Origin: Magnetococcales bacterium
Lineage (GTDB): Bacteria; Pseudomonadota; Magnetococcia; Magnetococcales; UBA8363
Reading direction: 5' to 3'
Assembly (NCBI GenBank): GCA_015228815.1
Contig: JADGCV010000010.1
Location: 1-46,217 of the forward strand
Length of the DNA: 46,217 nt
In this document: positions 1 to 46,217 of the stretch, piece after piece
Layout: every line of letters begins with the position of its first letter
Numbering within the stretch: the stretch's first letter is position 1
Position numbers and translations under genes: made by a program
Notes under the pieces: generated by a model
Told to the model about the DNA's origin: nothing
The model's input: only the letters and a program-made list of their open reading frames with translations
The model's database searches: none

Positions 1-1
1 C

Positions 2-3000
2 GATGAAGAATCCTCCACCCGCGCCCACCAGGAGCCCTACGACCAGGAGTATGATTTTGATCAGGCCTCCGCCACCCGGATCGTGGAGCTTCAGAACGGC
101 ACCGAGGGCTGGGCGACGCGGCTGTCCCTGGTCAGGGAGCAATTGGCCAAGCTGGCGGTGGCCGGAGCGGGCATCGGGCTGGCGGCGCGGGAGGCGATCC
201 GCTTCGAATCGGCCATGGCCGATGTGCGCAAGGTGGTGGATTTTCCCACCCCCCAGGCTTTCGCCGAGCTGACCGCCGATATCAAGGGGATGTCGCGGGA
301 GATTCCCGTCTCCCTGGAAGGGCTGGCGCGCATCGCCGAGGCGGGCGGCCAGATGGGCATCGCCGCCAAGGATATTCGGGGTTTCACCGAGGTCGTCGCC
401 AAGATGAGCACGGCCTTCAAGATCAGCCCAGATGAGGCCGGAACCGCCGTGGGGCGGCTCATGAACGTCTTTGCGTTGACCGTGCCGCAAACGCGCTTGC
501 TGGCCGACGCCATCAACCACCTGGGCAACAACACCAATGCCGTCGAACGCGACATCGTCGAAGTGATGAACCGCACCGGCGGCATGGCGCGGGTCTTCGG
601 CCTGGCCAACACCGAGACGGCGGCCCTGGCGGCGACGTTCCTCTCCATGGGCCTGGGGCCGGAGCGATCCGCCACCGCCATCAATGCGTTGACCCGCGAA
701 TTGATGAATGCCCCGCAGCAGACCGACAAGTTCAAGGCCGCCCTGCTGCGGGTGGGCCTCACCTCCGAGCAGTTGGCCAGCAAGATCCATCGCGGCCCGC
801 AACAGGCCATCCTGGAGCTGCTGCAACTGCTTTCGGGGTTGGACAAACAGACCAAAATGGAGACCCTGGTCGGCCTGTTCGGGGATCTCTATTCCGACGA
901 GATCGTCCAGGTGGTCAACAACCTGGACAAGTACCGGGAGATTCTGGGGCTGGTGGGCAAGGAGTCCAACTATGCCGGGTCGATGCAGAAGGAGTTCGGC
1001 GAACGGATTCGCACCACGGAAGCCCAGTTGCAGTTGGCCAAGAACGCCATCTCCGAGGCCGCCATCAACCTGGGCAACGCCTTCCTGCCCGCCCTCGTCG
1101 CCGTGGCCAAGGCGGTCGCCGCCCTGATGCACGGTCTGGCCGCGCTCATCGAGCAGTTCCCCAACCTGTCCGCCGCTGCCGTCACGGCCCTGACCGCCTT
1201 TGCGGGTTTCGGTGCTTTGCGGCTGGTGTGGAGCGCCTTGCGCGCCGGGGTGATCGCCATGCTCGCTCCCCTTGCCACGTTGGGGACGGCGGTGCGCGGT
1301 CTGATGTTCACCCCCCTTGGCGCGTTGCTGACCGCCGCCGGAGTGGCGGCCTACGCCTTCTCCAAGGCGACGGCTTCCAGCGTGCCGCCGCTGTTGGAAA
1401 ACGCCGCCGCCCTGGGCAAGAGCCGGGAAGCGACGGCGGAAAAGATCAAGGCTCTGGAGGCTCTCAAGAAGACCTTGGAGAGCACCAAACCCGGCACCAA
1501 GGAGCACACCGAGGCCGAAGAGAAACTGGCCGCGATCCTGCCCGAAGCCAACCTCTCCCTGGACGAGCAAGGCCGGGTGCTGGCCCGCGTCGGACATGCC
1601 GCCAGCGACAACGCCGGAAAGCTCAAGGCCTACCTTGATCTTCTCAAAAAGGAAGATCGCCAGACCCTGGCTCTGCAACTGGACGCCCAGACCCGCGCCT
1701 TTGGAGAAGCCAAAAAGGAGATGGTCTCCTACACCGACGGTCTGCGCAATTGGTACGGCATCGGCACCGAACAGGCCCAGACCACCAGCCAGAAATTCTG
1801 GCTCTGGTTGAACAAGTTGACTGGCAGCTACGACGACAACATCGCCAAGGGCGCGGAACTGCGCCGACAACTCGGCGACACCGAAGGCGGGATGAAGTCC
1901 CTGCTGGAGGAAGCGCGCAAGGCCGGGCTGTCCGTCGATGACCTGGGCCGGGCCATGGACGGCATCCACGCCGATCCGACGGTCAAGGATCAGGTCATCG
2001 CACTTTACCGCGCCATGGCCAAGGAGGCGGAAGCCGCTGCCGCGAAAACCGCCAGCCTCAACGACCAGTACAAACAGTTCTCCATCGCCCTGACCGGCCC
2101 GGCGGCAGCGGCCAAGAAGGCCATCGTGGACGCCATCGGTGTTGCCGACCAGCAGCTCGGAAAATACAACGAGGCCCTGGGGCAACACCGGGAGAAGCTC
2201 AAACAGGCGGTGGGCGACGAATCCAAATCCTGGAAGGCCCTGGGCGAGGCCGCCGCCGCAGCTTCCAGGACCACCGACGAACGCCTGGGCGAGGAGTTCG
2301 ACCGTCGCCGCCGCAGACTGGAGGCCCTGTCCGATGCCGGGCTGATCTCCGAGCGCCGCAAGGTGCAGGCGGTCACCGCCCTGGCCATCCAGGAGACCGA
2401 GGCCAAGCTGGTCGAGGCTCGCCGTCACCTGGGTGAGTCCCTGAATCTGGTGCGGCGGGAATACCAGACCAAGCTGGACAACGCCAAGCGCCTGGGGCAG
2501 GACGCCGCCCGGGTGGACGAAGAGCGTCTCCAGTCCCAACGGCGCGTTCTTGAGCAGACCGAAACCGCCTACCGGCAGAGCATCGACCGCTTGATTGCCG
2601 AGGAGCGCCGCCACCTGGAGGCTGCCCGGCAGCTCGCCGAACAGCGGGCCAGCTTCCTGCTGTCGGTGGAGGACCGCCTCGCCCGCTTGGCCGAAAAGGG
2701 GATGGACCCCGCCCAGGTCTACGAATCGCGCCAAACGCGCATCGCCCAGGAGCAGGCGCGGGCGGAAGAGGCCCTGCGCAACGGCAACTACGAGGCCGCC
2801 CGCCGCCACGCCGAGCGCATGATGGAGCTGGCCGAACAGACCGCCGAGGCGGTCAAGGTCGGCAACCGCACCGTGGTCTCCGAACAGGACGCCGTGGCCC
2901 GCTCCTCGGAGCAGATCCGGCAGGCGGCGTCCATCGCCGACAAGGCTTTCCAGGAGCAGGGCCGAAGCCACCAGCAGGCGGCGGCCTTCCTGCGCACCGA

Positions 3001-3943
3001 GTACGAGAAGCTGACCGGGGAGCTGGAAAAGGTGCGCCAGGGGCTGGCCGCCATTGATCAGGCCATTGCCAGGGATCACCGCATCATCCTCGCCGCCGAC
3101 ACCGCCAAGGTAGAGGAAGCCGCCCGCCAGATCGACGACCTGTTGGAGAAAAAGGAGCGGGTAGTTCGGATCAAGGCGGAACTCCAGGACGAAGCCCGCT
3201 TCCTGGAAGGCGTCCCCGAAAAGGTGGCCCAGGGGCTGACCGGCCCGGTCAAGGCGGGACTGGACGAACTCTCCCGTGTCTTCGCCCGCTTCAAGAGCGA
3301 ATTCGCCACCTTCGACCCGGAGATCAAAGCCAAGTTCGACACCACCTCGGCCACCGGAGCCATCGACGGTCTGATCGCCCGGTTCCAGGAATTCCAGACC
3401 ACCCTCCAGACCGGGAATACGGTCACGGTCAACGCCGACACCGCCCAGGCGGTGTCCGCCCTGGACGACGTCACCGCCCGCGCCAACGCCCTGGATGGTC
3501 GGGTCATCACCTACTATGTCCAGCAGGTGACCCAGGAAGCCCATGCCGTGGGGGGACCGGTGGGGCTGGCACGAGGGGGCCGCCTGCCCGGCTTCGGCGG
3601 GGGCGACCGCATCCATGCCTTGTTGGAAGCGGGAGAGTTCGTCATCCGCAAGGAGGCGGTCCGACGCTATGGGCTGGGGCTGCTGGAATCCCTCAACCGC
3701 ATGCGTCTGCGGCTCCCGGAAGTGCCCCGCTTTGCTGCGGGGGGCCTGGTCCGCAACCTGGTGATCCCCGTCATGCCGTCCATGCCCGCCTTCGCCACCG
3801 GGGGAGCCGTGCCGCCGGTGGAGGGGGTGGTGCGGCTGGATCTCTTCGCGGGCGGCAGACCGGTGGCCTCCATCCCCGGTCCCCGTCAGCAGATCCGGCA
3901 GTTCGTGGATGCGCTGCGGGAGCTGGAACGGGGGATGGCATGA
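2..3943 (+). CDS. Phage tail tape-measure protein (5' end outside the window)
   Basis: This is a tape-measure protein, which sets tail length and passes through the tail tube. The frame is open to the left edge, and the first in-window start codon is a GTG at position 83. The N-terminal part resembles the TP901 type: alternating Ala-rich helices with FESAMADVRKVVDF near the start. Around residues 340-430 (counted from the GTG) there are long hydrophobic Ala/Leu/Val stretches, as in membrane-inserting tape measures. Residues about 650-1050 are charged, Gln/Glu/Arg-rich and probably coiled coil. The C-terminus has the Gly-rich stretch followed by ALLEAGEFVIRKEAV that commonly ends these proteins. 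At 1286 residues or more it suits a long-tailed phage. Its stop overlaps the next ATG (ATGA). The true start is probably upstream. Confidence 0.9.
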   Translation, partial: DEESSTRAHQEPYDQEYDFDQASATRIVELQNGTEGWATRLSLVREQLAKLAVAGAGIGLAAREAIRFESAMADVRKVVDFPTPQAFAELTADIKGMSREIPVSLEGLARIAEAGGQMGIAAKDIRGFTEVVAKMSTAFKISPDEAGTAVGRLMNVFALTVPQTRLLADAINHLGNNTNAVERDIVEVMNRTGGMARVFGLANTETAALAATFLSMGLGPERSATAINALTRELMNAPQQTDKFKAALLRVGLTSEQLASKIHRGPQQAILELLQLLSGLDKQTKMETLVGLFGDLYSDEIVQVVNNLDKYREILGLVGKESNYAGSMQKEFGERIRTTEAQLQLAKNAISEAAINLGNAFLPALVAVAKAVAALMHGLAALIEQFPNLSAAAVTALTAFAGFGALRLVWSALRAGVIAMLAPLATLGTAVRGLMFTPLGALLTAAGVAAYAFSKATASSVPPLLENAAALGKSREATAEKIKALEALKKTLESTKPGTKEHTEAEEKLAAILPEANLSLDEQGRVLARVGHAASDNAGKLKAYLDLLKKEDRQTLALQLDAQTRAFGEAKKEMVSYTDGLRNWYGIGTEQAQTTSQKFWLWLNKLTGSYDDNIAKGAELRRQLGDTEGGMKSLLEEARKAGLSVDDLGRAMDGIHADPTVKDQVIALYRAMAKEAEAAAAKTASLNDQYKQFSIALTGPAAAAKKAIVDAIGVADQQLGKYNEALGQHREKLKQAVGDESKSWKALGEAAAAASRTTDERLGEEFDRRRRRLEALSDAGLISERRKVQAVTALAIQETEAKLVEARRHLGESLNLVRREYQTKLDNAKRLGQDAARVDEERLQSQRRVLEQTETAYRQSIDRLIAEERRHLEAARQLAEQRASFLLSVEDRLARLAEKGMDPAQVYESRQTRIAQEQARAEEALRNGNYEAARRHAERMMELAEQTAEAVKVGNRTVVSEQDAVARSSEQIRQAASIADKAFQEQGRSHQQAAAFLRTEYEKLTGELEKVRQGLAAIDQAIARDHRIILAADTAKVEEAARQIDDLLEKKERVVRIKAELQDEARFLEGVPEKVAQGLTGPVKAGLDELSRVFARFKSEFATFDPEIKAKFDTTSATGAIDGLIARFQEFQTTLQTGNTVTVNADTAQAVSALDDVTARANALDGRVITYYVQQVTQEAHAVGGPVGLARGGRLPGFGGGDRIHALLEAGEFVIRKEAVRRYGLGLLESLNRMRLRLPEVPRFAAGGLVRNLVIPVMPSMPAFATGGAVPPVEGVVRLDLFAGGRPVASIPGPRQQIRQFVDALRELERGMA

Positions 3944-4305
3944 AGCGCCTCGGTGATTTGATCCTCCCCGACTCCGTGCAATGGTCCGACCGCTGGGAAT
4001 GGTCTCCCGTGGCCCAGGAGACCGCCCGCACCCTGGGCGGAACCGTGGTGACCTGGTCCCAGACCCTGTCCGGCGGCCAGCCGATCACCCTGGAGGCCGA
4101 GGATGGGGTGACCTGGCTCTCCCAGGAGACCGTGGACGGACTCCGCGCCATGGCCGCCCAGGCCGGAGCCGTCTTCCAACTGGAGTGGGACGGCGAGACC
4201 CACACCGTCCTGTTCCGCCATCACGATCCCCCGGCGGTCAGCTTCAAACCCATCTGGCCGCATCACGACCTGTTCACCGGCACCGTCCGGCTCATGACCG
4301 TATAG
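3940..4305 (+). CDS. Small phage tail protein of unknown function
   Basis: A 121-residue protein whose ATG overlaps the tape-measure stop, so the two are translationally coupled. I do not recognise a named family. The sequence is rich in Trp and beta-forming residues (SDRWEWSPVAQETARTLGG) and has no signal peptide or membrane segment. Its place immediately after the tape measure is where distal-tail or tail-tip proteins are encoded in siphophages, so a role in the tail tip is inferred from position only. A typical ribosome-binding sequence for the next gene (GAGGAGG) begins right after its stop. Confidence 0.7.
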   Translation: MKRLGDLILPDSVQWSDRWEWSPVAQETARTLGGTVVTWSQTLSGGQPITLEAEDGVTWLSQETVDGLRAMAAQAGAVFQLEWDGETHTVLFRHHDPPAVSFKPIWPHHDLFTGTVRLMTV

Positions 4306-4315
4306 AGGAGGCCCC

Positions 4316-5344
4316 ATGCCCATCGACGCCACGCACCTCAAGTTCTACCGTTCCCAGACCGTCTCCGACACCGCCGCCAACGGCGGGCGACTCTCCACCG
4401 TGGAGATCGCCTCCGGCGTGAAGAACAACCTCTGGCCCGACGTGCCCCAGAGCGAACGCACGGCGGGGTCCACCAAGTACCGCAAGTCGTTCCTCAAGGT
4501 GGCCCACCCGGACCGGTTGGCCCTCATCGACACCCTGCTGTTCGTGGAGACGCCCACTCCCGGCGGCGACCGGGTGGTGATCTTCCCGGCGACCCAGACC
4601 GACACCCAGAACGACCTCACCGGCAGCGAGCGGGTCTACGGCGGCGGCTGGCTGGACGCCAATGCCGCCCTGGGCGCCACCTCCGTCAGCGTCAACGTGG
4701 AGGCGGCGTCGGATGCCGTCTTCCGCAACGGCGACCTGATTCGCATCTCCGACAAGACCACGGTGGACGACCCCGCCGGGGCGGCGGAATTCGTGCGGCT
4801 GTCCCCCGCCGGGGCGGTGGTGTGGAACGGCAACAAGGCCACCCTGACCTTCGCCTCCGGCCAGTCCCTGGCCAACGCCTACCTCGCCGCCAGCACGAGG
4901 GTCGCCTCGGTGATCGAGGCCGGAACCGTCCGCGCCAGCGCCGACACCTGGGGGATCTCCTCGGCCAACGGCAGCTACAACGGCTGGAGCGGCTCCGGCA
5001 ATCCCCCCTCCATCCTGATTCCCGACGCCCTCGGCGGCATCGAGCAGACCTGGACCGTCACCTTCACCGGGGCGGGAACCTTCACCTGCGTCGGCGACAC
5101 CGTCGGCTCGGTGGGCGGCGGGACCACCAGCAGCGACTTTTCCCCCAATAATGCCACCTTCGGACGTCCGTACTTTACGCTGCCCTTCTCCGGCTGGGGC
5201 GGAACCTGGGCCTCCGGCGAGGTTCTCTCCTTCAAGACCCACCCGGCGGCGGTGGCGGTGTGGCAGAAGCGCATCATCCCGCCCAACACTGGCTCCCTCT
5301 CCGGAGACCGGGTGGTGATCGCCGTCTCCGGCGAGTCCGAGTGA
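4316..5344 (+). CDS. Phage tail protein, probable tail-tip or baseplate component
   Basis: A 342-residue protein in the tail operon with a strong AGGAGG-type site a few bases before its ATG. It is Gly/Ser/Thr-rich, predicted mostly beta, and contains no catalytic motif I can recognise. The N-terminal part (IASGVKNNLWPDVPQSERTA) and its position between the tape measure and hub resemble conserved hypothetical tail proteins of proteobacterial prophages, but no function is assigned. The stop codon overlaps the next start (TGATG), indicating coupled translation. A structural role in the tail is inferred from context. Confidence 0.75.
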   Translation: MPIDATHLKFYRSQTVSDTAANGGRLSTVEIASGVKNNLWPDVPQSERTAGSTKYRKSFLKVAHPDRLALIDTLLFVETPTPGGDRVVIFPATQTDTQNDLTGSERVYGGGWLDANAALGATSVSVNVEAASDAVFRNGDLIRISDKTTVDDPAGAAEFVRLSPAGAVVWNGNKATLTFASGQSLANAYLAASTRVASVIEAGTVRASADTWGISSANGSYNGWSGSGNPPSILIPDALGGIEQTWTVTFTGAGTFTCVGDTVGSVGGGTTSSDFSPNNATFGRPYFTLPFSGWGGTWASGEVLSFKTHPAAVAVWQKRIIPPNTGSLSGDRVVIAVSGESE

Positions 5345-6345
5345 TGAGCGAACTCGCTACCAGTCTCCAGGTCAACTTCGCCTCCCGCGAGGCCGAGTCG
5401 CCCTTCGAGCTGGTCACCGGCGACAACGACCAGGGGGGCTCCGCGCCGGTGCAGGTGGCCTTCTCCCACCTGACGGTCACGGTAGGATCGTGGGGCGTCA
5501 TCTTCCGCATGAGCCAGATCACGCCCCTCCAGGTGACCGTCCCCGGCAGGAAGCGGGTCAAGCTCTACTGTTCGGAAACGGCGGCTCAGGGGGTGACCCT
5601 GTTCGTGGACAACGGCCCCGCCACCGTCCGGGTGATGGAGCGGATGGGAATCGCCGAATTTCCGAGGGAGATCCCGGTCAACACCGCCGTCTCCCTGGGA
5701 CGTCGCAGCGAGCCGGTGGTGGAGCCCCTGACCTGGTCCGGCGAGGTGCGCAAGCGCCTGCGCTGGTTCTACGACCAGCCGGAGGTGGAGATCCTCCAGC
5801 AGACGGTGTTTCGGGACCGCACCGGCGCGGTGGTGGAAGGGCCGCGCTACGATCCCCAGCGGGGCGAATTTTTCACCCGGGGGGAGGCCTTTGGGGCGCT
5901 GGTGGTGCGCTACGCCGCCGGGTTTTCCCTGTTCGACGTGGTCTACGACAACGGCCAGGGGGTGGCGTCTCCGGATCAGTTTGCCGAGATGCAACGGGCG
6001 TGGTCCTCCGGCAACATCACCTCCACCGAAATCCCGCCGGTGAGGATCATCGCCCTGTCGGGGAGCAAGGCGGCCACCGGCTCCTTCGAGCGGGTTTTCT
6101 GGCCGATAGGCGCGCCCATCATCACCTTCCGCTTCGGCCCGGACGACGGGGAGGAGGAAGAGCGGGACCAGGAGGAATACGCCTTCGCAGAGATCCCCGG
6201 CACCCGCCAGACCGTCACCCGCCGGGTCTACAACCCCCAGGACAACAGCCAGTTCGTCGAGGTCCGCCAGACCGTCTACCTGGAGGCCCAGGACACGGTC
6301 ACGGGCCGCATCTTCAAGCTGAGGCTGCTCAATGCCGCCGATTGA
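5344..6345 (+). CDS. Phage tail protein, 333 residues, unknown function
   Basis: The start chosen is the ATG that overlaps the previous stop in TGATG; an upstream in-frame start at 5260 would lie inside the previous gene. The product (beginning MSELATSLQVNFASREAESP) is beta-rich with many charged residues. A very acidic patch near residue 265 (DDGEEEERDQEEY) may bind cations or another tail protein. No enzymatic motif is visible. The 3' end overlaps the next gene by 14 bases, so this is a tight late operon. A structural tail role is inferred from neighbours. Confidence 0.75.
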   Translation: MSELATSLQVNFASREAESPFELVTGDNDQGGSAPVQVAFSHLTVTVGSWGVIFRMSQITPLQVTVPGRKRVKLYCSETAAQGVTLFVDNGPATVRVMERMGIAEFPREIPVNTAVSLGRRSEPVVEPLTWSGEVRKRLRWFYDQPEVEILQQTVFRDRTGAVVEGPRYDPQRGEFFTRGEAFGALVVRYAAGFSLFDVVYDNGQGVASPDQFAEMQRAWSSGNITSTEIPPVRIIALSGSKAATGSFERVFWPIGAPIITFRFGPDDGEEEERDQEEYAFAEIPGTRQTVTRRVYNPQDNSQFVEVRQTVYLEAQDTVTGRIFKLRLLNAAD

Positions 6346-6655
6346 CCTCGGCCCCTTCGACACCCTGGAGGGATTCGATTTCGGCGCGCTCTCCGGCGTG
6401 GTCGAGGTGGAGGAGTGGCAGCACAAGACCTACCGCGCCCGCTATCCCTTCTTCGTCGCCAACAGCGGCAACATCCCCATGGCGTGGCGCTCGCGGCGGG
6501 TGCGGGTGGTCGGCCTCGCCTCCGGGAGGAGCGTCACCGTGCCGGTGGAAGACCCCGCCATGCAGTTTTCCCCGTCCCCCGACACGGCGGGGCGGATCTA
6601 TCTGGGCGGCTCCAACTTCATCGACGGCGAAGCCGCCCGCGCCACCCTCGTGTAG
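6332..6655 (+). CDS. Small phage tail protein, 107 residues
   Basis: A short beta-rich protein that starts inside the end of the previous gene and ends with TAG immediately before a heptameric repeat. I do not recognise its family. It contains the stretch YPFFVANSGNIPMAWRSRR. A similar short phrase with GNMPM also occurs near the C-terminus of the 310-residue protein encoded at 7673-8605 (VDSGNMPMHYG). That shared phrase hints at a common small fold or common ligand among these tail proteins, but this is only a visual match. Confidence 0.65.
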   Translation: MPPIDLGPFDTLEGFDFGALSGVVEVEEWQHKTYRARYPFFVANSGNIPMAWRSRRVRVVGLASGRSVTVPVEDPAMQFSPSPDTAGRIYLGGSNFIDGEAARATLV

Positions 6656-6690
6656 GTGAGAGGGGCGAGGTGAGAGGAAAGAGGAAAAGC
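6654..6690. repeat. Heptameric repeat, first copy (GTGAGAG units)
   Basis: Consecutive seven-base units GTGAGAG, GGGCGAG, GTGAGAG, GAAAGAG follow the stop codon at 6655. The 24 bases at 6654-6677 are the inverse of 6751-6774 except for four central bases. Transcribed together, the two arms could pair, with the Shine-Dalgarno sequence and start codon of the next gene in the loop. Heptameric repeats of this kind are known as STRR elements in some bacterial genomes. Whether this family is spread through the host genome cannot be judged here. Confidence 0.7.
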
Positions 6691-6724
6691 GTCAACGGCA
6701 AAACCCTAAACAGGAGGAATCGAC

Positions 6725-7660
6725 ATGATTTTGAATGGTTCTCCCTCTAACCTCTCACCTCTGACCTCTCACCTGCCTTTCTGTCTCGATCCGGAAGAGA
6801 TCGGGGCTTTCGCCGTCAACACCCCCTTCCTGCTGGAGCATGAGGGGGTGGCCAGGATGCTCTTCATCGCCTCCCTGGACGGCAACGATCACGAGCGCAA
6901 CTACGACCTCTTCCTCATGCCGGGCAAGGACGAGAAACCCTTCCCGGTGCTGAAGTTCCACGACTGCGTCCACAACCCCTGGGTGGTGCGGGAGAACGGT
7001 TTCTGGCGGCTCTACATCACGGTAATGGAGAACGCCAGCGATCCCGCCAGCTACCGCAGCACCATCCAGGCCTTCCGCTCGGTGGATCTGATCCGGTGGG
7101 AGCATGAGGCCGAGGTGCTGGCGGGCAACGAGATCTTCCCCGAAGTGGAGGGCGTTTCGGTGGTCAAGACCGGCGAGGGGCGCACCGTCGGCTATTTCAC
7201 CGTGGCCGCCGCCGGGGATCAGGGCCACCCCCGCTTCAGCGAGAACTACACCGTCTTCTTCGCCGAGTCGGAGGACGGCCTCCATTTCGGCGAATGGCGG
7301 TGGCCGGACGGCCTGGAACCGGTCCCCGGCGAGTCCGACCGGGGGCTGTACAAGCCCAACATCTACCAGGTGGGACCGTCGGATTATGCCTGCTTCGTCT
7401 CCATCGTCCCCTGGTTGCACCGCTTCCACCAGATGGTCTACCGCAGCCGCGATCTGATCCATTGGACCAAAGTGGGCCGCTGGTTTCCGCCCGATCCGGA
7501 GCCGGGGGTGGTCCACACCCTCAAGGCCACCCTGTTTCGCGGCCACCTCACCTACGCCCTGCGGGACAAACGCTTCCGCACCTGGATTCGCACCACCCCG
7601 GTCAACCTGGCCGAACTCTGCCCGGAGTGGACCCCGTACCACCGCCCGTTCCAACTCTGA
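6725..7660 (+). CDS. Five-bladed beta-propeller protein, glycoside hydrolase family 32/43/68-like
   Basis: A 311-residue protein with an AGGAGG site seven bases before its ATG. The body looks like a furanosidase-type beta-propeller: repeated blades with motifs such as HNPWVVRENGFWRLYIT, RSVDLIRWEHEAEVL and RSRDLIHWTKVGRW, the last two being the S-D-L-x-x-W blade edge common in GH43/GH32 relatives. Acidic residues are present, but I cannot assign the catalytic triad with certainty. In a tail operon such a protein may bind or cut host surface polysaccharide. Residues 7-17 (PSNLSPLTSHL) are encoded by a heptameric repeat that appears inserted just after the start, extending the N-terminus beyond the domain. 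It could also be a non-catalytic structural propeller. Confidence 0.7.
   Translation: MILNGSPSNLSPLTSHLPFCLDPEEIGAFAVNTPFLLEHEGVARMLFIASLDGNDHERNYDLFLMPGKDEKPFPVLKFHDCVHNPWVVRENGFWRLYITVMENASDPASYRSTIQAFRSVDLIRWEHEAEVLAGNEIFPEVEGVSVVKTGEGRTVGYFTVAAAGDQGHPRFSENYTVFFAESEDGLHFGEWRWPDGLEPVPGESDRGLYKPNIYQVGPSDYACFVSIVPWLHRFHQMVYRSRDLIHWTKVGRWFPPDPEPGVVHTLKATLFRGHLTYALRDKRFRTWIRTTPVNLAELCPEWTPYHRPFQL
6751..6774. repeat. Heptameric repeat, second copy, inside the 5' end of a gene
   Basis: CTCTCAC/CTCTGAC units lie in the first codons of the beta-propeller gene. They are inverse to the copy after 6654, and 20 of these bases recur exactly at 10954-10973. Confidence 0.75.
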
Positions 7661-7672
7661 TCCGGAGGCCCC

Positions 7673-8605
7673 ATGTACGCCAAATACGTCTACAATGCCG
7701 GTTCCACCGTGGCCAACGTCCTCTCCGACGTGACCGCCCTGCTCACCGGCGAGAGCGACCTCAACAACCTCTCAACCCGTTGCAACAAGGGCCAGTCCGC
7801 CCTCGTCGCCGACGTGGCCGCCGGGTGGCTGCTGCACGATGCCACCGCCGGGACCAACGCCCGCGCCCTCAAGGCCCCGTTGGCGGACAATCCCAACGCC
7901 TTCAAGTTCGTGGTGCTGGATTTCAACACTTCCGGCTACGTCCTCACCAAGGTCTACGAGACCTGGAACAACACCACCCACACCGGGACCAATCTCTGCG
8001 CCAACTCCGACCAGACCCCCTTCAGCCAGCGTCTGGACCTGACCAACGGCGGGGTGCTGCACCTCTGCGCCAGCGCCCGTTTCTTGATGATCGCCAGTTT
8101 CTACGGCGGCACCTGGGGCAGCAGCAGCTACAACGGTCCCTCCGGTTGCTTCGAGCGCACCCGCGTCTGTCCCTGGGACACGGTGGCCGCCGGATGGCCC
8201 CCCTTCATCTTCGCCAACCTGGGCTATTGGGCCTACAACGACACCAGCGCCACCTCGCCCCGCAAACCCTCCCGCACCGGGGCGATTCTCACCGGCGCGT
8301 CGGCGGGCCTCAATGCCAACGTCATTCCTTTCGGCAGCTTGAGCTGGTTCATGACCAACCTCAGCGGGGTGGACCAGAAGGTGCCCGACGACGCCGGAGG
8401 CTCCTTCATCCCCTTTTCCCCCATCCTGCTGGTGGACAGCGGCAACATGCCCATGCACTACGGCGAGATCACCAGCCTGTGCGACCTCTGGGTGCTGCCC
8501 CAGGGCGTGGCCGCCAACCTGGACGTGATCCAGAAGAGCGGGGTCAACTACCTCTGCCTCCAGGCCCAGACCTCGGGGAAGATGTTCGCGGTGAGGAAGG
8601 GGTGA
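7673..8605 (+). CDS. Phage tail/baseplate protein, 310 residues
   Basis: A beta-rich protein with GGAGG immediately upstream of its ATG. It begins MYAKYVYNAGSTVANVLSDV and is full of aromatic, Asn and Ser residues, as in virion surface proteins; five Cys lie between residues 40 and 165. No catalytic motif was recognised. The position between the propeller protein and small tail genes suggests a tail fibre, receptor-binding or baseplate component. Proteins of this general kind are seen in proteobacterial prophages as conserved hypotheticals. A glycan-handling partner of the upstream propeller is possible but not shown. Confidence 0.7.
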   Translation: MYAKYVYNAGSTVANVLSDVTALLTGESDLNNLSTRCNKGQSALVADVAAGWLLHDATAGTNARALKAPLADNPNAFKFVVLDFNTSGYVLTKVYETWNNTTHTGTNLCANSDQTPFSQRLDLTNGGVLHLCASARFLMIASFYGGTWGSSSYNGPSGCFERTRVCPWDTVAAGWPPFIFANLGYWAYNDTSATSPRKPSRTGAILTGASAGLNANVIPFGSLSWFMTNLSGVDQKVPDDAGGSFIPFSPILLVDSGNMPMHYGEITSLCDLWVLPQGVAANLDVIQKSGVNYLCLQAQTSGKMFAVRKG

Positions 8606-8609
8606 GACC

Positions 8610-8801
8610 ATGGCCAACGCCTTTCCCGTCCCCTGGACGCCCCCCGTCGGCTGCGGAGGATACAATACCGCCGCGCCCCGTTTCGGCAAATCCTCGCCCA
8701 ATCCCTCTCCAGTGACCACCGGCGTCCAGACCGCCACCCGGCAGGGTGTCGCGGCCAACGCCGGGGTTTCCTCCACCCCCTCCCAATACTGGAGCAGCTG
8801 A
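8610..8801 (+). CDS. Small phage protein, 63 residues
   Basis: A short Pro/Gly/Thr/Ser-rich protein with no predicted hydrophobic segment, starting four bases after the previous stop with a GGGGTGAG ribosome-binding sequence. The low-complexity composition suggests a flexible linker or decoration peptide of the tail. I do not recognise a family. It is kept because it fills the space between two coding genes in frame and has a plausible translation start. Confidence 0.5.
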   Translation: MANAFPVPWTPPVGCGGYNTAAPRFGKSSPNPSPVTTGVQTATRQGVAANAGVSSTPSQYWSS

Positions 8802-8802
8802 C

Positions 8803-9432
8803 ATGCTCACCTTCGCGGATCGCGTCAAGGAGTCCGCCGCCATCTCCGGGGCGGGAGCCTACATCCTGAACGGGGCGGTGCCCGGCCATCAGGGGTTCAT
8901 CGAAGCCCTCGGCGGCGACCGGCGCTGTACCTGGTGCGCCGAGCGGGGCAGCCTGTGGGAGGTCGGCGAGGGCCTCGTGGACGCCGCCGGGGGAACCCTC
9001 TCCCGCGAGCGCATCCTCTCCTCGTCCAACGGCGGGGCGGCGGTGGACTGGCCAGCCGGGAGCGTGGTCGCCCTGTTCTGCGTCGCCCCGGCGGAAGTGA
9101 TCCAGCGCGGCGTGCGCAGCGGCGTCACCGTCACCACCCCCGGCATGCTGCGGGTGCAGCCCGGGGTGGCCCGCTGGTATCCGCCCATGGCGGTGACTTT
9201 TACGACCTGGGAAGCCTGGGTCGGACAGGCCCCCGGCGGCATCGCCGCCCAGTTCACCCTGCGCAAGAACGGCGTCGCCGTGACCTCCGGCAGCATCGCC
9301 GCCGGGAGCCAGCGTATGACCCGCGAGGCGATTTCCCTCTCCCTGACCCCCGACGACTGGCTTACCCTGGACCTCACCCAGACCGGCGTCAGCCCTCCGG
9401 GGTCCGACCTCACCGTGCGGCTAATCCCCTGA
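8803..9432 (+). CDS. Phage tail protein, 209 residues, unknown function
   Basis: The ATG at 8803 follows the previous stop by one base, and an upstream GTG at 8746 would overlap the preceding gene. The N-terminal half (MLTFADRVKESAAISGAGAY) recalls short capping modules found at the start of proteins in phage tail-fibre clusters. The C-terminal half, around residues 105-205, alternates hydrophobic and Gly/Ser/Thr residues like a beta-sandwich. No catalytic residue pattern was seen. It is likely part of the tail tip or fibre and probably works with the repeat protein encoded next. Confidence 0.7.
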   Translation: MLTFADRVKESAAISGAGAYILNGAVPGHQGFIEALGGDRRCTWCAERGSLWEVGEGLVDAAGGTLSRERILSSSNGGAAVDWPAGSVVALFCVAPAEVIQRGVRSGVTVTTPGMLRVQPGVARWYPPMAVTFTTWEAWVGQAPGGIAAQFTLRKNGVAVTSGSIAAGSQRMTREAISLSLTPDDWLTLDLTQTGVSPPGSDLTVRLIP

Positions 9433-9436
9433 TCCC

Positions 9437-10942
9437 GTGACCATCGCCGACCGCGCCCTCGCCGCCGCTCCCATCGCCGGAACGGGAGCCTCTCGCATCG
9501 AACGCCGCTGCGCCCTGCCCTGGGGCGGAACCGGCGTCGTCGAACAGGGATGGCGGCTGCCCTACGACTCGCCGCTGCTTGCCAGCCAGACGGTGCTGCC
9601 CTGGCGTCTGGCGGTGGAGCAGGCGGTCGCTTGCGGCTGGGATCTGGAGATTGCCATCGGGCTGGCCTGCCCCTATTCCGTGGAGCGGGTGGTCGCCGGG
9701 GTCGCCTTGCCCTATAGCCAGTTGCCTTTCTGGCTGGACGGGAGTTGGGTCCAGGCCGGGCTGACGCTCCCCTGGGAGAATGCTTCCGGCGTGGCGGCAG
9801 CCTGGGGCTTTCCCTATGACGATGCAGCGGGGGTGGCCCGGTCGCTGGAGACCCCCTTCGGGGACAGGGAGGATGATTCCCGGCCCATTGCCTCCGGCCT
9901 GGCCGCTCTTTCCGGCGCGCCGGTGGCCGGAACGACGGCGGGACGTATCGAGGCCCGTTGCGCCCTGAACTGGGGTGTCGAGTGGCTGGTCGAACGAGCC
10001 TGGAGGTTCCCCTACAGCCAGATCCATGCCGGACGCCAAGTCGAATTGCCCTGGCGGCTGACGACGGATGTCGCATCCGAGCTGCGCTGGTCCATCGAAA
10101 TCGCCCTGGCCACAGCCTTTCCCTATTCCGGCAGGCGGATCGAGGCCGTCTCGGAGGTGGCCTACGGCGATCTGGCCTTCTATCTGGACGGAACCTGGAC
10201 CCATGCCGGAATGGCCCTGTCGTGGGGCGATGCGGCATGGGTGGGGGCGGAATGTTCCTGGCCCTGGGACGATGCGGCGGCGGTGAGGACGGCCCAGGTC
10301 TTCCCCTGGGAAGACGAATCTGCCGACGCCTGGATCCTGCGCGCCTCCACCGGGACGGCGCTGGCAAGCGCGCCTGTTGCGGGAACGGTGTCCAGGCGGG
10401 TCGAAATCGCCTGGGAAATCCCGTGGGACCACCCCTGGGTCAACCGGGTGCTGGAGTTTTCCTACGCACTGCGGGCAGAAACCCAGGCCGGATTGCCCTG
10501 GGACAACGCCCAGGCGCGGGCTGGAATGGCGCATCCCTACGGCGATCTGCTGGCCCTGGCCCAAATGGAATACCCCTGGGAACCGGCGCTCCGGATCTCG
10601 GCTGGATCGGACGAGGCCTACGGCTCCAGCATCGCCATCAGTCACCTGGAGTTGCCCTTCGGCAACGGGCCGGTGCTGGCTGCTTGGAGCCTGCCCATCC
10701 ACTTCACCGTCACCACCCGGCTGGAGGCCTCCTGGTCCCTGCGGGGACTGACCGGTCGGCAGTTGGAACTGGGCTGGGGCTTCACCACCCCCGTGGCCGA
10801 TCAAACGGAATTTCCCTACGCCCTGCTGGCCCGCACCCCCGTAAACCGCGCCCTCATCGGCTCCTGGGATCTGGCCAGCGAACGCCCGCCACTGCGGGCC
10901 GGAAGCGGAGTCCGAGCCATTCATCAAGGAGCTTTGTTGTGA
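9437..10942 (+). CDS. Internally repeated phage tail protein, Trp/Pro-rich
   Basis: A 501-residue protein starting at GTG 9437, four bases after the previous stop. It has at least three long internal repeats of roughly 150 residues, each opening with a version of APVAGTxxxRIExxCAL(P/N)W (near residues 11, 158 and 306). Within each, a short pattern of hydrophobic-Pro-Trp/Tyr (LPW, FPY, HPY) recurs about every ten residues, as expected for stacked beta-strands with aromatic edges. I cannot name the family. The repeat architecture and position suggest an elongated fibre or spike. No membrane segment or signal peptide is present. Confidence 0.75.
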   Translation: MTIADRALAAAPIAGTGASRIERRCALPWGGTGVVEQGWRLPYDSPLLASQTVLPWRLAVEQAVACGWDLEIAIGLACPYSVERVVAGVALPYSQLPFWLDGSWVQAGLTLPWENASGVAAAWGFPYDDAAGVARSLETPFGDREDDSRPIASGLAALSGAPVAGTTAGRIEARCALNWGVEWLVERAWRFPYSQIHAGRQVELPWRLTTDVASELRWSIEIALATAFPYSGRRIEAVSEVAYGDLAFYLDGTWTHAGMALSWGDAAWVGAECSWPWDDAAAVRTAQVFPWEDESADAWILRASTGTALASAPVAGTVSRRVEIAWEIPWDHPWVNRVLEFSYALRAETQAGLPWDNAQARAGMAHPYGDLLALAQMEYPWEPALRISAGSDEAYGSSIAISHLELPFGNGPVLAAWSLPIHFTVTTRLEASWSLRGLTGRQLELGWGFTTPVADQTEFPYALLARTPVNRALIGSWDLASERPPLRAGSGVRAIHQGALL

Positions 10943-10947
10943 TTTCC

Positions 10948-10980
10948 CTCTTTCCTCTCACCTCTGACCTCTCCCCTGTC
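10948..10980. repeat. Heptameric repeat, third copy, before the hub gene start
   Basis: Units related to CTCTCAC/CTCTGAC occupy the whole 40-base gap between the repeat-protein stop and the hub ATG at 10983. Bases 10954-10973 are identical to 6751-6770. No Shine-Dalgarno sequence is visible in front of the hub start, so the repeat may have displaced or replaced it. Confidence 0.7.
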
Positions 10981-10982
10981 CC

Positions 10983-12359
10983 ATGATCCTCTCCGCATCT
11001 CTCTCCCTCGCCGAGGGCGATTTCGCCTGGAGCGGAACCCTGGAGTTGGACGATCCCGCCAGCTTCCAGCGAGTGAAGGTGGACGATCCCATCATCCTCG
11101 AACTGGGCGGCGAGGTCTTCAACCTGGTGGTGGACAACAAGACCCTGGAGCGCAACGGCGTCGGCCTGCCCCGCTTCAGCGTCTCGGTGATCAGCCCGAC
11201 GGTGCGCTGGACCTCGCCACGGGCCGCGCCCATGGAGCGGACCTGGAGTGATCCGGTCCAGGCCAGCGCCGCCGCCGAGGAGGCCACAGGCGAAACCATC
11301 CTTTGGGAACTGGTGGATTGGCTGATCCCCGGCGGCAGGCTGGCGGTCCACAACGCCACCCCTGCCGACGTGGTCAGGACCATCGCCGAGGCCGCCGGGG
11401 GTGTGGTGGAGACCTTGCCGGATGGCTGGTTGCGGGTCAGGCATCGTTTCCCGGTGGCAGTCCCAGACTGGACCACGGCCACCCCGGATCACATCCTTAC
11501 CGATGCCGCCGACAACCTGTCGTGCCGCGAGTCCCACATGCTGCGCCACCGGGTCAACCGCGTGCTGGTGCGGGGCTATCTGCCGCAATCCGGCCATCTT
11601 GCCGCCGAGGTGGACAATCGCCCGGACGGGCTGAACGAAGGCCGGAACGGTTTCTTCGCGGGCGAAACCGCTCATCTGCTGGTCCACACCGGGCTGGAGG
11701 TGACCGGGGTGGAGCTGGCCGCATCTGCCGGGTTGTTGCTGCCGGGACCGGAGCAGGCCCTGCGCCTGACGCAGGACATCGTCTTCGATGGCGTCGCCAC
11801 CGCAACCCTGGACCAGCCCGCCGTCTCCATCAATTCGATGAGCTGGCTGGGCAACGACCTTGGGACGCTCACTCTGGAGGCTGATCGCCGCACCCTGTCC
11901 GCCGAGCGGTCCGGCGTGGCCATCGCCCGCATCGGCTATACCGCTGTCGCCCGCTCCTGGGGCTTGACCGCGCCGGAGACTGTGGCCGGGCTGGACGCCT
12001 TCCCGGTGCAGGTCCGCGCCACGGCGCAGAGCGGCGCAATGCCCATGGACGGCGAAATCATCTGCCAGCGCGGCGCGGGCGATCACCCCGGCGCGGATGT
12101 CTCCGATCCGCTCCTGGCCGACACCCTGGCCAAACTCTCCCGTGGACGCGCCGAGATCGACAGCGGCGAGATCCTGCAGGAGGTCTCACTGACCTGCCTC
12201 CACCGTCCGGGCCTCCTGCCGGGCCAACTGGTTGAGGTCCACGACGCCCTGATGGGCCAGACTTGGCGCGGCAAGGTGACCAGCGTCACCCACGCCGCCG
12301 CTGGGCCGAGACTCACCACCACCCTGGAGATCCTGCGCCATGTCCCAACCGCTGATTGA
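10983..12359 (+). CDS. Phage baseplate/tail hub-like protein
   Basis: A 458-residue protein at the end of the tail operon. The N-terminal part (MILSASLSLAEGDFAWSGTL) reads like the first beta-barrel of hub proteins, followed by a region like the bent helical/barrel core. The C-terminal 100 residues contain the metal- or ligand-binding phrases GLLPGQLVEVHDALMGQ and RLTTTLEILRHV. By place and layout it may be the equivalent of gp27/gpD hub proteins that join tail tube and spike; this is inference. Its stop lies inside the start of the next gene. The last 250 bases are duplicated, with a frameshift, near 14.2 kb. Confidence 0.7.
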   Translation: MILSASLSLAEGDFAWSGTLELDDPASFQRVKVDDPIILELGGEVFNLVVDNKTLERNGVGLPRFSVSVISPTVRWTSPRAAPMERTWSDPVQASAAAEEATGETILWELVDWLIPGGRLAVHNATPADVVRTIAEAAGGVVETLPDGWLRVRHRFPVAVPDWTTATPDHILTDAADNLSCRESHMLRHRVNRVLVRGYLPQSGHLAAEVDNRPDGLNEGRNGFFAGETAHLLVHTGLEVTGVELAASAGLLLPGPEQALRLTQDIVFDGVATATLDQPAVSINSMSWLGNDLGTLTLEADRRTLSAERSGVAIARIGYTAVARSWGLTAPETVAGLDAFPVQVRATAQSGAMPMDGEIICQRGAGDHPGADVSDPLLADTLAKLSRGRAEIDSGEILQEVSLTCLHRPGLLPGQLVEVHDALMGQTWRGKVTSVTHAAAGPRLTTTLEILRHVPTAD

Positions 12360-12564
12360 CCTGCAACGCTTGCTGACCGGGCGTCAGACCACGACCGGGC
12401 GCGTGGTGGCCGTCACCGCCGGGATGGTTCGAGTAGCCACGGCCCAGGGTGTGGTGGAAGTGACCGCTGAAACTGGGCTGGCGACAGGCGACCGGGTGAT
12501 AGTGCGCGACGGGCGGGCCATCAAAAGCCAGAGAATGACGAACGCGCCGGTGTATTTCGTATGA
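12340..12564 (+). CDS. Small beta-barrel protein coupled to the hub gene
   Basis: A 74-residue protein whose start overlaps the hub 3' end by 20 bases. The core alternates Val/Thr with Gly turns (TGRVVAVTAGMVRVATAQG and GDRVIVRDGRAI), typical of a small OB-like or SH3-like barrel. It may be a spike or hub-capping protein, but I do not recognise the family. A damaged second copy is present at 14420-14641, again directly behind a hub fragment, which supports the two genes being a functional unit. Confidence 0.65.
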   Translation: MSQPLIDLQRLLTGRQTTTGRVVAVTAGMVRVATAQGVVEVTAETGLATGDRVIVRDGRAIKSQRMTNAPVYFV

Positions 12565-12779
12565 CGAACCACGCGCCGGACTCGACCCGCTTCCAAGGAA
12601 TCTGGCACGCACTTACTCGATCAGCAGGCCTGGGCGGGACTGCCGCCGTTCCCTGCCTTCCTCTCGATCCATAGAGAAGTATCTCTTATTTATTGAAATT
12701 GAATCACTTTCTCCTGGATTGGCAGGCCAATGGCATGGCTCTATGAACTCAACCAGGAACCTTATCCAGGAGATTGAAA

Positions 12780-12977
12780 ATGAACGAGATTCCCACCAAA
12801 AGGCCTAACCTCGAAGCCTTCGCCAAGGGGCTGTCCAAACTTACCCGTCAATACGGAGTGGCCCTCCGCGTCACCGGCGGCGTAATCACCGATCAGCCGG
12901 AGGTTTTCGAGGGAATCGAATACTTCACTGGGAACAACGGGGATCTGCTTCCCCACATCGGTGACAACTGGCTTTAA
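12780..12977 (+). CDS. Hypothetical 65-residue protein
   Basis: A short gene after a 215-base gap, with CCAGGAGA seven bases before the chosen ATG; a TTG two codons earlier is in frame but less well placed. The product begins MNEIPTKRPNLEAFAKGL and is mixed charged/hydrophobic, without membrane segments. I do not recognise it. The A+T-richer leader at about 12670-12760 may hold its own promoter, so it may be a separate accessory (moron-type) gene rather than part of the tail operon. Confidence 0.5.
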   Translation: MNEIPTKRPNLEAFAKGLSKLTRQYGVALRVTGGVITDQPEVFEGIEYFTGNNGDLLPHIGDNWL

Positions 12978-13188
12978 AACTGGATTTTCCATAAGGCGCA
13001 ATCTTGACGAATAGGTGTCGAAAAATGAAAAAACATGTTCCGACGTCTGCGAAAGCTCACCTCTGGGAAAATCCTGCAAGACGATCCACCGGTCTTCCCT
13101 GGGGCATGGTCAAGTTGACTACGGTGCTCATGGTCTTGGCGATTTTGGCTGCAACCATCCAATCGTCTTTCTCGCGCATGACCATTCG

Positions 13189-14124
13189 CTATTTTTCCCA
13201 ATCCGATGCCCGTGGATCTCCGGTTTGATAGAATTGACGAACTCGGCGGATGAACTCCATGAAGTCGCTGTTCTCGGTCGCCAGCCGGTTGCAAGTGTTC
13301 CAGTCGATCTCAGGCCGCTCCCGCGCCGGGATGATGATCTGGCTTTCCGAAATCTCATCCGGCTCCAATTGGATCACCCCTATGCCATGCAGGGCGAACA
13401 GCATCCGCAGTTCCTGCATGGTGTCTTTCCCCTGAATCTCTCCCGCCACCAGATAGCCGAAGCTGGCCCACGACGAGTTGGAAACCGCCTGGAAATAGGC
13501 CTCCCGCACGTTGGACCGGTTGATCAGCAGCTTCACCTCGAACGACCACAACCGGGTCTTCTTGTCCGCATACTGCTTGACGCAGTCCTTGATCTCCCGA
13601 TCCCACTCGGCGCTCAGATCCTCCATACCCACCAGATCCGGATAGAGCCACTTGTTGCCGTTGGGACCACGTTGGTTGGAGGAGCGTTTCTCGTCAATGC
13701 GCATGGCGTACAGCCCGTGTTCGGCGCGCAGCCAGGAAGCTATGACGGGATAGAGGTCCGCTTCTTGCGTTTTGGCCGGTTGAGCAGACGATGCATCGCT
13801 GGATTGCCGTGCCTCCGATTCCGCTTGGACCACCTCATCCTCATCCGACTTGCCGGTGAAGTAGTACTTCCGGGGACGGCCCTCGGTGGTCTTGATCTGG
13901 GCTGCCTTCTTGGGATCCATCATGCGTGGACCGATTTCCGATTGGATTTGGCGAATCAGATCGTCATCACTTCTGACGGACTGGCTTTTGCTTTTGGCCT
14001 TCTTGTTTTGGCACTCTTCCGGGAAGGTCTGGAACACCCACTCCGCAATCTGCCGGGCGGTGAACTTCTCGTCCGGGTGATCCTTCAGGAAGGCGATGAC
14101 GGTGTTGGCCAGGTTCAGGGGCAT
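13189..14124 (-). CDS. hrgA: HrgA-like protein: HARE-HTH plus PD-(D/E)xK nuclease-like domain
   Basis: A 311-residue protein on the strand opposite the tail genes. Residues 1-95 match a HARE-HTH winged-helix domain (FTARQIAEWVFQTFPEEC, then a basic RPRKYYF end). Residues about 120-270 look like a PD-(D/E)xK fold: YPDLVG with D163, SFEVK with E196 and K198, and a following Gln (AYFQAVSNS, Q212). This layout matches the HrgA/COG2958 family, known from Helicobacter loci where it replaces a restriction gene. The DNA target and the role in defence are inferred. It sits between the intact hub genes and their damaged duplicates, so it is probably cargo inserted into the tail end. Confidence 0.75.
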   Translation of the reverse strand: MPLNLANTVIAFLKDHPDEKFTARQIAEWVFQTFPEECQNKKAKSKSQSVRSDDDLIRQIQSEIGPRMMDPKKAAQIKTTEGRPRKYYFTGKSDEDEVVQAESEARQSSDASSAQPAKTQEADLYPVIASWLRAEHGLYAMRIDEKRSSNQRGPNGNKWLYPDLVGMEDLSAEWDREIKDCVKQYADKKTRLWSFEVKLLINRSNVREAYFQAVSNSSWASFGYLVAGEIQGKDTMQELRMLFALHGIGVIQLEPDEISESQIIIPARERPEIDWNTCNRLATENSDFMEFIRRVRQFYQTGDPRASDWEK

Positions 14125-14136
14125 GGAGAAATCCTT

Positions 14137-14152
14137 AGGTCAAAGGTCAATC
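14137..14152. repeat. Two tandem GGTCAAA-type heptamers before hrgA
   Basis: AGGTCAAAGGTCAAT lies just upstream of the hrgA start on the other strand. It is two seven-base units resembling, in inverse, the CTCTGAC units of the tail module. The similarity is short and may be chance. Confidence 0.35.
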
Positions 14153-14179
14153 ATGGTTGCCGATTCAATACCGCCTGCG

Positions 14180-14436
14180 CTCTACGATTCCCTCCGGGCC
14201 AACACCCTGGCCAAGCTCTTCCGTGATCGCGCCGAGATCGACAGCGGCGAAATTCTGCAAGAGGTCTCCCTGACCTGCCTGGAGCCCCCGGCATTCTGCC
14301 GGGCCACATGGTCGAGGTCCACGATGCCCTGATGGGACAGACGTGGGTCGAAAAAGTGACCGGTGTCACCCACGCTGCCGCCGGGCCGCGACTCACCACC
14401 ACCCTGGAGATTCTGCGCCATGTCCCAGCTCCTCCT
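14180..14436 (+). pseudogene. Frameshifted duplicate of the hub gene 3' end
   Basis: This copies the last 250 bases of the hub gene (from about 12108). It keeps phrases such as RAEIDSGEILQEVSLTCL and EVHDALMGQTW, but in different frames: one base is missing after the Thr-Cys-Leu codons, where 39 bases of the original correspond to 38 here. There is no 5' part, so no hub can be made. Together with the following small-gene copy it shows that the hub end was duplicated with hrgA lying between the copies. Confidence 0.8.
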
Positions 14437-14641
14437 GCAACGCCTGCTGGCCAGGCGTCAGACCGTGACCGGGCGGGTGGTGGGTGGCCCTCAACGGGGG
14501 GATGGTCCGGGTGGCCACAGCCCAGGGGGTGGGGAGGTAGCCGACGAAGCTGGCATCCAGACGGGCGACCGGGTGACGGTGCGCAACAGGCGGGCCGTCA
14601 AAAGCCAGGGGAGCACGGACGCGCCTATGTTCCAGGTCTGA
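14420..14641 (+). pseudogene. Scrambled duplicate of the small hub-partner gene
   Basis: This is a copy of the 74-residue gene at 12340-12564. The start (MSQLLLQRLLARRQTVTGRV) and end (GDRVTVRNRRAVKSQG) match the original. The middle is out of frame because of a four-base insertion near 14485 and a one-base loss near 14533. The two changes restore the frame, so a 73-residue protein is still readable, with about 16 residues replaced. It is either a decayed copy or a diverged one whose loop was replaced. Confidence 0.7.
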
Positions 14642-14675
14642 CACACCGAATGCAGGAACCCACTTGACCGCTTCA

Positions 14676-15047
14676 TCAACCCGGGAACTTCTGCTTGTAG
14701 AATTCATCGATTTCCGGTTCATCCCACCTTCCGGCAACGGGAGCCCATCTATCCAAGAAACGCTGAAAATCAGGATCGTCCGCCCTCAGCTGGAAGGTGT
14801 AAAGCCGATTGACGATCTGCTTCATCAGCGACTTCATCTCGGCATCGTCAAAATGGGAGACCTCTGTCCAGGGGATCTCGTTGCCTGCCGCATCAATGAC
14901 CAGCACGTCCGAAAAATCCCCCGTCTTGCTGACCGGAGCCCGGCCCGCATGGAGATCCTCCAAACGGGTATTTCGCACGCAGAGCATGGCCATTATCTTG
15001 GCGATCTGTGCGGCAAGCCTCTGTTCGGTTTTCGTGCTCATAGCCAT
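14676..15047 (-). CDS. Hypothetical 123-residue protein next to the restriction operon
   Basis: The product begins MAMSTKTEQRLAAQIAKIMA, a basic helical start; a second ATG two codons in is possible. The middle has a beta stretch with DVLVIDAAGNEIPW and the end is acidic and aromatic. I do not recognise a named family and see no catalytic motif. It lies 178 bases downstream of hsdR on the same strand, so it may be a tail gene of the restriction operon or an independent small gene. A role with the restriction system is only suggested by position. Confidence 0.55.
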   Translation of the reverse strand: MAMSTKTEQRLAAQIAKIMAMLCVRNTRLEDLHAGRAPVSKTGDFSDVLVIDAAGNEIPWTEVSHFDDAEMKSLMKQIVNRLYTFQLRADDPDFQRFLDRWAPVAGRWDEPEIDEFYKQKFPG

Positions 15048-15225
15048 TGGTTAACCCCAGCAGTGCGGTTGGAAAAGCTTTCGGTTATTCTCGCATGAAT
15101 CTACCTCCATGGAATCCATCCATGTATACCTACAACGCCCTGAGGGGAAAGATTTCGACGAGACAAGGAGACGGGCGTCATATATCCAGGCAATACGTCT
15201 GCCAATATGACTGTTGACATAGCCA

Positions 15226-18165
15226 TCAGGATGCCTCGGCATAGGTTGCCGAAAAAATCGTTTCCGACAGCCACTTCTTGAAGGAAGGGTTATCGCTGAA
15301 CTGCTTGAATAGCTCGGTGTGATCCGAAAGCAGATCGATGACCGCCCGCTCCAACGCTTTGTCGTGCTCGATCCGGGCGTTCTGCCTGTCCGAATTCCGC
15401 ATCGCGTTCTGGTATGCCTTGTCGGCGGCGACCTTAGCCGGGAGTTCCTCCGCGATGACCTTCCCGATCTTGTCCGCGTCCTTCCAATCGATATTCCCGA
15501 ATAGCTCGTTGAAGGTCTTGAGGATATTGCTCAGGAAGTCCAACTCAGGCTCCGGCTTACCACCTCCTCCACCGGTGGGTACGGGACCAATTTCGGCATC
15601 CGCATCCGGCAATACGATGGCCATGGATGCTCGGGCTTCCACCCGGTAGCTGTCCATGTCGATGGCTTCCAGAATGCCCTTGGACAGATCCTCTTCCTTC
15701 GGCGCGGGGATTTTCGGGACGAGGAAGTTGAGGAAGATGGAGAGCTTTTCCCAGTCGGCATTGGAAAATGGGAGGATGGAGGCCAGAAAACCATAGGTGC
15801 GGGTGAACGCCTTGGCCTTGCCCTTAAAATCCACCTGCCCATCTTCATCCAGTTCTCCGGTGTAAACCGCCACGCAAGCATCCAGGATCGGATCGAGCCT
15901 ATCCCGATCCGCCCCGCCAAGATACAACGTCACCAACTCCTCCACCTGCGCCCAGGCGTAGACCTGATAGCCGTCCAGACTCGATTTCAGGTCATGCAGC
16001 CTGTTCGGGTCGGTCTCCTCGCTGAGGATCGTGGTGCGGTAGTAGGGCTCGAACGACTGGCGTATGCCATCGGCGTCGTTCATGAAGTCGAGTACGAAGG
16101 TGTCGTGTTTCTGCGGGTGGGCCCGGTTTAGCCGCGACAGGGTTTGCACCGCCTTGATGCCGGAGAGGGTCTTGTCCACGTACATGGTGTGGAGCAAGGG
16201 TTCGTCGTAGCCGGTCTGGAACTTGTCTGCCACGATCAAGAACCGGTAGGGATCTCGCTTGAGGGACTCCTCGATGGCGTTGCCGGGAAAACCGTTGAGC
16301 GTGGCTTCCGTCACCTTGTCACCACCGTATTCATGCTCACCCGAGAAGGCGACGATGGCCTGATACGGGCTCTTGCGCTCCTTCTGGTAATCTTTGAATG
16401 CATGAAAATACTGGATGGCGCGCTGAATACCGCTGGTCACCACCATGGCCCGGGCATGGCCGCCGACCTTGCGCTGGGCGACGACCTGATCGTGGAAATG
16501 GTCGATCATGATCTCCGCCTTCTGGCGGATGGCGTGCTCGTGGGACTCGACGTAGCGGCGCAGCTTCTTCTGCGCCCGTTTGGCGTCGAACCGGGGATCC
16601 TCCTCCACCGTTTTCATGAGACGGTAGTAGCTGTCCACCGGGGTGTACCGCCTCAGCACGTCCAGGATGAACCCCTCCTGGATGGCCTGCTTCATGGTGT
16701 AGCTGTGGAAAGGGAGGTGGCGGACCTTGTCCCCTTCGGGATCAGGTTCGCCGAAAACCTCCAGGGTCTTGTTCTTGGGGGTAGCGGTGAAGGCGAAGTA
16801 GCTGGCATTGGGCAGCACTTTCCTGGCTTCCATCAGCCGGTTGATGGCGTCTTCGACGGACTCTTCCTCCTCCTCGGCTCCGTTGGCGGCCAGGGCGATG
16901 TTCATTTTGGCCGAGGTGCGACCGCCCTGGCTGGAGTGGGCCTCGTCGATGATGATGGCGAAGGTCCGCCCGCGATGTTCGTCGCCGATCTCGTCCAGGA
17001 TGAAGGGGAACTTCTGCACCGTGGTGATGATGATGCGCTTGCCCGCCTTGATGAACGCCCGCAAGTCACCGGATCGCTCCGCATGGCCTACCACTGAAGA
17101 GACCTGAGCGAACTGCTTGATGGTGTCACGGATCTGCTTGTCCAGCACCCGCCGGTCGGTCACCACGATGATCGAATCGAAGGTGGGCTTGCTGGCGGTT
17201 TGAAGGCCAACCAACTGGTGGCTGAGCCAGGCGATGGAGTTGCTTTTGCCCGATCCCGCCGAATGCTGGATCAGATAACGGCGTCCCGCGCCGGAGGTCT
17301 TGGCATCCTCCAGAAGTTTGCGCACCACATCCAGTTGGTGATACCGGGGAAATACCTGTTTAAGCGGCTTTCTGCGCCCCTGGTCGTCCTTCTCCTCCAC
17401 CACCTGGGCGTAGTTCTCCAGGATGTCGGTGAGGTTCGGTTTGGCGAGGATCTCACGCCACAAGTAGTCGGTTTTGATCCCATTAGGGTTTGGGGGGTTG
17501 CCCGCGCCGTCATCCCACCCCCGGTTGAAAGGCAGGAACCAGGAAGCTTTGCCCTTCAGGTGGGTACACATGCGCACTTCGTGGTCGTCCACGGCGAAGT
17601 GGACCACGCAGCGTCCGAACTGGAACAACAGCTCCTTGGGGTCGCGGTCGCGCTTGTACTGCTCGATGGCGTCCTCGACGGTCTGCTTGGTCAGACTGTT
17701 CTTCAACTCGAAGGTGGCTATGGGCAAGCCATTGATGAACAGAACCACGTCCAGGGAGAGCTTGGTGTCATCCTTGGAGAAACGCAGTTGTCTGGTGACG
17801 CTGAACAAGTTGGCGGCAAAAAACTCAACCGCCTTGGCATTACCCGGAGATGGCGTGCCGTAGAACAACTCCACCGTGGCCGGTCCGTGCTTGACGCCCA
17901 GTCGCAGCACGTCGATGACCCCGCGTTTAGCGATCTCACCCTGGAGACGGTTCAGGAACTGGAACCGTTTTGGCCCATCGTCGGCCAACCCCAGCATGTC
18001 GAAGGCGTCGGGCTGGGTCGATTGCAGAAAGGCCAGAAGCTTGGCCAGATCGACGGCATGGTCGCGGTCGTAGTCTCTGGAATCACCGGGCACATAGCCC
18101 GCCTCGTCGATCAATGATCGGACGATGAGGGCTTCCAGCCCTTTTTCGCTGGTGTCGGTGCTCAT
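15226..18165 (-). CDS. hsdR: Type I restriction enzyme, R (motor/nuclease) subunit HsdR
   Basis: A 979-residue subunit that translocates and cuts DNA lacking the host modification. The start is the ATG at 18165 (MSTDTSEKGLEALIVRSLID), overlapping the darG stop; the longer frame to 18330 is overlap with darG. The N-terminal nuclease domain shows GLPIATFELKNSL with the E-x-K pair. The motor shows Walker A in QHSAGSGKSNSIAWL, motif VTDRRVLDKQIRDTI, and DEAH followed by SSQGG. A second RecA lobe with FLIVADKFQTGYDEP and a C-terminal helical domain follow. Length and order are normal for HsdR. It is the last type I gene of the operon and appears intact. Confidence 0.95.
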   Translation of the reverse strand: MSTDTSEKGLEALIVRSLIDEAGYVPGDSRDYDRDHAVDLAKLLAFLQSTQPDAFDMLGLADDGPKRFQFLNRLQGEIAKRGVIDVLRLGVKHGPATVELFYGTPSPGNAKAVEFFAANLFSVTRQLRFSKDDTKLSLDVVLFINGLPIATFELKNSLTKQTVEDAIEQYKRDRDPKELLFQFGRCVVHFAVDDHEVRMCTHLKGKASWFLPFNRGWDDGAGNPPNPNGIKTDYLWREILAKPNLTDILENYAQVVEEKDDQGRRKPLKQVFPRYHQLDVVRKLLEDAKTSGAGRRYLIQHSAGSGKSNSIAWLSHQLVGLQTASKPTFDSIIVVTDRRVLDKQIRDTIKQFAQVSSVVGHAERSGDLRAFIKAGKRIIITTVQKFPFILDEIGDEHRGRTFAIIIDEAHSSQGGRTSAKMNIALAANGAEEEEESVEDAINRLMEARKVLPNASYFAFTATPKNKTLEVFGEPDPEGDKVRHLPFHSYTMKQAIQEGFILDVLRRYTPVDSYYRLMKTVEEDPRFDAKRAQKKLRRYVESHEHAIRQKAEIMIDHFHDQVVAQRKVGGHARAMVVTSGIQRAIQYFHAFKDYQKERKSPYQAIVAFSGEHEYGGDKVTEATLNGFPGNAIEESLKRDPYRFLIVADKFQTGYDEPLLHTMYVDKTLSGIKAVQTLSRLNRAHPQKHDTFVLDFMNDADGIRQSFEPYYRTTILSEETDPNRLHDLKSSLDGYQVYAWAQVEELVTLYLGGADRDRLDPILDACVAVYTGELDEDGQVDFKGKAKAFTRTYGFLASILPFSNADWEKLSIFLNFLVPKIPAPKEEDLSKGILEAIDMDSYRVEARASMAIVLPDADAEIGPVPTGGGGGKPEPELDFLSNILKTFNELFGNIDWKDADKIGKVIAEELPAKVAADKAYQNAMRNSDRQNARIEHDKALERAVIDLLSDHTELFKQFSDNPSFKKWLSETIFSATYAEAS

Positions 18166-19229
18166 ACCAGGTCTGCCGGGATGGGCATCGGCAACCAGCC
18201 TTTCCGGCCCAGCACACCCAGGGCGATGCGGATCTGGCGGTCGCTGAACTGGCGTTTGCGATCGTTCCAGGTATGGATTTTGGTGATGACTTCCTCGGAG
18301 GTCTTTGCGTTCTCCTTGTTGACCACCCAATGGACTGTGGCGAGAAGCTCCATGCCGAAGGGGGTTTCAAAGCCTTCGATCAGATCGGCAACGCGCAGGA
18401 AACGGTCTCTGGTATCTGGATGTTGATCCAGAAAAGCCTCGGCCTTCTCCACTGCACCTGGCAGCAATTTCATGGGCGTCTCGGGATTGTTGCTGCTGCC
18501 GTCTCCGAATCCTTCGGTGAAGTGACCCTCCATGTCCCGTAGGGCTTTGCGCAGATTGTCAGCATAGGGGCCGTACTTGGCCTTGGCGAACTCCAGCTTC
18601 GGGATGTTTTCGCCGGACTCAACCAGAAAATAGGCGAGCTTGTGAATCTCTAGCAGGGAAAGCAGGTATTCATAACCCGGCACCTTGTAGCGGCTGATCA
18701 GACCGATGACCGCTGCACGGCCTTGTGTCATTCGTGGCGTTTCGGTGCGGTTGACCATCCTTTCGGGGGCGGGAGCCCCAGCGGGCTCGTACAACGTTAC
18801 CTCAACATCCGGTAGTTCACTGAATGCCTTCTCAATACGAGCACGAACCTCCTGCCAAGGCAAACCACCCAGACCACACCCCAGTGGAGGAATGGCAATG
18901 GAGCGAATACCCCGGTCGCGGACCTCCTTCACAAGAGCCTTCAGACCGGACTCGACATCCTCCATTCGGCTTTGGCCTTTCCAATGGCGTTTGGTAGGGA
19001 AGTTGATAATGATCTTTAGACCTTCAAGAGTACGGCATTCCACCACCAACATCTGGCCAGTTGTGAACCCCCTCTGATCACAGACTGATTTATAAACTTT
19101 GAAATTTTCTGGAAAAGCATTTTTGAACTGAAGGGCGATGCCCTTGCCCATCACGCCGACGGTATTGACGGTGTTGACCAGTGCCTCGGCTGGCGACTCC
19201 AGCAAGTTCCCCCTTGTAATGTTAATCAT
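18162..19229 (-). CDS. darG: DarG-type antitoxin: DNA ADP-ribosyl glycohydrolase macrodomain protein
   Basis: A 355-residue protein that removes ADP-ribose from DNA thymidines and neutralises DarT. The ATG at 19229 is preceded by a perfect AGGAGGAGG, so it is preferred to the earlier frame start. Residues 1-155 are a macrodomain: NTVNTVGVMGKGIALQFK (19-36), NFPTK with K80 at the position known to be essential in DarG, and IPPLGCGLGGL (113-123). The C-terminal part, about 170-355, contains IHKLAYFLVESGE and a KYGPY phrase recalling SocA/Panacea-like antitoxin domains; in DarG this half binds the toxin. It lies directly after darT and overlaps hsdR by four bases, so toxin, antitoxin and restriction are co-transcribed. 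Confidence 0.9.
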   Translation of the reverse strand: MINITRGNLLESPAEALVNTVNTVGVMGKGIALQFKNAFPENFKVYKSVCDQRGFTTGQMLVVECRTLEGLKIIINFPTKRHWKGQSRMEDVESGLKALVKEVRDRGIRSIAIPPLGCGLGGLPWQEVRARIEKAFSELPDVEVTLYEPAGAPAPERMVNRTETPRMTQGRAAVIGLISRYKVPGYEYLLSLLEIHKLAYFLVESGENIPKLEFAKAKYGPYADNLRKALRDMEGHFTEGFGDGSSNNPETPMKLLPGAVEKAEAFLDQHPDTRDRFLRVADLIEGFETPFGMELLATVHWVVNKENAKTSEEVITKIHTWNDRKRQFSDRQIRIALGVLGRKGWLPMPIPADLV

Positions 19230-19248
19230 GCTCCTCCTCCTTTCCGCC

Positions 19249-19878
19249 TCAATAATACCATCCACGCATCACGGCTACCTGAGGTTTATGCACGGAAGAC
19301 GCCAAGATCTCCGCCACTCGGGTCTCCATCGCTTGATTGATTACGCCAATCCCCAACACGGCGGTCCAGGAGAAAAATTGGTGAACGAGAAATTCCGCCA
19401 TCTTCTTGGGCCGCCGTTCATCGCCGCCCCAACTATCTGACCCGATTACCTCCCAGTCGATTTCGCCATGGCGGGACCAGTCGTCGAAATACTCGGCGTA
19501 GCCCAACTCCGCATGCAGGTTGGTGAACGCCCATGGCCTACTGAGCCGCCATGCGGTTTCCACGGTACTGACCAGATGGACAATGCCGGACTGCCCACCC
19601 TGATATTCCGGCACATTGCCCATATGGATGGTGTAGAGCATGGGTGACCGGGGGCAAAAGTAGAACGGCGCATAGTCGCCAAGCACCCCTTTAGCTGCCA
19701 CGGGCACGGACCGTTGCATGCGGCGCGCCTTGATATGGCTGTAGCCGATGCCTGTCACGGCCAGGTTTTGCCGGATACGCTCGGCATCACACCAGATTCC
19801 CCCAGTCTGGATGATCCTCGGCAGGTTGTCCACATGGGTGATGTGGTAGATTTTCGGCTGGGCGGGGGGCGTGGTCAT
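19249..19878 (-). CDS. darT: DarT-type toxin: single-stranded DNA thymidine ADP-ribosyltransferase
   Basis: A 209-residue toxin of the DarT (DUF4433) family that attaches ADP-ribose from NAD+ to thymidine in single-stranded DNA, blocking replication. Visible family marks are IYHITHVDNLPRI near the N-terminus (NAD-binding His), the basic KARRMQRSVPV (50-60), GDYAPFYFCPRSPMLY (67-82), and a C-terminal AEFLV with the likely catalytic Glu162. The start overlaps the hsdS stop (ATGA) and the stop lies 19 bases before darG. DarTG pairs are known anti-phage systems and are found near other defence genes. Here the pair is placed inside a restriction operon. Confidence 0.9.
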   Translation of the reverse strand: MTTPPAQPKIYHITHVDNLPRIIQTGGIWCDAERIRQNLAVTGIGYSHIKARRMQRSVPVAAKGVLGDYAPFYFCPRSPMLYTIHMGNVPEYQGGQSGIVHLVSTVETAWRLSRPWAFTNLHAELGYAEYFDDWSRHGEIDWEVIGSDSWGGDERRPKKMAEFLVHQFFSWTAVLGIGVINQAMETRVAEILASSVHKPQVAVMRGWYY

Positions 19879-21302
19879 GGCGATTCCTCCACCTCTTCCG
19901 GCTCCGTCTCGTCCTCCAGGAGGTCGTCCGCGCTTTCCTCGTCCAGATCCTCCAATGCGTCATCGGCTTCGCGCAAGTTCACGGCCACATCCCGCACGTC
20001 CAGCTTCCCGGTGACGACATCGGCAATCAGGCGTTCGCGGTATTCTCGAATGAGCCTGATCTCGTCCTCAGATCGTTGGATGGCTTCATCAAGGGGAACG
20101 CACGAATCGGTAATCCATTTGCAAACATCTACCTGCTCATCGATTGGCGGCAACGGAATAATGGCGTTTTTAATGTCATGTTTTGACAGTGCATACCGAG
20201 TCACTCCAGTAGCCAATACATGGAACTGTTCGGTGATACGGGCAGACCCGATTGAACGGAACAAGAACTCTCCAAAAAGGTGTTCTGGATCCGGACGCAA
20301 CAAGCCCAGGTGGTAGGCGCATACCACCCCAGGCAGATCTTCCGAGACTAGAGCAGGAACTGCGATATCGTCCGGTGTTTCGGAATCCTTAGTGACGATC
20401 ACGTCCCCACCTTTTAGGGTGAATCGTGATATTTCCCCATTGGTGGCTGTGGCCAGCATGAGGTCCATACCACCAATGATTCTGTCGTTCTTGTAAACGT
20501 CGGTGTAGTTGCAAAGGCGTACTGGGATTTCGTGGTCATGTGAGTGCTTGTCGACGCCACTAAAGCGAACATCGGCAACATGTTTCAGGAGGGTGGCTTC
20601 CCAATGCGCCGGAATCTCCGGCATCCAGTCGATGCCGGTGGGCTTCATGGGGGCGTTGGGGTCCAGGCCCCGGGTGACCGCCTTATTGATGATGGCCTGC
20701 TTCTGCTCGTTCAACAGAGCAATCAGCCGCCGCTTGTTGCGGATAAGATGTGCGGTGCGGCGGCCATGGGCATCGAGGAAATTCGCAATGGCTATCTGTT
20801 CCCCGGTCGGCGGGAAGGCCGAAGGCATCTGCTTGAACTCGTCCCAGTACAATCGGTTGCGGTCGGCAACGATGCCACGGGAGAACTTATTGACCTCCCG
20901 CATGTAGTCAGCTGTGCGGAACAGGTAGCTGTAATAGCGAGGGTTCACTTCCGGGAAAGGCCGGGCCACCACATAGGCCGGGCTGATCAGGCCATCCTTC
21001 GGAGCCACCCCAACAGCACCCTGCCACATGCGCATCATGTTGTAGGCGATGTCCCCCTTGGCGGCGCGCTTGTATTTGCTGCGGTCAGTCATCTGCTGCT
21101 TGCGTGCGCCGTTGTCCATGTCCCGCACCCTGACACCGGTGCGTAGCGAGACCTCCAGAATCGGCAACTCCTCATGCCCGGTATCGATCCGCTGGGCAAA
21201 CAGGCGTCCATTTCGACGTACCTCCCAATGCTCCGGTACCAAGCCAAGCCAGGGGAGACCCGAGTCCCTCATCTGGGGATAGGGTATTAGGTTGGCACTC
21301 AT
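19875..21302 (-). CDS. hsdS: Type I restriction enzyme, S (specificity) subunit HsdS
   Basis: A 475-residue protein with two target-recognition domains separated by a conserved helical spacer. The first domain opens with DSGLPWLGLVPEHWEVRR and ends at FPPTGEQIAIANFLD; the helix with NKRRLIALLNEQKQAIINK follows; the second opens with IDWMPEIPAHWEATLL and ends at LPPIDEQVDVCKWI plus a helix. This half-repeat is typical of HsdS and indicates a bipartite DNA target. The C-terminus carries an unusual long acidic tail (about 30 mostly Asp/Glu/Ala residues). It overlaps both neighbours by four bases, binding it tightly to the STAND gene upstream and darT downstream. Confidence 0.93.
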   Translation of the reverse strand: MSANLIPYPQMRDSGLPWLGLVPEHWEVRRNGRLFAQRIDTGHEELPILEVSLRTGVRVRDMDNGARKQQMTDRSKYKRAAKGDIAYNMMRMWQGAVGVAPKDGLISPAYVVARPFPEVNPRYYSYLFRTADYMREVNKFSRGIVADRNRLYWDEFKQMPSAFPPTGEQIAIANFLDAHGRRTAHLIRNKRRLIALLNEQKQAIINKAVTRGLDPNAPMKPTGIDWMPEIPAHWEATLLKHVADVRFSGVDKHSHDHEIPVRLCNYTDVYKNDRIIGGMDLMLATATNGEISRFTLKGGDVIVTKDSETPDDIAVPALVSEDLPGVVCAYHLGLLRPDPEHLFGEFLFRSIGSARITEQFHVLATGVTRYALSKHDIKNAIIPLPPIDEQVDVCKWITDSCVPLDEAIQRSEDEIRLIREYRERLIADVVTGKLDVRDVAVNLREADDALEDLDEESADDLLEDETEPEEVEESP

Positions 21303-24109
21303 GGCAGCATGCCCTCCAGTCTTGCAACGCGCTCAGCAAGTGTGTTCTGGAACTGGTCATCTTTGCATTTATCCAGGGCCTTTTTTGCTTCCTGATGCGC
21401 ATCATCAATTTGGCCGCGTCGTTCGTATACTTCACTCAGCAGCTTGTGGTAACTCGATATATGCTCGGTTGCCCTGTGGTCTTTACCGACCAGTTCAACT
21501 GCCTGTTGAGCGGTAGCCAACGCTTCATCACATTTTTCAAGTGCCAACTCCGCTTCGGCCTTGCGATATAGAATCCAATGGTCGATGCGATCAGCCGGAA
21601 CCTTCGCGATGGTTTCGAGGGCTTTTTGAGGCATGTCGGCGATAATGAAGGCTTTGGCTGCGGCGCGAGCATCATAGGATTTGAGCTGTTCACCAGCGGA
21701 AATGGCTGTAGCAAACTGAACGCTGGCATTCAAGAGTTGATCAACAAGTGATCTTCTGTCTTCTTTTCTGGCTGAGGTTGCAGTATTCGCAAGAGCTTCA
21801 CATGCGCTCACCCACTGACCTTTTTCAACGGTTTCGGGTGGCATGGCCAGCATTTCTGGCAGTCTCTCAGCCAAAGTCAAACAGATCGACGGGTGGTGAT
21901 ATCCAAATTTAGAGGTGAATGAGACGAACGCTTCGTAAAATTGGCCGAACCCTTCCATCGCGGACAGTGCGATGAGATCCGCAAGTTTTTGAACCTGAGC
22001 AGGATCTTTAGAGAGATCATTTACGACATTCCCATAAGATCTTAGCCTTGCAAGTGCCGCAAGAGAAACACGCAGCGGAACCGCTGATGCATCCTTTGTC
22101 ATCCCATCTATCAAGGCGCGCATGGATCTCTCCCCGGCGTCCTTGATATCGCTGCTTACCCCATATTGCATACCAAGGTGCGCGATTTGCCCATGGGTTG
22201 CGTGCCACTCTGGTTTCATGCTTAGAAGTTGGGTGAAGCAATTGAGAGCCTCTTGGTGGTTCTCACATCGCCTTAATGCTTTTCCACGATGATGCAGAAG
22301 TTCTGCTCTCACATCTTCGTCAGCAGCACCGGCAAGTGCATTTCCAAATTGCTCGGCGCATTGGCGGTAATATTCCTTCCTCTCGTCAGGACTATCGATT
22401 GCATAGGCGTGTGCCTCCTTGGCATCGATGAGGCACATTACCTTTGGGATGGGTACACCAGGGGATATTTCTTTGGAATGGATCTGTTCGTGCAATGCCT
22501 GCTTTGCATCGCTCTCCACTTGAAGAAGAGCGTAGGAGAGCCAGTCTGGATCACGCTCACCTCGTCGTGCGTGCTCGGCCTGCAACGGGTCGAGGGCAAG
22601 GTGGATTTCCCGGAGCGCGCTTGGCGTCATTTCTCCCTTTTGATCTCCAACATACTGCTCGACGGCAGTAGCCAGTTCCTTTCCATCAGTCTGGTCACGA
22701 ACGGCCATGCAAACCAAATCATGAATTCTGGCAACGCCCGGAGTACTGGTTGGCAACAGGATAGAAAGATGCTGAAGTGTGCGCGAATGAGAAATGCCGA
22801 TAAATTTACGCAAGAACTCCAAGTCATGCGTTGTCAAGCCTGAGTTGGCAATCTTCTTGAGCGCTTGAAACGCACCATTTTCCAAACGTTTCAGAATTTT
22901 ACCCATGATCGACTGGCCGTCACGGCTTGAAATTTCAGATGGAGAATCTAGAACTTCCTTGTAAAGGTCGTTCGATGAAACCCCATCTTGAACAATAAAA
23001 GCGCGGGCTGTCGACAGGATTAACGGATTGAATTTACAGGACTGGATGAATCTTTTGGCCTCACCTGAGGCATTATCATAGTCTTCTCCGAGAATTCTTG
23101 ATGCCGTATCAATGGAAACCTCAGGAATTGGCAAGCAACCTTCACCTGCCATAATTGCTGACTGGGATGTCACTAGAACAACACCGCCCTTTTGGAACCC
23201 ATTCTGAAGCTCATCAAAAACGGACCGGTCTACCGGCCTTTCCAGGCCATCAATGACTAGAATGGCCTTGCTGGCGTTAAATAAGCCAACGATGTTGACA
23301 GGCGCGCCTCCACGGGATCTTTGAACAGCACTGAGAGAAGTGTCCTTTGGCCAGTCCTCGCCTGTGATCCAGACATAGTTTTCGAACTCATTGGCCTGCT
23401 GGTGGTGAACAAAACCGATGGCAGCTTGGGTTTTTCCTGATCCACTTACGCCGTGAAGCACGCAAACAGGGTATGCCTCAAAATGCTTGGCTAGGGCATC
23501 GCCAATCCCTTGATCATGGATATGGCCATCACATGGCGCGGGCAGCTTTCCGTAGTATTCGTAGTTATCAAGGTTCTGAGAAAATCCAGGGAAAAACTGC
23601 CTGTAAAAAGCCGCGCAATCTTGGTTATTTGTCGATTGCTGGTAGACTTTCTTTGCCATCTCACGGGCATCAAGAAAAACCACTCTCCCACCATGAGACT
23701 GCCCAATAAAGGTAGTATTGAATTTCGCACGGAAGGATGGCGGCTCCTCATGGTTGGTAATCAGGTAAATTTTATCTGGCCCCTGAGGCTGACGATGGCC
23801 AAGCGCGTGTTGGATGTCATTTTCAATCTTTGGGAAAGAATGAGCATTTTTCGTTGGGGAACTGTCTTCGTTCTCAAAGTAGCCCTGCTCTGTGCTGTAC
23901 TCAGCGACAACCGTTGAGTCGTCGCTGAAGCTGTCAACAGTGTAACCAACGGGCTTGTAGTCCTTGTTGATGCCGTGGTGGACCATTCTCCCGCCTTCGA
24001 GCACCGAAACCATGTAGTGCCCAACGAGTTCCAGCTCAATCGCGCCCAGGCATACAATCTCGCCTATCAACTCCTTGATAATGCGCTTTTTGATGTGTTC
24101 GTGCATCAT
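21299..24109 (-). CDS. STAND-type NTPase with TPR repeats, inside the restriction operon
   Basis: A 936-residue protein. Residues 1-190 form an alpha/beta N-terminal domain of unknown type; VVAEYSTEQGYF (67-78) and KIYLITNH are its most distinctive phrases, and a nuclease or other effector fold is possible but not shown. Residues 215-330 hold a STAND/NACHT-like NTPase: Walker A GVSGSGKT (220-227), Walker B ILVIDGLE (283-290) and a sensor-like VVLVTSQSA. From about residue 600 there are TPR-like helical repeats (AEAELALEKCDEALATAQQA, EVYERRGQIDDAHQEAKKAL). This resembles Avs-like immune sensors that bind phage proteins through C-terminal repeats. It overlaps hsdM and hsdS by four bases on each side. 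Base composition is visibly lower in G+C than its neighbours, suggesting separate acquisition. Confidence 0.8.
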   Translation of the reverse strand: MMHEHIKKRIIKELIGEIVCLGAIELELVGHYMVSVLEGGRMVHHGINKDYKPVGYTVDSFSDDSTVVAEYSTEQGYFENEDSSPTKNAHSFPKIENDIQHALGHRQPQGPDKIYLITNHEEPPSFRAKFNTTFIGQSHGGRVVFLDAREMAKKVYQQSTNNQDCAAFYRQFFPGFSQNLDNYEYYGKLPAPCDGHIHDQGIGDALAKHFEAYPVCVLHGVSGSGKTQAAIGFVHHQQANEFENYVWITGEDWPKDTSLSAVQRSRGGAPVNIVGLFNASKAILVIDGLERPVDRSVFDELQNGFQKGGVVLVTSQSAIMAGEGCLPIPEVSIDTASRILGEDYDNASGEAKRFIQSCKFNPLILSTARAFIVQDGVSSNDLYKEVLDSPSEISSRDGQSIMGKILKRLENGAFQALKKIANSGLTTHDLEFLRKFIGISHSRTLQHLSILLPTSTPGVARIHDLVCMAVRDQTDGKELATAVEQYVGDQKGEMTPSALREIHLALDPLQAEHARRGERDPDWLSYALLQVESDAKQALHEQIHSKEISPGVPIPKVMCLIDAKEAHAYAIDSPDERKEYYRQCAEQFGNALAGAADEDVRAELLHHRGKALRRCENHQEALNCFTQLLSMKPEWHATHGQIAHLGMQYGVSSDIKDAGERSMRALIDGMTKDASAVPLRVSLAALARLRSYGNVVNDLSKDPAQVQKLADLIALSAMEGFGQFYEAFVSFTSKFGYHHPSICLTLAERLPEMLAMPPETVEKGQWVSACEALANTATSARKEDRRSLVDQLLNASVQFATAISAGEQLKSYDARAAAKAFIIADMPQKALETIAKVPADRIDHWILYRKAEAELALEKCDEALATAQQAVELVGKDHRATEHISSYHKLLSEVYERRGQIDDAHQEAKKALDKCKDDQFQNTLAERVARLEGMLP

Positions 24110-26289
24110 GCTCGTCTCCCGATCACATCATCCAGCAGCCCGTCGGTTTCCTTCTCCAAATCGCGGATGTCCGCCTCGATCTCCTCCAGCGTGCGCAGCG
24201 GCTGGGGTTTGTAGAAATGCCGGGTGAAAGAGATCTCGTAGCCGATGGCTGTCTTGCCAGCATCGATCCAGGCGTCCGGCGCATGGGGCAGCACCTCCCG
24301 GCGGATGAAGACCTCGACCCCGCCCTCCTCCAGGAAGGGCACTTGTTCGGTATCACGCAGGTCGGTATCCGGCTCGTACTCCACCACCATGGGTTTGCCG
24401 CTGACTACACGGTGATAGCTGCCATGGAGAGCATCCTGTTCCTGGTCCGCTCCCGCCTTGGCCCTGGTAACTTGCTTGATGACCGGCTCCGCTCCCGGAT
24501 CCTTCACGCCCAGTCCTGTCATGAGCAATTTTTGCCGCTTGGCCGTCATGCGCATCCCCTGGGCTTTGGCTGCGGATTCGACCTGTTCCAGGAATCGGTT
24601 GAAGTCGCCATGAGGACCGTGGCCGAGAGGTGTGACAAGGTTCTCCACAAGGTCGGCCAGATCGCCTTCCCCCACATCGGCGCAGGTTTTCCGGAATTTC
24701 CGCACCATCCCTGCAGAAAGATCCACCATCAGGCGCAACGGACGCTCCACAGTCACTTTCCAGTAGCCGAACGCCTCGTTGGGAAAGACCTTGGATTGCT
24801 CGTTTTCCTCCCGGTTGAGGAAGGCATCGCAGATACGGCGCAGGTCATCGGAGCCGAGTTCACAGTTCTTCTTGCCCAGGTTCTTGCGCAGGGGCTTGAA
24901 CCATGCGGTGGCGTCGATCAACTGGACCTTGCCTCGCCGCTCAGGTGCTTTGCGATTACTGAGAACCCAGATGTAGGTGGCGATGCCGGTGTTGTAGAAG
25001 ATGTTGAGGGGCAACGCGATGATGGCTTCCAGCCAGTCATTCTCGATGATCCAACGGCGGATGTTGCTCTCGCCCGACCCCGCATCCCCGGTGAAAAGGG
25101 AGGAACCGTTGTGAACCTCGGCGATGCGGCTGCCCAGGGAGGAGACCTTCTTCATCTTGCTCAACATGTTGGCCAGGAACACCATCTGGCCGTCACTGGA
25201 GCGGGTGATCAGGCTGTATTCCGGATTGCCGCCATGGTCGATGACAAAACGCGGGTCGCGGAGATCCCTTTTGCCCCCAATGCGATCCAAATCGGTTTTC
25301 CAGGATTTTCCGTAAGGCGGATTGGACAGCATAAAGTCGAATTCCCGCGAGGGGAAAGCATCGGCGGAAAGGGTGGAGCCGAACTTCATGTTCTCCGCCT
25401 CGACGCCTTCGCCCTTGAGGATCAGGTCCGCCTTGCTGATGGCAAAGGTCTCCGGGTTGACCTCCTGGCCATAGAGGTGAACCGAAACCTCCTTGCCATG
25501 CTCCGCCGCCAGTTTATCCAGGGTCTCTTCGGCGACCGTCAACATGCCACCCGTGCCGCAGGCTCCGTCATAGACCAAATAGGTGCCGGACTGGATCGCT
25601 TCGGCAACGGGCATGAAGATCAGATAGGCCATCAACTCCACCACGTCGCGGGGGGTGAAGTGCTCGCCAGCCTCTTCGTTATTCTCCTCGTTGAAGCGCC
25701 GGATCAGCTCCTCGAAGATCGTTCCCATGGAATGATTGTCCAGGCCGGGGAGCCGGACCGAGCCATCCTGGTGAAGAACGGGCTTAGGGCTGAGGTTGAC
25801 GGATTGATCGAGGAATTTTTCGATCAGGTAGCCGAGAACATCCGCCTCGACCAACGTCGGCATCTGGTTGCGAAATTTGAATTTTTCCAGAACTTCCTGG
25901 ACGTTTGGGGAGAAACCATCCAGATAGGCCTCGAAGTCTGCTTTGAGCTGCTGTTGCTTGGCCCGGTAGGTCAGATCGCGCAGGCGGAAGGGAGAGGTGT
26001 TGTAGAACGCTTCTCCCGAAGACTGGCGCAAGGCCGCATCCTGGTTAGCCACTCCAGCTTTGTCGAGCTGCGCCTTCATGCGGAGCACAGCATCCTTGGT
26101 CGGCTCCAGAACAGCGTCCAGCCGCCGAATGACCGTCATGGGCAAGATCACGTCCCGGTATTTTCCACGGACGTAGACATCTCGTAGCACATCGTCGGCA
26201 ATACCCCAAATGAAATTGCTGATATTCAGGCTGCTCACGCCTTGCCCTCCTTTGCCCGTCGGTGGGTGATCGCCCAATTCATTATCCAT
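24106..26289 (-). CDS. hsdM: Type I restriction enzyme, M (adenine methyltransferase) subunit HsdM
   Basis: A 727-residue N6-adenine DNA methyltransferase that, with HsdS, modifies the host target. Motif I DGACGTGGM (241-249), then the catalytic NPPY (323-326) within FMLSNPPYGKSW, are clear. The N-terminal helical domain (FIWGIADDVLRDVYVRGKYR) and C-terminal coiled region are typical of HsdM. The protein is longer than many HsdM (about 500-550), with an extended C-terminus ending in RTLEEIEADIRDLEKETDGL. The start at 26289 overlaps the WYL stop; an in-frame GTG at 26238 is less likely. It is the first type I enzyme gene of the operon. Confidence 0.94.
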   Translation of the reverse strand: MDNELGDHPPTGKGGQGVSSLNISNFIWGIADDVLRDVYVRGKYRDVILPMTVIRRLDAVLEPTKDAVLRMKAQLDKAGVANQDAALRQSSGEAFYNTSPFRLRDLTYRAKQQQLKADFEAYLDGFSPNVQEVLEKFKFRNQMPTLVEADVLGYLIEKFLDQSVNLSPKPVLHQDGSVRLPGLDNHSMGTIFEELIRRFNEENNEEAGEHFTPRDVVELMAYLIFMPVAEAIQSGTYLVYDGACGTGGMLTVAEETLDKLAAEHGKEVSVHLYGQEVNPETFAISKADLILKGEGVEAENMKFGSTLSADAFPSREFDFMLSNPPYGKSWKTDLDRIGGKRDLRDPRFVIDHGGNPEYSLITRSSDGQMVFLANMLSKMKKVSSLGSRIAEVHNGSSLFTGDAGSGESNIRRWIIENDWLEAIIALPLNIFYNTGIATYIWVLSNRKAPERRGKVQLIDATAWFKPLRKNLGKKNCELGSDDLRRICDAFLNREENEQSKVFPNEAFGYWKVTVERPLRLMVDLSAGMVRKFRKTCADVGEGDLADLVENLVTPLGHGPHGDFNRFLEQVESAAKAQGMRMTAKRQKLLMTGLGVKDPGAEPVIKQVTRAKAGADQEQDALHGSYHRVVSGKPMVVEYEPDTDLRDTEQVPFLEEGGVEVFIRREVLPHAPDAWIDAGKTAIGYEISFTRHFYKPQPLRTLEEIEADIRDLEKETDGLLDDVIGRRA

Positions 26290-27184
26290 TTCCCTCTGTC
26301 ATGGAGAAAGCCGAAAAAACCTCGTCACGATTGAGCAGGACGATCTGCTGGTGCCTGGGTTGGCGCACATTGGGGTCGAGGTCCAAGCCCAGCCTCTTCA
26401 GAAAATAGAACAGGAACCCCTTTCGGACGGAGATCACCATCTCCCCGTTCTCCATCCCGTAATCCAACTCGATGGCCTTGCGCTGGTTCTCGGTGAGGCC
26501 TGGATGGGGGCCGATCCTCACGTCGATGACCTCGTGCCATTCCCGGTCTTCCTCCGGGTTCAGGTCGTGTTCCTTGGTGCCCCGAATACCGGCAATGCGG
26601 GCCATCACGAAATCCTTGAACGCACCAGCCTTGTGGCAGAATGCCCGCGCATGCCAGCGGTAGCCATCGAAGGCCAGGGCATGGGGAGTGATCCAGCGCC
26701 ACTCCGGTTCGGGTGCGCTCATGGATTGATAGCGGATCTGGAGAGCAACACCCTCGCGGATCGCCACCACCACCCGGCGCAGCCGCTCCGGATCGATGGC
26801 CCGCCGGGGTTGGGGTAATACGTCATAAGAGGGAATGGCCGACAGCCAGCTTTCCTCGGCGGTTAGGATGCCGGACGACATGGACAGGAGGTTGGCCAGA
26901 TAACGATCTGAGTCCGGATTTAGAAACCGTGGATTGAATTCCTTGGCCGGATAGTAGCGTTTGGCCCGGATGTCGTAGACCAGATTACCGGGAGCCATCT
27001 CCTGGTACTGGTTGAAATCCGCCGAGGCCTGAGGCATGGAGACGCCGAATTGCTCGATCAGGTCGCGACGGTTGATCTTCCCCTCCCAGAAGAGGCGGAA
27101 CTCAATGAACTCCATCCGGCGTTCCACACCCCAGCGCAGATCCTTGCCCGGTTTGGGGTCTTCCCTTGACTCTTTGCTGGTCAT
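26282..27184 (-). CDS. WYL-domain transcriptional regulator of the defence operon
   Basis: A 300-residue regulator at the head of the restriction-STAND-DarTG operon. The N-terminus is a winged helix (INRRDLIEQFGVSMPQASAD, about 38-57) and the centre is a WYL domain (WITPHALAFDGYRWHARAF), followed by a C-terminal dimer/extension domain. The layout matches BrxR/CapW-type repressors that control BREX and CBASS loci and respond to nucleic-acid ligands or DNA damage. That this one represses the operon is an inference, supported by a perfect 16-base palindrome in the upstream divergent promoter region. The stop overlaps hsdM, so the regulator is co-transcribed with it. Confidence 0.88.
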   Translation of the reverse strand: MTSKESREDPKPGKDLRWGVERRMEFIEFRLFWEGKINRRDLIEQFGVSMPQASADFNQYQEMAPGNLVYDIRAKRYYPAKEFNPRFLNPDSDRYLANLLSMSSGILTAEESWLSAIPSYDVLPQPRRAIDPERLRRVVVAIREGVALQIRYQSMSAPEPEWRWITPHALAFDGYRWHARAFCHKAGAFKDFVMARIAGIRGTKEHDLNPEEDREWHEVIDVRIGPHPGLTENQRKAIELDYGMENGEMVISVRKGFLFYFLKRLGLDLDPNVRQPRHQQIVLLNRDEVFSAFSMTEGNG

Positions 27185-27193
27185 CGCTATCCC

Positions 27194-27246
27194 GTTTAGA
27201 AACTAGATTGACAAACAGACCATCATGGTCATAGTTTATAAACTAT
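27194..27246. promoter_or_regulatory. Probable WYL-regulator operator in a divergent promoter region
   Basis: Bases 27231-27246 are a perfect palindrome, ATAGTTTATAAACTAT. A related imperfect copy, GTTTAGAAACTA, lies about 36 bases away near 27194. A TTGACA box at 27208-27213 on the + strand is followed 17-18 bases later by the palindrome, so a bound repressor would cover a promoter reading toward the HD-domain gene. The region also lies directly upstream of the WYL regulator start at 27184. The operator function is inferred from position and symmetry. Confidence 0.6.
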
Positions 27247-27306
27247 CATGGGTTGGTCGGGGAGTCAATGAAGCGGTTGAGGCGTGGGGAAGCGAGGGAA
27301 TCGGCA

Positions 27307-27858
27307 ATGGCAGAGAAGAGAAAAGGATCATGGATTCAAACCGTTACCGGAAGACAATTCTGGCCCATGGATGCCAAACCGGAAGAGGTGGATATCCTCG
27401 ACATCGCCCATTCCCTGTCCATGCTCTGCCGGTTCAACGGCCATTGCAACCGGTTCTATTCCGTGGCCGAGCACGCCGTCCACGTCTCCCATGTGGTGGG
27501 TCTGGAACATGCCCGCTGGGGCCTGCTCCATGATGCGGCGGAAGCCTTCCTCTCGGACATTCCCCAGCCGGTCAAACGGGAACTGACGGTGTTCCATGAA
27601 ATCGAGGAACAGCTTCTTCATGTGATTGCCGAGCGATTTGGTCTTCCTGCTGGGCTCCCTGTCGAGGTGAAGCAAGCCGATATGCTGCTTCTGGCTACCG
27701 AGAAGGCGGCACTCATGGGGCCGGAGCCTGCACCGTGGGAAGGAATTCCCGATCCCTTGGCACCAGGCATGATCCAGGGGTGGAGTCCTGACCAAGCCCG
27801 GCGGGAATTCCTGGCTCGGTTTGGCGAATTATTTGAAGTGATGTGCGCCCCGAGATAG
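27307..27858 (+). CDS. HD-domain phosphohydrolase (YfbR-like nucleotidase)
   Basis: A 183-residue metal-dependent phosphohydrolase. The start MAEKRKGSWIQTVTGRQFWP fits relatives that begin just before the W-x-x-T-x-x-G-R stretch; earlier in-frame ATGs at 27253 and 27268 would add a non-conserved arm. Metal ligands are visible: IAHSLSMLCRFNGH, SVAEHAVHVSH, the HD pair in LLHDAAEAFLSDIP, and a C-terminal QADMLLLATE. The family hydrolyses nucleoside monophosphates or related nucleotides and is often carried by phages and mobile elements. Divergent from the WYL operon and likely sharing its operator, it may be a defence accessory acting on nucleotides, but this is not established. Confidence 0.8.
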   Translation: MAEKRKGSWIQTVTGRQFWPMDAKPEEVDILDIAHSLSMLCRFNGHCNRFYSVAEHAVHVSHVVGLEHARWGLLHDAAEAFLSDIPQPVKRELTVFHEIEEQLLHVIAERFGLPAGLPVEVKQADMLLLATEKAALMGPEPAPWEGIPDPLAPGMIQGWSPDQARREFLARFGELFEVMCAPR

Positions 27859-27904
27859 GGCGCAGAGCTGGACGTTTCATCGGCGAATTGAGCGGGAGGC
27901 AGAA

Positions 27905-29803
27905 ATGACCAATATCGATCCAAGATCAGTAAACGGAACCCACATTTTGCTGGGTGCCGAAATCACCGGCGGTTTCATGGAAGGGGCGCGCCTGGAGTTC
28001 TCCCAGGGACTCAACTGCATCATCGGCGGTCGGGGGACCGGCAAGACCACCCTCCTGGAGTTTATTCGCTACGTCCTGGGGCTGATGCCTGACCCCAGGC
28101 GCGGCGGCAAATCCCGCGCCCAGGCCGTGGTGCAAAGCAATCTCGCCAATGGCCGGGTCCGTCTCCATTTTCGTACTCGCCACGGGATGCGGTATACAGC
28201 GGAGCGTCCATGGAACGACGATTGTCAGGTGCTGGACGAGAACGGAGCGGCCACGGCCATCTCCCTGGATCGGGACCGCATCTTCCGGGCCGATGTCTAC
28301 AGCCAGAACGAAATCGAACAGATCGCCACCGATACTGGCTTCCAGTTGAAGCTGATCGACCAGTTCGAGGAAGAGAACATCCGCTCGATCAACGGCGAGA
28401 TCACGCGCCTGCTGCGTGACATCGACCACAGCTACGGGGAACTGGCGGAATTGGCGCGCCAGTTGGGAGATCTGACGGAGACCGCGTCGGAAGGACCGGC
28501 CATCGAGGAGAAGTTGAAGGGGTTTCAGCAGCAGAATACCGGCCCGGATGCCAAGCTCATTGAACAGGCGCACGCCCACAAGGCCCTGCGAGAGAGGGAG
28601 ACCAAGGCCCTCGCCAGTCTGGCGACGGAGTTCACCTCCCTGGGCCCCAAATTTCAGAGCTATGCCGACACCATGGCCCAGCGATTGGAGGGGTACATCG
28701 GGTCGGACATCGTGAGTGGCCCGAATCAGGTTCTGTTCCAGGGGGTCGGTAACCGAGTCAGGGAATTCCTCGACGAGTTCCGCAAGGCGGTTCCCTGGGT
28801 GCATGAACACTGCCAGATCACCCTGAACGCCCTGGCTGGCGTGGCAAGCGAACTGGAAAACCATCATGCCGGTCAGGAGCAGGCCTATCGGGAGCTGATG
28901 GCCAAATCCCAGGAGGAGCAAAGCCGCATCACCGAACGCACCACGCTGCAAAAACGGCATCTGGAAGTGAGCGATGCCCGCCGGTCGTTGGAGGAGTTGA
29001 AACGGCAGCACGCTGTAAAATCCGGGAAGCACCGGGAAATGACCTCCCGTCTGTCCGGATTGCGGGATGAGCGTTTTCGGCTCCGCAAGTCCGTCGCTGA
29101 CCGTCTGACCCAGGCATTGCAGCCTACCATCCGGGTGACCGTGACCCAGGCTGGCAACCGGCAGGCCTTCGCCGATTTGCTGACCGAGGGACTCAAGGGG
29201 TCGGGGCTCAAGTACGCCACCATCGTCGACAAGATCGTGCAGAACCTTTCACCGGAGGAGTTGGCCATCTGCGTTCAGCGCAAGGATGCGAGCCGTTTGG
29301 CGGAAATGGCGGGGATGGAACACGGTCGGGCGGCAACGGTGATCGAAAGGCTGGTGGCCTCGCAGACGGTCGGCAGGATGGAGACCGTCGAGATGGAGGA
29401 TCTGCCCCGTATCGAATTGCTCGATGGCCGGGATTACAAGGACGCTGGGTCACTTTCCACCGGCCAGCGATGCACCACCATCCTGCCCATCCTGTTGATG
29501 GAGAGCGAACGCCCCCTGCTCATCGACCAGCCCGAGGACAACCTGGACAACGCCTTCATTTTCGAGACCATCGTCAAGAGCGTCAAGGAGGCCAAAGCCA
29601 GTCGCCAGCTCATTTTCGTGACCCACAACCCCAACATCCCCGTGCTGGGAGATGCCGACCGGGTGTTTGTGCTGTCCTCGGACGGGAGGCGTGGGACCAT
29701 CACCCACCAGGGAACGGTGGACGAGGTCAAGGAGCGGATCGAGACTTTGCTGGAAGGAGGCCGGGAGGCCTTCCTGCGGCGCAAAGCGCGCTACGGGCAT
29801 TGA
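27905..29803 (+). CDS. SMC-like/TrlF-like AAA ATPase
   Basis: A 632-residue ATPase with GGGAGG upstream. It has Walker A GGRGTGKTTLLEF (41-53), a middle region of about 300 residues rich in coiled coil (for example QHAVKSGKHREMTSRLSGL), an ABC-type signature GSLSTGQRCTTILPILL, Walker B LLIDQPEDNLDNAF and a final VTHNPNIPVLGDADRVFVL. This C-terminal half closely resembles the ATPase of TrlF-family proteins and other DNA-repair/defence ATPases. No PHP or nuclease domain is attached. Its stop overlaps the start of a histidine kinase (TGATG), and a response regulator and AAA+ activator follow, so it probably works under or with a phosphorelay. Substrate and trigger are unknown. Confidence 0.8.
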   Translation: MTNIDPRSVNGTHILLGAEITGGFMEGARLEFSQGLNCIIGGRGTGKTTLLEFIRYVLGLMPDPRRGGKSRAQAVVQSNLANGRVRLHFRTRHGMRYTAERPWNDDCQVLDENGAATAISLDRDRIFRADVYSQNEIEQIATDTGFQLKLIDQFEEENIRSINGEITRLLRDIDHSYGELAELARQLGDLTETASEGPAIEEKLKGFQQQNTGPDAKLIEQAHAHKALRERETKALASLATEFTSLGPKFQSYADTMAQRLEGYIGSDIVSGPNQVLFQGVGNRVREFLDEFRKAVPWVHEHCQITLNALAGVASELENHHAGQEQAYRELMAKSQEEQSRITERTTLQKRHLEVSDARRSLEELKRQHAVKSGKHREMTSRLSGLRDERFRLRKSVADRLTQALQPTIRVTVTQAGNRQAFADLLTEGLKGSGLKYATIVDKIVQNLSPEELAICVQRKDASRLAEMAGMEHGRAATVIERLVASQTVGRMETVEMEDLPRIELLDGRDYKDAGSLSTGQRCTTILPILLMESERPLLIDQPEDNLDNAFIFETIVKSVKEAKASRQLIFVTHNPNIPVLGDADRVFVLSSDGRRGTITHQGTVDEVKERIETLLEGGREAFLRRKARYGH

Positions 29804-30936
29804 TGATGGCGACGGAACCGGAAGTCGGGCTGACGGGGCTGCTGAAGGACATTGATTCCGACCAGTGGTCGACGGTTCGCGAGGCCGTGGATCAGGCAGG
29901 TATCCTGCTGCGCCAGGGAGGTTTGGACCCCACCGCGCATTCTCTGGTTGGGCAACGTCTGGCCAAACTGTCCACCCATCCCAAATGGGAGGTGAGGAAG
30001 GCTCTGGCCCACGCCTGTCTTCACCTGCGCCACGACACCTTCGACCGGATCATGGCCGCCCTGGACCTGGATGACAACGATCTGGTCCGCAATGCCGCCA
30101 AGCGCACCCTTTCCCGGCGGTCGGAGCTATCCAGGACGGACATGCTCAAGGATCAGCATGGGGATCTCATGCTGCGCTGGTTGGAAGAACTGGAAGCCAA
30201 GCATGGTCCTCGCGCCCGCAACGCGGCGCGCCGGGTGGCGGAAAAGCTGCACGGCCAATTCGTGAAGGAACTGAACCACGAGATGGTCAAGGTGATCTCG
30301 CCCCTGGATGCCTCCCTGGAGAACATCGAGGTGGAGATCTCGAAGACCCGTTCCAATCCGGATGATCTGCATCGCCACACCCGACGCGCCAGGGAGCGGG
30401 TGCGCTTTTTGATTTCCATTCTGGAATCCCTGCGCGCCCTGACCCAGGAGGTGGAGCCTGATTTTCAGACGGAGAGCCTGCGTTCGATGGTCGAGGAAGC
30501 CATACATCTGGTGCGCGACCGCAAGAAGGAGAACCGGGTGATGGAGGCCGACATCCGCATCGACCCTGCCCTCACCGTGGAGGCCAACCGGCATCTGCTG
30601 TTGCAGGCGCTGACTAACGTCATCCAGAATAGCGTAGACGCCTATGCGGGCACTCAATGTCACCCTGTCATCACCATCACGGCCCACGAACACAATGGCA
30701 GCCGGGTACAGGTGACCATCGCCGACCAGGGATGCGGCATGTCCGAGGAAGCGGTGAAGGACGCCTTCCAGCTCTTTGCCACCAGCAAACCGCACGGCAC
30801 CGGCTTCGGGTTGACCATTGCCAAGAAGATCATCGAGTCCGACCACAACGGAAGGGTCTATCTGGAGAGCATCAAGGGCAAGGGAACCACGGTGACCATC
30901 ATACTTCCGAAAGAACAGGAGGGGCGGGAATGGTGA
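29803..30936 (+). CDS. HEAT-repeat histidine kinase (soluble, atypical)
   Basis: A 377-residue protein starting in the TGATG overlap; an ATG one codon later is equally possible. Residues 20-110 are HEAT-like helical repeats (HPKWEVRKALAHACLHLRH) that could sense a protein or nucleic acid. The dimerisation/phosphotransfer helix has FVKELNHEMVKVISPL with His159, a variant H-box lacking the usual Ser-His-Glu-Leu/Arg context. The HATPase domain is complete: N box LTNVIQNSVDAY, G1 DQGCGM (308-313), G2 GTGFGLTIAKKI. There is no membrane segment, so sensing is inside the cell. It is cotranscribed with an ATPase and response regulator, implying an intracellular trigger such as infection; that role is inferred. 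Confidence 0.85.
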   Translation: MMATEPEVGLTGLLKDIDSDQWSTVREAVDQAGILLRQGGLDPTAHSLVGQRLAKLSTHPKWEVRKALAHACLHLRHDTFDRIMAALDLDDNDLVRNAAKRTLSRRSELSRTDMLKDQHGDLMLRWLEELEAKHGPRARNAARRVAEKLHGQFVKELNHEMVKVISPLDASLENIEVEISKTRSNPDDLHRHTRRARERVRFLISILESLRALTQEVEPDFQTESLRSMVEEAIHLVRDRKKENRVMEADIRIDPALTVEANRHLLLQALTNVIQNSVDAYAGTQCHPVITITAHEHNGSRVQVTIADQGCGMSEEAVKDAFQLFATSKPHGTGFGLTIAKKIIESDHNGRVYLESIKGKGTTVTIILPKEQEGREW

Positions 30937-31844
30937 AAGAAGCGAAAGGCCGCCATACCGCCCTGGTGGTGGAGGACGACCCGGAGATGGCCGAAGAGTT
31001 GCGGGATCTGCTCCGCTCAGTGGGGCATGACACCGTCTCTGTTCCCTCTCAGGAAGAGGCACTGGGATTGCTGGACACCGGAAAATTCTGCTTTGTCCTG
31101 CTGGATCTCCAGATCAAGACTGCTCCAGACTCGATCAAGGCCAGGGTGGAGGCGGGAAAAACCTTGCTGCGAAAGATCCGAGAGCTTTTCCCCGCCCGCA
31201 ACCAGGACGATCACCACCACCTGCAAATCCTGGTCATGAGCGGCTACGCCAAGGACATGCCCGACGTGATCCAATGTCTTCAGGATGGGGCGGACGACTT
31301 CATCATCAAACCCTTGAGCGGGAACAACCCATCTCTGACAGCGAAACTCGAGGAAAGCCTTCACAAAAGTAAGCGCGCCAGCCATGCGGAATGTCCAGGG
31401 GTGATGGACCTGGCGCGTCGGGAGTGTGCGCCGAATGGCTCCTCAACAGCTATTCCTTCTCCAGGGGTGCAATTGTCCATCTCTGGCGAATCCCAGGGAA
31501 AACGGACGGGGATCGTTATCGGCGGCAAGGCATCTTTTTTGCCTGACGCCCAGTTCTTGCTCTTGATGCGACTCGTGGCAGGGCGGGTGCGGGATGGTCA
31601 GGGCTGGGTTCACAAGGTTGATCTTGGTTCCAGTGATGCGGAAGGGTTCAAAGGAATGTCGAACCTCGCATCGGCCATCCAGTCACTCCTTCCTGAAGGA
31701 TTTGCTTTCTACGAGAACGACAAGAAGGGGAGCTACCGCATCCATCCGGTGATTGTGGTCGGCAAGATCGACCATGACCGGCTGGGGCAACACAGCTCCC
31801 GAGAGGTCCGAAGACTGTCTTCTGAAATCATGGCCATCCGATGA
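30930..31844 (+). CDS. Response regulator with an atypical C-terminal domain
   Basis: A 304-residue protein whose ATG lies inside the end of the kinase gene. The receiver domain is complete: acidic pocket EDD (15-17), phospho-acceptor Asp59 in VLLDLQI, Ser104 in VMSGY and Lys127 in IIKPL. A linker at 140-170 is Pro/Ser-rich. The C-terminal part (about 175-304: FLPDAQFLLLMRLVAG, SNLASAIQSLLP, GSYRIHPVIVVGKI) resembles a winged helix of the OmpR type but is not a confident match. It may bind DNA or signal to the neighbouring AAA+ activator. The stop overlaps an ATG at 31841 in another frame. Confidence 0.85.
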   Translation: MVKEAKGRHTALVVEDDPEMAEELRDLLRSVGHDTVSVPSQEEALGLLDTGKFCFVLLDLQIKTAPDSIKARVEAGKTLLRKIRELFPARNQDDHHHLQILVMSGYAKDMPDVIQCLQDGADDFIIKPLSGNNPSLTAKLEESLHKSKRASHAECPGVMDLARRECAPNGSSTAIPSPGVQLSISGESQGKRTGIVIGGKASFLPDAQFLLLMRLVAGRVRDGQGWVHKVDLGSSDAEGFKGMSNLASAIQSLLPEGFAFYENDKKGSYRIHPVIVVGKIDHDRLGQHSSREVRRLSSEIMAIR

Positions 31845-31941
31845 GCAAGACCAAATTTGCTCTTGCCGGTTGGGAACCAAGACCATTTTTCGTCTTGCCG
31901 GATGGAACCCAGATGGCAACTGATGGCCATCAAGACGGGAA

Positions 31942-33222
31942 ATGGTCCGGCTTCCGTCATGGTTCCACCGAGGCAAGAACAACAGGGCAGCCGGTACTCT
32001 TGAACGCATATTCAGCGTTCAAGAGGAAACCGTGGCGACCAAAACTCAACAGATCATCGGCAATAGCGCAAGCCTCCGGGCCACCCTGGCCAGCGCCAGA
32101 AAGGTGGCCCGCAGCAGTCTATCCGTGTTGGTCACCGGCGAAAGTGGCACCGGCAAGGAGCTGTTCGCCCGGTTTATCCATGACGAAAGCTCCCGTTCCA
32201 AGGGACCGTTCGTGGCAGTCAACTGCGCTGCCATCCCAGGCGAACTTCTGGAAGCGGAGCTTTTCGGACATAAGAAGGGGGCTTTCAGCGGTGCGGTGAA
32301 CGACCGGGATGGTCTCTTCGTCCAGGCCCATGGCGGCACCCTGTTCCTGGACGAGATCGGCGATATGCCACTGCCCCTCCAGGCCAAGATCCTCCGGGTT
32401 CTTCAGGAGGGCGAGGTTCGACCGGTCGGAGCCAGGACAGTGCTAAAGGTGGACGTCCGGATCGTTTCCGCCACCCACCGGGACTTGGCCAAGATGGCCA
32501 GGGAGAAGAAATTCCGGGACGATCTGATTTTTCGGCTCCGGGGATACGCGTTACGTCTGCCGCCCTTGCGGGAACGGGAACGGGACGTCGTCACCCTGGC
32601 CCAGGTCTTCCTGAAATCCCAGAAGGAGTTCTCCGGGAAAGGATTGAGCCGAGACGTGCAAGAATTGTTGACCACCTACACATGGCCAGGGAACATCCGG
32701 GAGCTACAGAACGCCATCCTGGCGGCGGCTGTGGATGCCCCCAGGAACATCGGCGCAGAGCACCTGCGCCGTCACTTGTCGGGAGGCGGCGATTTGCCAA
32801 AGGTTACGGGGACGCCTCTGGAAAAGCGATTGCTCACGGTGTTAGAGGCTGGGGGGAAGATGACGCTGGCGCAGATGCATGCCGACCTGCACGTCCCCAA
32901 GCCCACCTTGCACCGGCATTTGGGGAAAATGGTCGCCGATGGGAAGGCCCAACGGTTGGAAGTGACAGGATTGGTCGTCTATTCACTACCAGTGCTGGAG
33001 ATCAAAGATATGGATGCCCGGTTGACTCCCCGCCAGGAGAAGGCCGTGATCCATGCCAGGGAGAAAGGCCGCATTACTCGACAAGGACTCTCGGATGCGT
33101 TCGGGGTCTCCATCAGAACGGCCAGCCGGGATTTGGCAACACTGACTGAGCATGGACTCCTGGTATCAGATGGGCAATCAGGGCGGTTTGCAGGTTTTGT
33201 CTGTCAGTCAACCTCCGGTTAA
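31942..33222 (+). CDS. Sigma54-dependent activator-type AAA+ protein with two C-terminal winged helices
   Basis: A 426-residue protein with no receiver domain. The AAA+ core is complete: Walker A GESGTGKE (66-73), GAFSGA in place of GAFTGA (113-118), Walker B GGTLFLDEIG (131-140) and the arginine fingers around RDDLIFRLRGY. Instead of a Fis-type HTH, the C-terminus has two winged-helix segments (MHADLHVPKPTLHRHLGKM and SDAFGVSIRTASRDLATLTE). Such proteins can open sigma54 promoters; the Ser in the loop leaves that likely but unproven. The start is uncertain: GTG 32032 has a better ribosome site, and a coupled ATG at 31841 is in a different frame. It probably acts with the response regulator before it. 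Confidence 0.8.
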   Translation: MVRLPSWFHRGKNNRAAGTLERIFSVQEETVATKTQQIIGNSASLRATLASARKVARSSLSVLVTGESGTGKELFARFIHDESSRSKGPFVAVNCAAIPGELLEAELFGHKKGAFSGAVNDRDGLFVQAHGGTLFLDEIGDMPLPLQAKILRVLQEGEVRPVGARTVLKVDVRIVSATHRDLAKMAREKKFRDDLIFRLRGYALRLPPLRERERDVVTLAQVFLKSQKEFSGKGLSRDVQELLTTYTWPGNIRELQNAILAAAVDAPRNIGAEHLRRHLSGGGDLPKVTGTPLEKRLLTVLEAGGKMTLAQMHADLHVPKPTLHRHLGKMVADGKAQRLEVTGLVVYSLPVLEIKDMDARLTPRQEKAVIHAREKGRITRQGLSDAFGVSIRTASRDLATLTEHGLLVSDGQSGRFAGFVCQSTSG

Positions 33223-33232
33223 CTTATGAGAA

Positions 33233-35125
33233 TCATTGACGACTTTTACGACTTCTGGCGAGAGGGAAAAGACCGCTCCTTCCTTCAGAATCCCCGACAA
33301 ATACTTCAACTTTGGCTAATTCTCGGATGTTATCTGGCAAGTCGATATTCTCAAAAATTATAAATTGACCAAGGTGCTGAATGCGGTGAAGGTGTTCGAA
33401 AAAATTCTGCTTTAATGGCGTGTTGGCAAGTACCTGCTCGTCGCTTGACAGTTCTCCATGCCTCGTATTTTTGATGGGGTCACGGTACGTCAGCAATGGT
33501 GTGTCGAGGACGACGAAACCAGGGTGAGGCAGGTTGCGTTCCCGGCAATAGATGAGCATGGCCACCTTGAATGCGGCATGGGTCACTGCCCGTACCCCTT
33601 TACCATTGGCAGTTCTAAGCTTCCCGTCAATCCGTAAGTCGAAGGTCTTATCGTCGAAGACGACTTGATGGTCGCCAGGGAACTGCCATTCCGACAGTAC
33701 ATGACCAACTACTCGACAGAAGTCATATGCAATGGTGCCGATGAGGTCAAGCCTCGGTTTATCCCCTTTGGGTACCGTGGTCTTTTGCTCTTCTGTCTCT
33801 TTCTTCTTCTCCCGCAGGCTTTGCAATTGATCTAGAAGTGCCATGCCTTGTCGGACTCGGTCTCTGGCAGCCAGAGATTCTCCTAATGTCCGACGGGTCT
33901 GGTCAACTTGTGGTGTAAGATCCAAGATCTCTTTCTCGGTCTTCTTCAGTCTATCCAGCAGGCTGGGTAATTCGCTCTCCAATCGCTTCTGTTCGGCTCT
34001 AAGATCATGGACAGTTCGTTTGAGGTCTGATCGTAAACGGGTGATCTTTTGGGTTTCGGCAAATGCAGCCATCCGGGTTTGTTCGACATTGACCATGCCT
34101 TCTTGATGTAACTGGGTGTCAGGCTTCGCTCCACAGAGCGGACAATCTCTGCCACTACCCAAGGAGACCAAAAAGCCCGCTTCTTCTATCGCCTCTAACC
34201 GTTGGATGTCCGATTCATAGGCTCTGTCGAGTTTAGAAAACCGATCAAGATGCAATCTGATGTCATCAAGGCGCTCCCCAATTCGAGGGATTTCTCCAGA
34301 GAGTCTCTTTTTTTCCTCCAGCAGTGATCGGATTGAACCTTGGGCAGCCTCGAATTCGATTTGAATCTGTTCCAACGTCCGGGTGAGACGTTCATCCTGC
34401 TGATCAAATTCCGCCGCGTCCGGGAATTCAACCGAAAGACGAGCCTCAACGTCAGCGATCATCTCGTCGAGCAGTCCCAGTTTCGCAACTTTTTCGGTTT
34501 TCAGATTTATTGGTTTTGGCACTGTGGTAATGGCACTGTCATCTATGCCGGTCAGAAGAAGCCTGAAAACGCTGCGCTCGGTTGTAGCCTTGGTATGTTG
34601 GCCGCGTTCAATCGGGGAGCGTTCTGCTAGAATTGTGGTTTCATCAACAAGTAGAATATTGGCCAGCCCACGGAAACTTAGATTGTCCTTTTCTCCCTCT
34701 GCATTGGTAGCGACGAATTTTCCAGACAAACCAAGATGGTCAAGCAGAAAATTGGAAAGGTTGTCTTTGTTGCTGGCGTCATGGGTTGCTGATAAGGTGC
34801 GTACTTCGTGATCTCCCGGAGGAGCAACATGAAGCCCCTCATACAGCGTATAGCTGCCGCCCAAGATAGCCCGCCTGACGGTGAAGTCCCCAACCTCATT
34901 GATTCTCAAGCCGCACCAGATGGCGTCATAGCCATGTCGTTCCTCAATGTCTGGCAACGGTTTCGATCCACCGAGCATGAAGTCAATGGCCTTGAGTGCG
35001 AATGACTTACCCGTGTTGGAGGCGCCCCAGACGAGGTTGCTACCCTCACCAAATTCCAACACTGCAGGTTCCACTTCTGGTCCGGTGAAGACGAGGTGAC
35101 ATATCATGAGTCGGCGGTCAGTCAT
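33233..35125 (-). CDS. ABC three-component system ATPase (Rad50/SMC-like)
   Basis: A 630-residue ATPase. Walker A is GASNTGKSFALKA (34-46). The body has two long coiled-coil arms, and between them a CPLCG at 328-332, a zinc-hook like that of Rad50. Walker B lies in FVVLDTPLLTY, and the C-terminal part ends near NIRELAKVEVFVGDSEGR. This is the ATPase of an ABC three-component (ABC-3C) conflict system, of which Lamassu is a relative. It likely senses DNA or phage replication structures and activates the linked nuclease. It overlaps the middle component by eight bases and runs convergent with the sigma54-type activator, with only 10 bases between their stops. Confidence 0.85.
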   Translation of the reverse strand: MTDRRLMICHLVFTGPEVEPAVLEFGEGSNLVWGASNTGKSFALKAIDFMLGGSKPLPDIEERHGYDAIWCGLRINEVGDFTVRRAILGGSYTLYEGLHVAPPGDHEVRTLSATHDASNKDNLSNFLLDHLGLSGKFVATNAEGEKDNLSFRGLANILLVDETTILAERSPIERGQHTKATTERSVFRLLLTGIDDSAITTVPKPINLKTEKVAKLGLLDEMIADVEARLSVEFPDAAEFDQQDERLTRTLEQIQIEFEAAQGSIRSLLEEKKRLSGEIPRIGERLDDIRLHLDRFSKLDRAYESDIQRLEAIEEAGFLVSLGSGRDCPLCGAKPDTQLHQEGMVNVEQTRMAAFAETQKITRLRSDLKRTVHDLRAEQKRLESELPSLLDRLKKTEKEILDLTPQVDQTRRTLGESLAARDRVRQGMALLDQLQSLREKKKETEEQKTTVPKGDKPRLDLIGTIAYDFCRVVGHVLSEWQFPGDHQVVFDDKTFDLRIDGKLRTANGKGVRAVTHAAFKVAMLIYCRERNLPHPGFVVLDTPLLTYRDPIKNTRHGELSSDEQVLANTPLKQNFFEHLHRIQHLGQFIIFENIDLPDNIRELAKVEVFVGDSEGRSGLFPLARSRKSRQ

Positions 35126-35624
35126 CGTAACTCCGATGGTGTTGGCCTTGGCCCTGGAACTCGACCTTCCAACGACCGATTTTTTCGGTTACCAGCTTTT
35201 CCAACTGGTGAGCATCCAGAGTACAGACGTTTTCCGCCAGCCATTTCGCCCGTTCCTTGAGTGCCTGGGCATATGGGGACCGCATCAGTTCCACAAACGG
35301 GTAGGCTTCTTCGCTGGCCTGATAGCGGATTCCATAGTCATCGGCAACCACGTCAACAAGGTGGAGACGACGCATCAGGGTCAGGCTCTCCTCGATCACG
35401 GGCCTCCGCACCAGAAGTTCCCCGGTTCGGTGGGGAAGGTCTGGGTGAAGACTGTCAGGACCTTTAATATCAGCTGTGTGGACGACGAGGTGGTCCAGCC
35501 ATGTCAATTGGGACAGATCAAACATCATTGGGTAGGCTGCGTTCAGCACTACGAGGGCACGAACTCCGGTCTCCAACGGGCTGTTGAATAGCTCTATTCC
35601 ACTTGAGATGGCGTTGTCGGTCAT
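35118..35624 (-). CDS. ABC three-component system middle component
   Basis: A 168-residue protein. The ATG at 35624 overlaps the nuclease stop in ATGA; the earlier GTG at 35633 is less likely. It matches the middle-component type 2 pattern: an N-terminal FNSPLETGVRALVVLNAAYP, then LDHLVVHTADI, GPDSLHPDLPHRTGELL and RRPVIEESLTLM. In ABC-3C systems this component links the ATPase to its effector. It lies between the two in one coupled unit. Function is inferred from the family; no catalytic residues are present. Confidence 0.8.
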   Translation of the reverse strand: MTDNAISSGIELFNSPLETGVRALVVLNAAYPMMFDLSQLTWLDHLVVHTADIKGPDSLHPDLPHRTGELLVRRPVIEESLTLMRRLHLVDVVADDYGIRYQASEEAYPFVELMRSPYAQALKERAKWLAENVCTLDAHQLEKLVTEKIGRWKVEFQGQGQHHRSYDD

Positions 35625-36631
35625 CTGTGCCACCGTAGATGCCGCCGAATGTGGTCATCATTTGCGAAGTGGTGACAGACCCCCTGCCTGACGGGTACAC
35701 GCGCATGCGGGGCAAGTATCCCGGACGGGAGAACCTGGGCGGCCTGCGTCATGACGGCATCGACGCACCGAAGCTTGTCCGAATGGCTTGCTCGGTAAAC
35801 CTCAAAAATGCCGTGGTAGATGTCCTTTTCAAAGGTTTCCAGGACTTCAGGATCGGTATTGTCCCGGTAGAAACGCTGAAATGCAGCGGCATCGTGGAAG
35901 CGTTCTCTTTGCATTATTAGGTGTTGACCATGATCTGGATGGTCTTTTATCTCCTGATGGCCCGCATATGTCATGCCATCACGATCTCCGTAGGCATCTA
36001 TAAGTTGCCCGACATATGGCAATTCAGAATCATGAATTTCCGCTGGCACTTCGCCTTTTGGGGGAGGGCCTGGGTCTGCGCCAAACCACTTGGTAAGCAC
36101 AGGAATCACATACGGGTCGTTAAGGATATCATCGAGTGCGAGCCGCGTGATGACCGAGAAATCGAAGGCTTCAATGAATGCCTTCAAACCAGCATCAAGA
36201 GGTGTCTTCATGCCTGTGACGATGGACATGGCGCAGTGCTTGTCCCACTCCGAGAGAAGGCGCTCCTTGAATTTTGATGGATTGAAGATCAGGGTTTCAA
36301 GATTCCGGTTCACCCCTCTAGGAGCGACGAAATAGTATTTGACAGGCGCGGTAAAATGGCCTTGATGCGCATGGTATAGGATCTTCCCGATCTCGCGAAT
36401 ACCCATATCAGTCGGGAGGTTTCTTCCATACTGTTTGCACTGGTAGTTGTGCCAATCCCCTTCGTGGCGCAATTTTGTGAGAAAGCCGACAACATCACGC
36501 CCCATATCGCCCGCACCGGTGAATTGGGCGACTTCCAAATATACCGCCATCTTTCGCCCAACCCAGTCCCTGACGAAGTTTTCCAACTCTTCGTCGCCAA
36601 GACTGAGTATCTGGCGATCATAGTTGTTCAT
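35621..36631 (-). CDS. ABC three-component system effector with Mrr-like nuclease domain
   Basis: A 336-residue protein starting at ATG 36631 (MNNYDRQILSLGDEELENFV); a start at 36670 adds 13 unlikely residues. The N-terminus is a restriction-endonuclease fold of the Mrr/PD-(D/E)xK type: GAGDMGRDVVG with Asp46, then NYQCKQYG with Gln64 and Lys66. The rest (residues 100-336) is a helical domain of unknown function that probably contacts the middle component. It is the first gene of the three, and an effector of this kind is expected to cut DNA when the ATPase is triggered. The target (phage or host DNA) cannot be told from sequence. Confidence 0.8.
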   Translation of the reverse strand: MNNYDRQILSLGDEELENFVRDWVGRKMAVYLEVAQFTGAGDMGRDVVGFLTKLRHEGDWHNYQCKQYGRNLPTDMGIREIGKILYHAHQGHFTAPVKYYFVAPRGVNRNLETLIFNPSKFKERLLSEWDKHCAMSIVTGMKTPLDAGLKAFIEAFDFSVITRLALDDILNDPYVIPVLTKWFGADPGPPPKGEVPAEIHDSELPYVGQLIDAYGDRDGMTYAGHQEIKDHPDHGQHLIMQRERFHDAAAFQRFYRDNTDPEVLETFEKDIYHGIFEVYRASHSDKLRCVDAVMTQAAQVLPSGILAPHARVPVRQGVCHHFANDDHIRRHLRWHR

Positions 36632-36935
36632 TAGCCCAAAGCACCTTCTTGAGTTGGCAGTCCATATCAATAAATAAAATTTATCTTACGGATGACACTC
36701 TATTGATTATGGACAAACTTCGGCCAAAAGGCAGATGCCTTGCTGGTACGCCAACGTCTCGGATTTTATAGTGGCCGATGGTGAGAATGCGGATGCCGAA
36801 CAGAGACCACCACAGTTTAGGATGGACTGTTCCCATAAGCAAGCGGCCTGCCAATTTCATGGATTCCCTGCGGACATTGTTCCAATATGTCGGCATATCT
36901 TGACAATTACCGACTAAACGGAACATGCTGTGCCC
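36632..36935. promoter_or_regulatory. Divergent intergenic region between the ABC system and AbiE
   Basis: This 304-base gap lacks a convincing gene. It holds an A+T-rich stretch near 36665-36690 suited to a promoter for the ABC operon. Near the other end, ATATG-N4-CATAT at 36885-36898 is an inverted repeat and TTGACA occurs at 36900-36905. AbiEi proteins repress their own operon through inverted repeats upstream, so the 36885-36898 repeat may be its operator. The -10 box after TTGACA is weak. Confidence 0.4.
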
Positions 36936-37535
36936 ATGGATACCCACTACCAACAAATCATGGATCTCGCCCACGCTCGTGGAGTCATCCGGTCCCGCGA
37001 TGTGACCGACCTGGGATTTTCTCGGGTGGCGCTTACGCGGCTGGTTCGACGCGGACAACTCAGAAGGGTTGGGCATGGGCTTTACGCGATCCCGGATCGA
37101 AAAGTGTCCGAGTTCAGCACCTTTGCCGAAGTTGCGCGCAATCATCCCCAGGCCATCGTATGCCTGCTGTCAGCACTGCGCTTCCATGATCTCACCACCC
37201 AGTCACCATTTGAAGTCTGGCTGGCCATTCCCAACAAAGCCCGGGCCCCTCGGGTGGAATATCCTCCGCTACGCATCGTCCGGTTCTCCGGAGCAGCACT
37301 GACCGAAGGCGTTCAGGAGCACCTGGTTGAAGGCGTTCCGGTTCGGGTGACCAGTGTCGCCAAGACCGTGGCCGACTGCTTCAAGTACCGCAACAAGATC
37401 GGGTTGGACATCGCAATTGAGGCACTACAGATGTCCTGGAAAGAGAAGCGGTTCCAGATGGATGAACTTTGGCATTTTGCTGCCGTTTGCCGGGTCGCCA
37501 AGGTCATGCGTCCCTACATGGAGAGCCTGACATGA
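36936..37535 (+). CDS. abiEi: AbiEi-type antitoxin and repressor
   Basis: A 199-residue protein of the AbiEi family, the antitoxin of a type IV toxin-antitoxin pair that also represses its own promoter. The N-terminal winged helix is clear (ARGVIRSRDVTDLGFSRV, LTRLVRRGQLRRVGHGLYA), and the C-terminal domain (VTSVAKTVADCFKYRNKIG) is the conserved antitoxin part. ATG 36936 is used; GTG 36930 is an alternative. It overlaps the toxin gene by four bases. AbiE gives abortive-infection protection against phages in other bacteria. Confidence 0.9.
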   Translation: MDTHYQQIMDLAHARGVIRSRDVTDLGFSRVALTRLVRRGQLRRVGHGLYAIPDRKVSEFSTFAEVARNHPQAIVCLLSALRFHDLTTQSPFEVWLAIPNKARAPRVEYPPLRIVRFSGAALTEGVQEHLVEGVPVRVTSVAKTVADCFKYRNKIGLDIAIEALQMSWKEKRFQMDELWHFAAVCRVAKVMRPYMESLT

Positions 37536-38449
37536 GCGCCCATAACGTAGCGGCGTCCATCCGTGCCAGACTTTTGAACCATGCGCGGGGGGCGAAACAG
37601 GACTTCAATTTTGTTCTCACCCGCTATGCCATCGAACGCCTACTTTACCGGATCAGCATATCGAGACATTCCGCCCAGTTTCTGTTGAAAGGGGCACTGC
37701 TGTTTGACCTCTGGTTCGACATCCCCCTTCGCCCGACAAGGGATGCGGACCTCCTCGGCTTTGGGCCGTCCGACCTGCCCGAAATGGAAGCCGTTTTCAG
37801 GGAAATCTGTACAATCGAAATATCAGACGGCATGGCATTCCAGCCCGACACAGTCCGCGCAGCCGAGATCCGGAAGGATGCCAACTACGCCGGGGTGCGC
37901 GTCACTCTGCTCGGCCTTCTCGAAAATGCTCGGTGCCAAATTCAGGTGGATATTGGATTTGGGGATGCTGTGACCCCCGCACCTGAAAATGTCGAGTACC
38001 CGGTAATCCTATCGGGATTTGGTGCGCCAAGGCTGCGGGCCTACCCCCGCTATACGGTGGTAGCGGAAAAAGCCGAGGCTCTGACTTCCTTGGGCATCGC
38101 CAACAGCCGCATGAAGGACTTCTTCGATCTCTGGGTTCTGGCACGGCACACCGAATTCGACGGTGAGATCCTCCGACAAGCCATTCGGGCAACCTTCGAC
38201 CGCCGGGGAACGGTGCTGTCAGCTCAGCCTCCTTTTGGCCTCACCCAGGTATTTGCCCAAGACCAGCAAAAGCAATTGCAATGGAAGGCATTCCTCAGAA
38301 GAAACGGGTTGGAAGACATGCCATTTGACGATGTGGTGTCGTCGCTCGCCGACTTCCTGATGCCGGTTATTCAGGCAGCTACTGCCGGTGATGTATTTTC
38401 ATCCCAATGGGAACCGGGTGGGCCATGGTCACCCCCCCCCCCCGGATGA
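37532..38449 (+). CDS. abiEii: AbiEii-type nucleotidyltransferase toxin
   Basis: A 305-residue toxin of the AbiEii/MenT family; relatives transfer nucleotides to tRNA. The start overlaps the antitoxin stop. The nucleotidyltransferase core is visible: FLLKGALLFDLWFD then RPTRDADLLGFG, with Thr69 and Asp71/Asp73 (Ala in place of the common Leu between them), and RMKDFFDLWVLARH in the C-terminal part. The last residues (SPPPPG) are read through a run of 12 cytosines at 38432-38443, so the C-terminus is probably altered or variable. Length is normal. Whether the toxin is active is unknown. Confidence 0.88.
   Translation: MSAHNVAASIRARLLNHARGAKQDFNFVLTRYAIERLLYRISISRHSAQFLLKGALLFDLWFDIPLRPTRDADLLGFGPSDLPEMEAVFREICTIEISDGMAFQPDTVRAAEIRKDANYAGVRVTLLGLLENARCQIQVDIGFGDAVTPAPENVEYPVILSGFGAPRLRAYPRYTVVAEKAEALTSLGIANSRMKDFFDLWVLARHTEFDGEILRQAIRATFDRRGTVLSAQPPFGLTQVFAQDQQKQLQWKAFLRRNGLEDMPFDDVVSSLADFLMPVIQAATAGDVFSSQWEPGGPWSPPPPG
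38432..38443 (+). repeat. Run of 12 cytosines in the 3' end of abiEii
   Basis: A single-base run inside the last codons of the toxin gene. Slippage here would change only the last few residues and the stop position. Confidence 0.8.
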
Positions 38450-39221
38450 CGGACTCAAAGAACCTCAGATTTTCTGTTTTCCCATGGGTGAGGATGATCT
38501 CATAGTCTGACGGAATTTGATCCCGTAACCATCCACCGCAGGAAATAGGATCATGGATGGCCGGGACCGGATGCGTGCCATCTGCCAAATGGCACGCATC
38601 CGGTCAGTGTGGCACGCATAGATACCCATTGAATTTAAAATAAATTCAAGATGGCGCGCATGATTTCCATCCGTGCCATCCAGATGGAGACCTTCAGGTC
38701 GGGATGTGACACCAATTGCGGTTCAGCAAGTTTTTCCATATAGTGGTTCACAGTGGTTGCTGAAATTGAATCCGGCAAGGTCGCTGGGAGGTCTCCGGCC
38801 AAATCAGAGAACTTCCATGTGAATCCCGATTTCGGCCCACCATTTTTTTGATAGAATGTTTTCTCGCTGCCAAGGCCGCCCCACCGGGCGGCTTTTGTGA
38901 GTGCAAAAAATCATAATGTTTCCAATGGTTACGCAGGATGGATCGAAATTCCACTTGGAGAGGAGTCGGACCCGCAGGAGTCAAAATGGGCAGTTTCCAT
39001 TCTCTCTCCGGCCACATTCTCCAAAAGCTGTGGACCCGCAATGGGTGGGTCCGGAAATCTCGGACCCACTTAAAACTATGATATTTTGAGAATATCATTG
39101 ACTCATGATACTGGACTGGTTCGGTGTGAAACTTGGTTGTGGAGAATGAGGAAGGATTCGAACTTGGGTCCGGGTTTCTTTGGCGCTTGGAATTCAAATG
39201 AAACGATAATAAAACGCACCC
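38450..39221. other. Intergenic region with several inverted and direct repeats
   Basis: No convincing gene lies in these 772 bases. It contains a near-perfect hairpin at 38567-38603 (15-base arms, seven-base loop). There are further copies of TGGCACGCAT near 38611 and TGGCGCGCAT near 38652, an A+T-rich hairpin TTGAATTTA-AAA-TAAATTCAA at 38629-38649, and a GGACCC/GGGTCC hairpin at 39032-39052. Some may terminate abiE transcription or regulate the HEPN/Toprim-type gene that follows, but no T-run is present after the first hairpin. Confidence 0.6.
38567..38603. repeat. Perfect 15-base inverted repeat downstream of abiEii
   Basis: The arms are CCGGATGCGTGCCAT and ATGGCACGCATCCGG, separated by seven bases. 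The arm sequence TGGCACGCAT occurs again, directly, about 20 bases downstream. Confidence 0.8.
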
Positions 39222-40523
39222 ATGGGAACTGAAATCACCCTTGACATCAGCGGGCTTGCTCTCGATTACAGCAAGAACCATATGGGCAATGATCACGGGG
39301 CGTTGTTTCAAGAGAAAGACCGCCAACGCCGCCGTTCTGATCAGATAAATTATGATTATTTTGTCGAAACCAACCAGGACCCGGCTCCTATGGAGATGGC
39401 CTTTGCAAAGCCTCTCAAGGAAGTCTTGCCCAGACTTGAAGTTATGGGTTTCACCCTGAAAAATGCAGAAATCGCATACCAAGAAGTCCTTCAATCTGTA
39501 AGTGAAGAGGTGGCAGAGTCAGCCGATGGCGGTACTGAACCAAAGACGCTTATGGGCTTTGAGGAATTCTGTGATTTCGTGACAACTCATGCGGTTCAAA
39601 GCCTCGACGACACCTTCATCAGCTCTATCGATGGCAGGGATAAGGACCTAGTTCAGGGGAGGTTCTCTGACAACGGGATAACCAGCCGTATTCCCGTTCT
39701 ATGGGAGGCTTTTAGTTGCTGGCCAGCGTACTCTGAGCGGAGCTACTTTGGAAGACTGATTCACATCCTTGATCCCTACTATCTGTTGCGGATCTTAGCT
39801 GGAAATCCCGAGAATTTGGAGTCTGAGGTGGTATGGCAGTACGGACCGCTTGTGGAAAATGGCTGGGCAAGTGAGGGCCAATTCAACCCAAATGCTCGTC
39901 GCGGACAGACTTTCCTCATCGGGACCGAAGGTAGTTCGGATGTCCACATACTGAAACATGCATTTTCCATTCTTCGGCCAGAGATTGCTGACTTTTTTCG
40001 TTTCATTGACATTACCGAGAGCCACCCTTTTTCAGGTGCGGGCAGCCTCCGTAAATTTGCTGAGGGTCTTGCCAAGATTGACGTTCACAATCAAATAGTT
40101 TTTCTATTTGACAATGATGCCGAAGGTGTCGACGCTTACCAAAGAATTTCAGGGCTATCGCTACCGCCAAACATGCGAGCGATGACGTTACCTGAGATGG
40201 TCGAGTTTCGTAGTTTTCCTGCTAAAGGTCCTGAGGGACTCCATAGAACGGACATCAACGGACGCGCTGCAGCTATCGAATGCTATCTGGACCTTGAGTT
40301 CAACGGAAACTCTTCTGCTCACGTGATTTGGACAAACTTAAAGAAGGACCTGGATGTCTACCAAGGGGCACTGGAGTCAAAGGAGGACTACACAAAGGAG
40401 TTTTTGGAGCAAAGCGTAGGTTCTGTTGTTAGCGGTGCCTACGATGTAAATAAAATTAGCCGAGTCTTGGACGTGATTGTCGCCGAATGCACAACGATTG
40501 CCGAGAACGTCTCTTTGCCGTAA
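39222..40523 (+). CDS. HEPN/Toprim-associated protein with a TOPRIM domain
   Basis: A 433-residue protein. Its N-terminus (MGTEITLDISGLALDYSKNH) matches the HEPN/Toprim-associated N-terminal domain seen in predicted defence proteins. A TOPRIM-type catalytic pattern follows: TFLIGTEGSSDVHILKHA with Glu236 and VFLFDNDAEGVDAY with Asp297 and Asp299. OLD-family and related TOPRIM nucleases use these residues with metal to cut DNA or RNA. The gene is alone on its strand, with lower G+C than the tail and restriction genes, and may have its own promoter. No partner ATPase is adjacent. A stand-alone nuclease effector is the likely role, but this is inferred. Confidence 0.75.
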   Translation: MGTEITLDISGLALDYSKNHMGNDHGALFQEKDRQRRRSDQINYDYFVETNQDPAPMEMAFAKPLKEVLPRLEVMGFTLKNAEIAYQEVLQSVSEEVAESADGGTEPKTLMGFEEFCDFVTTHAVQSLDDTFISSIDGRDKDLVQGRFSDNGITSRIPVLWEAFSCWPAYSERSYFGRLIHILDPYYLLRILAGNPENLESEVVWQYGPLVENGWASEGQFNPNARRGQTFLIGTEGSSDVHILKHAFSILRPEIADFFRFIDITESHPFSGAGSLRKFAEGLAKIDVHNQIVFLFDNDAEGVDAYQRISGLSLPPNMRAMTLPEMVEFRSFPAKGPEGLHRTDINGRAAAIECYLDLEFNGNSSAHVIWTNLKKDLDVYQGALESKEDYTKEFLEQSVGSVVSGAYDVNKISRVLDVIVAECTTIAENVSLP

Positions 40524-40690
40524 ATCCAGGGATACCTTTGAAAATACAGAAAATACAGGGACACCATACCAATTAAATTTATTGCCATAAGAGAAATCGG
40601 TAAGGTGTCCCCAGATTTCCTGATTGTGCCAAAAAACGGAAATTTCCGTCGCAACGGGGGTGGGTCCATATATGTCCCCAGATTTCCGGA
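40522..40690. repeat. REP-like repeats upstream of the RiPP locus
   Basis: AAATCCAGGGATACCTT at 40522-40538 is an imperfect inverse of AAGGTGTCCCCAGATTT at 40602-40618. A further TATGTCCCCAGATTTCCGG is at 40671-40689. The same unit recurs at 42515-42535 before the transposase fragment. The remaining 165 bases up to 40855 hold no gene, only homopolymer runs and the leader of the RiPP gene. Confidence 0.7.
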
Positions 40691-40845
40691 ATTGGCGGGC
40701 AGTTACAAAAATTGCTTGATTTTTGCGGGGGTGGCAACTGCTCCTCCGATGATCGGCCTCTCAAAGTTGTTTTTTTTGGGGGGTGACTGTTGTGTTTTTG
40801 ATTTTTTGCCTGAAGGGCATAATGTTCATGTTTCAGCATTTTTTA

Positions 40846-40852
40846 GGAGGTC
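40846..40852 (+). promoter_or_regulatory. Strong ribosome-binding site of the RiPP precursor gene
   Basis: AGGAGGT lies a few bases before ATG 40856, preceded by a T-rich leader containing CATAAT, a possible -10 box. Confidence 0.6.
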
Positions 40853-40855
40853 ACC

Positions 40856-41164
40856 ATGTCGGATCAGAGTTCTCGTCGAGGTTTTTTGAAAGTAGCCCTC
40901 GTGTCCGCAAGTGCGGTGGCTGGTCTGTTCGCCACGGTTAAATTTGACTCAGTAGACGGCGTGAAGATTGGCAAGTCGTCTGTTTCGGTCGGCATGTCAG
41001 AGGCAAATGCTATGTGTGGTGGCGGGGCAGATTGCGCTGGCGGGGGCGGTATGTGTGGTAGCGGGGCAGATTGCGCTGGCGGGGGCGGCATGTGTGGTAG
41101 CGGGGCCGATTGCGCTGGTGGGGGCGGCATGTGTGGTGGCGGGGCCAGTTGCGGCGGACAGTAG
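40856..41164 (+). CDS. Putative RiPP precursor: Tat-type leader plus Cys/Gly repeats
   Basis: A 102-residue peptide with two parts. Residues 1-52 are a leader with a twin-arginine motif SRRGFLK followed by a hydrophobic stretch to about residue 27, and ending in ANA, a possible leader-peptidase site. Residues 53-102 are three exact-length 13-residue repeats (MCGGGADCAGGGG and two MCGSGADCAGGGG) plus MCGGGASCGGQ. The eight Cys at 54, 60, 67, 73, 80, 86, 93 and 99 alternate spacing of six and seven. A radical SAM enzyme starts 11 bases after the stop, so the peptide is probably its substrate: the Cys, or neighbouring carbons, could be cross-linked or bind a metal. I know no named RiPP family with this core. 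Confidence 0.75.
   Translation: MSDQSSRRGFLKVALVSASAVAGLFATVKFDSVDGVKIGKSSVSVGMSEANAMCGGGADCAGGGGMCGSGADCAGGGGMCGSGADCAGGGGMCGGGASCGGQ
41012..41161 (+). repeat. 39-base tandem repeats coding for the RiPP core
   Basis: Units begin at 41012, 41051, 41090 and 41129, the last shortened. They are nearly identical and in frame, suggesting gain and loss of units by recombination. They are not a CRISPR array: there are no spacers. Confidence 0.9.
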
Positions 41165-41175
41165 TAGTTCGCGAC

Positions 41176-42486
41176 ATGCCATACAAGCCAAAGGTTGCTG
41201 ACGGCATTTTCTACGCAGAGAAGGCCACCAAGCATTTGTTCTTAAATCCACAAGTTCCCGACTGGCTCATCGTTAATTCCAACGGTGGTTTGTTGCTGTC
41301 GCGGTGCAACGGTGAGGCTTCGGTCGAAGAAATCGCCGTTTTCTGTGGAGCCCAAATGTCTGACGTGGAAACGTTGTTCGAACGGGCGGCTGCGCACGGT
41401 CTGATCGTTGGGTATCCAGCCGCAACGGACACAAGTTGCAGCAACTGCGGGTGCGAAAAATATGGAACAGCCGCTGAGGTTATCTCAATGCCACCAACAC
41501 TTCGCACTGTCCATTGGAAACTTACGGACGATTGCAACCTTCGTTGCCGCTATTGCTACGCAGAAAGTGGTGGAGCTTCAGCGAGGATGTCGTTCGAAGA
41601 CCTCGTGCGCGTCGCCCACGATGTCGCTGAAATCTCACCGTCGGTCGAATACACCCTCAGTGGTGGCGAGCCGCTCCTTCACCCTGATGCGTTGAACTTT
41701 GCTGATCTGTTGAAAGCCGGAGGAAACACCATTTCCCTGCTTACGAACGGGACGCTTATCGACAATACCAACGCTGCACGGATTGCGGCTTTCAGTGATC
41801 GTATCAAGATTAGCCTTGATGGCTCGACGGAGGATATCCACGCATTGACCCGTGGCACGGGCAACCATGCGGCAGCCATGGCCGCCATCGACATGCTCGC
41901 GGCACTTGGTGCCAATGTTGAGATCGCTATGACAATCCACAAGGGAAACAGACACGACGTTGATGCTATGACGAGGCGATATGGCGCAATGCTAAAGTTC
42001 CAGCCGCTTTTCCCTGCGGGACGTGGGGCACAGCGGAGCGACTTGCACCTCACCGGGACCGAATACTACGAAGCGATGGCATTTACCGAGAACGTAGCAC
42101 CGATGGGTGCCATAACTGGTCTCCTTGAACGACTGCGTGGGAAAGGTGTCAAGCGTTGTGCGCTTGCCGATGCCGAAATCAGCATCTCCGAGACGGGAGA
42201 AGTCTATCCGTGCCAGTTGCTGACAGAAAGAGAATTCGCTGCGGGGAACGTTCGCGACACGCCGCTTAGGGATATCTACTACCATTCGCCCGTCTTGGCG
42301 AAGGCTCGTGCCGTTTCGGTCGATACGCTGGAAAAGTGTCAGGACTGTCCCATCCGCCTACTTTGCGCGGGGGCATGTCGGGCGCGAGACTATCACGAGA
42401 TCGGTGTTATCGACCAAGTGGGCGATTTCTGCGAATATGAACAACTGGCGTTCTTACACGGTTTGTTCGACTCCGCTGATTTCTGA
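41176..42486 (+). CDS. Radical SAM/SPASM enzyme with PqqD-like N-terminal domain
   Basis: A 436-residue maturase next to the Cys-rich peptide. The ATG at 41176 is the first good start after the peptide stop; the longer frame begins inside the peptide gene. Residues 10-85 resemble the PqqD/RRE leader-binding domain (LIVNSNGGLLLSRCNGEASV). A short Cys cluster SCSNCGC (87-93) precedes the radical SAM core, with the iron-sulfur motif CNLRCRYC (Cys120, 124, 127) and SGGEPLLHP. The C-terminal SPASM region has many Cys (CALADA, EVYPCQL, CQDCPIRLLCAGAC, DFCEYEQ), room for two more clusters. Such enzymes make thioether or C-C links in peptides. The natural substrate is inferred to be the upstream peptide. 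Confidence 0.9.
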   Translation: MPYKPKVADGIFYAEKATKHLFLNPQVPDWLIVNSNGGLLLSRCNGEASVEEIAVFCGAQMSDVETLFERAAAHGLIVGYPAATDTSCSNCGCEKYGTAAEVISMPPTLRTVHWKLTDDCNLRCRYCYAESGGASARMSFEDLVRVAHDVAEISPSVEYTLSGGEPLLHPDALNFADLLKAGGNTISLLTNGTLIDNTNAARIAAFSDRIKISLDGSTEDIHALTRGTGNHAAAMAAIDMLAALGANVEIAMTIHKGNRHDVDAMTRRYGAMLKFQPLFPAGRGAQRSDLHLTGTEYYEAMAFTENVAPMGAITGLLERLRGKGVKRCALADAEISISETGEVYPCQLLTEREFAAGNVRDTPLRDIYYHSPVLAKARAVSVDTLEKCQDCPIRLLCAGACRARDYHEIGVIDQVGDFCEYEQLAFLHGLFDSADF

Positions 42487-42514
42487 TGAGAAATACGGTA
42501 GAGTAGAGGGCCGA

Positions 42515-42535
42515 GAAATCCAGGGACACCTTTCC
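42515..42535. repeat. REP-like unit before the transposase fragment
   Basis: GAAATCCAGGGACACCTTTCC repeats the unit at 40522-40538. The two occurrences enclose the RiPP pair. Confidence 0.7.
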
Positions 42536-42572
42536 TATTTTCCTTATAGCCATAATTTGGTATGATGGCCTC

Positions 42573-42622
42573 ATGGTCGGGGCCGCTCGTGTTGTTGCTC
42601 CGGGATTGCCCCATCATGTCAT
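42573..42622 (+). pseudogene. N-terminal fragment of a REP-associated (RAYT) transposase
   Basis: MVGAARVVAPGLPHHVI matches the usual start of REP-associated tyrosine transposases, in which HHVI is followed by Q/T-RG-N. Here the match stops at HHVI, exactly where the sequence of the recombinase cassette (the end of its 130-residue gene) begins. The rest of the transposase is not seen downstream in the window. The REP-like repeats nearby are consistent with its former target sequences. Confidence 0.75.
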
Positions 42623-43006
42623 TCCCCACTTCTCCCTCTGCTTCTCCCATTCCATTGGGAACGGGTTCTTCAATTCCCGCCACGTCAGCACGTCCGGCTG
42701 CCGCCCGTCCAGGATCGCGACGATGATATCAGGGGCAAGCAGAGTCAGACGAAGCACCCGCGCCAGATAGGAGTCGTCGATCTGCTCCTGGGCCGCCAGA
42801 TCCTTGATGGAGCGGTATTGACCACTTTCCAACAGTTTCAGCCATTTATGGGCCTTGGCCACCAATTTTGCCAGCGTTTCGTCCCGTAGCGGTGCTTCTT
42901 CCATCCCCTCCGGAGCGATGATCAACTTCCGACCTCCTCTTTTTTTCACCACCATGGGGATGGTCACCACGATCATCTTGCCGTCCCTGCTCATTTCCGC
43001 CTTCAT
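42614..43006 (-). CDS. Hypothetical 130-residue protein of the recombinase cassette
   Basis: The third protein of a coupled set: it starts in the ATGA overlap with the recombinase stop. The N-terminus is beta-rich (KMIVVTIPMVVKKRGGRKLI); the C-terminal half is a helical region resembling HTH proteins (IKDLAAQEQIDDSYLARVLR), so DNA binding is likely. It is found next to serine recombinases in such cassettes, and may help the recombinase or regulate the set. Its stop lies within the sequence where the transposase fragment ends, so it may mark the cassette border. Confidence 0.75.
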   Translation of the reverse strand: MKAEMSRDGKMIVVTIPMVVKKRGGRKLIIAPEGMEEAPLRDETLAKLVAKAHKWLKLLESGQYRSIKDLAAQEQIDDSYLARVLRLTLLAPDIIVAILDGRQPDVLTWRELKNPFPMEWEKQREKWGMT

Positions 43007-44316
43007 GCCGCCACCTCCTTCTGGTTGCCAATGTCGCTCAGTTCACGGGCCAGGGTATCGAGGCCCTCGGTGCGCAGATGCACCTTCACCCCACCCTTCT
43101 CCACCTCCACCCGGGCGATGAGCAATTGCACCAGCCGCTGTTGTTCCACCGGGAAAAGTTCCTCCCACACCGGATCCAGCCGCCGCAGGGAGTCGGCCAC
43201 GTCTCGTTCGGAAACCTCTTCGTTGGCCTGCCAGGTCTTGACCACCATCTCCGGCGACCGCAGCATGGTGCGGACTTGCCGGATCACCACCGCCTCGATC
43301 TCTCCGGCGGCCACAGTGCGCAGGGAACATGCGTTGTGGCCATTCTTGATGGCGGTCTGGCAAAGATAGTACCGATACTGCCGACCATCCTTTCTGGTGA
43401 AGGTGGGACTCATGGCCCGTCCGCAATTCCGGCAATGGATGATCCCTTTGAGCAGAGCAGGAGGGTGGACCCTGTTTTTTCCCTGGCGGCGCACGTTCGC
43501 CGCCATCATGGTATGAACCTGATCCCAAAGATTCCGGTCGATGATCGCCTCGTGTTCGCCAGGAAACACCTCTTCGCCCAGGACGATTTCGCCGAGATAG
43601 AGCCGGTTGGCCAGAATGCGGTAAAGGTAGCCCTTATCGATGCGGCTGCCGTTCTTGGCGGTGATCCCGGTTTCGGCCAACTCATGAATCAGCAGGGTGG
43701 CGGATCCGCATTCCAGGAACCGCCGGAAGATGTGGCGCACGTTTTCCGCTTCACTGGGTACGATCAGGAGTTTCCGGTTCTGCACCTCGTAGCCCAAAGG
43801 GATGTGACCGCCCATCCACATCCCCTTGCGCTTGGACGCCGCGAATTTGTCGCGGATGCGCTCTGCCGAGATTTCTCTTTCAAACTGCGCAAACGAGAGC
43901 AGCACGTTCAGGGTCAGTCGCCCCATGGAGGTGGTGGTGTTGAAGGACTGGGTAATGCTGGCAAAGGTCACTTTGTGGCGGTCAAACGCCTCCACCAACT
44001 TGGCAAAATCCAGCAGGGAGCGGGTCAGGCGGTCGATTTTGTAAACCACAACGACGTTTATTTTTCCGGCCTCGATGTCATTCAGGAGCCGCTTCAGGGC
44101 AGGCCGGTCCAGACTGCCGCCGGAAAAGCCACCGTCGTCGTAGCGGTCGGCAACCAAAAACCACCCCTCGGACTTTTGGCTGGCGATGTAGGCTTCGCAC
44201 GATTCCCGCTGGGCATCCAGGGTGTTGAACTCCATGTCCAACCCCTCGTCGGTGGATTTTCGGGTGTATACCGCACAGCGTACCTTGGGCGTCACGGGTT
44301 GTTTGGCCCTGGTCAT
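43003..44316 (-). CDS. Large serine recombinase (site-specific recombinase)
   Basis: A 437-residue recombinase. The start MTRAKQPVTPKVRCAVYTRK overlaps the DUF2924 stop; the longer frame is not needed. The N-terminal resolvase domain carries the Ser nucleophile in RKSTDEG and catalytic Arg residues in YKIDRLTRSLLDF. The recombinase domain (GHIPLGYEVQNRKLLIVP) and zinc ribbon (CRNCGRAM, then CSLRT) follow, with a coiled-coil C-terminus. This type moves mobile elements or phages without host factors. It is plausibly the integrase of an element that carried part of this island, though its partner attachment site is not seen. It is translated with the genes on both sides. Confidence 0.93.
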   Translation of the reverse strand: MTRAKQPVTPKVRCAVYTRKSTDEGLDMEFNTLDAQRESCEAYIASQKSEGWFLVADRYDDGGFSGGSLDRPALKRLLNDIEAGKINVVVVYKIDRLTRSLLDFAKLVEAFDRHKVTFASITQSFNTTTSMGRLTLNVLLSFAQFEREISAERIRDKFAASKRKGMWMGGHIPLGYEVQNRKLLIVPSEAENVRHIFRRFLECGSATLLIHELAETGITAKNGSRIDKGYLYRILANRLYLGEIVLGEEVFPGEHEAIIDRNLWDQVHTMMAANVRRQGKNRVHPPALLKGIIHCRNCGRAMSPTFTRKDGRQYRYYLCQTAIKNGHNACSLRTVAAGEIEAVVIRQVRTMLRSPEMVVKTWQANEEVSERDVADSLRRLDPVWEELFPVEQQRLVQLLIARVEVEKGGVKVHLRTEGLDTLARELSDIGNQKEVAA

Positions 44317-44756
44317 TGCCCATCTCCTTGTTTCTTCAGGCCAAAAAACACCAGCCCGTTCCACCGGGTACCGGTGATGAAATTGGCTACCGCCGACAGG
44401 CTGCCGAACCGCCGTCCCTGGTATTCAAAACCGTCCTCCAGCACGGTGCAACAACGCTCCTCTCCTTTCCAGTATCGCACCAGTCGGGTTCCGGGCAGCA
44501 AACGTTCCCCTGGGAGCCGCTTTCTCTCCCGAGGAGCATCCTCATCGGAAAGCAACCGCTCCATCCGTTTTTCCGTCTGCTCTGACAGCCCGCCGAGGGC
44601 CAGTTCCTGTATGCGGTGGGCCAGCCGTTTCACCAAAAACGCTCGGTTGTAGGGTGGAGGTTTCGATTGGTGCATCTCCAGCCACATCGCTTTGAGTTCG
44701 GCGGTGGACATTTCCGGCAAGGCCGCCACCTGGCGGATCACTTCAATCTCGTTCAT
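44313..44756 (-). CDS. DUF2924 family protein, companion of the serine recombinase
   Basis: A 147-residue protein. The ATG at 44756 has GGGAGGAG upstream and overlaps the previous small gene by four bases. The sequence is the DUF2924 type: MNEIEVIRQVAALPEMSTAE start, NRAFLVKRLAHRIQELALGG centre, and LLPGTRLVRYWKGEE then FEYQGRRFGSLSAVANFITG end. In many Proteobacteria this family directly precedes a zinc-ribbon serine recombinase. Its function is unknown but is presumed to help recombination. It is coupled to the recombinase by the ATGA overlap. Confidence 0.9.
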   Translation of the reverse strand: MNEIEVIRQVAALPEMSTAELKAMWLEMHQSKPPPYNRAFLVKRLAHRIQELALGGLSEQTEKRMERLLSDEDAPRERKRLPGERLLPGTRLVRYWKGEERCCTVLEDGFEYQGRRFGSLSAVANFITGTRWNGLVFFGLKKQGDGQ

Positions 44757-44938
44757 GGCCGTCTCCTCCCTGGGTTTTCCTTCCGGCCATGAAGGCATGG
44801 GTTTGGCGACTCATCCAGAGGAAATTTCTCTGTTTTCTCCTTTTTCTTCATACGCGCGATACCGGCAGCAAGGATGGCGGCAACCTCGGCCAGGCGTTCT
44901 CCGGCGGTCATGTCTTCGGGATGGATGGTGGTGATCAT
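44753..44938 (-). CDS. Small 61-residue protein at the head of the recombinase cassette
   Basis: A small gene (MITTIHPEDMTAGERLAEVA) with GGAGCAG before its start and a four-base overlap with the DUF2924 gene. The first part is helical, the last third basic and Pro-rich. Small proteins in this place are common in DUF2924-recombinase cassettes. The close coupling and ribosome site support a real gene, but I cannot name a family or function. Confidence 0.6.
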   Translation of the reverse strand: MITTIHPEDMTAGERLAEVAAILAAGIARMKKKEKTEKFPLDESPNPCLHGRKENPGRRRP

Positions 44939-45189
44939 CTTTCTGCTCCGGTTGGGGAGATACCGGGTGCAGGAAAGCAGAGAACGATGGGTAATTTCAA
45001 GATAAATTAAATAGATAGGGACGAACAGGGACCAACAGGGACCACAAAGGACGGTTGAAATGATCGTGATGGTTGCGATCCGATGCCGGTTGATCCTGCT
45101 CTAATTGCAACTTTCCGTTAGAATTATTATAATAAAAAATCAACCTCATTGTTAACCAATGTTTAATAGCTGTTTTGGTGTTCACATCT

Positions 45190-45290
45190 AACTATTTGAA
45201 TTGGTTCCGTTGCCGGAATTCCGATATCGGCTTTTGGTTATTTAATTTGGTCTTTAGTATTATTGCCTGAATGGTAATGATTGAAATGCG
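45190..45290 (-). pseudogene. Second, more decayed KilA-N fragment
   Basis: Read on the - strand it gives FNHYHSGNNTKDQIK, then a stop, then PKADIGIPATEPIQIV, matching residues 44-66 of the neighbouring KilA-N remnant. It is a tandem partial copy with a nonsense mutation. The surrounding 44939-45190 holds no gene, only A+T-rich DNA that looks intergenic. Confidence 0.65.
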
Positions 45291-45304
45291 AATTCCAAGG
45301 TTTT

Positions 45305-45409
45305 TCATGCAGCCAATAATGCACCGGCGAGATTTCGAAAATTCATACGTTCGGAATGCAAGGCATCGCCATCGTAGGTGATGGTGATCGTGGCATGTTC
45401 GCGTCTCAT
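45305..45409 (-). CDS. Short reading frame between KilA-N remnants, possibly a truncated gene
   Basis: A 34-residue frame, MRREHATITITYDGDALHSE and onward, ending in AGALLAA. The beginning has the look of a real N-terminus (beta stretch with TYDG), but it is far too short for a full domain. It is most likely the left-over 5' end of a gene cut by the same rearrangement that duplicated the KilA-N pieces. No function can be given. Confidence 0.3.
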   Translation of the reverse strand: MRREHATITITYDGDALHSERMNFRNLAGALLAA

Positions 45410-45410
45410 G

Positions 45411-45677
45411 AGGCTACCTTCGGATGGATCCATGCTCCCTGGCTGTTTGGGTGCCCTTCCTAACTGTTTGAATTAGTTACGATATGGGAATTCCCGTATC
45501 GGCTTTCAGTTGTTTTATGAATTCTTTAGTGTAACTGTTTGAACGGTAGTGATTGAAATCCCTACCCGCCACCTTGCACATGGCTGTTGCGTTGATATAC
45601 CCCGCTTCGGTGGTTTGGGGAATAACAATCCCGTCCATAACGTGCTCGATGAAATAGGGAAGAACCGGTTGACTCAT
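45411..45677 (-). pseudogene. KilA-N domain gene, broken by a stop codon and a frameshift
   Basis: From ATG 45677 it reads MSQPVLPYFIEHVMDGIVIP and continues with GYINATAMCKVAGRDFNHYR, the clear start of a KilA-N DNA-binding domain of phages and mobile elements. After TGIPIS there is a stop at 45477, but the next codons still fit the family (LIQTVRKGTQT), and after a frame change QGAWIHPKVA is readable to about 45411. So this is a decayed gene whose first 67 residues are still open. An alternative start is 45689. Confidence 0.75.
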
Positions 45678-45691
45678 GGAAGAGATCATCC

Positions 45692-45775
45692 TTACTGATG
45701 GTTGGTGATGAAATGCTTCAGTGGCACGCTGATTTTGGAGAGGGTCCTCCACCACTCTACCACGGCGGCATTCAT
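45692..45775 (-). CDS. Possible 27-residue protein coupled to the AcrVA2-like gene
   Basis: A short frame (MNAAVVEWWRTLSKISVPLK start) whose ATG overlaps the stop of the gene before it in TAATG, with GGGAGG in front. Two features of coupling make it worth listing, but its length and lack of a family make it uncertain. Confidence 0.3.
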   Translation of the reverse strand: MNAAVVEWWRTLSKISVPLKHFITNHQ

Positions 45776-46217
45776 TACCGCCTCCCGACTAACATCGGAT
45801 GGACCCACTTCAAAATCCTCCGTCGTCCCTCCGTCCCCTCTCTGCCCACCCAATAGGTGTGCCAATGGGCGCGTCTGATGTGGGCTTTGGGTTGCGCATG
45901 GGAGCCGCCTTTCGGCTCTCCATGGGGAGACGCTGATCGTAGCGCCTCTCCGATCTTGGTCCCGACTTCCCAGATTTTGGGTTGGTCGGGTGGGAAAAGG
46001 CGCATTCCTTTCTTGGTTTTGACCGGTGATGGATGGCGGGGCAGACCAATCGAGGCACGAGAGATGATGTCCGGCTCCTCGCTGCACAGATAGAGGATGA
46101 CCGGAATGATCGGATCCCACACGGCCCGGATCTCGTCAGATGACCATCCCACCGACATCCCGTATCGGAGTGCATTGGCGATGGCTCTGTCGGTTGCTGC
46201 TTGGAGACAGGCTGCAA
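45775..46217 (-). CDS. AcrVA2-like protein (5' end outside the window)
   Basis: The frame is open to the right edge; 147 residues are visible, ending at 45775. It contains ILYLCSEEPDI and, near the end, KAHIRRAHWHTYWVGREG followed by ILKWVHPMLV. The RRAHWH-x-YW-x-G stretch and the final KW-x-P phrase are, as I recall them, typical of proteins annotated as AcrVA2-family, related to an anti-CRISPR that acts on Cas12a mRNA translation. Homologues are spread on plasmids and other elements, and their true role outside a few cases is unknown. The first in-window ATG is at 46158. Function here is only suggested by resemblance. Confidence 0.55.
   Translation of the reverse strand, partial: AACLQAATDRAIANALRYGMSVGWSSDEIRAVWDPIIPVILYLCSEEPDIISRASIGLPRHPSPVKTKKGMRLFPPDQPKIWEVGTKIGEALRSASPHGEPKGGSHAQPKAHIRRAHWHTYWVGREGTEGRRRILKWVHPMLVGRR

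Follow-up and report, generated by a model that had tools for sequence, protein, structure and literature searches.

The DNA analyzed here (46,217 nucleotides, hereafter the window) carries on its forward strand two adjacent genes that make up a RiPP-type module: one for a small precursor in which a twin-arginine leader precedes a repeated cysteine motif, the other for a radical SAM/SPASM peptide maturase. The pair belongs to a conserved two-gene family that is real; the pairing of the genes and the architecture of the precursor are well supported. The same pair occurs at six loci in five genomes, namely the window's genome and four genomes in the phylum of a Desulfovibrio MAG. As to its product, we favor, at roughly even chances, a ranthipeptide- or sactipeptide-like molecule whose leader doubles as a Tat signal, whose units are thioether-linked in the cytoplasm and which is exported folded.

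Precursor gene and its conserved architecture

The precursor gene (102 codons; 40856-41164, forward strand, as are all features of the module) lies downstream from a Shine-Dalgarno sequence, AGGAGG, at 40845-40850; it starts with an ATG at 40856 and its stop codon ends at 41164. It is assigned as a RiPP-type precursor by comparison with homologues at five other loci (L009, L038, L039, L041 and L042). The peptide begins with MSDQSSRRGFLKVALVSASAVAGLFATVKFDSVDGVKIGKSSVSVGMSEANA and continues with repeats of the MCGGGADCAGGGG type. Its leader opens with a Tat consensus, SRRGFLK (S6-R7-R8-G9-F10-L11-K12; 40871-40891), followed by a hydrophobic (h) region, VALVSASAVAGLFAT (40892-40936; mean hydropathy 1.95), after which comes a Lys, and by a spacer, VKFDSVDGVKIGKSSVSVGMSE (40937-41002), which may constitute an RRE-binding segment. 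The tripeptide A50-N51-A52 (41003-41011), a possible cleavage motif of the form A-x-[A/G], stands immediately 5′ of M53-C54. The core (41015-41152) is a 39-nt repeat comprising four C-G-x3-[D/S]-C units (41015-41035, 41054-41074, 41093-41113 and 41132-41152) separated by AGGGGM linkers, with Cys residues at positions 54, 60, 67, 73, 80, 86, 93 and 99 (spacings 6, 7, 6, 7, 6, 7, 6). The preliminary description of this DNA had pointed out SRRGFLK, ANA and eight Cys in 6/7 spacing, all of which are found where it had placed them; the enzyme ATG, at 41176, lies 11 bases past the precursor stop, also as described. AlphaFold2 returned a helix at residues 5-26 of the precursor, in a low-confidence model (pLDDT 48) that was set aside as not interpretable. 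A lipobox reading of A-x-A-x-C was dropped on inspection by eye, with residues -3 to -1 a misfit and the spacing wrong.

Alignment of the homologues reveals which parts of this architecture are kept. In all five complete precursors, RRxF is followed by a hydrophobic stretch and then by an invariant Lys, and A-x-[A/G] precedes x-Cys in all six (ANA, AHA, AHA, AFA, AQG and AAG). The segment running from the best hydrophobic window through A-x-[A/G] measures 25, 24, 25, 25 and 23 residues in the five complete precursors, a constancy that suggests function. Among the 25 core units, 24 start with CG and, in 23, the two Cys enclose exactly five residues; the residue before the second Cys is invariably N (12 units), D (5), E (4), S (2) or T (2). 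As units within one peptide are mutually dependent, these counts do not amount to 25 independent tests, the independent cases being the six loci. Linkers mostly read [A/S]GGGGx and vary at L041 and L042, indicating that the conserved element is the unit rather than the linker.

Distribution of the gene pair

When 84,980 species genomes were searched with the enzyme as sole query, by a method based on short exact patterns that detects close relatives only, one such relative (49% identity) came up, in a Desulfovibrio MAG (L009). The gene directly upstream encodes a peptide that shares the leader and core of the window precursor (53% identity). Profile searches added two pairs in one genome (L038 and L039, both in G192) and single pairs in two others (L041 in G743, L042 in G588). 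At L038 the enzyme gene comes first, its stop overlapping the start of the precursor; at L042 the 5′ part of the precursor is unreadable near the contig end and five units are legible. The second G192 pair (L039:1196-2394) has an intact precursor next to an enzyme gene missing its N-terminal part and CX3CX2C motif, and this enzyme copy looks decayed. Overall, the two genes are adjacent at six of six loci, in either order. Counting other genomes with the pair and comparing their repeat numbers, both proposed in the preliminary description, gave five further loci in four other genomes and cores of 3, 4, 5 or 6 units. Since these five loci combine the same kind of precursor with a related enzyme, the association is more than chance, and a fortuitous Cys/Gly open reading frame was dropped as an explanation.

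The pair is rare. It was found in 1 of 8 genomes of the window's own genus, 1 of 48 of its order and 1 of 398 drawn from its phylum; around L009 the figures are 2 of 348 in the class and 3 of 395 in the phylum draw, L009's genome included. A class draw of five genomes around G454 contained no pair. The window's phylum appears to differ from that of L009, judging from genome draws that apparently share no members.

In a tree built with six next relatives, the complete enzymes, five in number, are monophyletic (100/100). No Cys-repeat precursor lies within about 1.5 kb of the enzyme gene at the 27 next-nearest loci, which belong to other groups, and two or more units in one frame occur exclusively at family loci among 160 sequences scanned. 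The preliminary description had considered that homologous enzymes might occur without a nearby Cys-repeat gene; within the family, all six loci carry one. At least six of the nearest non-family loci (L043, L044, L045, L049, L051 and L055) encode a different short precursor, ITY[S/T]xx[D/E]I...GPA[Q/H]xC, accompanied at some of them by a PqqD-like gene and an HPr-kinase-like gene, as judged by eye. These loci apparently represent another RiPP type.

Mobile-element collections gave little. Searching viral contigs with a single-protein query produced no match; with an alignment query, an IMG/VR contig (L080:3-605) was seen to encode the C-terminal 200 residues of a family enzyme next to genes of phage type, its phage nature being judged by eye and by the collection, and the precursor side being lost at the contig end. 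Plasmids contained distant radical SAM enzymes only, and PHROGs returned general radical SAM matches only.

The maturase and its predicted cross-links

The second gene (41176-42486) encodes a protein of 436 residues, recognized as a radical SAM/SPASM peptide maturase by its motifs, by its Pfam matches (Radical_SAM, 1e-23; SPASM, 9e-8) and by its fold model. The radical SAM CX3CX2C motif consists of C120, C124 and C127 (41533-41556). The SPASM region (42157-42432) contains seven Cys (C328, C346, C388, C391, C397, C401 and C419), all invariant among 11 aligned enzymes, and is expected to house two auxiliary Fe-S clusters. An AlphaFold2 model of the enzyme (mean pLDDT 84, pTM 0.81) most resembles CteB (Z 29.0, rmsd 4.9, 393 residues over 9-436); Z is 25.7 for TigE, aligned over 1-436, and 24.2 for SkfB. 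Foldseek ranks the same RiPP maturases at the top, CteB first. Sequence comparison with solved proteins likewise places CteB nearest (2.7e-30), ahead of SkfB (8e-25), both thioether-forming.

The N-terminal domain (residues 1-80; 41176-41415) resembles a RiPP recognition element (RRE). Residues 12-73 of the model are predicted to follow the beta-beta-beta-alpha-alpha-alpha order of such elements, and the CteB alignment starts at residue 9. The preliminary description had called this part PqqD-like. By sequence the window enzyme has no significant match, and two homologues have sub-threshold PqqD matches (14.1 and 15.2 bits against a cut-off of 23.4); the resemblance holds in the predicted structure. 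The small precursor beside the maturase at six of six loci and this predicted RRE are both features of RRE-dependent radical SAM RiPP systems.

The claim that no named RiPP family has this leader and core stands in NCBIfam and Pfam searches of the precursor and the enzyme, neither of which matched one. Membership in a known named family was dropped as a candidate, as neither protein passes an NCBIfam equivalog cut-off. The SCIFF ranthipeptides (CteA/CteB; thermocellin) likewise combine a Cys-rich precursor with an RRE-radical SAM-SPASM maturase, but the SCIFF maturase profile TIGR03974 reaches no more than 92 of 425 bits in the family enzymes for which it is listed. SCIFF precursors contain six Cys in about 45 residues; to our knowledge, neither repeat units nor a Tat signal are part of that family. 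Freyrasin, with six Cys-to-Asp links in one precursor (PMC8326336), would be analogous to the present peptides in the several units and links per precursor proposed here, and PapB is reported to accept Glu as well as Asp. The window family differs from these ranthipeptides in its CGx3[N/D/E/S/T]C unit with Gly linkers, and its enzymes score at most 104 of 340 bits with the PapB profile NF047865. The sactipeptide maturase profile StsB (NF045574) is the best profile for every complete family enzyme, and in four of five the match takes in the N-terminal domain (up to 183 bits), yet scores of 140.6-183.4 bits (157 for the window enzyme) stand against a curated cut-off of 625. The ACGX maturase profile TIGR04340 (79.6 against 400 bits) does not reach its cut-off either, and with the streptosactin GggB profile the enzyme is far below.

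Two further systems invite comparison. Bufferins and EGKCG/oxazolin peptides are Cys-rich repeat precursors with an export signal, modified by MNIO enzymes before export (PMC12452194), a paper whose main text makes no mention of Tat or twin-arginine signals. There the modifying enzyme is an MNIO (DUF692), whereas here it is a radical SAM/SPASM protein, and the scanned neighbors are not MNIO. SSN Cluster 59 (PMC9062424), which may overlap with the window family, is described as a recombinase and a radical SAM enzyme that occur with a peptide carrying as many as six Asp-Cys motifs. Like the window family, it is compact and has an xC motif that recurs, and a serine recombinase is also found near the window pair. 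The window recombinase, however, is encoded on the opposite strand, with none seen near the other pairs; Asp precedes the second Cys in only 5 of 25 units; and the description of Cluster 59 mentions no Tat signal. Within the open-access literature searched, no paper described a radical SAM RiPP with a twin-arginine leader. The window family can be placed among RiPPs of a known kind, with a twin-arginine leader that is new to the literature searched and that may have been described before.

In the model we favor, the precursor would be translated first, its leader acting both as twin-arginine signal and, by way of the spacer, as the strand that the enzyme's RRE domain recognizes. Our proposal that the spacer acts as an RRE-binding strand has a parallel in CteB, whose RRE binds the leader as a beta strand (PMC8326336). 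In the cytoplasm the enzyme would generate a 5′-deoxyadenosyl radical and form one thioether per CGxxx[N/D/E/S/T]C unit, giving four small rings in the window peptide. The likeliest link would be of ranthipeptide type, joining the first Cys of the unit to the N/D/E/S/T at the fifth position after it. We favor such a non-alpha thioether on two grounds: Asn, Asp, Thr and Glu have precedent as acceptors, and CteA was first reported to contain a Cys-Thr link across five residues, a position later disputed (PMC8326336). The predicted fold and the conserved N/D/E/S/T before the second Cys point to thioether cross-linking rather than to the metal loading also raised in the preliminary description, which may nonetheless occur.

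The fold alone leaves the reaction unfixed, CteB and TigE sharing it while carrying out different chemistry. A serious, if unlikely, rival to the non-alpha thioether retains the same RiPP pair and Tat export and has the enzyme make sulfur-to-alpha-carbon links, as in sactipeptides, or else epimerize residues or form a carbon-carbon bond. Speaking for this rival are the StsB profile match, the presence of SkfB among the nearest solved sequences and folds, and the full-length similarity of fold to TigE. Against it, CteB is nearest in both fold and sequence, and non-alpha acceptors agree better with the conserved polar residue that precedes each second Cys.

Proposed export of the peptide and genomic setting

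The Tat-type leader recognized in the preliminary description is borne out by comparison. The leader conforms to [S/T]-R-R-x-F-L-K followed by a hydrophobic region, RR and F being invariant in the five complete precursors, and the window's genome contains a TatC gene (E 4.7e-72). With the Tat-signal profile TIGR01409, the window precursor falls just short of the cut-off (15.4 against 16.7 bits), and the homologues score 10.3 or do not match. The Tat system carries folded cargo, metal-loaded proteins included, and for this reason suits a cross-linked peptide. Too rigid to be threaded easily through Sec, the modified peptide would be taken by the general Tat translocase to the periplasm in folded form, where it would either stay anchored or be freed by a protease at A-x-[A/G]. 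Leftover Cys may bind metal or serve redox chemistry; the leading ideas for function are metal buffering, by analogy with bufferins, and redox.

The preliminary description had also read ANA as a possible cleavage site. The motif does stand directly before the repeats, and its retention before x-Cys in all six precursors suggests a cut. However, the c-region of a usual signal peptide, cut by signal peptidase I, is much shorter than 23-25 residues; since A-x-[A/G] ends that far past the h-region window (about 25 residues for ANA), no signal peptidase I site is found shortly after the h-region, and ANA is probably not an ordinary signal peptidase I cut. The precursor alignment contains no conserved AxA nearer the hydrophobic stretch, and comparing neighbors between loci revealed no common peptidase, transporter or partner gene.

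These features also bear on the rather doubtful alternative of a membrane-anchored peptide, held by an uncleaved Tat or Sec anchor with its modified repeats facing the periplasm for metal binding or redox. The constant distance from hydrophobic window to A-x-[A/G] would agree with an anchor, as would the missing closer AxA and the precedent of bufferins as exported, copper-chelating Cys-rich RiPPs; the motif kept before x-Cys argues instead for cleavage, and no metal-homeostasis gene is common to the loci. Very improbable is a Cys/Gly peptide that binds metal or Fe-S without modification and is exported by Tat, the radical SAM gene beside it being unrelated in function: the established transport of metal-loaded proteins by Tat and a core rich in Cys and Gly would accommodate it, but adjacency at every locus in both orders, the single clade of complete enzymes and the RRE-like domain all oppose it.

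Returning to the cross-linked, Tat-exported product, we would tentatively, and with slightly more doubt than belief, regard the module as the first RiPP family with a functional twin-arginine leader, making in the cytoplasm a multi-ring thioether peptide that the general Tat machinery exports folded, without a dedicated transporter. If so, cross-linked peptides in Gram-negative cells could be exported through Tat and would need no ABC transporter of their own, and the reason for using Tat on a small peptide would be that covalent rings have already folded it. With 3-6 units per core, the family would lend itself well to working out the rule that a new maturase follows, and its leader would allow two functions to be tested at once.

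The gene pair is set among defense and mobile genes. Between 35621 and 45755 are found an ABC-3C CTD6 protein, an AbiEi/AbiEii pair, a HEPN/Toprim protein, a serine recombinase, DUF2924 and KilA-N. On either side of the two genes, at 40576-40619 and 42515-42558, lie the 44-nt arms of an inverted repeat that is imperfect (80%); the module may have moved as a unit. The core of the inverted repeat, ATCCAGGGACACCT, occurs once in the whole genome.
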